Source: a virus. From it: 33,160 nucleotides of DNA. The notes beneath the pieces were generated by a model, which searched no databases, was not told the origin of the DNA, and worked only from the letters and a program-made list of their open reading frames with translations. A program made the position numbers and the translations under genes. The stretch spans positions 1 through 33,160 of IMG/VR virus record IMGVR_UViG_3300042111_000094; one strand, written 5' to 3'. Below, piece after piece: positions 1 through 33,160 of this stretch (position 1 is its first letter; each line of letters opens with the position of its first letter).

Positions 1-101
1 CCAGCTTTCTCTTGTCGTCTAGCTTCAGATTCATAAGCTGAACCAATTTTTTCAAAAGCACTTTTGGGTGGGCTTTTCTTCTTTTTAGGTGTATCAGCCA
101 T
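1..101 (-). CDS. Hypothetical protein, N-terminal part (runs off the left edge)
   Basis: An ATG at 99-101 opens a frame that stays open to the window edge (33 codons). It is preceded by TTTTTTGGAGTTTACATAATC, so a GGAG ribosome site is present at a slightly long spacing. The visible residues start MADTPKKKKSPPKSAFEKIG and continue with a charged, probably helical stretch rich in Glu, Arg and Lys. The Lys/Pro-rich start resembles that of the 43-residue protein at 641-772, which begins MATKKKK. No function can be assigned from this fragment. It is the last visible member of a run of small basic or disordered proteins at the left end. Confidence 0.6.
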   Translation of the reverse strand, partial: MADTPKKKKSPPKSAFEKIGSAYESEARRQEKA

Positions 102-155
102 GATTATGTAAACTCCAAAAAATACAGATTTAGGATTACTTTCAGTTTATCAGGT

Positions 156-644
156 TCAACGCCAAGTTGGTTTTAAGGTTTTTAGTCCTGCACGACGTTC
201 TTGGTCAATATACTCTGGGTTTTCAGCATACAGCGTTCGTGGAATACCACGAGGTCCGACCTTGCCATCATTGGTAAGAACTACAGGCATGGCTCCGGGT
301 GGGGCAAATTTCTTTCTTGCGTCTTGATAGGAAATACCTGTCCATAAATTGAATTCATCGGGCCAAACATAATCACCTGGGTTCACTCGTTCACCTTTAT
401 GTACACCACGAGAATATTGTCGGGCATTTTGACGACTTAACGTGCCTAAAGTTTTGTCCTGTCGGCGGTTAGACGACATTGTGCCAAGGTATCCGTCTGG
501 ATACGTGGTATCTTGCATCGTTCTGTAACCAGCAAGTTGATAGTCCTTGTTATTTCTGAATACGGGTTCTGGACCAAATATGGGCAGTGAGGAAGACTCA
601 CTAACGGAGTTAGGACTTTGCCAATCAGAAAACGCTTGTTTCAT
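156..644 (-). CDS. Hypothetical protein, 162 aa
   Basis: Not recognised. The protein is polar with few long hydrophobic stretches, rich in Gly, Pro, Arg, Tyr and Asn, and looks largely extended or disordered in its first 90 residues. Near residues 128-140 it has the segment VGPRGIPRTLYAENPEY; the tetrapeptide GIPR also occurs in the neighbour at 980-1180. The start ATG overlaps the stop of the upstream 43-residue gene in an ATGA arrangement, which supports this start and translational coupling. It belongs to the left-end cluster of small proteins that could be minor virion components or host-interaction proteins; the sequence does not decide between these. Confidence 0.65.
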   Translation of the reverse strand: MKQAFSDWQSPNSVSESSSLPIFGPEPVFRNNKDYQLAGYRTMQDTTYPDGYLGTMSSNRRQDKTLGTLSRQNARQYSRGVHKGERVNPGDYVWPDEFNLWTGISYQDARKKFAPPGAMPVVLTNDGKVGPRGIPRTLYAENPEYIDQERRAGLKTLKPTWR

Positions 645-772
645 TGATTGCCTGCCCTGCTGTGGTCAAATGAAGTCATGAAACCACCAGCGGCACCTGA
701 AACTGATGAGATGGGACGTGGTTTTGTTTTAGAAACAACTTTTTTAATAGTTTTCTTTTTTTTAGTCGCCAT
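641..772 (-). CDS. Small Lys-rich hypothetical protein, 43 aa
   Basis: A 43-codon frame starts MATKKKKTIKKVVSKTKPRP and continues through a Ser/Gly/Ala segment to a short tail ending RAGNQ. The N-terminal half is strongly basic (about ten Lys or Arg in the first 20 residues), which suggests nucleic-acid contact or disorder; that is inference. Its ATG lies inside the end of the upstream gene (11-nt overlap) after a GGAAACTGGAA purine-rich stretch that can act as ribosome site. Its stop overlaps the next start as ATGA. The coupled overlaps on both sides are the main reason to call this short frame a gene. Function unknown. Confidence 0.6.
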   Translation of the reverse strand: MATKKKKTIKKVVSKTKPRPISSVSGAAGGFMTSFDHSRAGNQ

Positions 773-977
773 TTCCAGTTTCCTTTTTCCAATCTTCTGG
801 AGTCATGTATCGTTTGGGCAAATCGTTGTCGTAACTATCTTTCCAACGTTTTTTAGGATCTTCTGGTAAACCACCTGTTTTAGTTGGTGGCTTACTCGGT
901 GGTTTTTTTCCACCACCACCAGTTTGTGTATTCATTAATGGGCCGTCAATAACCACGCCTCTGTGATTAGTGGGCAT
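762..977 (-). CDS. Hypothetical protein, Gly/Pro/Lys-rich, 71 aa
   Basis: Unrecognised 71-residue protein. Residues 18-42 form a low-complexity Gly, Pro, Lys and Thr stretch (TQTGGGGKKPPSKPPTKTGG). The C-terminal third is more ordered in appearance, with KKRWKDSYDNDLPKRYMTPEDWKK containing Trp and Tyr in a charged context. It starts 2 nt after the stop of the 66-aa gene upstream and overlaps the following Lys-rich gene by 11 nt. It forms part of the coupled run of small proteins at the left end. Nothing in the sequence shows a catalytic site or a membrane segment. Confidence 0.6.
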   Translation of the reverse strand: MPTNHRGVVIDGPLMNTQTGGGGKKPPSKPPTKTGGLPEDPKKRWKDSYDNDLPKRYMTPEDWKKETGNGD

Positions 978-979
978 TA

Positions 980-1180
980 TTACTCAGTCCAGACGTTGAT
1001 CTTCCCAGCACCTGTAGGGCGTGGAATGCCGTGCGGTGGAGCGTCGTCGCCTTCAGCATCAGTCATTGTTACTTTACGTGAAGGATTATGTGATTGGTCA
1101 ATTTGACGACGGGCTTTTCTACCTTTGTATTCCGCCATGTCATAGACATTCTTTTTCATGCTTGGTTGAATGTATCCCAT
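980..1180 (-). CDS. Hypothetical protein, 66 aa
   Basis: Unrecognised small protein, basic in the first half (MGYIQPSMKKNVYDMAEYKG...) and acidic/Pro-rich in the second (DAEGDDAPPHGIPRPTGAG, ending INVWTE). I chose the ATG at 1178-1180 because it overlaps the upstream stop as TAATG and has AAGAGAGTGG about 10 nt before it. A GTG four codons upstream would have its purine stretch directly abutting the start. It shares the GIPR tetrapeptide with the 162-aa protein. No function assigned. Confidence 0.6.
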   Translation of the reverse strand: MGYIQPSMKKNVYDMAEYKGRKARRQIDQSHNPSRKVTMTDAEGDDAPPHGIPRPTGAGKINVWTE

Positions 1181-1638
1181 TAATTTTTCCACTCTCTTGT
1201 AAGTTTTGAATTCTGGTGGAAAGCTCCACTTGGTGCTTGCTTACCAGTTCCCATGTCAAAAGTATTGCCACCACCAAAACTAAAGTTTCCATCTTTATAG
1301 GATGGTGCTTGGTCGGTCATATACGAACCAATGCGTTGTTCTCCCTTTGCGGTTTGTCCATAAGTATTCACTGTGTGCATTCCACCGCCATAGCTGGAAA
1401 CTTCGTGACGAAGAGGAGAATTAGACCCTTTTTGGGTGCTGTGGTATGTGGCTCCACTCAAAGGTTGTCCTAAAGACTTAACGTCAGGCATTTTATTTAA
1501 ACCTTGTGCGTCTTTTTCATAAGTTCTAGGAGTAGCAGCTGGATTTACTGGAGATCCCCCACCCATAATTTTTCTAGGTGTTGCAGCTTGGGGATATCCT
1601 GCGCTACCACCACGAATCTTTCTACCCATAATTGCCAT
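1180..1638 (-). CDS. Hypothetical Gly-rich protein with a short internal duplication, 152 aa
   Basis: Unrecognised protein, Gly/Ser/Thr/Pro-rich with almost no hydrophobic core, so probably disordered or fibrous. The first 40 residues contain a near-duplicated unit: RKIRGGSAGYPQAATPR is followed directly by a second unit with KIMGGGSPVNPAATPR. A further Gly-rich patch (FSFGGGNTFDMGTG) lies near the C-terminus. The start is supported by GAGGTAA 7 nt before the ATG. Its stop overlaps the next start as TAATG. The composition would fit a minor structural or scaffold-type protein, but this is only a guess. Confidence 0.6.
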   Translation of the reverse strand: MAIMGRKIRGGSAGYPQAATPRKIMGGGSPVNPAATPRTYEKDAQGLNKMPDVKSLGQPLSGATYHSTQKGSNSPLRHEVSSYGGGMHTVNTYGQTAKGEQRIGSYMTDQAPSYKDGNFSFGGGNTFDMGTGKQAPSGAFHQNSKLTREWKN

Positions 1639-1643
1639 TAAAA

Positions 1644-1934
1644 TTACCTCAGTACTGGTTTAAAAGATATTGCCGAAATGCTTTCGCCATTCTCTCCCAT
1701 AATATCATCAAACCCAATAATGAAATAGAGATCAAGACCTCGTGGGGCAACAAAACCACGTGCGATTGCCGCTGCTTTTGCTGCTTGATTGACAGCACTT
1801 GCTCCGATAGCGCGAATCTTTGGAAGATGACCAGCAATAATTGATCGGGCAAGGATAGAGCCAACGCTTTGAGGGTTGCTACTTCCTGATACTTTTAAAA
1901 CATCCTCAACTTTTTGATTAAGTTCTTGTGACAT
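1644..1934 (-). CDS. spoVS-like: SpoVS-family (stage V sporulation protein S, Alba-like) protein
   Basis: The 96-residue product matches the SpoVS family over nearly its full length. Residues 12-22 read VLKVSGSSNPQ. Residues 40-64 contain the hallmark IRAIGASAVNQAAKAAAIARG followed by FVAP. The C-terminus is SISAISFKPVLR, close to the end of bacterial SpoVS. The Bacillus protein is 86 residues, so this one has about ten extra N-terminal residues. The family has an Alba-like fold and is thought to bind nucleic acid; in Bacillus it affects entry into sporulation. An AGGAG stands 6 nt before the ATG. The gene lies between a recombination-nuclease gene and unknown small genes, so a role in binding phage or host DNA/RNA is plausible but inferred. 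Confidence 0.9.
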   Translation of the reverse strand: MSQELNQKVEDVLKVSGSSNPQSVGSILARSIIAGHLPKIRAIGASAVNQAAKAAAIARGFVAPRGLDLYFIIGFDDIMGENGESISAISFKPVLR

Positions 1935-1968
1935 ATAGACTCCTGTTTGTAAAACATACGGAAAGCCT

Positions 1969-1977
1969 ATATTACCA
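1969..1977 (-). promoter_or_regulatory. Possible extended -10 element upstream of the spoVS-like gene
   Basis: In the 45-nt gap before the spoVS-like gene the minus strand reads TGGTAATAT, a TG-n-TAATAT pattern like an extended -10 box (4 of 6 matches to TATAAT). It would start a transcript about 25-30 nt before the ATG. No good -35 box is visible at the usual distance. The signal is weak and could be chance in AT-rich sequence. Confidence 0.2.
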
Positions 1978-1979
1978 CG

Positions 1980-2342
1980 TTACGTGAAATTAGCGGATTT
2001 TAACAAAGCAACCATGTCTTCTAAGCGCATAACTGCATATGATTCGCCTAAAGCTGCTGCCCCTTTTCCAGGTCTTTTTACAACCAATAAAGGCAAACCT
2101 TTGGGCAACTTAGATGCTTGGGTCACCGTATCGTTTAACCATTCGCTTAGCTTAAAAGACTTTTGGTTTTTGCATTGAATTGCTACCTCGGTGGCATCAG
2201 GGTGCTTAACTCCATGAATATCCCCAGAATCGTTTTCTCCAGCCAAGGCTGTTCTTCTGGCGTTAATAAATTCCTTTTCTTTTAGATAACCAACAATGGC
2301 GGTCTCAAAAGAAGTACCTTTTGCTTTATGTTTGTTGCCCAT
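1980..2342 (-). CDS. PD-(D/E)XK nuclease, Hjc/Holliday-junction-resolvase-like
   Basis: The 120-residue protein has the layout of small archaeal-Hjc-type nucleases that are common in actinobacteriophages. It starts with basic residues and KGTSFE (Glu13). ALAGENDSGDI follows, with Asp41 as the metal-binding aspartate, then VAIQCKN (residues 53-59). In the last motif Gln56 stands where Glu or Asp is usual before Lys58; Q-x-K variants are known in the superfamily. It would cut branched or structured DNA made during recombination and replication. It lies in one transcription unit with RecA, a Cas4-like nuclease and another resolvase-like gene. Specific activity is inferred from the fold only. Confidence 0.75.
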   Translation of the reverse strand: MGNKHKAKGTSFETAIVGYLKEKEFINARRTALAGENDSGDIHGVKHPDATEVAIQCKNQKSFKLSEWLNDTVTQASKLPKGLPLLVVKRPGKGAAALGESYAVMRLEDMVALLKSANFT

Positions 2343-2380
2343 AACCTAATTCATCCATTAATCGTTATTGTCTTCATAAG

Positions 2381-2542
2381 TTACTCCTCTTCAATTTCGT
2401 AATTTGCATAACTCATTGTTATCAGTTTGTTGTCGGGTGATACACCAATCCAGGTTGGCGAGTCGCTATCACACAAACATCCCACTGTTATTTTGGGGTC
2501 TGAGCTAAACGAATGCCCACAGTTGTTGCATTTAATCTTCAT
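2381..2542 (-). CDS. Small Cys-rich (zinc-binding?) protein, 53 aa
   Basis: A 53-codon frame starting MKIKCNNCGHSFSSDP has a CxxC pair at residues 5-8 and a CLC pair at 22-24, followed by a polar stretch and an acidic end (EIEEE). The first CxxC followed by GHSF is typical of a zinc-knuckle half-site. The start lies 2 nt after the stop of the 161-aa gene; no strong ribosome site is visible, so coupling is likely. The position in the nuclease/recombination block suggests a nucleic-acid or protein adaptor. No family recognised. Confidence 0.6.
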   Translation of the reverse strand: MKIKCNNCGHSFSSDPKITVGCLCDSDSPTWIGVSPDNKLITMSYANYEIEEE

Positions 2543-2544
2543 AT

Positions 2545-3030
2545 TTAGGCAATAAACCGTGCGGCTCTGTTTTCTTTTGGAGCAAGACTAATGCGACGAC
2601 TTAACTCTCTTGATAAAACTTGAGCACCTCGTTCACACCGATCAAAAACTGTATCTACAAGTTTTCGGTAAGCACGTGCCTGTGTATACGCTTCTTGATG
2701 CTTTTGCACTTTGTCTTCAACGTCACGTTTTGCTTTAGCAATAGTTACCAACTCTCCTTTTACTTTGTTGCCCCATTGCTCAATCAAGGTACAAGCTTTC
2801 ACATACTCAAATGCGTTTAATTCACGCTCTTCAACAATTTCGGCAGTTACTAATTGTGCTTTTGCATAATTAACCCAAGACATGAATTCAGAGTACAAAG
2901 ACATCAATTCAGTTTCTGAAATGTCACCAAGGTTTCGTGGAACCACCGGAAGTAGGCTGTGTGGTTTTTCAGGTAATACAAAGTTTTTTAGGAACCTGTC
3001 CATCTCTGGAATTTCTTTTTCAATCATCAT
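2545..3030 (-). CDS. Hypothetical helical protein, 161 aa
   Basis: Unrecognised. Apart from a Pro-rich stretch near residues 20-33 (VLPEKPHSLLPVVPRNLGD), the protein is charged and looks almost entirely alpha-helical. It has a probable coiled coil over residues 55-145 (heptad-like Leu/Val spacing with Glu, Lys and Arg). The end (RRISLAPKENRAARFIA) is basic. I chose the ATG at 3028-3030, which overlaps the Cas4-like stop as ATGA; a second ATG one codon later has the TTGGAG ribosome site at a better spacing. A GTG four codons upstream is less likely. Tight linkage to the Cas4-like nuclease suggests a partner in DNA end processing, which is inference only. Confidence 0.65.
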   Translation of the reverse strand: MMIEKEIPEMDRFLKNFVLPEKPHSLLPVVPRNLGDISETELMSLYSEFMSWVNYAKAQLVTAEIVEERELNAFEYVKACTLIEQWGNKVKGELVTIAKAKRDVEDKVQKHQEAYTQARAYRKLVDTVFDRCERGAQVLSRELSRRISLAPKENRAARFIA

Positions 3031-3893
3031 TTGCTCCAACACGTGTTCTTATAAGGACAGTACTTGCAACCATTGCAAGTCGCTGCTTCTGCCCACGCTG
3101 GTCGCATGGGTGGAATCTTTTGTTGTAATGCTACTAGCAATACACGACAACTATCAAGTATGGGCTGAACAAGGTGTGGTAAATACTTAATTGAAAACTC
3201 TTTAGCTTCTTGGGATGGCTTCCATTCATAAATAAAAGTTAGGTCATGTATGCCAGTGCAGTGCATATACAACATTCCTTGGCGGACATGGCTAGGAAAT
3301 GGTTGGCGAATCTTTTTCCATAGACCATCAATGCCCATACTGGGGTCTTCCTCATACTGTTTGTATAAATCAAAATCTTCAAAACGAACTGTGCCTACTC
3401 CAACAGATTTTATTTCAATTAAAGTCCTTCCCTTTTTGTCTGAAACAATGCCGTCAGCACTTCCTCGGATGCCGTGCTCCCCATCTTGTACCGGAACTTC
3501 GGCGTAACGAAGTGCAATAGTTGAGGCACACTCTGGGCAATGGTCTGGAGACAAATCCCACCACAAATGGTTGCAGGACCCGCAATTAAAGTTTCCTTCT
3601 AGTACTCCTGCTTCCCAAAGCCAGGTTTGCCATTTGTAGTGAATAGCATGACCTTCTTCAAAAACGTTTAAGCGTTGGAAAGAAAAGTTTTCGTCAGCTT
3701 TAACTTCGTTTTTAATGGTATACCAAGACGCCCTTGGACACCAATCTTTCTTTGCTAATTCGCTGGGATGAAAAAAAGATGTGTCTCGTTTTTTATCTTT
3801 TTGTTTTTTATTTTTTAACAACTGAATTGCAACAGTTGGCAAAACCCTACCGTTCATTTTTAATAGGTTTTTGTAATTGTGCATGTCAGACAT
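3027..3893 (-). CDS. Cas4-like PD-(D/E)XK exonuclease with Fe-S cysteines and an inserted zinc-finger-like CxxC pair
   Basis: The 288-residue protein has the RecB/Cas4 nuclease layout. Cys52 in DWCPRASWY is the first cluster cysteine. His82/His85 follow in EEGHAIHYKW, Asp147 in GSADGIV, Glu160 and Lys162 in LIEIKSV, and Gln205 in VRQGMLYM. The C-terminal CNGCKYCPYKNTC (Cys273, 276, 279, 285) would complete an iron-sulfur cluster. Between the helical part and the first catalytic strand an extra CxxC-x11-CxxC set (Cys104, 107, 119, 122) looks like a zinc ribbon. Phage Cas4-like proteins are DNA exonucleases thought to support recombination. There is no cas1, cas2 or repeat array nearby, so this is not a CRISPR gene here. 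The start overlaps the previous gene by 8 nt. Confidence 0.85.
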   Translation of the reverse strand: MSDMHNYKNLLKMNGRVLPTVAIQLLKNKKQKDKKRDTSFFHPSELAKKDWCPRASWYTIKNEVKADENFSFQRLNVFEEGHAIHYKWQTWLWEAGVLEGNFNCGSCNHLWWDLSPDHCPECASTIALRYAEVPVQDGEHGIRGSADGIVSDKKGRTLIEIKSVGVGTVRFEDFDLYKQYEEDPSMGIDGLWKKIRQPFPSHVRQGMLYMHCTGIHDLTFIYEWKPSQEAKEFSIKYLPHLVQPILDSCRVLLVALQQKIPPMRPAWAEAATCNGCKYCPYKNTCWSK

Positions 3894-4224
3894 CAGTTGT
3901 TATCTCCAAAAAATCATCTTCACCAATGACCACGTAACGACGACCAGCGAGGTCAAACTGCAACACAGGTACACGATCTTCAAGTAACGCACGATCCCTC
4001 AATTCTCGTAAATCTATTTCTTTAAGAGTAATTGTTTTCTTGTTTTCCGTCAATTTATTTTCAATTAAGTATTCGTGACTACGAACATCATTTTTCCTAA
4101 GCCATCCTGCTCCAGACCGTGCATTCCTAGAACCTTTATAAGTATCAGCTGTCCTTTTTTCCTGTTTCTTAGAGGACTTCATGATTCGTGTGTGTCTGTC
4201 CGGATCTCTCCCTAGTATGGTCAT
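3886..4224 (-). CDS. Small PD-(D/E)XK nuclease, Holliday-junction-resolvase-like
   Basis: The 112-residue protein has a basic N-terminus, then GAGWLRKNDVRSHEYLIENK. Asp46 followed by Glu55-x-Lys57 forms a compact PD-(D/E)XK signature. It ends with RRYVVIGEDDFLEI, which looks like a closing strand and helix. This arrangement is typical of short phage nucleases annotated as resolvase-like. The start is tied to the RecA gene by an ATGA overlap; an internal ATG at residue 15 is a less likely alternative. Directly behind RecA, it probably acts on branched recombination intermediates. The nuclease assignment rests on the motif, and family membership is less sure than for the 120-aa protein. Confidence 0.6.
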   Translation of the reverse strand: MTILGRDPDRHTRIMKSSKKQEKRTADTYKGSRNARSGAGWLRKNDVRSHEYLIENKLTENKKTITLKEIDLRELRDRALLEDRVPVLQFDLAGRRYVVIGEDDFLEITTDV

Positions 4225-5243
4225 CTAACTACTTTGTAATATTCTTCAATGTCGTGTTTTAATTCTTTTTGCATAAATAAATCTTCTCGAAAAGCTTCAA
4301 GCATTTTGTCTTTTCCTTGCCATTTTTGACTGCCATAAGCATAGTAAGCCCCTGAGCGTGTGATTACTTCAATCACTGTTGCAATGTTAATCATGTCTTT
4401 CAAAGTATCAAACGAACCTTTGGTAAAACCAGGTGCATCCGTGAAGTAAAAATCAACAACTGCTTGTTGTGACGGCTTGTATGTTTTGTTTTTTAAAGTC
4501 CGAGCTTTAATAGTTTGCCCTACAATTTCGTCTTTGTCTTTAATCCACTCATCACGACGAACTTCAACTCTGACAAAATAACTAAAGTTTTTGGCAAGAC
4601 CTCCGGGTGTTGTTCTGCTATCTCCCCACATAACGCCAATCTTCTGACGCCATTGGTTAATCATCAGACCTGTGCACGAGCGTTCTTTTTCTACCATTGA
4701 ACGCTTCTGTGCTTCTGAAGCTTTGCGAAAAAACTTTGAAGTAATACGAGCACCTAAACCTACGGTGAATTCATCCATCATTCGTTCTGATTCATCTGTA
4801 GGCACAAGTGCTGGCAACGAGTCAATGACGATGCAATCCGCGGCACGATTCTTCATTAACTCAATGACCAAGTTGTACGCTTGTTCCATACTGTTTGTTT
4901 CAATAACCCACAGGCGAGCAAGGTCAACACCAACGGCTTTTGCGTAATCGGGCACAAACTCTTCTGCGGCAACCCAAACTGCTGTCCAATCTGGGTTAAG
5001 TGCTTGGTTGGCCGCAATAGTTTTGAATGCTAATGCTGTCTTTCCAGATGATTCGTCACCAATTATTTCTGACCATTGGTTTGCTGGCCAACCACCGCCA
5101 AGCATCAAATCGTAAGCAAGTATGCCGGTGGTGGTGCGCTCTAATTGCTGGTGCATTGCATCAGCCCTTAAAATTGAAACGTCGTTTTGTTTTTTGTTTA
5201 TTTTGTTAATTATTGCCGAGATTGACTCGTAATCGGTTTCCAT
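4221..5243 (-). CDS. recA-like: RecA-like recombinase
   Basis: A 340-residue RecA/UvsX-type ATPase. The Walker A loop is GDESSGKT at 62-69, close to GPESSGKT of bacterial RecA. The Walker B strand is CIVIDSLPAL (137-146), and Glu94/Glu95 in VAAEEFVP is in the position of the RecA catalytic glutamate. The DNA-binding loop region is INQWRQKIGVMWGDSRTTPG (195-214), matching RecA around loop L2. It would form filaments on ssDNA and drive strand exchange. I start at the ATG at 5241-5243, which has GAGGA about 7 nt before it. The longer open frame upstream overlaps the zinc-ribbon gene and is not likely to be used. Flanking nuclease genes point to a phage recombination system. Confidence 0.93.
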   Translation of the reverse strand: METDYESISAIINKINKKQNDVSILRADAMHQQLERTTTGILAYDLMLGGGWPANQWSEIIGDESSGKTALAFKTIAANQALNPDWTAVWVAAEEFVPDYAKAVGVDLARLWVIETNSMEQAYNLVIELMKNRAADCIVIDSLPALVPTDESERMMDEFTVGLGARITSKFFRKASEAQKRSMVEKERSCTGLMINQWRQKIGVMWGDSRTTPGGLAKNFSYFVRVEVRRDEWIKDKDEIVGQTIKARTLKNKTYKPSQQAVVDFYFTDAPGFTKGSFDTLKDMINIATVIEVITRSGAYYAYGSQKWQGKDKMLEAFREDLFMQKELKHDIEEYYKVVR

Positions 5244-5253
5244 TTTGTGTTCC

Positions 5254-5628
5254 TCATACTGACCACAGTGCTTGGTCTGCTTGTTCATATAACCCGTTCC
5301 ACCCACATTCAAAACATCTTGGTGCTGGTGAATGCCCAAGACTACCACCGTTTGATCTACTAAATACGTTTTTGCTACCACATCGTGGGCAGGAAAGAGA
5401 ACCTTCTCGTCTGTGGGCTTCCCCACCCTTCCACGTGCGTATTGCTGTACCCATGTCTGTTTGCCCAGCAGGGTCTCTATGTTCTTGGGTATCTATTGGT
5501 TTTTGCGCAGCAACTGATGAAATTTGTTGACGCAGTGCAGGAAGAATTACATTCTTGGTTACAGGAGGAAGAGAAGTATTCTCTTGTTGGTCTTTGTTAG
5601 CTAACTTTTTATCCCACCACGATGACAT
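5254..5628 (-). CDS. Zinc-ribbon protein, 124 aa
   Basis: The first 75 residues are polar and probably disordered. The C-terminal part contains a clear zinc ribbon: CPRCGSKNVF around residues 80-89, then CFECGWNG at 105-112. The pattern is CxxC-x21-CxxC with aromatic Trp after the second pair. Such ribbons often bind DNA or RNA polymerase or act as protein adaptors; nothing here picks one. I start at the ATG at 5626-5628 (AGAGG/GAGG about 10 nt upstream in TGAGGTTTGCACAAC). A TTG three codons earlier would sit only 2 nt from that site. It stands between the polymerase-associated gene and recA. Confidence 0.75.
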   Translation of the reverse strand: MSSWWDKKLANKDQQENTSLPPVTKNVILPALRQQISSVAAQKPIDTQEHRDPAGQTDMGTAIRTWKGGEAHRREGSLSCPRCGSKNVFSRSNGGSLGHSPAPRCFECGWNGLYEQADQALWSV

Positions 5629-5640
5629 GTTGTGCAAACC

Positions 5641-6003
5641 TCATTCCTCATCATACTCAACATGCCCAAGCAAAGCAACTTTTTGATTTGACAATAATTT
5701 TTGAACCAATGCCATACTATATGACAAGATAACTCCCTTGGTGCTTTCTACTATTTCGGCGTTGGGTCCTTGAAGTTCGGGCTGTGTGGTTGACAATACT
5801 TGGATAAACCACTCAACAGACTCTACTATTTCGTCAAAAATGCCAAAATCGTGTAATGTCTCCCACTGATTTTCTATCAATTCATTTTCTAATTCTTCAA
5901 CGTCTTTTGAAACTGGAGCAAAACCTAGTTGATTAGCAACGCTTTGCCCTGTTTGAGAAGACAACATTAAACAAAAATTTCGTTTATCAAGAGTAGTTGT
6001 CAT
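5641..6003 (-). CDS. Hypothetical acidic protein, 120 aa
   Basis: Unrecognised, acidic and mostly helical in appearance, with the acidic patch DVEELENELIENQWE (near residues 34-48) and an acidic C-terminus (YDEE). The start is firm: the ATG overlaps the polymerase stop as ATGA and has GGAGG 7 nt upstream (GGAGGCAAAGC). The close coupling to DNA polymerase suggests co-expression with the replisome; function is unknown. Confidence 0.7.
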   Translation of the reverse strand: MTTTLDKRNFCLMLSSQTGQSVANQLGFAPVSKDVEELENELIENQWETLHDFGIFDEIVESVEWFIQVLSTTQPELQGPNAEIVESTKGVILSYSMALVQKLLSNQKVALLGHVEYDEE

Positions 6004-8048
6004 TGCTTTGCCTCCGCCCAACTTCGTGCCGAGTGACACGAAACTTTTAATGTTACTCCCATGATATCTCTATTATGACCCATGGCGGTTATTAACGTAT
6101 TTATTGAGTCTTCTTCTTGATCCTCTGGAGTAATTGCAACAAGTTCGTCGTGAACTTGAACAAGCATCTTTGTTTTTGTATCTTTAAATGCTTTATCAAC
6201 ATCAATCATTGCTTGTTTGCAAATATCAGCAGCACTACCTTGAATGATGGCATTAATTGCTTGTCGCTGTGCTCTAGAAACTAATTCAGAAGAACGAGAT
6301 GACAAGTCAGGTAAACGCCTGCGTCGTCCACTAATTGTGGTGACATATCCTTTCTTAGTGGCTGTGGCAATAGCCGTTTGTTTCCACTTAGTCAGGCCGT
6401 GAAAACTCTTGTAATAAGAAGCCAGTAGTTCCTCGGCATGCTCTGGTGTTATGCCAGTGACCCTAGCGAGTTTGGTTGAACCACCACCATATGCTGTAAG
6501 GAAATTCACACCCTTACCTATCTGCCGTTCTTCTGAAGTTATTTCATCAACATCTTTTTTGAATACAGCAGCAGCCGTTGCAGAGTGAATGTCCTCGTTG
6601 TTTTTAAAAATCTCAAGCAAGCGAACGTCTTGGCTGAACATAGCCATAACACGCAACTCAATCTGATCGTAGTCAGCAACCAACATTATGTACCCATCAG
6701 GTGGTACAAATAGTTTTCTAATGCTGGAATCACGTGGGATGTTTTGAAGGTTCGGAGATGACGAAGACAAACGCCCAGTGGCTGTTCTATGTAAGTTGAA
6801 TGAAGGATGTAATTTGTTGTTGTTTAGTTTGGGCAACAAACCATCTACATAGGTGTTCTTTAGTTTTTGAGTTTCTGACCACTCAAGCAAGAGTGGAATA
6901 ACTGGATGCTTACCCCGAAGACTTTCCAGAGACTCAGTGTCTACTGATGGTGCGCCCTTTGGTGTTTTCTTGGTGGGCTTTAAACCTAGCCCACCTTCTC
7001 TCTTTTTATTAAATAAAAACAATTGCTTGTCCTTATTTGAGTCTGGATTGAATCCAGGGTAAGCAAACTCTGATAAAAGTAATAAAGTGTCATTTAACTT
7101 TGTGTCTAGTTCTTTTCGCAAATTCTTTAAATTGTAACCATCTACGGTTATGCCCTCTTGCTCCATGCTCATCAATACCTGAAGTACATCCATGTCTTGT
7201 TTCATTACTGGCAGTAGTGAGGATTCTGCTTTTAGTTTAGCCATCAATTTGACGTACAACATCCATGTCCAGCGAGCGTCTAAATGAACATAACGAGATG
7301 CGACTCCGTAAGAAACTGAGTCAATGGTCTTTCCAAGCTTTCCTTCTTTGTCATAGGGAGCATGGTTACCAAAGTTGTGCAAAATTAAACTTACTAAAGA
7401 GAAACTAGGAATGTTCTCGTCGCAAATATGTTGTAAGACCATTGTGTCTCTGTATGGTCCTGGCGGTAATTCCCCGTAATACTTTTGGATGGACAAAGCA
7501 TCAAACTTTACGTTGTGACCAACCTTTATGGTGTTACCAAAGAAGATCGGGCGCAAAGCTTCAAACACGTCATAGCGAGACAATTGTGTTGGAGGCTCAC
7601 TGTATACAGGCGGAATGTAATACTTAGTTTTTGCCAACGAAGTCTTTCCGTTCTTCAAAACCTTGCGATACTCCGGTGGTGGCAAAGTTGCTCCGTCCCC
7701 ACGTTGCTCAGGGACAAGCATTTCACCTATTTTATGACCCATAGGAATAGCCCACGAATGTCCGTGGGTTGCAATACCTAACCAAAACACTTCATTGCGA
7801 AGTGGGTTAACAGCAAGGTCCTTCAAATAGCGTTGGCGAATAGCTTCAGTAGACCTTTCAACAACATCCTCACTGGGATTCTTAAGCGTCGCAATGTGCT
7901 GTTTACACTCTTTTTGAAAGTGTGTATTCACATCATCGTGACGCTCAAGAACACCCCGTGATTCAATGTCAAAAGCAAACGAGCCAAATTCTGTGACTAC
8001 GTCTACTATCTGCTTTAATTCCTCAACGGTGTTTACCGTCTTGTACAT
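6000..8048 (-). CDS. polA-like: DNA polymerase I (family A) with 3'-5' exonuclease
   Basis: A 682-residue replicative polymerase lacking the 5'-3' exonuclease domain of cellular Pol I. Exonuclease residues are Asp27 and Glu29 in FAFDIESRG, Asp183 in GHNVKFDALS, and Tyr253/Asp257 in YVHLDARWT. There is a long spacer in the exonuclease part (residues 31-90). Polymerase motif A is VADYDQIELR (Asp459), motif B is RQIGKGVNFLTAYGG (508-522), and motif C is VQVHDELV (His633-Asp634-Glu635). The residue equivalent to E. coli Phe762 is Phe516. RTATGRLSSSSPNLQNIP (421-438) is the classic conserved block. All catalytic residues are present. It starts 3 nt after the SSB stop and ends coupled to the 120-aa gene. 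Confidence 0.97.
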   Translation of the reverse strand: MYKTVNTVEELKQIVDVVTEFGSFAFDIESRGVLERHDDVNTHFQKECKQHIATLKNPSEDVVERSTEAIRQRYLKDLAVNPLRNEVFWLGIATHGHSWAIPMGHKIGEMLVPEQRGDGATLPPPEYRKVLKNGKTSLAKTKYYIPPVYSEPPTQLSRYDVFEALRPIFFGNTIKVGHNVKFDALSIQKYYGELPPGPYRDTMVLQHICDENIPSFSLVSLILHNFGNHAPYDKEGKLGKTIDSVSYGVASRYVHLDARWTWMLYVKLMAKLKAESSLLPVMKQDMDVLQVLMSMEQEGITVDGYNLKNLRKELDTKLNDTLLLLSEFAYPGFNPDSNKDKQLFLFNKKREGGLGLKPTKKTPKGAPSVDTESLESLRGKHPVIPLLLEWSETQKLKNTYVDGLLPKLNNNKLHPSFNLHRTATGRLSSSSPNLQNIPRDSSIRKLFVPPDGYIMLVADYDQIELRVMAMFSQDVRLLEIFKNNEDIHSATAAAVFKKDVDEITSEERQIGKGVNFLTAYGGGSTKLARVTGITPEHAEELLASYYKSFHGLTKWKQTAIATATKKGYVTTISGRRRRLPDLSSRSSELVSRAQRQAINAIIQGSAADICKQAMIDVDKAFKDTKTKMLVQVHDELVAITPEDQEEDSINTLITAMGHNRDIMGVTLKVSCHSARSWAEAKQ

Positions 8049-8051
8049 TGA

Positions 8052-8771
8052 TTACCGTGCGTCGTTGATCTCGGATGAAATGTCCAAAAGTTCTGAACGT
8101 GTCGGTATTGAAATAATTTCAGGTGTATAGCAATTGCGCTTAAGCACAGCCATGTCTTCATCTGTGTAGCCAACCATTGACCACTCTGACAAGTCACGCT
8201 CACGAACCATTTGAAGAATGGTTTGTGTTTGCGCACCTTTGCCAGTTTTAGATACTGCCCAGTAGTTTTTGGACAATGGACCTTGACGAGGGTCTGTGTG
8301 AAAGTTCTTAAGTTGATCAATCAAACGAACGCCAACCTCAAATGACTTAACTGATAAGTCTCCATCTTCGCCAAGTACTGCAATGTTGAAAGCAAACTTG
8401 GTTGATGGGCGATTACCAGCGTCACAAAGTGGGCAACCTTCAGGATGATCTGCCAAGCAAACAAAAGACTTTTGACCAGCACGGCCATCAATCCAGTGTG
8501 TGCGAAACGATGCATAAGGTTCGTCCTCTAGGAACTTAATAATCTGTGGGTCTTCTGTGACCTTGAAACGTTGAGCAAACGCTGAAGTTGATTCTTGCAC
8601 TTTTTGTGCTGCACCCCAACCGCGGTTGATTACGCTTCTCTTTGCAGTAGTAGCTACTGGTGTTTCTACTCGCTCTTTTTGAGTAAGTGATTCTTTCTTT
8701 GTTTCAACTTTGACAGGCGAATCAAACTCTACTTCGTCTGTGTCAAAGTCATCGTCGTATTTATTTGGCAT
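8052..8771 (-). CDS. ssb-like: Single-stranded DNA-binding protein (actinophage type, zinc-containing)
   Basis: The 239-residue protein has an acidic N-terminus (DDDFDTDEVEFD), a linker, then the block GWGAAQKVQESTSAFAQRFK (51-70). IIKFLEDEPYASFRTHWID (77-95) follows, then a zinc site in CLADHPEGCPLC (Cys105, His109, Cys113, Cys116). The rest looks like an OB-type beta domain. This layout is that of the SSB proteins of many actinobacteriophages, functionally comparable to T7 gp2.5 or T4 gp32. It would coat ssDNA during replication and recombination. AAAGGAC lies about 9 nt before the ATG. It is directly upstream of the polymerase gene. Confidence 0.82.
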   Translation of the reverse strand: MPNKYDDDFDTDEVEFDSPVKVETKKESLTQKERVETPVATTAKRSVINRGWGAAQKVQESTSAFAQRFKVTEDPQIIKFLEDEPYASFRTHWIDGRAGQKSFVCLADHPEGCPLCDAGNRPSTKFAFNIAVLGEDGDLSVKSFEVGVRLIDQLKNFHTDPRQGPLSKNYWAVSKTGKGAQTQTILQMVRERDLSEWSMVGYTDEDMAVLKRNCYTPEIISIPTRSELLDISSEINDAR

Positions 8772-8802
8772 TTGTCTTTGTCCTTTGTGTTTGTGTGTGT
8801 TT

Positions 8803-9228
8803 TTATTTTTTCCAGTTGTCTGTTATGTATTGCTTTAGTTTATTCCAATTCTCAGTCGTCACAACTCTTGGGTCTGTATCTCCAATTATTGTGCTTACTG
8901 CGAATACTATCAAGTCTACCTGCTTACGGGTGTAAATCCTCCTTCCTTTTGCCTCTACTCCAGGAAGCTGTCCTCGGTCTGGAGGAGCTGTCCTGTAGAT
9001 GGGTTTTGGAATTATTCCTTTTGTTTCCCATGATCTTAAGGTTCCTGTTTTCTTTCCTAAAACTTTGGCTAATTGTCCAATTGTAAATACTTCAATCCGT
9101 TCTCCTTTAATCACATAATAAGAAGATTTAACCCCAAAAAACGGATCGTCAATCTTTTTTGGTTTACGCTTTGTCCGGTTCTTTGGAGGGCGTTTTCCTG
9201 GGTAATCTTCTATACCTTCAAAGCCCAC
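8803..9228 (-). CDS. MerR-like helix-turn-helix protein
   Basis: The 141-residue protein has a basic N-terminus (KNRTKRKPKK, residues 16-25). A MerR-type winged helix follows: VFTIGQLAKVLGKKTGTLRS at 47-66, then WETKGIIPKPIYRT, and the wing GRRIYTRKQVDLIVFAV at 95-111. It is likely a DNA-binding regulator or an excisionase-like architectural protein. The start codon is GTG (9226-9228) with a strong site, GGAGAAGGAAAC, directly upstream; it lies inside the previous gene (19-nt overlap). There is no effector-binding or dimerisation domain of a full MerR regulator. Its place between the 139-aa protein and SSB suggests it controls or assists replication gene expression. Confidence 0.75.
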   Translation of the reverse strand: MGFEGIEDYPGKRPPKNRTKRKPKKIDDPFFGVKSSYYVIKGERIEVFTIGQLAKVLGKKTGTLRSWETKGIIPKPIYRTAPPDRGQLPGVEAKGRRIYTRKQVDLIVFAVSTIIGDTDPRVVTTENWNKLKQYITDNWKK

Positions 9229-9629
9229 GTTTCCTTCTCCACATAAAATGATTTAACTTTTTCTTGAATTTCATCGTTATCCCATGCTAACCCAAGCAAA
9301 CGGTCTTCGCTGATAATTTCAATAACTTCTTTAACAGTATCCCAAAATCCATTTTCTTTTGCCCAAGCTTCTGCTGCAGAGGCGTTAAACGTTTTGGAAA
9401 TACGACGTTCTCTTTTAATTTCGCACGATGGAAGATTGATCCACAAGTTTCCTTTGTCGTCGGGCTTACCATGTGCGTCAAGAACCTCAGTCAACTCTTT
9501 TTTAAAACCGTCTAGGCGCTTCTGTGTTGCCTCCAACATTGACTTGTGGTTTTGAAATTCGCTAACAAGCTTACTAACGTATGCTTCATCAAAAGTTGTT
9601 TCAGGTTGTTGTCTAATAATTTTACTCAT
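9210..9629 (-). CDS. Conserved actinophage-type hypothetical protein, 139 aa
   Basis: The protein has an N-terminal helical, coiled-coil-like segment (residues 15-52: ...LVSEFQNHKSMLEATQKRLD...). DDKGNLWINLPSCEIKRERR follows, then a mixed C-terminal region with NGFWDTVKEVIEIISEDRLL. The pattern of a helix, a DxxGxxWIxLP strand and KRERR is one I associate with a conserved hypothetical family in actinobacteriophages, usually near replication genes; I cannot name a function. It starts 1 nt after the SNF2 helicase gene ends. Confidence 0.7.
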   Translation of the reverse strand: MSKIIRQQPETTFDEAYVSKLVSEFQNHKSMLEATQKRLDGFKKELTEVLDAHGKPDDKGNLWINLPSCEIKRERRISKTFNASAAEAWAKENGFWDTVKEVIEIISEDRLLGLAWDNDEIQEKVKSFYVEKETWALKV

Positions 9630-9630
9630 G

Positions 9631-11175
9631 TCATACCTCGCTATGTGCTATGAAATCGGATAGTGCTCCCAAAGTAAGTTTATAGTCGCCCTTGGTGTCA
9701 TAACCACCATCTATAAATGCTTTGTTAATATTTCTCTTCTCTTGTAACATCTCGTACTGTCGTTCTTCAATACTACCCTTCATAACAAATGAAACAACGT
9801 TCACATGCGGAAATTCTGAAGAAAGTCTTATGATACGAGCTTCTCTTTGGTCTAGCTTACCTGCTGACCAGGGTAAATCATACGATATTAGATAGTTTGC
9901 AATAGGTAAGTCAACACCGTAACCTCCGGCATCTGATGACAAAAACAACCGTGTGTTGGAATCTTGTGTGAACTGTTGCTTAGATGAATCTCTATCCAAC
10001 ATGGTCATACCACCCATAAACAATACGCTGTTAGTTAGGTGCTTAGTTGCTTTCTGAATCAATCTAAGGTTCTCTTTAAAAAATGAAAACAAAACAACTT
10101 TATTATTTGGAGACTGCTCTAAAACATCTGTAATGTATTGAACCACTGCTTCTAGTTTTGGTGTTCCAGAGGTTGGTGGCATAATACCTTGGTTTACCAA
10201 TTTGTTTGCATACTCACTACCTTGGTCATTAGAAGTATCGGCATACATTTTTGCTGACCAATGAACTAGTTCTGGGTTATCACAAAACATGCGCAACACA
10301 ATTAGTTTGGACATGATGTCACCTTGTGCTTCTTTATTTCCTGAAGAACCGTAATAGTGACTCCAAATGTCAAAGCCTCGTCCTGCTTTAGATATTGCTT
10401 GTTGGATTGACTGCAGCAAATCATTTGCTATCTTGCGGTAAACCACTGCTCCTGCTGTGTCAAAAGGAACTGGTATAACTTGTTGTATAACTTGTGGTAA
10501 TTGGTCTGCAATGTCTTCTCTAGTTTTGCGAATCATTACCCCTTCCATACTGTTGTGTAGTTGTTTTAAATTGCGATAACGACTTGGCTTACCAAACCTG
10601 TCTCGTACAATAAACGTCCTATCAAAAATGTCAACTTTGCCTAGAACTTTTGGGTCTACAAATTCCATAATAGAAAACAATTCTTCTGGACGGTTTTCTA
10701 TAGGTTGTCCAGTCAGGGCAAAACGATAGTGATATCTCTTTCCTATGCGCTTAATCAAACGAGAACGCCTAGCTTTAGCAGACTTGATAATGGTGGCTTC
10801 ATCAACAACCATTGCATCAAACGTGTATTTTTCAAAGTCAGCCAAATCATTCTTTAAAGATTCAGAGTTAATGATTACATAAGTGGCGCTAAGCGATGCT
10901 CTCCATTGTTTCTTTCTAGCACTTACAGTCCCATCTATAACAATGCAGTGAGAGTCAGTAAACTTTTTAATCTCTCGCTCCCATTGGTATTTCAAAGATG
11001 ACGGAACAACAATTAAAGCTTTCTTTAATTCTCCTTGGTCTTTCAATGTTTCCAACGCAGATAATGTTGTAATGGTCTTACCAGCACCCATGACTAACGC
11101 CAAAAGCATCTGACCACGGTCTACCATTGCGTCGGAAGCTTCTTGCTGGAACGGATACAAGTTTCCTTTAAACAT
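9631..11175 (-). CDS. SNF2-family DEAD-like helicase/translocase
   Basis: A 514-residue superfamily 2 ATPase. LYPFQQEASDAM (7-18) is the Q-motif-like start. Motif I is GAGKT (30-34), motif Ia lies in ALIVVPSSLKYQWERE, motif II is DEAT (125-128), motif III is LTGQPIEN (154-161), motif V is SSDAGGYGVDL (413-423), and motif VI is QREARIIR (443-450). The order and the TGxPxEN form are those of SNF2/Swi2 proteins, common in phages of this type. It likely remodels DNA-protein complexes or helps fork movement. No nuclease or methylase domain is attached, so it is not a restriction subunit. Its ATG lies 8 nt inside the end of the primase gene. Confidence 0.92.
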   Translation of the reverse strand: MFKGNLYPFQQEASDAMVDRGQMLLALVMGAGKTITTLSALETLKDQGELKKALIVVPSSLKYQWEREIKKFTDSHCIVIDGTVSARKKQWRASLSATYVIINSESLKNDLADFEKYTFDAMVVDEATIIKSAKARRSRLIKRIGKRYHYRFALTGQPIENRPEELFSIMEFVDPKVLGKVDIFDRTFIVRDRFGKPSRYRNLKQLHNSMEGVMIRKTREDIADQLPQVIQQVIPVPFDTAGAVVYRKIANDLLQSIQQAISKAGRGFDIWSHYYGSSGNKEAQGDIMSKLIVLRMFCDNPELVHWSAKMYADTSNDQGSEYANKLVNQGIMPPTSGTPKLEAVVQYITDVLEQSPNNKVVLFSFFKENLRLIQKATKHLTNSVLFMGGMTMLDRDSSKQQFTQDSNTRLFLSSDAGGYGVDLPIANYLISYDLPWSAGKLDQREARIIRLSSEFPHVNVVSFVMKGSIEERQYEMLQEKRNINKAFIDGGYDTKGDYKLTLGALSDFIAHSEV

Positions 11176-12097
11176 GCAACCACCACGGGAATACCGATGC
11201 TTTAGATATTGATTCGTAAACCTCTGCGTCTGTCATATCACCAATGTCTTTTGCATCTGTATGAGAGTACTTTGCCCAAAGAACAGGAGTTCTAAATGCA
11301 GGCAATTTTTGTCTTAACTTTTGTGCAGCTGCTATTCCTGCTGAATCATTATCTAAAGCAATAATCAATTTGTTTACATGGTTAGCGAGCAAAGAAATTT
11401 GTGTCTTGCTTATGTGCGCACCAAACGAGGCTAGTCCACAGCAACCACTCATTGCAGTATGCAGTCGGACAACATCAAGTGGAGATTCAACCAAAACGCA
11501 AGTATCGCAATCTGCTTTGTCAAGACCAAACAGTGTGCTTGATTTGGAAACACCAACTGGATAATTTAGAACTCTGGTTTTGGATTTAGATTGCCAACCT
11601 AACAATTCCCCAAATGAAGACACTATTGGAATAACCCATGCTCTTGTAGATGTATCCCATCGGATACCATACTTTCGCACCGCTTCTCTGTCTAAGTTCC
11701 TGCTTGCCAAAAGTTCATCAGATGGTACGGAGAACTTACTAAATGCCATCCAGTCAACAACGGGTTGTTGTGGTTCTTGCTCTACCGGGTTGGTCAACCT
11801 AGTAAGTCCATTATGAATTAAGAACTCGTGAACAGCAACAATAGAATCGGTCTCACCTGTTAACTCGGAAACCAAATGAGACAGTGTTCCTTTAGCACCA
11901 CATGAATAACAAATCCATAAACCATTGGAGGCGTTCATGGACCACGACGGCGATCTGTCAGCCTTACCAGTTCTGTTTAAGTGAACGGGACACCTAGCAG
12001 AAATTTCAGTGTCTCCAACACGTACAACATCAACACCTAAATTTTTTAAAACATCTGCAACGTCAGTAGTACCATGAATCGCTGTCATCATCGCCAT
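11168..12097 (-). CDS. dnaG-like: DNA primase (DnaG-type, CHC2 zinc finger and TOPRIM)
   Basis: The 309-residue primase has an N-terminal zinc finger with Cys36, His39, Cys63 and Cys66 (CPVH ... CYSC). A short linker leads to a reduced catalytic core. TOPRIM signatures are VLVESPLDVVRL (201-212, Glu204), IALDNDSAG (246-254, Asp249 and Asp251) and a following DAKDIGD. It is about half the length of bacterial DnaG and lacks the helicase-binding domain, as is usual for small phage primases. Two nearby ATGs (codons 1 and 3) are possible starts; GAGAGGAC is 3 or 9 nt away, and codon 3 has the better spacing. It overlaps the helicase gene by 35 nt (29 nt if codon 3 is used). Confidence 0.93.
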   Translation of the reverse strand: MAMMTAIHGTTDVADVLKNLGVDVVRVGDTEISARCPVHLNRTGKADRSPSWSMNASNGLWICYSCGAKGTLSHLVSELTGETDSIVAVHEFLIHNGLTRLTNPVEQEPQQPVVDWMAFSKFSVPSDELLASRNLDREAVRKYGIRWDTSTRAWVIPIVSSFGELLGWQSKSKTRVLNYPVGVSKSSTLFGLDKADCDTCVLVESPLDVVRLHTAMSGCCGLASFGAHISKTQISLLANHVNKLIIALDNDSAGIAAAQKLRQKLPAFRTPVLWAKYSHTDAKDIGDMTDAEVYESISKASVFPWWLHV

Positions 12098-13322
12098 CGT
12101 CCTCTCCCACCTCGGTGAAGTTCATGTTCTGCCAATCCCAGTTAATCCGAATCTCACCCAGTGGTGCTGAGCGAGCAAGTACTACACGGATGATTGATTG
12201 GTTATCAATGTCAGGATCTGATTCTACGCCTACGATTAAGTCTGAGTCTTGAGCAAAAGAAGATGTGTAACCAATGGAGTCTGCGGTAATCTTGCGCGAT
12301 TTCTTGTTACCAAGTTTCCATGACAAAACTTGAGTTGTTCCGATAACTGGAATGTCTGCATTTTGTGCCAAACGCTTTAAAGACCTAGTGATATTGGTGA
12401 GTGCTTGTGGCGAACCCTTCGGTTCACCGTTCTCATCATCCATCAAGTAAACACCGTCAACAAATAAAAGGTCTGGTTTAAATTCTTTTACCTTTGCTGC
12501 CAATGCACTGACTGTGGTTAATGATGATGTGTCTTCAGTGACGACAAACGGATGCATGTTCTTGCGCATGCGCAGAGTGTTTGCAATCTTTTCTAACTCG
12601 TTGTTAGTCAGTGAACCACGCAAGATGTTTGTGTATGCAACCTTAGAAACAATGGCGTCGTATCGTGCTGCTTGTTCTTCTGCAGACATTTCAAATGAAA
12701 CAAACAATGGTGTCTTGCCGTGAAGGTGGGCGGCGTTTGCCATGATGAGTGTCATCAATGACTTACCTTTTTTAGCCTCACCTACAAACGTAATTAATTG
12801 TTGTGGTCTAAACCCAGATGTAATCCTGTCCAAGCCAAGTAGACCAGTTGGAATACCACGCAATGCGTTTGGTGTGCTTTGTAATTCTTTGTATTTATCA
12901 ACACGTGATTCCCATGTCTCAATCAAGTTAATATCACGCAACCGTGCTGTCTCTGCAGATGCTTTTTGCAGACCAATGGAAAGGTCTGATAACGCTTTAG
13001 CCGTATCACCAGACTCCAACGATGGCATCGCAAGAGCCATAGCTTCAAGAAGGTTACGATGGCGATAAGAATCGTAAACCTCATCAATGAGTGCCGTGAA
13101 TGGTTCATCTTCAGCAGTGATTAAACGAATGTCGCCGAACTCCTGGCTTAACGCTCGCTTAGATGGAACCTCACCGTGGTCTCGCCAGAAAGTTACAACC
13201 CATGACCAAATTTTTGACCACTCTGCTGTGAAATGGTCTTCTTTTATTCCAGCCTTTAATGCAGCTGATAAATCTTTGGTTTGGATTACTTTGCTTATTA
13301 AAAGATGTTCTGCACTAGCCAT
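12063..13322 (-). CDS. dnaB-like: Replicative DNA helicase (DnaB-like)
   Basis: A 419-residue RecA-fold helicase. The N-terminal helical domain (1-120) resembles the DnaB N-domain. The motor domain starts near GIPTGLLGLDRITSGFRPQQ (156-175). Walker A is GEAKKGKS (181-188), the catalytic Glu211 lies in VSFEMSAEEQAARY, Walker B is LLFVDGVYLM (285-294), and Gln331 in IGTTQVLSWK is the sensor position. The C-terminus is a highly acidic tail (GEDDGDDDSDSWYY) of the kind that often contacts SSB-like or primase partners. I start at the ATG at 13320-13322, which overlaps the previous stop as TAATG; a GTG four codons upstream is less likely. It would unwind the fork with the adjacent loader and primase. 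Confidence 0.92.
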   Translation of the reverse strand: MASAEHLLISKVIQTKDLSAALKAGIKEDHFTAEWSKIWSWVVTFWRDHGEVPSKRALSQEFGDIRLITAEDEPFTALIDEVYDSYRHRNLLEAMALAMPSLESGDTAKALSDLSIGLQKASAETARLRDINLIETWESRVDKYKELQSTPNALRGIPTGLLGLDRITSGFRPQQLITFVGEAKKGKSLMTLIMANAAHLHGKTPLFVSFEMSAEEQAARYDAIVSKVAYTNILRGSLTNNELEKIANTLRMRKNMHPFVVTEDTSSLTTVSALAAKVKEFKPDLLFVDGVYLMDDENGEPKGSPQALTNITRSLKRLAQNADIPVIGTTQVLSWKLGNKKSRKITADSIGYTSSFAQDSDLIVGVESDPDIDNQSIIRVVLARSAPLGEIRINWDWQNMNFTEVGEDDGDDDSDSWYY

Positions 13323-13762
13323 TATGCAGACCACGCAGTCTTGGGCGTAACCACCGTGGATCTAAACCCAATAATCTTTGCATGCTCTTCATTTGCTGTA
13401 TACACCTTCTGTATTGACGGAAAAAATCTGAGGTCGTATGCTAACTCCTCAATTGATTTGTACGCCGTTACTGTCGTTGATATCCCTTTTCTGATTAACC
13501 ACTTTTCAATGCTGTCAACAAGATAGTCGGGCAACAGCGTATAAACAACTATCCCCACGTTATATCTGTTAATTAAATCAATTGCGTGCTTTATTGGTAT
13601 TTCGTTTACTTTCCAAAAAGATATGTACTGTTCCCAATTCTTAGTTGTCAAAGCAACACGAGACCTGACTTTGGACAAACCTTCCGGTTCTGATGCCAGA
13701 ACTCCCTCAAACATAGTTGCTTGCGAGATTGGAGCAAAAGAAGCTAAATCATTCCCCTGCAT
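13322..13762 (-). CDS. Hypothetical protein between loader and helicase, 146 aa
   Basis: Not recognised. It looks like an alpha/beta protein: YNVGIVVYTLLPDYLVDSIEKWL (residues 67-89) followed by RKGISTTVTAYKS, and later QKVYTANEEHAKIIGFRSTVV. The strand-helix-strand order recalls the non-catalytic part of HAD-like proteins (a strand ending in T, then a helix and a Gly-Ile turn), but no DxD nucleophile motif is visible. I therefore do not call it a hydrolase. It overlaps the loader gene by 14 nt and the helicase gene as TAATG, so it is made together with them and may be a structural partner of the loading complex. Confidence 0.65.
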   Translation of the reverse strand: MQGNDLASFAPISQATMFEGVLASEPEGLSKVRSRVALTTKNWEQYISFWKVNEIPIKHAIDLINRYNVGIVVYTLLPDYLVDSIEKWLIRKGISTTVTAYKSIEELAYDLRFFPSIQKVYTANEEHAKIIGFRSTVVTPKTAWSA

Positions 13763-14399
13763 AATGTGGATCCAATAAACGATAATCCTTTCCTAAGAAA
13801 GGCAACACACAACAACACTCGCTGAGTATGGAGGCAACACGCGGTCCGTAGATATCGCTTAAACGCGATAGCGGAATCTCACTGGTGATAATCGTGATGA
13901 GTTGTTGTTCATAACGACTGTTTAACATAGAAGTAATTGCCTTCTTTGTAAAGTCAGTCATTCGCTCTGAACCAAGGTTGTCCAACACCAAAACGTCATA
14001 CACAGCATTGATGTACTTCAACATGTATTCGTCAGAGTACATGTCGGACAAAACATTGTCGGGATTCATCTCATCGTATGATGCTTCAACAAACTTTTCA
14101 GCCGTGATAAAAAAACCACTTAGTTGATGGTTCAATACGATTTCACGAAGCAATCCACAAGCAATATGCGTTTTACCACTACCAGAGCCACCAAAGAAGT
14201 AAAGACCTTCTCCGCATTCTCTGTTGTGTTCAATGTTTACTAACCACTGACGAACGTATGTAACAACATCGGGACTGCCTAACTCTGTGTTGTAGTCATC
14301 TAAAGTTTTTTTAGTAAAACGTTTTGGTATGTGCGCATTCTTCAATCGTTCAATCGGTTGTCTATTGCGCCAATACTTCGCAGAGTGCCACTCACTCAT
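13749..14399 (-). CDS. dnaC-like: DnaC/IstB-like AAA+ helicase loader
   Basis: A 216-residue AAA+ ATPase of the DnaC type. The N-terminal region (1-60) would contact the helicase. Walker A is GGSGSGKT (70-77), Walker B is VLVLDNLGSE (136-145), sensor I is ITSEIP (171-176), and the arginine-finger segment is YGPRVASILSE (184-194). The order and spacing match DnaC/DnaI. It would open or load the DnaB-like helicase encoded two genes downstream. The start ATG overlaps the end of the previous gene by 8 nt. Confidence 0.9.
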   Translation of the reverse strand: MSEWHSAKYWRNRQPIERLKNAHIPKRFTKKTLDDYNTELGSPDVVTYVRQWLVNIEHNRECGEGLYFFGGSGSGKTHIACGLLREIVLNHQLSGFFITAEKFVEASYDEMNPDNVLSDMYSDEYMLKYINAVYDVLVLDNLGSERMTDFTKKAITSMLNSRYEQQLITIITSEIPLSRLSDIYGPRVASILSECCCVLPFLGKDYRLLDPHYAGE

Positions 14400-14790
14400 G
14401 TTTACCTCTCATCAATCTCTTGTCAACAGTGTATTCGGAATAATCGTATTTTGTCAAAGGAGTGTCTACTTTTTTCTTTAATGCATCCAACCGTGATGCA
14501 AATCCCTTCCACGTTGGTACATCTGTTGGCAATGGTGTTTGTTTAAGCTCGTGGGCAAACACATCAATCATTTTATAAATTTGTTCTATTGTCACGCCTT
14601 TTTCTTGCAAGTTCTTAAATACCTTCATTAAGGCTATTCCGTTAACCGGAGCATTTAGGGTCATGTTTTTACTGGCTGTCGCATCTCTAAAATAAGCAAC
14701 CAGTCCAGTTGTTGAACTTTTCTTTTTAACTGGTTGTTTATCAACAGGTTCATCAGCGCCTAAAGTTTTTCCACCCCAATCATCAATCAT
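14392..14790 (-). CDS. Hypothetical protein between initiator and helicase loader, 132 aa
   Basis: Unrecognised. The N-terminal 30 residues are polar with a basic KKKSST patch. The middle region (GLVAYFRDATASKNMTLNAP, then IALMKVFKNLQEKGVTIEQI) looks like a compact helical domain. The C-terminus is again charged. I chose the ATG at 14788-14790 inside the end of the 55-aa gene (8-nt overlap); TTG codons ten codons earlier could also open the frame but are less plausible. Position between a probable origin-binding protein and the DnaC-like loader suggests a role in helicase recruitment, by context only. Confidence 0.65.
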   Translation of the reverse strand: MIDDWGGKTLGADEPVDKQPVKKKSSTTGLVAYFRDATASKNMTLNAPVNGIALMKVFKNLQEKGVTIEQIYKMIDVFAHELKQTPLPTDVPTWKGFASRLDALKKKVDTPLTKYDYSEYTVDKRLMRGKHE

Positions 14791-14950
14791 TGCCCAAACT
14801 CGTTTTGCCCTTATCAACAATGTACTTCACTCTAATCTTTTTACCATTCTCAACCGGAGTCAAAGACAATTTAGGCATCATTACTTCCTTGCCTTTAGCG
14901 TCCAGTTCTTTCACGCTGTACTCCCACATCCATCGCATTCCTCTACCCAT
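14783..14950 (-). CDS. Small hypothetical protein, 55 aa
   Basis: A 55-codon frame, beginning MGRGMRWMWEYSVKELDAKG and ending in a basic stretch (KKIRVKYIVDKGKT). It reads like a small beta-rich domain. It starts 8 nt inside the end of the winged-helix gene with GGGAG 7 nt before the ATG (GGGAGAAACAGCA), a good ribosome site. It ends 8 nt inside the next gene. The good site and the overlaps support it as a real gene. Function unknown; it belongs to the replication transcript. Confidence 0.65.
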   Translation of the reverse strand: MGRGMRWMWEYSVKELDAKGKEVMMPKLSLTPVENGKKIRVKYIVDKGKTSLGND

Positions 14951-15518
14951 TGCTGTTTCTCCCGTCGGTAAGTTTTAACTGTCGGTTCCACCGACTATCC
15001 GTTGAGTATAAATCCAAGCTCTTAGTACCTTTTGTTTTCTTTTGGTTTTCCTTCTTATTATTATTTTTCTTTCTTATTTGGGTGTCTGTGGAGTCACTCA
15101 ATATGAGTGTCTCTGGAGTCACCCCAGTAGTGTCTGGGGAGTCACTACTAAATACCCCAGTGTCTCTGGAGTCACCCTCATTAATTAAGGCTTCTGCGGC
15201 TGCCGTATTGTACGTAATTACGTACAAATTGGGCATGTTCTTTCCGTATCTACCCATCTTTACAATCTTGCGAATGACACCAATCTCAACCAAGCGATGC
15301 ATAGCCCTAATCACTGTCCTACGGTTGTAACCAGTATCTCTAGCCAAAACATCGTAAGTTGTAGATAAAGTTTGGTCATGTGTGTTCATGTAACCAATTG
15401 CACAAGTCAACACATGCAAAGCTATAGAGTCACCTTTCATGTACTTAACAACCCAAGTAGGTATGGAAATCCAGGGACCTCCCAGTTTGGTATTCTCCGC
15501 CGCACTTTTTGGTTTCAT
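14943..15518 (-). CDS. Winged-helix replication-initiator-like protein containing iterons in its gene
   Basis: The 191-residue protein starts with GGPWISIPTWVVKYMKGDSI. A winged helix-turn-helix follows at about 33-100 (TLSTTYDVLARDTGYNRRTV, IRAMHRLVEIGVIRKIVKMG, then a wing to NLYVITY). The remainder (110-191) is a low-complexity Ser/Asp/Thr then Lys/Asn-rich tail (KKNNNKKENQKKTKG). The tail is encoded by the iteron and AT-rich DNA, so its composition may be imposed by DNA-level constraints. First in the replication operon and followed by a loader, helicase and primase, it is a good candidate for the origin-binding initiator, comparable to lambda O; this is inference. AGAGG lies about 11 nt before the ATG. 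Confidence 0.75.
   Translation of the reverse strand: MKPKSAAENTKLGGPWISIPTWVVKYMKGDSIALHVLTCAIGYMNTHDQTLSTTYDVLARDTGYNRRTVIRAMHRLVEIGVIRKIVKMGRYGKNMPNLYVITYNTAAAEALINEGDSRDTGVFSSDSPDTTGVTPETLILSDSTDTQIRKKNNNKKENQKKTKGTKSLDLYSTDSRWNRQLKLTDGRNSNG
15028..15080. other. AT-rich pyrimidine tract next to the iterons (possible unwinding element)
   Basis: On the plus strand this 53-bp stretch is almost only T and C with a few A and G, including runs such as TTATTATTATTTTTC. It encodes the Lys/Asn-rich tail of the winged-helix protein. It directly abuts the first iteron at 15082. Such tracts beside iterons often serve as DNA unwinding elements in origins. The role is inferred from position and composition. 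Confidence 0.5.
15082..15175. repeat. Four 16-bp iterons, candidate origin-binding sites
   Basis: Four direct copies occur at 15082-15097, 15107-15122, 15130-15145 and 15160-15175. Copies 2 and 4 are identical (GTGTCTCTGGAGTCAC); copy 1 differs at one base (GTGTCTGTGGAGTCAC) and copy 3 at two (GTGTCTGGGGAGTCAC). Start-to-start distances are 25, 23 and 30 bp. Each unit is itself an imperfect palindrome of the form GTGnCTCnnGAGnCAC, best in copies 2 and 4. Copies 1, 3 and 4 are in one reading frame and encode DSxDT; copy 2 is in another frame and encodes VTPET. The repeat is therefore kept as DNA, not as a peptide repeat. Confidence 0.85.
15208..15227. repeat. Perfect 20-bp palindrome near the iterons
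   Basis: TTGTACGTAATTACGTACAA reads identically on both strands with no spacer. It lies 32 bp from the last iteron, inside the winged-helix gene (codons for LYVITYN). Perfect palindromes of this length are typical binding sites for dimeric proteins. It could bind the initiator, a repressor or another origin factor. Confidence 0.7.
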
Positions 15519-15671
15519 ATAGTTGCATCCTCTCTTATGATCGTGTTATGCTTTTGGTAAGTAAACGGTTCCCTTCTCCCGTTTACTATTGCGAGTTATT
15601 TATTAACTGCGCAAGGCCCACTTGATAGTGGGGGCGTTGGTTTCCCTTCTTGCCAACGTCCTCACTGTGGG
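15519..15671 (-). promoter_or_regulatory. Structured non-coding gap between the tail/lysis-side genes and the replication operon
   Basis: This 153-bp gap is the largest non-coding stretch in the window and holds four potential stem-loops. (A) 15560-15568 pairs with 15579-15587 (9 bp). (B) 15594-15598 pairs with 15604-15608, extended by GCG/CGC across a one-base bulge. (C) 15617-15622 pairs with 15627-15632 (6 bp, loop TGAT). (D) 15635-15640 pairs with 15653-15658 (6 bp). In minus-strand RNA the loops of A and D both contain AGAAGGGAA closed by GG/CC pairs although the stems differ. None is followed by a U-run, so these are not standard intrinsic terminators. It may be the leader or control region of the replication operon. 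I see no convincing sigma70-type promoter. Confidence 0.55.
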
Positions 15672-16298
15672 TTATTCTGAACTTAAGAACTTTAAAACTG
15701 AGGCCTTAGGTCCAACAAAAAACGCCAATTTACCGTCCTTAACATAACTAAGCGCGTAGTCGTCATTAGACGCTTTAGAAACCGAATCCTGTGTAGGGGG
15801 AAGGGTACTCTTTTTTGACGCATCCTGGGGCTTCCTAGAGGCCTCTGAGGGCTTATCCTCAACTGGTTCCCCAACTGTCAGAGGCACTAAACCATTACAT
15901 AGGTCTAAGGTCTCCATTCCCTTTTGGTTAGCCGTAATAACAATGTCTTCCACAAATTGGGTTGGTTGACCGAGAGTGGCAACCTCATCCCATAAAACAA
16001 GCACAGTAGCTTCTGGATAGCTGTCCAAACTATCGTCAATAAGATTGTCTACTTTTAATACTCGGTTTGCAGCACCTTCCACTAGATGATGAACTTTGGC
16101 GTCGGCATGAACAACGGTAAAAGATGCTGAATGCTCTATAAGCCAGTCATACACCCTGCTTTGCCCATCGGTTGGTTTACCAGTCCAAAGGACTACAAAC
16201 TCCTTGGTGGTTAACGCCACATCGTTTAAGCCAGTTTCAATTACATTCGCACTTGCGTTACCCGTACCTGCAATGAGGTAATACCTAGACTTCTGCAT
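15672..16298 (-). CDS. Hypothetical alpha/beta protein with disordered linker, 208 aa
   Basis: Not recognised. Residues 1-143 show an alternating strand/helix pattern: YYLIAGTGNAS at 6-16, FVVLWTGKP at 34-42, FTVVHAD at 60-66, TVLVLWDEVA at 98-107, TLDLCNGLVPL at 130-140. This is compatible with a Rossmann-like fold. A Ser/Lys/Pro/Glu-rich linker follows (about 144-178), then a short C-terminal segment ending FFVGPKASVLKFLSSE. The start has a very strong ribosome site (AGGAGGACAAC before ATG). It lies between the membrane protein and the hairpin region, last gene before the replication operon. The Gly-rich first loop might bind a nucleotide, but no catalytic motif is evident. Confidence 0.65.
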   Translation of the reverse strand: MQKSRYYLIAGTGNASANVIETGLNDVALTTKEFVVLWTGKPTDGQSRVYDWLIEHSASFTVVHADAKVHHLVEGAANRVLKVDNLIDDSLDSYPEATVLVLWDEVATLGQPTQFVEDIVITANQKGMETLDLCNGLVPLTVGEPVEDKPSEASRKPQDASKKSTLPPTQDSVSKASNDDYALSYVKDGKLAFFVGPKASVLKFLSSE

Positions 16299-16307
16299 GT
16301 TGTCCTC

Positions 16308-16562
16308 CTACTTTAAAGACTTGTTATGTGCCATATCTCCTAGATAAGTCAGACAGCGTAGCACCGTGTGACAGACACCAGCAAGTGTTGCGATAACTAA
16401 ACCGCCTACCCAAAGATTATCTACCTCAACAACAAACGAAGCGCCGTAAGAAACAACGACTCCCGCTAAAACTTTTACCCAAGGCATTGCCTCTTTAGGT
16501 AAAAGCAAATCAATTACTTGTAACAGTTTGTAAACGGCTAGTGCACAAATTATATAGTTCAT
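16308..16562 (-). CDS. Small membrane protein, possible holin
   Basis: An 84-residue protein with about three hydrophobic segments: 2-21 (NYIICALAVYKLLQVIDLLL), 31-47 (LAGVVVSYGASFVV region) and 52-71 (WVGGLVIATLAGVCHTVLRC). It ends in a short charged tail (GDMAHNKSLK). Size and topology would suit a class I-like holin, which makes lethal membrane holes at the end of infection, and the position after the tail genes fits. No separate endolysin gene is next to it, so the call is tentative. The ATG overlaps the gpI-like stop as ATGA, with AGGA 6 nt before it; a TTG six codons earlier is not needed. Confidence 0.55.
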   Translation of the reverse strand: MNYIICALAVYKLLQVIDLLLPKEAMPWVKVLAGVVVSYGASFVVEVDNLWVGGLVIATLAGVCHTVLRCLTYLGDMAHNKSLK

Positions 16563-18199
16563 GTTTTTCCTGGAATCCAATCGTAGTTAATTGTTTTGTC
16601 TATGGATGGGTCAAGAAGCATAGTGACTGGTAACAATTTTGGCAACAACTCAGCAATGGTTTCTTGCGTCTTTTTTCTGTTGGTTGAATACGTAGAATAA
16701 GATGCGTATTGACTACCAGACCATTGATGGTCTGCAAAATTGTTTTGATAAACAAAACCGCCAAAGTCTGAATCACCATTAAAGAACGGGCCGTAAGAGT
16801 TAGGCTCAACCATCCACTTAGTTATTGTGGTTGATGCACCAGCCGCTAAACCAAGAATAAGAACTGGGTACAACATAGCCGTGGTGTTTTGTGTTGGCGC
16901 TAGTATTACTTTTCTACCAGCTGGACTTAGGTTTGCAGGAATGATTTGATCGCTTTGGTTACTGGTTGACCAGTTAGACCATGACGTTGATGCAGATGCC
17001 CATTGAGCACCCCAAATACTTCCAGCAGATGCTGTTGTAATTTCAATAGATGACCAATAATCAATATTGTCTTTTACGGGAACAGCAACAGTAGACATCA
17101 AAGCAAATTGTGCTGATGAACTTCCTGAGTTGGTGACCGTTAGATATTGACCTGATTTAGTATAAGCAACAGAAGCAGTCTCTGTTGTTAAATTCCATTT
17201 TTTAGTTCCAGTATCAATTACAAACAACGAGTCTGCAACTAGGTTTGCTTTTTCGGCATGGATATTAAATGTGTAACGAGGACTGCTAGTTGATTCAATG
17301 ACATCAACTTCAGAACCAGTTACAGCAATCAAATATTGTTTTGTTGCTTCAAGAGTTCCTTTTCGTTGACGATAGTAAGCAATGTCTTTTAATATTTGCC
17401 GGATTCGTGATGTTCCTAAATCCTGAATAGAAACCTCTAAACCAAACATAGTAGCTAATTGGTCTATAGATTCTGTTTCTGTTTTCTCAGGATCGTATTG
17501 TTGAACTACAGAGTTAAGCAAAGTTCTAACACGGTCAAATTCAAATCCAAAAATGTCCAAGAACCGATATAAGTATCCTCGTGACAAACCTTCTGGGTCT
17601 GTAGAAGCTCCATTAGTGTCAGAAACACGATGGTGAGATGGTATGCGTTTCCATAAAGCATCGGTTGTATGATGGTCAAAAGGCACCAATTCTTGTAATG
17701 TTGCAACTCTTTCGTACCAATTGATACCAGAAGGTCCTGTTCCGTTTTGATTCCAATGTAGAAATAGAGAATAATATGCCCACGCCCCTGAAGGAACATT
17801 ATAATGAGTTACTGCGTAAGTTGTGTCTAGATAAGTTTGTGTTTTAATGATCAACCCGTCGGCAACTGTTTCAGGAGCACCTGTTTTAGAATAAACAACA
17901 ACAACACCTATAATGGAAGTATCTCCAGATCCTATAGTTTCAGGATCCTCAATTAAGAATGAAGACCACGATAGGTCTACTGAGGAATGGGTTGTTGCTG
18001 TTGCTTCAAATGTTGCATCAATATTCAGCACACCAACTGGGGCAATGAAACCATCTGCTCGTAAAGAACTATCCGAATCAAGACGTGTTTGACCAATTGG
18101 AGCGTCTGTATCTGTACCACGAACATACGAACCAAAAGGGTTGGCGTCAGGACTTGAAATTAAGTCAACGCGACGAATCCTAAAAGATTTATATGCCAT
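16559..18199 (-). CDS. Baseplate wedge protein gpI-like with carbohydrate-binding-like region
   Basis: The 546-residue protein has a beta-rich, FN3-like N-terminal part (about 60-150). A region typical of phage tail protein I follows (about 170-300): SRGYLYRFLDIFGFEFDRVR, ESIDQLATMFGLEV, then RQILKDIAYYRQRKGTLEAT. Residues 310-505 look like a lectin or carbohydrate-binding jelly roll with the recurrent phage motif PFFNGDSDFG followed by a WSGSQYASYS segment. A gpI-like helix pair (AELLPKLLPVTMLLD) closes the protein. In P2-type baseplates gpI works with gpJ in the wedge. Here the extra domain could contact host surface sugars. The ATG overlaps the J stop as TAATG. Confidence 0.8.
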   Translation of the reverse strand: MAYKSFRIRRVDLISSPDANPFGSYVRGTDTDAPIGQTRLDSDSSLRADGFIAPVGVLNIDATFEATATTHSSVDLSWSSFLIEDPETIGSGDTSIIGVVVVYSKTGAPETVADGLIIKTQTYLDTTYAVTHYNVPSGAWAYYSLFLHWNQNGTGPSGINWYERVATLQELVPFDHHTTDALWKRIPSHHRVSDTNGASTDPEGLSRGYLYRFLDIFGFEFDRVRTLLNSVVQQYDPEKTETESIDQLATMFGLEVSIQDLGTSRIRQILKDIAYYRQRKGTLEATKQYLIAVTGSEVDVIESTSSPRYTFNIHAEKANLVADSLFVIDTGTKKWNLTTETASVAYTKSGQYLTVTNSGSSSAQFALMSTVAVPVKDNIDYWSSIEITTASAGSIWGAQWASASTSWSNWSTSNQSDQIIPANLSPAGRKVILAPTQNTTAMLYPVLILGLAAGASTTITKWMVEPNSYGPFFNGDSDFGGFVYQNNFADHQWSGSQYASYSTYSTNRKKTQETIAELLPKLLPVTMLLDPSIDKTINYDWIPGKT

Positions 18200-20004
18200 T
18201 AGACAGAAGCAACTCCACCACTAGCAGTTACAGCTAATTGAGAAAGCAACAACAACCTATTTGTTGCAGCTTGAACTCCTTCAACTGCAGGTATTAATGA
18301 TGCAGTATCAATTACACTAGATGCGCCAGTAGTAAAACGTGAGATGCTGACATAGTCAACGCCATCTACATCCAAAATTGCACGGTACAAAGTACCAAGA
18401 GTTATTGTTTGACCAAACGACACATCGTCAAATTCAAACAATGCTTTAATTGCAATTTCTACTTCTTCCTTGACTGCATCCTGGATGTAGCTTGGTAGAA
18501 CAGATACATTGCATGTAATTTTTACTAGATCTAAAACAACACTAGGAATTACAAGAGAATTGACTCCAACAATTTCTCTAGGAACAATATAATCATAAAT
18601 TAAATCCCTGTAATTTGTGTCTAAAGTAAGAGGACTAGTTGTTGGGCTAACGGGCAACGTACCATCGTATGTGTCTTGTGCCGTTAATGCATAAATCTTA
18701 ACTTGTGCATTTTTATATGTTGCAGTTGATGCAACGCTTGCGGATGCAACGCTTGCTGAAACAAGAGCATAAGTAAAAGATGTAGGAGTAGGTGTACCTG
18801 TTATTACATAAGTGCCGTCAAAAGTATCATCAACGTTAAATACTCCAACATACTCACCAACCGATAACCCATGATTCGCACTTGTTGTTAACGTAGCAAC
18901 CGATGAGGTTTTGGCTTTGTTTGTAATTATTCCTTGTTTTGCAGTAGCTCCAGTAACTATTTCTGCTTTTGTTTTGACAATTCCTGGAACGCGCAAAGTA
19001 AGTTCTTCGTAGTCCTGTAAAGAGACAGCTCTATCTTGAGACCTAAACGATGCCGGAATGTTTGTCTTTAATGAAATAATACTTTCTGAATCAGAACCAC
19101 CAAAGGCACGAGTTGTGTTTGGCGTAATTACAATTCCGTCATAAGTTGGTCCAAAAGCATTTGACAACGAATAAAAAGCAGTTACAGCATTTGCTTCAAC
19201 GTTTCCAGCCAACCCACGACTTCTGCGATAAGTAATAGTTACGACAGCGTTAGTGGATGGAATTTTTCCGTGAATTCCGTTACCAAAGCTGATAACGACA
19301 CTGTCGTCGGCCTCAATATTTGCCACATATACTTTGTCGGAATTAGTGTTTTCAATCAATCTGTCTACTTGTGTATAGGGAACAGATGCTCCAAGAACAC
19401 CTTCAGCAACAGATATAACTAGAGAACTTTTAACTACGCCAGTTTTAGAAATTGTATATGTTTGAGAAATTTGACCATTACTTGTAAACGTTTCTGTAAA
19501 GAATTCTCCTTCAGTTAGGCTTAACAAAGCAGGAGTTGTTTTGGCATAAGTAACATACCCTGTAATAGCAATTCCAGTTGCATTAAAAGCAATTGCTTGG
19601 TTAGATGTAAAGATTACAGAATCAGCAGTTTCTACAAGAGGTTTTGCAGTGAACTTAGTGTTAGCAGGAATCAATATTGGTGCTGCATCCGTAGCCAATG
19701 AATTTGTTGCATTTAAAGTTATTGATGTTTGTGCTGCCGTTCTGCCGTGTGGGATGTAGTCCAACAAGCTTGCAATCGCTAACAAAGAAGAACGACGAGT
19801 AGCTGTTTCTAAGAACGATTCTCTAGCAGCTTGGTCTACGTAATAATGAAGGATGTCTCCCATGTACGCCACAAGGTCAACAAACAACATGCCAAAATCT
19901 GAGTTATCACGAGATGTCCATTCAGGTAAAACTACAGAAGCACGATTCAATAAATCGTTGCGAATTGAAATGTAATCGCGGTTAGTGTAGTCAAAAGTTG
20001 TCAT
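18199..20004 (-). CDS. Baseplate J-like protein (wedge component)
   Basis: A 601-residue protein with the gpJ/gp6-like layout. The N-terminal segment is DYTNRDYISIRNDLLNRASV, then FGMLFVDLVAYMGDILHYYV (37-56) and ARESFLETATRRSSLLAIAS, a conserved opening of baseplate J proteins. The central RSQDRAVSLQDYEELTLRVPGIVKTKAEIV block (about 322-352) is the J signature. The C-terminal YRAILDVDGVDYVSISRF closes the fold. It polymerises in the baseplate ring that triggers sheath contraction. The ATG overlaps the gp25 stop as ATGA. Confidence 0.9.
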   Translation of the reverse strand: MTTFDYTNRDYISIRNDLLNRASVVLPEWTSRDNSDFGMLFVDLVAYMGDILHYYVDQAARESFLETATRRSSLLAIASLLDYIPHGRTAAQTSITLNATNSLATDAAPILIPANTKFTAKPLVETADSVIFTSNQAIAFNATGIAITGYVTYAKTTPALLSLTEGEFFTETFTSNGQISQTYTISKTGVVKSSLVISVAEGVLGASVPYTQVDRLIENTNSDKVYVANIEADDSVVISFGNGIHGKIPSTNAVVTITYRRSRGLAGNVEANAVTAFYSLSNAFGPTYDGIVITPNTTRAFGGSDSESIISLKTNIPASFRSQDRAVSLQDYEELTLRVPGIVKTKAEIVTGATAKQGIITNKAKTSSVATLTTSANHGLSVGEYVGVFNVDDTFDGTYVITGTPTPTSFTYALVSASVASASVASTATYKNAQVKIYALTAQDTYDGTLPVSPTTSPLTLDTNYRDLIYDYIVPREIVGVNSLVIPSVVLDLVKITCNVSVLPSYIQDAVKEEVEIAIKALFEFDDVSFGQTITLGTLYRAILDVDGVDYVSISRFTTGASSVIDTASLIPAVEGVQAATNRLLLLSQLAVTASGGVASV

Positions 20005-20402
20005 AATACAGAATCCTCAGTTAGGTCAGTTGGCAAAACTACATCAATGGTTGCTTGTCGTTTGCCAAAGGTTGGTATTTGGTATTCCACAGTAATTTTA
20101 ATTGTAGAATCATTTTGTAGAGAGTTTGGTCCATTAATTATCAAGTTCGTTATTTGAGCACCAGCGATGTTTCTTTGCATTCCTTGCAGTGCCTCTAATT
20201 TATATTCTTCAAAAATTAATGGGTCAAAGTTTTCATACAAAAGAACATTAGTATTTCCTCCGTATGTTGGCATCATGGGTCGTTCAAACATAGATGTAGA
20301 TAGATAATCTAAAACTTTTTGTTTAACTATGTCATCAAGCTTTGCAACTTTTGCAAGTTTTCCAGATGAATCAATGTTTAATGGCAGTTTTATAATTGAC
20401 AT
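20001..20402 (-). CDS. Baseplate wedge protein gp25-like (GPW/gp25 family)
   Basis: The 133-residue protein has the gp25 pattern. VKQKVLDYLSTSMFERPMMP (26-45) corresponds to the conserved segment in which new tail units are anchored to the sheath (usual form: a hydrophobic run, then GER-like, P-x-GG). PTYGGNTNVLLYENFD follows, then the helix EEYKLEALQGMQRNIAGAQI. The C-terminal strands end IKITVEYQIPTFGKRQATID. Gp25 connects the baseplate wedge to the sheath and nucleates its assembly. Position beside gpJ is the usual one. It is coupled to J by an ATGA overlap. Confidence 0.9.
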   Translation of the reverse strand: MSIIKLPLNIDSSGKLAKVAKLDDIVKQKVLDYLSTSMFERPMMPTYGGNTNVLLYENFDPLIFEEYKLEALQGMQRNIAGAQITNLIINGPNSLQNDSTIKITVEYQIPTFGKRQATIDVVLPTDLTEDSVL

Positions 20403-20414
20403 AAAGTTCCTAAT

Positions 20415-20726
20415 TTAACTAAAGACCTGAACAGAAAGAATAGATCCATATCCATCTGTTTGGGCAATTACTGGAGTAGGTGAGGGGTTAAGGTTAAGAA
20501 TAAAAATATTCGTGTAATTAGAGCTATCAGTAGTAACCACGACTTGATCACCAATTGCTGGTACAGGCCAAACGCCATCTACTTTTTTTCTACCTATAAA
20601 TGATATATCTAATGTCAACTCCGGGCCAAACTTTGAAGGTATTCGTACTTTTATTTCACCCGTATTCGGATCAGACGCAGAAACAATAGCTCTGTGTACA
20701 TAGGATTGAAAAACCTCAGTATACAT
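20415..20726 (-). CDS. Baseplate OB-fold protein (gp5/gpV N-terminal-domain-like)
   Basis: A 103-residue beta-rich protein. YVHRAIVSASDPNTGEIKVR, then IPSKFG, followed by WPVPAIGDQVVVTTDSSNYT and IFILNL is the OB-fold pattern of the spike/hub N-terminal domain: the recurrent RVxDPxxxGRvkVriP and PxxGdqVlV motifs. No lysozyme or needle domain follows, so the membrane-piercing tip must be elsewhere or very short. I start at the ATG at 20724-20726 (AAGGAAGAAG upstream, inside the hub gene, 11-nt overlap). An upstream GTG would add ten residues. Confidence 0.75.
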   Translation of the reverse strand: MYTEVFQSYVHRAIVSASDPNTGEIKVRIPSKFGPELTLDISFIGRKKVDGVWPVPAIGDQVVVTTDSSNYTNIFILNLNPSPTPVIAQTDGYGSILSVQVFS

Positions 20727-21879
20727 ATGCTTCTTCCTTGCTGGCTTTCCAAACACGATTAGATAGTTTTGGTGGCACTGATGTTCTATATGAAGACTCT
20801 TTTGCTATGGACAAAGGGGCTTTGTTTAAAGAATCTGTTTTTAGTTTAAGTGTTGTAATGTAGTGTTTTTCGTTTACATGATGGGTTGCTTCTTCAATTA
20901 ACCAATACCCGTCAAACTCTGAATTATATGAATCTATAAAAGCAAGACGACCAGGCATTGCCGTAGAGATACCGACAACGCTAACAAGGGCCGTCATCCC
21001 ATACGAATCCCTTGTATATTTTTTAACAAATTGTTCCAATGCGTCTTTTGAAGTTGTATTAATAGCAATTTCGTGCGTAAACCTATTTTCAACCTTGGAG
21101 CCAAGCCCGCTAGGTCTATCTTGCGACGACGTATATTTGGATTCTTTTCCTAGATTGTCTAATGATTTTAAAACCCAGTTAGCAGCTGCTCCTTGTGGAG
21201 TAGTGTCCCCAAAGAAACCATTAAGTTGATATATGTTTCCAGGACGTTTTTCTATTCCTGAATCAGACCTTAAAGTTCGCAATGTAGTTATTGGGGCAGT
21301 TTTTACATATGAAGAAAACGGATCATATACAGATATATGAGTGCCGTTTGCTGTTACTGAATACCCTATTTTGTTTGCGGTAGTTACTAATAATTCCCAA
21401 TCACTAATTCCTTGTTGAGGTATTAACGAAAAAATGTATTTGTTGTTTGGAACGGAATAAGAAAAATTGTATTTAGAAGCAATTATTTCTGTTAATTGTT
21501 TAATGGTTTTATTAGCATACGTTGTGTTTCTTAAAGGTTTCATTTCATAACTACTCCCAAAACAAACAACTTTGGCCATTTGAATTAAAGAATCATTTAC
21601 TATTCCCATTCTTGTTTGTGCTTCAATTTCAACATATGCAACATAACCAATAAACTCAATTATGTTTGCTTCATTGTTACCTAGAGTAATACGTACTGGT
21701 AATCCTTTATAAGAGGTTACTGCAATTCCTGGAAATCCGCCGTACGTGATAGTAGCAATGTCATGTTTATTTTCAGAAAAGGTAAGTTCAACATTTCCTA
21801 TTTGAGTAGTTGGTACAGTCCCACCTATAACATCTACGTTTACCAGTGGATTGTCAATTGCTGCATTTGTAAAAATCAT
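20716..21879 (-). CDS. Baseplate hub protein gpD-like (late control gene D / gp27-like)
   Basis: A 387-residue protein with the gpD/gp27 hub layout. The N-terminal beta domain contains VELTFSENKHDIATITYGGFPG and PVRITLG. YANKTIKQLTEIIASKYNFS (121-140) follows, the hallmark segment of hub proteins, then ISDWELLVTTANKIGYSVTANGTHISVYDP. A second beta domain ends with DGYWLIEEATHHVNEKHYITTLKLK. It forms the central trimer under the tail tube. It lies next to the LysM and OB-fold genes, as in other contractile systems. Start coupled to the LysM gene stop (ATGA). Confidence 0.85.
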   Translation of the reverse strand: MIFTNAAIDNPLVNVDVIGGTVPTTQIGNVELTFSENKHDIATITYGGFPGIAVTSYKGLPVRITLGNNEANIIEFIGYVAYVEIEAQTRMGIVNDSLIQMAKVVCFGSSYEMKPLRNTTYANKTIKQLTEIIASKYNFSYSVPNNKYIFSLIPQQGISDWELLVTTANKIGYSVTANGTHISVYDPFSSYVKTAPITTLRTLRSDSGIEKRPGNIYQLNGFFGDTTPQGAAANWVLKSLDNLGKESKYTSSQDRPSGLGSKVENRFTHEIAINTTSKDALEQFVKKYTRDSYGMTALVSVVGISTAMPGRLAFIDSYNSEFDGYWLIEEATHHVNEKHYITTLKLKTDSLNKAPLSIAKESSYRTSVPPKLSNRVWKASKEEAYVY

Positions 21880-22124
21880 AGAGGCACGCGAATACGGTCA
21901 TTTGCTTTTAGATCAAATGTAAAATCTATTTGCGGATTTAAATCTAATAATCTCCAATGTTGAGAACTATCTCCATATATTTTGGCTGCCAAATTTTCAA
22001 AAGTATCGCCAGGCTTCACAATGTATATTTGAATAGGTATTTCAGAATATTGTTTACGCACAGCAACAACAGTTCCGTCATTAGCCACCTCTGTGGTGTA
22101 ACGAGATAAAGAATTAATTGTCAT
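21876..22124 (-). CDS. LysM-domain tail protein (gpX/gp53-like)
   Basis: The 82-residue protein is mainly one LysM module: IYIVKPGDTFENLAAKIYGD (33-52), then QHWRLLDLNPQIDF and a closing LKANDRIRVPL. Small LysM proteins of this kind (P2 gpX, T4 gp53 region) attach the baseplate wedges to the central hub or tube, and in other contexts bind peptidoglycan. The gene is overlapped on both sides (ATGA), between the CIS-tube-like gene and the hub gene, where such proteins normally lie. Confidence 0.9.
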   Translation of the reverse strand: MTINSLSRYTTEVANDGTVVAVRKQYSEIPIQIYIVKPGDTFENLAAKIYGDSSQHWRLLDLNPQIDFTFDLKANDRIRVPL

Positions 22125-23893
22125 GTTTGCGATGTTGCAGCAAAACTTAATTTTTTAAATAAAACATCATCTCCGCAAGCTGAAACTTGATCGTAAACTA
22201 TTTTTTGCCCAACTGGGTAAGAAACACCAAATCGTTGAAGAGTGATTTTAATTTCTAACTGCACTCTAAATTTGTCTTGTTCAAAGGGTCGCGGATTAAT
22301 TGCAGCAGGAAGATTCATGTCCCATTTTGCCTCTTCTTGAGCACTAAGACCAAATGCAACAGAATCATTATCTCCAATAATGTGGTCTATGTCATCATCA
22401 AGTAAAGATACTGCGTTAGGAAGATCTTCGTATATTTGACCAGCCCCTGTTGCTATAACTAACGGGTTACTAATTGTCCCCCATTGTTCAAACCCAGCAG
22501 GATACCCTTTAGTTAAGGTTCCTCCAGTAGCCGAAGTCCTAGTTGGTTGTCTTGAATTACTTGCTCCAGATACGTATGAATCCCAATACATTGAAATTGT
22601 TCCTGTCCAGTGAAAAGATGGCTCACCTCCGCCAGCTTTTGACAATGTATTAATTCTGTAATTGAAACCTGCTTCACTTAAGCGTAACGTAAAATTAAAA
22701 CTTTGTTGCGGGTCCGGTTTAAGTATATAGTTTAGTAAATCCTTGCCACCTTTATGATGAGACACGGATTTATAAAAAGACTTAACACCATCTAAAGTTG
22801 CTTTTTCTACTGCTATGTCAGCTTCTGTTTTTGTTTTTTCATCAGGAGCCGATCCAGATTCAGTAAGCGACGGGTCTTGCGTAAGAATAGTTGTTTTTTT
22901 AGCAAAACCAATATATAAAGCTTGCACACTTAGTTCTACAGTTGCCTGTGTTGGAACAAACTTTTTAGAAAATTTATGAAAGTTTACGCTGCTTTCCAAT
23001 ACAAAACCTTCAATAATCATAAGGTTAGATAACACAATACGAACTGGAGTTGGCACCAGGAAAGCTTGGTTACCTAAATTTGCATTATTTCTAGTATCAT
23101 CCAACCAATAAGATGCAGCTTCAGCTGCCAATGTCGCATCCTTGTCTTGTTCATCAGCATTGCTTTCTTCTCCCTCAACTGGTTCGGTTGGGTTTTGTGC
23201 ATTTGATTCGGCAATTTTTTTGATAGTAGTTAAAGTTTCTTTACTTATACCTTGACCAATAACTCCATCCAAAACCATAATGTCAGCAAGAACACCAATC
23301 TTAGTAACCCAAGATTGGTCAAAATTTCCTTCAAGTAGGTCAGCTATATCTTCGGATGTTTCCAAAAGTGGGTTATATACAGAAGAAAAACTTTTGCCTT
23401 TTACTTTTTGACCCTTAGACATGTAGTACCCAGAAGCTACTTCTGCTTCACGATTAAACAAAAGCTTTAAACCGTAAGTGGATTGGCCGGGGATGGGTAC
23501 AGTTAATTGCTCAGGTCTTTGGTTAAAAAAGTACTGTGTGTCATAACTGTTTGCATTTACACTGCGCACAATAGTTTCTGGTTGAAACTGAAAGTTACAA
23601 CGACGACCTTGTATGTCGCTTGCCCCTTCTCCCATACGACTGTAGAATTCATTTAATCTACGAATGTACCCACGTACTGGTTTATACGGGGCGCCACCCA
23701 TTGTTCGGGTTGTTGGACCAGGAAATATAAAATTAGGATTATCTTGCAAACGAGTAGTTGGAGATTCTAAGTTTCCTTCTTTGTAGTAAGAAGTTTGAGC
23801 ATCATTAAACACTTGTGTTGGGGCGGCAACGCCTATTTTGCTACGGCTTCTTTTTAGTTGTGCTTCTTTTTGTTCTTCACGACTCACAGCCAT
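22121..23893 (-). CDS. CIS-tube-like tail protein (tube-baseplate junction), 590 aa
   Basis: Residues 95-160 read CNFQFQPETIVRSVNANSYD, then PEQLTVPIPGQSTYGLKLLF. This matches the start of contractile-injection-system tube proteins: FxFNPe, a helix, then a conserved strand ending in LxFD/N. Later, residues about 275-330 contain TPVRIVLSNLMIIEGFVLES and FVPTQATVELSVQALYIGFA, again typical of the tube-cap family. An acidic, disordered insertion (NPTEPVEGEESNADEQDKDA) lies near 230-250. A poorly characterised C-terminal third follows. It is likely the tube initiator or adaptor between tail tube and baseplate hub. TAATG couples it to the tape-measure stop. Confidence 0.65.
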   Translation of the reverse strand: MAVSREEQKEAQLKRSRSKIGVAAPTQVFNDAQTSYYKEGNLESPTTRLQDNPNFIFPGPTTRTMGGAPYKPVRGYIRRLNEFYSRMGEGASDIQGRRCNFQFQPETIVRSVNANSYDTQYFFNQRPEQLTVPIPGQSTYGLKLLFNREAEVASGYYMSKGQKVKGKSFSSVYNPLLETSEDIADLLEGNFDQSWVTKIGVLADIMVLDGVIGQGISKETLTTIKKIAESNAQNPTEPVEGEESNADEQDKDATLAAEAASYWLDDTRNNANLGNQAFLVPTPVRIVLSNLMIIEGFVLESSVNFHKFSKKFVPTQATVELSVQALYIGFAKKTTILTQDPSLTESGSAPDEKTKTEADIAVEKATLDGVKSFYKSVSHHKGGKDLLNYILKPDPQQSFNFTLRLSEAGFNYRINTLSKAGGGEPSFHWTGTISMYWDSYVSGASNSRQPTRTSATGGTLTKGYPAGFEQWGTISNPLVIATGAGQIYEDLPNAVSLLDDDIDHIIGDNDSVAFGLSAQEEAKWDMNLPAAINPRPFEQDKFRVQLEIKITLQRFGVSYPVGQKIVYDQVSACGDDVLFKKLSFAATSQT

Positions 23894-26577
23894 TAGGTTG
23901 TCCTCAACAATTCTCGTTTAAGATCGTTATCCAGTAATCGGGCTATTTCTTCAGCCATACGTCTTGCGTCTGACGAGTTGTTTCCAGTGGAGGTCACATA
24001 TATGTTCGGAGCAATTGTAACACTAGTACCACCAGCAACTTGTACTGTTGTACCTCCACGAGTAGGTTCGTTTACAATAGGGTCACCTTGGTCAAGACCT
24101 AGTTGGCGAGTAATGGCTTGGGCTTTAGGCATAATTTCTGCCGTTCCCGTCATTGGGTTTCCTTCTTTATTCCATGGAGAATAGTTTCCACCACCAAATA
24201 AAATTCGTGCAGCTTTAATGTTTAATTTAGGGTCGTACAGATCTTCGTTTTTTGAAATACCAAATTGTTGTCTGCGTTTAATTGGGTCTAAACCAACAGA
24301 CTTATCATCCTTCATATTTATTTGAAATAGTCCGTAGGACAAATCGTCAGAGTCGTCTGCAAGAACACCAGGTCGCCACCTTGATTCACGCCAAGAAATA
24401 GCAAGCATGTTTGTAATGTCTTTACCTTTGAAACCACGACGGCTTAGTAATTGGGCAATTTCTGCTGGGTCCATCGCCCCACCAGGCGTTGTTCCAGCAC
24501 CTTGCGGACTCTTTGCGGAACTTTCTCCATAAGCCGCTTTACTTACAACGCCAGAACTAGCAGCCCCATCCATTTTGTCAAAGCTAAAGTTTCCTGGTCC
24601 TGAAACAATGTCGCTAATACTTACTTGGTTAAATGTTTCAGCGCCACCATGACCACCTGGAGAATACTTTGCAAAATATTTGTCACCTACAACATACCCT
24701 CCTGTAGGTTTGCCAGTAGATGGGTCTAGCTTTACTGAACCTTTAGAAGTGCCAGCAGGTTGACCCCACTTAGAACCTTGTTTTTCGTATTCCCATCTAG
24801 AATCTGGAAGCTCTGCTGGTTGAATGTGCCATGGCTCTCCCAAGTTTTTTCCAAATGTTTTTAGTCCATACTTGGATGCATTTTCTTGAACCCAATCAAG
24901 GTCTCCAACTAAGTCTGCAGCCAAACCGATCTCGTGCATAGAACGACCCGGAGGAGCAGCAGGTGCACCTGAAATATGTTTGTATTGTTCGCCATTCCAC
25001 TCAACATCACCAGCAGAACCATCAGTTACTTTTTTGTAACGGCTTAAGAACATAGTCCTTTGTTCAGATTCGGAACGACTACCAACTCCCAAACCAACAT
25101 TAGGATTGTCTGCAAACATTCGCAACAAACGATCTTTAAAAGTAGAGTTTAATGTTCTAAAACTTGTAGAGTTTGATAGTTCACCAAGACTCACACGCTT
25201 TGCAGGACTGCTGTACCCCATTGGTACTTTTGCACTACCGCCTTTTTTTACACCGCTTTCAGGTGGGTCACCCATCATTGTGGCTCCAAGCATACTAAGA
25301 CCAAGACTTGCTCCCATAGACGTAGGAGCCATTAATGCACCTCCAACCATTAGTGCTGCTCCACCAGCTTTTCGTAGGATGCTTCCTCGTGAGGATATGT
25401 TTGCTCCTACAAGGCCGCTTAAAGTTTCTTCTAGTTGCCCAAGTGCCTTAGTAACTGCTTGAGTATTCTTTTCAAATTGGGCTAAGTTATCTGCTTGGCG
25501 TTTGTAGTAATTCTCATCACGTCCTTCTTTAACACGGGCTGTTTCTTCAGCTTGTGTTGCAAAATTCTTCTCAATACCCATGATTTGACGGTCTGATTTT
25601 TTAGACGGGTCATACATAGTTGTTTTGCCAGTCTTCTTTTGGTACTGAATATTGGCATTTGCATAATCCAAAATTTGGTCAATCATGTCTTCCGGAACAC
25701 CGGAAGCCATTAACATAGCTCTAGTGTTGGACCCTGCTTGACGAGCACCAGCAAGTCTTCCTTCGTTTGTTAAACCCGTCCGTTGGACAATTTGTTGCAT
25801 GACTTTATCCATTGAACGTTGTTGTCCACCGAGACCGTACATACCAGTGCCCAACATCATCGTCAATCTGTTGTTAGCAGCAGGTCCAGCAAGCGTGGCA
25901 GCTTGTTGTGCAAGTTGATCTGTACTAATTGAATACCCAGAAAGAGCACGCAACCCAGCAAAACCAGCGGCATTTCCTGCAGCACTTAATCCTGTTTGTG
26001 CTTGCATGGATAGTAGAGTACTGATGCCACCATAGCCAAGTCTTTGACCAGTCATATCTTGGCGCATGCCAATGTATTGCATTTGCGATATGCCTCGTTG
26101 CTGTTGGTAATAAACGCCTAATTTGTCAGCTGACAAAGAACGGTCATAGTTGTTGTCCATTCTTTGGTTCATTGCATCAATGGTCATTGTCAGATACTGC
26201 AAACCTTGTGCTGCGAGGGCGCCACCTTTTCCGCCTCCCCCACCACCCTTAGGAATAAGAGGAACTGCGGCCTGAACAAAAGCTTGGTTTTGAGTTATGC
26301 TCCCAGTAGATGGAGTTTGGCTTTTAGGATCACCAAGTGGTAATGAAACTGCGTAAGGCGTTGCTGAACCACTACCACTTCCAGGTAAACCACCAGCGGC
26401 TTTGATACTTTGGAGATGTTTTAAAGTTTGAGCTAATTGTGCGTTGACACCTTTGAGGCTTTTAGACAAGGCATCAAAGTCGGTACGAATAGATTTAACA
26501 CCCTTGACCAACTTGTCCATTTGATCAACGTCAACTTTAAATTTAGCTCTTAAGTCTCCTAAGTTTTTTTCTGCCAT
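23893..26577 (-). CDS. Tape measure protein with M15 peptidase and lytic transglycosylase domains
   Basis: An 894-residue protein. The N-terminus is helical (DQMDKLVKGVKSIRTDFDAL), then Gly/Ser-rich, Gln-rich and helical to about 400. A hydrophobic segment lies at 404-432 (AGGAALMVGGALMAPTSMG). Residues 500-590 form a D-Ala-D-Ala carboxypeptidase (M15/VanY) domain: RSESEQ, SMHEIGLAADL (His548, Asp555) and EPWHIQP (Glu581, His584), all the zinc and catalytic residues. Residues 705-800 are a transglycosylase: Glu731 in SWRESRW, then LSYGLFQIN. It sets tail length and digests peptidoglycan during DNA entry. The size and place after the tube and chaperone genes support this call. AGGAG lies 6 nt before the ATG. 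Confidence 0.85.
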   Translation of the reverse strand: MAEKNLGDLRAKFKVDVDQMDKLVKGVKSIRTDFDALSKSLKGVNAQLAQTLKHLQSIKAAGGLPGSGSGSATPYAVSLPLGDPKSQTPSTGSITQNQAFVQAAVPLIPKGGGGGGKGGALAAQGLQYLTMTIDAMNQRMDNNYDRSLSADKLGVYYQQQRGISQMQYIGMRQDMTGQRLGYGGISTLLSMQAQTGLSAAGNAAGFAGLRALSGYSISTDQLAQQAATLAGPAANNRLTMMLGTGMYGLGGQQRSMDKVMQQIVQRTGLTNEGRLAGARQAGSNTRAMLMASGVPEDMIDQILDYANANIQYQKKTGKTTMYDPSKKSDRQIMGIEKNFATQAEETARVKEGRDENYYKRQADNLAQFEKNTQAVTKALGQLEETLSGLVGANISSRGSILRKAGGAALMVGGALMAPTSMGASLGLSMLGATMMGDPPESGVKKGGSAKVPMGYSSPAKRVSLGELSNSTSFRTLNSTFKDRLLRMFADNPNVGLGVGSRSESEQRTMFLSRYKKVTDGSAGDVEWNGEQYKHISGAPAAPPGRSMHEIGLAADLVGDLDWVQENASKYGLKTFGKNLGEPWHIQPAELPDSRWEYEKQGSKWGQPAGTSKGSVKLDPSTGKPTGGYVVGDKYFAKYSPGGHGGAETFNQVSISDIVSGPGNFSFDKMDGAASSGVVSKAAYGESSAKSPQGAGTTPGGAMDPAEIAQLLSRRGFKGKDITNMLAISWRESRWRPGVLADDSDDLSYGLFQINMKDDKSVGLDPIKRRQQFGISKNEDLYDPKLNIKAARILFGGGNYSPWNKEGNPMTGTAEIMPKAQAITRQLGLDQGDPIVNEPTRGGTTVQVAGGTSVTIAPNIYVTSTGNNSSDARRMAEEIARLLDNDLKRELLRTT

Positions 26578-26579
26578 GA

Positions 26580-26741
26580 TTACTCCTGTCTACGCCAACG
26601 GCTCATCGCCGCCCAATAGGTGCGTTGACGCACCGTCATGTTTTGTATGTCGTTGAGCGAGAAGCCCTTATAAACAGATGCAATAGCATCGTAATCCCAA
26701 TATGTATGTACTAGATTAGCCGAATAAAAGGGAGGCCCAGT
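26580..26741 (-). CDS. Frameshift extension of the tail assembly chaperone
   Basis: Between the chaperone stop (26716-26718) and the tape measure a second frame is open from 26741 to the TAA at 26580-26582. It encodes 53 codons: YWDYDAIASVYKGFSLNDIQ, NMTVRQRTYWAAMSRWRRQE. The content is strongly protein-like and resembles the C-terminal part of tail assembly chaperones. It has no ATG, GTG or TTG before the Met of NMTVRQ, which would leave only 19 residues. It would be made by a +1 (or -2) shift from the preceding gene within 26719-26741. An unannotated independent start or a sequence error are the alternatives. Only the frame, and not the exact slip point, is supported. Confidence 0.75.
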   Translation of the reverse strand, partial: TGPPFYSANLVHTYWDYDAIASVYKGFSLNDIQNMTVRQRTYWAAMSRWRRQE

Positions 26742-27510
26742 TTAGTGCGATTGGGAAAGGTTTTTCGCAATGGGCACAGTGGGCTTCCACCTCCTTGATT
26801 TCTGGGCCTGGTTGTGCTTCAAGTAACTTGTCAATAATCAAAGCACGATCCTTCATGCCAAGATTTTTAGCCCACTTCTCAACATCGTCTGGTTTGTTGT
26901 CGGCATCCCAAACGGCGCAACGAGAAATAAGGATAGTATTTTGCTCAGGAATACTTTTGGCTCTTTTGCCAACAGTCTGACTATCTTTTCCTGAAACAAG
27001 ACGAAACTTTTGTTTTGTCCCATTACGGAGAGTTACCACGATTGGTTCCTGTGGGTTACCTTTTGGTTTTTTAACTGGAAACTCTGACATTTCAATTAAC
27101 ACGTCGTTTGATTTCTTGCAATGAGGACAATTCATTTCGTACTCACGATTTTCACCGTAGGTTGCACGAACAGTTGCAAGGAACAAAGAATCCCTGTCAC
27201 CTAGAATTAAAGCATCAATGATGTCTGGCTTTTCAGACACTTTTATGTTTCCAATGGTGACAACACTTCGTTTCAAAAGTGCTGCCATGTATTGTGCGTA
27301 AAGCAAATCATCGTCGGCATCTAGTGCCGCCAATGCTTCCTCATCTTCTCCAGTTAGTTCTTTAACTACAGCCGTAGTCTCCCACTCCTTAGTAGTTTCA
27401 TTAAAAATGCCACAAACTAATTCTAAAGTGGTATTTGGTGTTGATACTATGCGTGGAACTGGATCGGATATAGCCGCCGCAACAGCCAATGCATCTTGTT
27501 GTGTACCCAT
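26716..27510 (-). CDS. Baseplate/tail assembly chaperone, zinc-containing (T4 gp26/gp51-like)
   Basis: A 264-residue protein. It has a disordered start and an acidic helical part (ELTGEDEEALAALDADDD, 51-68). KRSVVTIGNIKVSEKPDIID leads to ILGDRDSLFLATVRATYGEN, a pattern seen in the T4-baseplate hub-assembly family. Two CxxC pairs lie far apart (Cys128/131 in CPHC, Cys245/248 in CAHC) and could form one zinc site. The gene stands directly upstream of the tape measure, where tail assembly chaperones are found. Its end seems to be extended by frameshifting. AGGAG stands 7 nt before the ATG. Confidence 0.75.
   Translation of the reverse strand: MGTQQDALAVAAAISDPVPRIVSTPNTTLELVCGIFNETTKEWETTAVVKELTGEDEEALAALDADDDLLYAQYMAALLKRSVVTIGNIKVSEKPDIIDALILGDRDSLFLATVRATYGENREYEMNCPHCKKSNDVLIEMSEFPVKKPKGNPQEPIVVTLRNGTKQKFRLVSGKDSQTVGKRAKSIPEQNTILISRCAVWDADNKPDDVEKWAKNLGMKDRALIIDKLLEAQPGPEIKEVEAHCAHCEKPFPIALNWASLLFG
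26719..26741 (-). other. Overlap in which the chaperone frameshift must occur
   Basis: Both frames are open only over 26719-26741, so any shift that joins the chaperone to the extension must take place here. The minus strand in this window runs ACTGGGCCTCCCTTTTATTC and then GGC, ahead of the zero-frame TAA stop. Zero-frame codons at the pyrimidine run are TCC CTT TTA TTC; a +1 slip at TCC-C or CTT-T, or a -2 slip on the same run, would enter the extension. No decisive slippery motif or stimulatory pseudoknot is visible by eye. Confidence 0.5.
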
Positions 27511-27531
27511 TTTATACTCCTATGTTTTTAA

Positions 27532-28152
27532 TTAATTTGCTGTGTCAATTGTTGCAATTTCTTCAGGTGTCCAAGCTACTACAAAACCCTCATGGTGAAT
27601 GTTCAACTGCTGAATCATAATACCGTTATCACCAGCGTTAAGGTCGCTTAGACCGTAGGCACCTGGCCAGCAATTAAACAATTTAAAAGCTAATTTAATA
27701 TTGCCTGGCTTGAGCACTGTGTTTTGATCCGAACTATCGTAAGCATACTTTGCGTCACCTGCAGTGTACGGGTGATCAAAAACTTTGACAATGATGTTGC
27801 AACGGTAGTTAGTTGTATCTCCCGCTGCACCACCCGGCTCACCGCTTGAGCCACCGTCAACCCATGAGTGCATGAATTTCTGCCACTTGTAGAGTTGAGC
27901 TTGTTCTGCAAAAGCTCCTCGTGCAAATGAAATTGGTGGAAAATCTGATTGACCAATCATCTTGTGTGGGTGCGTGTTCATTCCACCCTCACGATATGCG
28001 ATCAACTCATTCTGCACCGAAAGACCGCCCATTTGAGCAAAGCCCAAATCGCCAATGCCCGATAGTTTTGTACTGAGGGCTGTGCCAAGCGGGACAAACT
28101 TAACCGTAAACTTAAAGTTACGAAGAGGGTCTGTGCGTTGTGTTCTTGCCAT
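27532..28152 (-). CDS. Major tail tube protein (gp19-like)
   Basis: A 206-residue protein. The start has TDPLRNFKFTVKFVPL, typical of tube proteins of contractile phages. GLSVQNELIAYREGGMNTHP (44-63) carries the conserved YREGG motif, and HKMIGQSDFPPISFARGAF continues as in the family. It ends with strands in the region IQQLNIHHEGFVVAWTPEEI. Tube proteins stack in hexamers around the DNA-conducting channel. The gene lies between sheath and chaperone. GGAG stands 5 nt before the ATG. Confidence 0.92.
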   Translation of the reverse strand: MARTQRTDPLRNFKFTVKFVPLGTALSTKLSGIGDLGFAQMGGLSVQNELIAYREGGMNTHPHKMIGQSDFPPISFARGAFAEQAQLYKWQKFMHSWVDGGSSGEPGGAAGDTTNYRCNIIVKVFDHPYTAGDAKYAYDSSDQNTVLKPGNIKLAFKLFNCWPGAYGLSDLNAGDNGIMIQQLNIHHEGFVVAWTPEEIATIDTAN

Positions 28153-28160
28153 GGTATCTC

Positions 28161-29705
28161 CTAGATAGATGTTGCTGTTGATCCACCAGTAAATTGACTG
28201 ATGTTGATTACAATGAATTCAGCAGGAGTTTGCAAAGCAACTCCAACTTCAATATTTACTTGTCCGTCTTCTACCGTAAGGTTCGTGTTGTTTGTTGAGT
28301 TACATACAACATAGAAAGCCTCGCCAGTAGTTCGTCCTTTCAAACCTCCAGTGCCCCAGAAGTTAGTAAGAATAGCCGAAACCTTAACGCTAAGGTCTGA
28401 CCACAGGCGCTCGTCGTTTGGTTCAAACAAAGCATATGCTGTTGCTTCCTTTAACGTTTGTTTTAGGAAGTTGAGTGAACGACGAACAGTGATGAACTTA
28501 TCTGTTGTGTTTCGTGCTTGTGTACGGGAGCCATTAATAATTACGCCAACTCCAGGAACAATACTAAACAAGTTCAATTGTTCTGTTTTGTACAGTTGAC
28601 CTTGTTCTGCTTCGGTAAGTGTGGCTACAAGACCAAATACGTTGCGCAAATCCAAACCGTAACCAGCTGGGGCTTTTGCAACGCCTCGTGCTACTTCGGA
28701 ACGAATCATTGCACCAACTACGGCACCACCACAAAAAGTGTTGCGGATTGCTGCAGCACCAGATTTTGTTGGGTCATACATTTTAAGAGCTGGTCCATAA
28801 ACAGCTGCATAGCTTGATTGTGTGTACCCAGCAACTGCTGACGACAATGAAGCCTTAGTAGTTGACGTTAATGGGGTGTCTACAACCAGGAACGAATTTC
28901 CCCTAGAAATCATCTTAGTGATTGCGTTGTTTACGATTGTAGATGAAGTTTGACCAACTAAGTTAAAAATTAACGATTGCTGGTTTGCGTCATAAGCATT
29001 TAAAGCTGTTGACCAATCCGATGAGTCAATTGAACCAACACCATCGCTACCGTTTGCAAAAGTTTTAGTAACTGCATACGAAGACGATGTCAATCCGGTA
29101 ATTGTAAGTTCAGCACCCACTGCAACAGTAGCAACGCTTGCTGTTGTTACATATGATGAATAGAGATCAAGAATTGTTGTAATGTACCTGTTTTGCTCAG
29201 GGTCAACTGACAGTCCAGACCATTCTTCTACTTGTACACCACCAAGTTTTACAGTAACTGTAAACAGCGTATTTTTTGTAAACTTTGGAGTTGTTGTAGG
29301 TGTGGTTAATGTGGTGTTATCAAAAGTATAGTCAACAGTTAAGTTATTTCCCCAAACGCCAACCGACTTAGCTTCAAGTGTCCAAATGTCTGCAGCAGAA
29401 CCTACTCCAGGTGTTCCTTGAATAGTGCTAGTAGCTTTTACAGCAGAACCATCGGCAACACGTGTAACATAAGCTGCTTGACCACCGTTTGCAAAAAAGT
29501 GGTAAACCGCGTAACCAAGATCGTAAGCATTGTCCAATGCCCCAAACAAACTTGTGTATTGTGCCCAGCTTGTTACTAGGGCTGGTGTAGTTGGTCCTCG
29601 TTCAGCTGTGCCTACAAACGCTGCAGCCGTAACCCCTGTGTTTGCTTGAATGTTGGTAGTAAACGCCGATTCTGAAACGTATACTCCTGGACGCTCATAT
29701 GCCAT
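28161..29705 (-). CDS. Tail sheath protein
   Basis: A 514-residue protein with the start MAYERPGVYVSESAFTTNIQ and then TAAAFVGTAERGPTTPALVT (26-45), which is the classic sheath opening. LGYAVYHFFANGGQAAYVTR (64-83) follows. The C-terminal part has GARTQARNTTDKFITVRR-like text and the strongly conserved LWSDLSVKVSAILTNFWGTG, then LKGRTTGEAFYVVCN. It forms the contractile sheath and defines the tail as myovirus type. A good ribosome site (AGGAG) precedes the ATG. Confidence 0.97.
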   Translation of the reverse strand: MAYERPGVYVSESAFTTNIQANTGVTAAAFVGTAERGPTTPALVTSWAQYTSLFGALDNAYDLGYAVYHFFANGGQAAYVTRVADGSAVKATSTIQGTPGVGSAADIWTLEAKSVGVWGNNLTVDYTFDNTTLTTPTTTPKFTKNTLFTVTVKLGGVQVEEWSGLSVDPEQNRYITTILDLYSSYVTTASVATVAVGAELTITGLTSSSYAVTKTFANGSDGVGSIDSSDWSTALNAYDANQQSLIFNLVGQTSSTIVNNAITKMISRGNSFLVVDTPLTSTTKASLSSAVAGYTQSSYAAVYGPALKMYDPTKSGAAAIRNTFCGGAVVGAMIRSEVARGVAKAPAGYGLDLRNVFGLVATLTEAEQGQLYKTEQLNLFSIVPGVGVIINGSRTQARNTTDKFITVRRSLNFLKQTLKEATAYALFEPNDERLWSDLSVKVSAILTNFWGTGGLKGRTTGEAFYVVCNSTNNTNLTVEDGQVNIEVGVALQTPAEFIVINISQFTGGSTATSI

Positions 29706-29740
29706 GATAACTCCTATTTGATTTTGGTATGGACGAGATA

Positions 29741-30409
29741 TTACTCATTAAAAACTGTTAGTTGATGTTCAATTGTACTATTAATTGTAGACACTGGTTT
29801 AGCAGTAGCAATGGCGGTATATGTATCGCCCGTGATTTCTGCTGACATTTTTAAAGTATAGACTTTGCGAAATATGCGTTTTCTAAAGCCAGATTCTTGA
29901 TCCAAAAGGTCTGCGTTCGTCCAATCCAAAAGGTCAAGCCTTCTGGTTGTGCCGTCTGCTTGTATGCTAATAGAATTGTATCTAAAAGGAATTACCCGTT
30001 GTAATAGTCGGGCCGTTAATTGACGGTCATGTAAAGCCGTTCTGCAATAGGTAGATACTTGATACAAAAGATCTACGGGTATAAAATCGTCTGTTCTTTT
30101 GAAAGTCGTAGTTGACCCACCAGTAACGCTGGCGCTAACACTAGGCCAGTAATCAAAATATGCTGGATTATCCGACCACCCACCAGCATTTCCAGAATAA
30201 ATTAAAACATCGGAATGTTGTCTATCTGTTGCATGTAGGATATCAATAAGTTCAATTGTAATAAATGGGTAATTGCGCTCAGTTTCGGCTTCTGGATATC
30301 TAAAGAATACATCTACTTCTCTGGAATTATTGCGGTCATCCGACACCGTACAGTTGGAGAAACGTAGTTTTATAGCCTCATCTTCAGCTAAGAGAAACCC
30401 AGTTTTCAC
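29741..30409 (-). CDS. Tail terminator/completion-like protein, 222 aa
   Basis: Not firmly recognised. The protein has beta strands at the start (VDVFFRYPEAETERNYPFIT, then IELIDIL) and in the middle (DDFIPVDLLYQVSTYCRTAL). A helix-rich stretch with Arg residues and a C-terminal strand ending HQLTVFNE follow. The YPFITIELIDI plus VDLLYQVSTY pattern is like tail terminator or neck proteins of myoviruses that bind the tube/sheath end. The position before sheath and after connector candidates fits. The start is GTG, which overlaps the previous stop as GTGA. Confidence 0.55.
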   Translation of the reverse strand: MKTGFLLAEDEAIKLRFSNCTVSDDRNNSREVDVFFRYPEAETERNYPFITIELIDILHATDRQHSDVLIYSGNAGGWSDNPAYFDYWPSVSASVTGGSTTTFKRTDDFIPVDLLYQVSTYCRTALHDRQLTARLLQRVIPFRYNSISIQADGTTRRLDLLDWTNADLLDQESGFRKRIFRKVYTLKMSAEITGDTYTAIATAKPVSTINSTIEHQLTVFNE

Positions 30410-30801
30410 GCTTTATCACCCAAGAATTTCTTAATGTTATTGTCTATTTGTTTTCCAAGAGTTTTATTGACGTTAAGGATTTCATGCCTTAACAATGATT
30501 TTGCTGGAGGGCCATATTCCAAACTGGCTGCTTTTGCATTAGAAGCACCCACCACGTCGTAGGAAAAAGACAGGTCTTTAGAATCCCAGTTAATACTAAA
30601 GTCTTTAGAAATAGAGTTCCATTCTGCTTCTTTTTGTGGCAAAGATTTTCTAATTCTCTTCTCTTCTTCTAATACCGCATCGCCAATGATGTTAGTTAAA
30701 TGATCTTCAAGATTAAGAAAAAGGTCTGCAAGATAGGTAATTGGGGCAGGACAACCTGTGACAATAGGGTTAGAGGATGCGTTCGTAGATTTGCCAGTCA
30801 T
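30406..30801 (-). CDS. Neck/tail-completion candidate, 131 aa
   Basis: A small protein with helical segments (ITYLADLFLNLEDHLTNIIG, then LEEEKRIRKSLPQKEAEW). A short strand region (FSINWDSKDLSFSYDVVG) follows, then AASLEYGPPAKSLLRHEILN and a C-terminal basic helix. The EYGPPAKSLL piece recalls the turn in HK97-gp10-type tail completion proteins, but the match is weak. I start at the ATG at 30799-30801, since AGGAG stands 6 nt before it; a GTG two codons upstream overlaps that site. Position among neck genes supports a head-tail joining role. Confidence 0.5.
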   Translation of the reverse strand: MTGKSTNASSNPIVTGCPAPITYLADLFLNLEDHLTNIIGDAVLEEEKRIRKSLPQKEAEWNSISKDFSINWDSKDLSFSYDVVGASNAKAASLEYGPPAKSLLRHEILNVNKTLGKQIDNNIKKFLGDKA

Positions 30802-30828
30802 TGGCACTCCTTTAACCCTAGGCGTTGT

Positions 30829-30852
30829 ATTGCTTAACGCTCGTTAAGCAAT
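30829..30852. repeat. 10-bp stem-loop between two neck genes
   Basis: ATTGCTTAAC (30829-30838) pairs perfectly with GTTAAGCAAT (30843-30852) around a 4-base loop. It lies in the 60-bp gap after the 176-aa gene. On the minus strand it follows that gene's stop by about 10 nt, where a terminator would be, but the following bases lack a U-run. It may be a weak terminator, a processing site or a transcript-end protector. Confidence 0.6.
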
Positions 30853-30861
30853 TACAGTTTA

Positions 30862-31392
30862 TCAGGTAAGGGATGGCAACGTAGAAGGCCAAGGAAGGTC
30901 AGTAACAGACATCGCTGCAGGACCTGGATCGTTTGGCATTTCATCATCTACGTAAACTTCAATTCCTTCAACAACAACCAAAACATCATCTTTCACACGA
31001 CCACGAACGCGGTACATGGTAACGCTATAGTACCTAGCGTCATACATAAACATGTCGTTTAAGTGTCTTTGGTATTCGTAAGGTTCTTCAATACCAGCAT
31101 CTCGCATGTCAGCAATAGACAAAACAACGTTTACTACCTGCACTGGTTGCCTACCTTCTGGGATAGCTCGTTTCGTATCTTCGGTTTCAGTAACCATCAA
31201 TACTGGGACAATTACTTTGTCTTTGTATTTCTTACCATCTGACCCATACGGCCCTTCATCGTACACATCATCGTATTCACTGCCAGTGGGCGAGAAAGGA
31301 ATAAAACTAAACCACGCTATGGTTTCCCCAACTTGTCGGTGATATTGACGATAATTCTTGCGAATGTGAGCAAGTTCTCTGCGACCATCCAT
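30862..31392 (-). CDS. Head-tail connector candidate, 176 aa
   Basis: Not firmly recognised. It begins basic and aromatic (RRELAHIRKNYRQYHRQVGE). TIAWFSFIPFSPTGSEYDDV follows, then beta-rich text (KVIVPVLMVTETED, VQVVNVVLSIADMRDAG, YYSVTMYRVRGRVKDDVLVV, VEGIEVYVDDE). This mix of a short N-terminal helix and a beta barrel would suit an adaptor or head-closure protein. It lies between a probable structural gene and a tail-completion candidate. It starts 3 nt after the upstream stop with only a weak GGA site. Confidence 0.5.
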   Translation of the reverse strand: MDGRRELAHIRKNYRQYHRQVGETIAWFSFIPFSPTGSEYDDVYDEGPYGSDGKKYKDKVIVPVLMVTETEDTKRAIPEGRQPVQVVNVVLSIADMRDAGIEEPYEYQRHLNDMFMYDARYYSVTMYRVRGRVKDDVLVVVEGIEVYVDDEMPNDPGPAAMSVTDLPWPSTLPSLT

Positions 31393-31395
31393 GAT

Positions 31396-32229
31396 TTATA
31401 TTCCGTAGATAGCAGACGAGTTGGTAGTCACCCCAGGTTCAATTGTGACGAAAACATCGCTAATTTGTTTGTCTTCAGGTTCTTCAATGTTAATAACACC
31501 ATCTCCAATTTCTGGAAACAGTCGTTCAATCGGCCCATACTCTCCAAGTTCTTTAGACTTATAGATTGGAACATATCTGTTTGTGTTTCTAGAAACACGG
31601 CGAAGATTCATTATCTCAATCCTCTCAAGACCAATATTTAGAGCCTTAGCTTGTTTTTCATAAACCTTTGACCAATAATCAAGCAAACTTTGAACCATTC
31701 TAAATCTTTGACTTGCTGGTATATGTACAGATTCTGAAGTCGTAATATCAATATCTCGGCTATATTCCGTGAGCAACCCCCATAAAGCCTCTACCACACA
31801 GTGCATGCCGATAGTGTCAATCACAATTGAAGACATGCTTTCAAGGGGCAAATCTAAATTATATACATGCTGCTCAATAGAATGGTTTGCGTAAAATTCA
31901 AGATCAGAAGGCAGAACCCATTCGTAATAATAACCTTCAACCAGGATACTTGCGCTTGCAGATGGGGTTTGATTAAAACGCAATATTCCATTACGAGCAT
32001 CTAGTGAATAGTAAGAACTGGCAGAAGTGTTTGAAGATATTATTGTTGGGGCACTGTTTGTGTAAGTAGCAACCCATAGAGAATCCGCGTCAATGTTAGG
32101 ATTACCAAGTTCATAGGTTCTGCCTACTGCGTTAAACGATACTTGAAAAAATTTAGGAAAATCTCTTAAAAACTTTCTAGCAATTGTTGTAATTGTTTTT
32201 ACTGAAGCAGGGTCAAATACTGTATGCAT
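31396..32229 (-). CDS. Virion structural protein, probably neck/connector, 277 aa
   Basis: Not recognised as a family. Residues 1-95 read as a helix then a beta domain (FQVSFNAVGRTYELGNPNID, then NGILRFNQTP). The middle (SIEQHVYNLDLPLESMSSIV, MHCVVEALWGLLTEYSRDID) is helical and may pack as a bundle. The C-terminus (GVINIEEPEDKQISDVFVTI) is extended. It lies in the structural block between the 50-aa protein and the connector candidate, so it is probably part of the neck or adaptor. The upstream ribosome site is weak. Confidence 0.5.
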   Translation of the reverse strand: MHTVFDPASVKTITTIARKFLRDFPKFFQVSFNAVGRTYELGNPNIDADSLWVATYTNSAPTIISSNTSASSYYSLDARNGILRFNQTPSASASILVEGYYYEWVLPSDLEFYANHSIEQHVYNLDLPLESMSSIVIDTIGMHCVVEALWGLLTEYSRDIDITTSESVHIPASQRFRMVQSLLDYWSKVYEKQAKALNIGLERIEIMNLRRVSRNTNRYVPIYKSKELGEYGPIERLFPEIGDGVINIEEPEDKQISDVFVTIEPGVTTNSSAIYGI

Positions 32230-32246
32230 GATAATAGTTTACTTTA

Positions 32247-32399
32247 TTATTGATCGCCAGAACCAGAGCCGGGAACTGTGTCTTGCAATTCTTGGTTCAT
32301 TGCAGGTTGTTGTTCTCTGAAACGCCCCAAACTAACGCGGCGAACTCTTGTAATGTCTGTAACAGTTCCCGCAGGAGTAGGAAGAAGTTCCTCGCTCAC
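32247..32399 (-). CDS. Small hypothetical protein, 50 aa
   Basis: A 50-codon frame starting with GTG that overlaps the stop of the previous structural gene as GTGA. The protein reads MSEELLPTPAGTVTDITRVR, then RVSLGRFREQQPAMNQELQD and a Ser/Gly tail, so it is short, charged and extended. I prefer this GTG to earlier starts because those would lie deep inside the upstream gene. Coupling and protein-like composition are the support. No function assigned. Confidence 0.6.
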   Translation of the reverse strand: MSEELLPTPAGTVTDITRVRRVSLGRFREQQPAMNQELQDTVPGSGSGDQ

Positions 32400-33037
32400 A
32401 ATCCAACAAGCAAAAATGGATTCAGAGGAACATCTGGAATTACTGTGTATACACCTAAGTTTTGCCAAGATCCGGAATGCTTTACATACAAAGATGATTG
32501 ACCGTTGGCTGGTGTAAAGCCAGTTCGGATATACAAGTCGCCATCTACACCAACTGCAGGAGGAACTCCAGTTCCACTACGGATAACTGTAGATGTTAAT
32601 TTGCGTTTATCTACAACGCTGTTGTTGCCAAAAGTTTCCCCAGATTTTCTGTACAAAGCATAAAGCACAATTTGAGTAGAAGCAACTGCTGGGAAAACAG
32701 GATTGGTTGAACTTGCAGTGCCAATAACAGTATTTAAAGAAAAAGTACCAGCGCTATTTTGCGCAACAATTAAATCAAATCGTGGATCGGCAGAAGGAGC
32801 AGTAAATGTCAAGGTGTCTCCAGAAACTGAACCGTACACTCCATCAATAATTACTTCTCCGCTAGCAACAATTGCTGAACCGTTAGAAGCTGCGTTGAAG
32901 GTAGCAGATAACCCAGAAAGAACCGCGTAGCGGTTGTTTCCAACAATTTCAAAATCTAATGAATCAGGTTCTGCTTGATCTAAACTTTGGATTGATACAC
33001 CAAATTGATTTGCGTTCGGTACTATAAATCCTGTCAT
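32396..33037 (-). CDS. Fibre/adhesin-like structural protein, 213 aa
   Basis: A beta-rich, Ser/Thr/Gly/Ala-rich protein: FIVPNANQFGVSIQSLDQAE, then ATFNAASNGSAIVASGEVII and later VGVDGDLYIRTGFTPANGQS. The DGDLYIRT plus a later LYVKHSGSWQNLG motif is frequently found in phage tail fibre and baseplate-attached proteins. It may be a fibre part, a neck whisker or a capsid decoration. GAGG lies 8 nt before the ATG. Its position at the neck cluster instead of beside the baseplate genes is unusual. Confidence 0.55.
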   Translation of the reverse strand: MTGFIVPNANQFGVSIQSLDQAEPDSLDFEIVGNNRYAVLSGLSATFNAASNGSAIVASGEVIIDGVYGSVSGDTLTFTAPSADPRFDLIVAQNSAGTFSLNTVIGTASSTNPVFPAVASTQIVLYALYRKSGETFGNNSVVDKRKLTSTVIRSGTGVPPAVGVDGDLYIRTGFTPANGQSSLYVKHSGSWQNLGVYTVIPDVPLNPFLLVGL

Positions 33038-33047
33038 TGTTTAAACC

Positions 33048-33160
33048 TCAGAGTGTGTCGTAGATGTTTCCTGATTTCTTAAGATAGTTAAACAATTCAC
33101 GAGGAAGCTTGTAACGCTGTCCATCCACGAATGAATAGCTTGACTGACTCCAAAACATAA
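33048..33160 (-). CDS. C-terminal end of an upstream gene, or a 36-aa small gene
   Basis: The frame ends at 33048 and is open to the window edge. An ATG at 33156-33158 could start a 36-residue protein (MFWSQSSYSFVDGQRYKLPR then ELFNYLKKSGNIYDTL), but the frame may equally run further upstream. The text is protein-like and ends just before the 213-aa gene. Nothing can be said about function. Confidence 0.5.
   Translation of the reverse strand, partial: MFWSQSSYSFVDGQRYKLPRELFNYLKKSGNIYDTL

Follow-up and report, generated by a model that had tools for sequence, protein, structure and literature searches.

A SpoVS-family gene beside Holliday junction resolvase genes in BRock-like contractile actinophages: probably an accessory of DNA recombination, not of sporulation

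The SpoVS family is widespread in bacteria, and where viruses carry a member it is being classed as a 'sporulation' gene through which host dormancy is manipulated. What such a gene does in a phage is the question raised by the window analysed here, the whole stretch of a 33,160-bp IMG/VR record, in which coding is almost wholly on the minus strand and genes for sheath and baseplate, a DnaC-like loader, DnaB, primase, helicase, single-strand DNA-binding protein (SSB), PolA, RecA/UvsX, a Cas4-like exonuclease and a resolvase are followed by SpoVS. The initial annotation had assigned the gene to a contractile phage, which is borne out by a tail sheath (phrog_23, E=8e-47) and baseplate wedge proteins. 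The features needed below are as follows.

1644..1934, minus strand: SpoVS-family protein with Alba-like fold, 96 aa (PF04232, 3.3e-20; phrog_35646, 1.4e-15; AlphaFold2 model)
1939..1944, minus strand: ribosome-binding site AGGAGT, 4 nt 5' of the SpoVS ATG, GGAG core retained in relatives
1980..2342, minus strand: PD-(D/E)XK-type Holliday junction resolvase-like protein, 120 aa, encoded by the gene immediately preceding SpoVS (phrog_244 'RusA-like HJR', PF24608-like)
2545..3042, minus strand: conserved protein without family match, 165 aa, in the exonuclease-resolvase interval (cluster 8, 64/81 loci)
3027..3893, minus strand: Cas4-like / PD-(D/E)XK exonuclease, 288 aa (phrog_2506, 6.1e-36)
3886..4224, minus strand: conserved unknown protein, 112 aa (cluster 5, 72/81 loci)
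4221..5426, minus strand: RecA/UvsX-like recombinase (phrog_97, 3.9e-54; 33-35% identical to bacterial RecA)
6000..8048, minus strand: DNA polymerase I-type polymerase (phrog_17, 1.1e-124; best cultured matches Streptomyces phages Alone3/BRock)
8052..8771, minus strand: single-strand DNA-binding protein (phrog_14578, 1.2e-07)
28161..29705, minus strand: contractile tail sheath (phrog_23, 7.9e-47; best cultured matches in the BRock/GiJojo group)

The window gene is a genuine member of the SpoVS family with an Alba-like fold. Its open reading frame (ORF) runs from 1934 to 1644 on the minus strand, a strand that the initial annotation had omitted while placing the ORF correctly, and the product contains AIGASAVNQAAKAAAIARG. 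A profile search returned the SpoVS family (PF04232) with 72.1 bits, where 24 would have sufficed, and aligned residues 11-91 with positions 1-80 of the 83 in the profile; PHROG 35646, a 'sporulation protein', was matched as well, and a profile of viral relatives found Thermus SpoVS 2EH1 (E=1.7e-13). An AlphaFold2 model based on an alignment of 19 viral sequences has a mean pLDDT of 88.8 and a beta-alpha-beta-alpha-beta-beta arrangement. The top Foldseek rank is held by 9A7H, an integrative model named YUND-SP5S (a SpoVS complex, judged by name), followed by Thermus SpoVS (2EH1/2EK0, TM 0.81-0.89) and then archaeal Alba (1NFH and 3TOE, E ~1e-3); the RNA-binding Alba relatives Rpp20/25, Pop6/7 and IF3-C are also among the matches. 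Because of these Pfam, PHROG, 2EH1-profile and Foldseek matches, the identity is far beyond chance: the full-domain profile, the signature block and the SpoVS fold are all present, and the model with its Foldseek matches has the fold of the Alba superfamily, of which SpoVS is counted a member (PMC11621453). The full SpoVS core and Alba-like nature first read from the letters are thereby confirmed.

Compared with bacterial SpoVS (Bacillus, Thermus 2EH1/2EK0), the phage protein has the same fold and the signature A(I/V)GAxAxNQAxKAxAIARG, but the two are about 50% identical at best, and the phage clade has motifs of its own (SNPQSV, RAIGASAVNQ, APRG and GFDDI). Archaeal Alba proteins such as Sso10b share the fold (TM ~0.56-0.61) while being only 16-22% identical in the best matches, and they lack the acidic character of the phage beta3-beta4 hairpin (GFDDIxGENGE). 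The mean net charge of phage SpoVS is about +1 (+1.3). DNA-binding Alba proteins have basic arms.

The strong ribosome-binding site that had been noted is present at 1944..1939, as is the 45-bp gap between the preceding gene and SpoVS. The possible -10 box reported in this gap found no support, as the gap sequence varies among relatives and a promoter scan of the 45 bp found none; a private promoter for SpoVS was accordingly rejected.

By PolA and sheath, the closest cultured relatives are the Streptomyces phages Alone3, LuckySocke, GiJojo, pSt2308 and BRock. Relative to the BRock group, PolA is 32-34% identical over its full length and the sheath 34-35% over 97%, and the order DnaB-primase-helicase-SSB-PolA-RecA is common to both, so that replication gene order and PolA/sheath affinity place the window phage among the BRock-like phages (relatives of Borockvirus). 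WhiB is an actinobacterial family, and WhiB genes were found in 31 of the 35 long relatives of the window phage; these genes and the PolA and sheath affinities point to actinobacterial hosts, likely WhiB-bearing Actinomycetota. Two other ORFs of the window deserve mention. The RecA-like ORF as called (4221-5426) overlaps a conserved zinc-ribbon-like ORF (5254-5637, minus strand), and the length of its relatives suggests that the called start is probably too far upstream, with the real one about 60 codons further in. An 894-aa tail tape-measure-like protein (23893-26577, minus strand), for which a PHROG search gave no match, seems by eye to include two enzyme-like stretches, one resembling a VanY peptidase (SEQRTMFLSRY...GRSMHEIGLAADL) and one resembling lysozyme (SWRESRWRP...YGLFQIN).

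SpoVS is strictly linked to a resolvase gene in these phages. Two clades of viral relatives are distinguished here: clade A, which contains the window protein, and its sister clade B (L374-L426 except L396). In clade A, where the block consists of RecA, Cas4-like exonuclease, resolvase and SpoVS, the PD-(D/E)XK resolvase cluster, with invariant D38, D41, Q56 and K58 in an alignment, was present in all 81 loci found through SpoVS. The resolvase immediately precedes SpoVS in 56/56 loci with the SpoVS ORF called, one of which has a spurious reverse ORF in between; in the remaining 25 of the 81, the greedy gene call replaced the SpoVS ORF by another. A search led by the resolvase, in which SpoVS was not presupposed, found SpoVS on the same strand and just downstream in 80/80 loci. 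Every one of the 73 clade-A loci with sufficient flank has RecA upstream and on the SpoVS strand, as do 40 of 48 in clade B.

Clade B has the order RecA, WhiB, Cas4-like, unknown, RuvC-like resolvase, zero to three small genes and SpoVS, the RuvC-like enzyme (phrog_159, E=2e-24) lying 47-1808 bp before SpoVS and being non-homologous to the PD-(D/E)XK resolvase. Neither the PD-(D/E)XK resolvase profile run over the clade-B loci nor the RuvC profile run over those of clade A gave a match. The cultured phages BRock and Alone3, which have genomes of 112-116 kb and infect Streptomyces, resemble the window in carrying SpoVS (BRock gp51, Alone3 gp176; PF04232 E ~1e-23, Alone3 43% identical to the window protein) in a contractile actinophage directly after a Holliday junction resolvase gene, but differ in that this neighbour (gp52 beside gp51 in BRock) is RuvC-like rather than PD-(D/E)XK; the Alone3 resolvase is homologous to that of clade B (41%, E=3e-28). 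The resolvase has thus switched to an unrelated fold while SpoVS kept its place, and no other observation hints as strongly at a functional tie between the two as this single swap does. Alone3 has a second annotated Holliday junction resolvase, gp159, to which the window resolvase shows no similarity by BLAST, so derivation of either from the other is not claimed. In the paper collection searched, four papers name both SpoVS and Holliday, none with a title about phages, and no paper connecting phage SpoVS to resolvases was found. This context appears to be what is novel here.

Several further genes accompany SpoVS in parts of clade B. In some loci (L374-L394, e.g. L379:3565-3909) the RuvC-like resolvase is separated from SpoVS by a DUF1599 'nucleotide modification associated' protein, and metallophosphoesterase or DNA-repair-exonuclease genes occur a few genes past SpoVS (L390:5784-6803; L414:4926-6098), to which the YunD-SpoVS pairing modelled in 9A7H may be relevant.

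The phage proteins also stand apart in phylogeny. A branch with SH-aLRT 100 separates the sequences of clade A, clade B and the Streptomyces phages from every bacterial SpoVS sampled, and the same virus-only split was recovered in a tree without the Streptomyces phages. These trees rest on 95 columns and their inner order is poorly supported; the final one leaves out Bacteroides phage BS162P1, whose very long branch had distorted an earlier tree. The phylogeny suggested at the outset as a way to the donor thus placed the phage clade apart from all sampled bacterial SpoVS with none nameable, and the attempt to name a bacterial donor was given up, the bacterial sequences all lying beyond the supported branch in an alignment of 95 columns. 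The 50 distinct clade-A genes compared have a median dN/dS of 0.096 (~0.01 against nearest relatives), and phage SpoVS is under strong purifying selection.

Viral SpoVS is far from confined to this group. The close SpoVS clade was found at 174 IMG/VR loci by a window-protein scan and 220 by an alignment scan, and a bacterial SpoVS query against the same database gave at least 492 loci. Among 50,697 cultured phage records, a tblastn search with the window SpoVS found no match; the clade-B query found SpoVS in 14, including six Streptomyces phage records, two Lysinibacillus phages and one Bacillus phage. The six Streptomyces records led us to drop the statement that SpoVS is absent from cultured phages. 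RefSeq labels the BRock protein (YP_009831776.1) a 'sporulation protein' and that of Alone3 a 'hypothetical protein', and viral spoVS is reported as an auxiliary or sporulation gene in two virome papers (PMC6172770, PMC8940887). A phage SpoVS gene as such is therefore not new: the view that it is not a usual phage gene holds for cultured phages, where it is rare, and fails for uncultured viral contigs, where it is common and already described. One cultured record stands out: Stenotrophomonas phage TS-12 (MW302330.1, L431) has a SpoVS that shares 83% identity with the one on viral contig L347, the two grouping together within the bacterial-type sequences, and an ABC transporter is encoded close by; the host or identity of this record looks doubtful.

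The soil and marine virome genes are, by description, viral SpoVS-family genes like that of the window, but those papers report them as sporulation regulators, in passages that give no gene context. That phage SpoVS is a sporulation or dormancy auxiliary gene, mimicking or replacing the host protein, has in its favour these reports and the family name, and is nevertheless very improbable. In 397 genomes from the phylum of an Actinomycetota metagenome-assembled genome, 127 have SpoVS above the cut-off and 177 have WhiB; SpoVS occurs in 9/177 WhiB-positive (5%) versus 118/220 WhiB-negative (54%) genomes, the overlap of nine being a hand count from two lists. It was found in none of the 101 genomes of one family of large WhiB-rich genomes (5-11 Mb among the entries listed), probably the Streptomyces family. 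Intact actinobacterial SpoVS scores 105-134 bits against PF04232, compared with 72 for the window protein; proteins in the phage-type score range were found neither in the 397 genomes, except for one frameshifted case (G219), nor in the 27 genomes of one order. WhiB-bearing hosts, which the phages' own WhiB genes suggest, would thus usually have no SpoVS to mimic. A virus-only clade fixed beside Holliday junction resolvases in the recombination block is moreover unlike recent host-derived cargo, which together with the scarcity of SpoVS in the likely hosts argues against the dormancy reading. Of the initial interpretation, the SpoVS/Alba-like identity therefore stands and the host-SpoVS mimicry is disfavoured.

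Considering that the gene is fixed in a recombination block beside an enzyme that cuts branched DNA, phage SpoVS probably assists DNA recombination rather than sporulation. More specifically, we tentatively favour, with nearly as much for it as against it, an Alba-type nucleic-acid-binding accessory of recombination or branched-DNA resolution; that the gene is also a long-established, virus-specific SpoVS subfamily of the recombination/replication block of BRock-like contractile actinophages is held jointly with this role and at the same tentative level. The small, probably dimeric protein would act on the same DNA as the RecA-type recombinase, the Cas4-like exonuclease and the Holliday junction resolvase, might attach to branched or duplex intermediates or link them, and may thereby assist in making or cleaving junctions within concatemers still being replicated, ahead of packaging. 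The early idea of a phage nucleic-acid-binding protein agrees with fold and gene context; binding itself, dimerisation and co-operation with the resolvase are what we infer. Gene linkage does not equal function, and the block of clade A, clade B and BRock goes back to a single ancestral one, so that most of the linkage counts as one event passed on by descent. Independent support comes only from the resolvase swap and from other viral lineages, in which bacterial-type SpoVS lies directly before SSB (L355, L358) or near it (L367), or SpoVS precedes RecT (L370) or DnaD (L368). Real objections to the accessory role are that the protein is only modestly charged and that its hairpin is acidic where DNA-binding Alba has basic arms; the viral SpoVS of the Lysinibacillus, KLEB27-3 and prophage L347-L354 lineages, which has no recombination or replication neighbour, and the many actinophages with a related resolvase but no SpoVS also count against it.

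RNA binding is known for some Alba and YhbY/IF3-C-like folds. Of 62 bacterial loci with enough flank, 38 have SpoVS downstream of RNase Y, and in 34 it is preceded by both recA and RNase Y, all on one strand. The recA part of this agrees with the accessory role, but bacterial SpoVS adjoins RNase Y as much as recA, so a regulator that binds phage or host mRNA and controls its decay or translation can be envisaged, in keeping with the Rpp20/25, Pop6/7 and IF3-C matches. This is unlikely, as the phage has a resolvase where bacteria have RNase Y, the constant neighbours are DNA recombination genes and no RNase or translation gene adjoins SpoVS. Quite unlikely is a transcription or late-gene switch factor acting on host promoters or on the set of genes that follows: in the window and BRock, SpoVS ends the replication/recombination block ahead of small unknown and lysis genes, and SpoVS in Bacillus affects developmental timing, but no promoter pattern or conserved operator was found around the gene, and the WhiB proteins of the long relatives may already serve as regulator. 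A virion or nucleoid protein, packaged with phage DNA or condensing it, would suit the Alba fold, the small size and high conservation, and a location with replication genes on one side and more small conserved proteins on the other; it is distinctly improbable, given that a near-neutral charge is poor for a bulk DNA condenser.

A bolder form of the accessory reading, unlikely but worth stating, is that phage SpoVS works specifically with Holliday junction resolvases, binding junctions or loading the enzyme, and is kept while RuvC-like and PD-(D/E)XK enzymes exchange. If true, bacterial SpoVS near recA would likewise act in recombination or on DNA structure and not in sporulation. BRock, with gp51 beside gp52, offers a simple test system. 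Its records (NC_048650.1 / KX925554.1; L243, L428) carry an annotated RuvC-like resolvase and exonuclease plus a gene in the RecA position, in contrast to the genome announcement, which speaks of missing recombination genes (PMC7453282).
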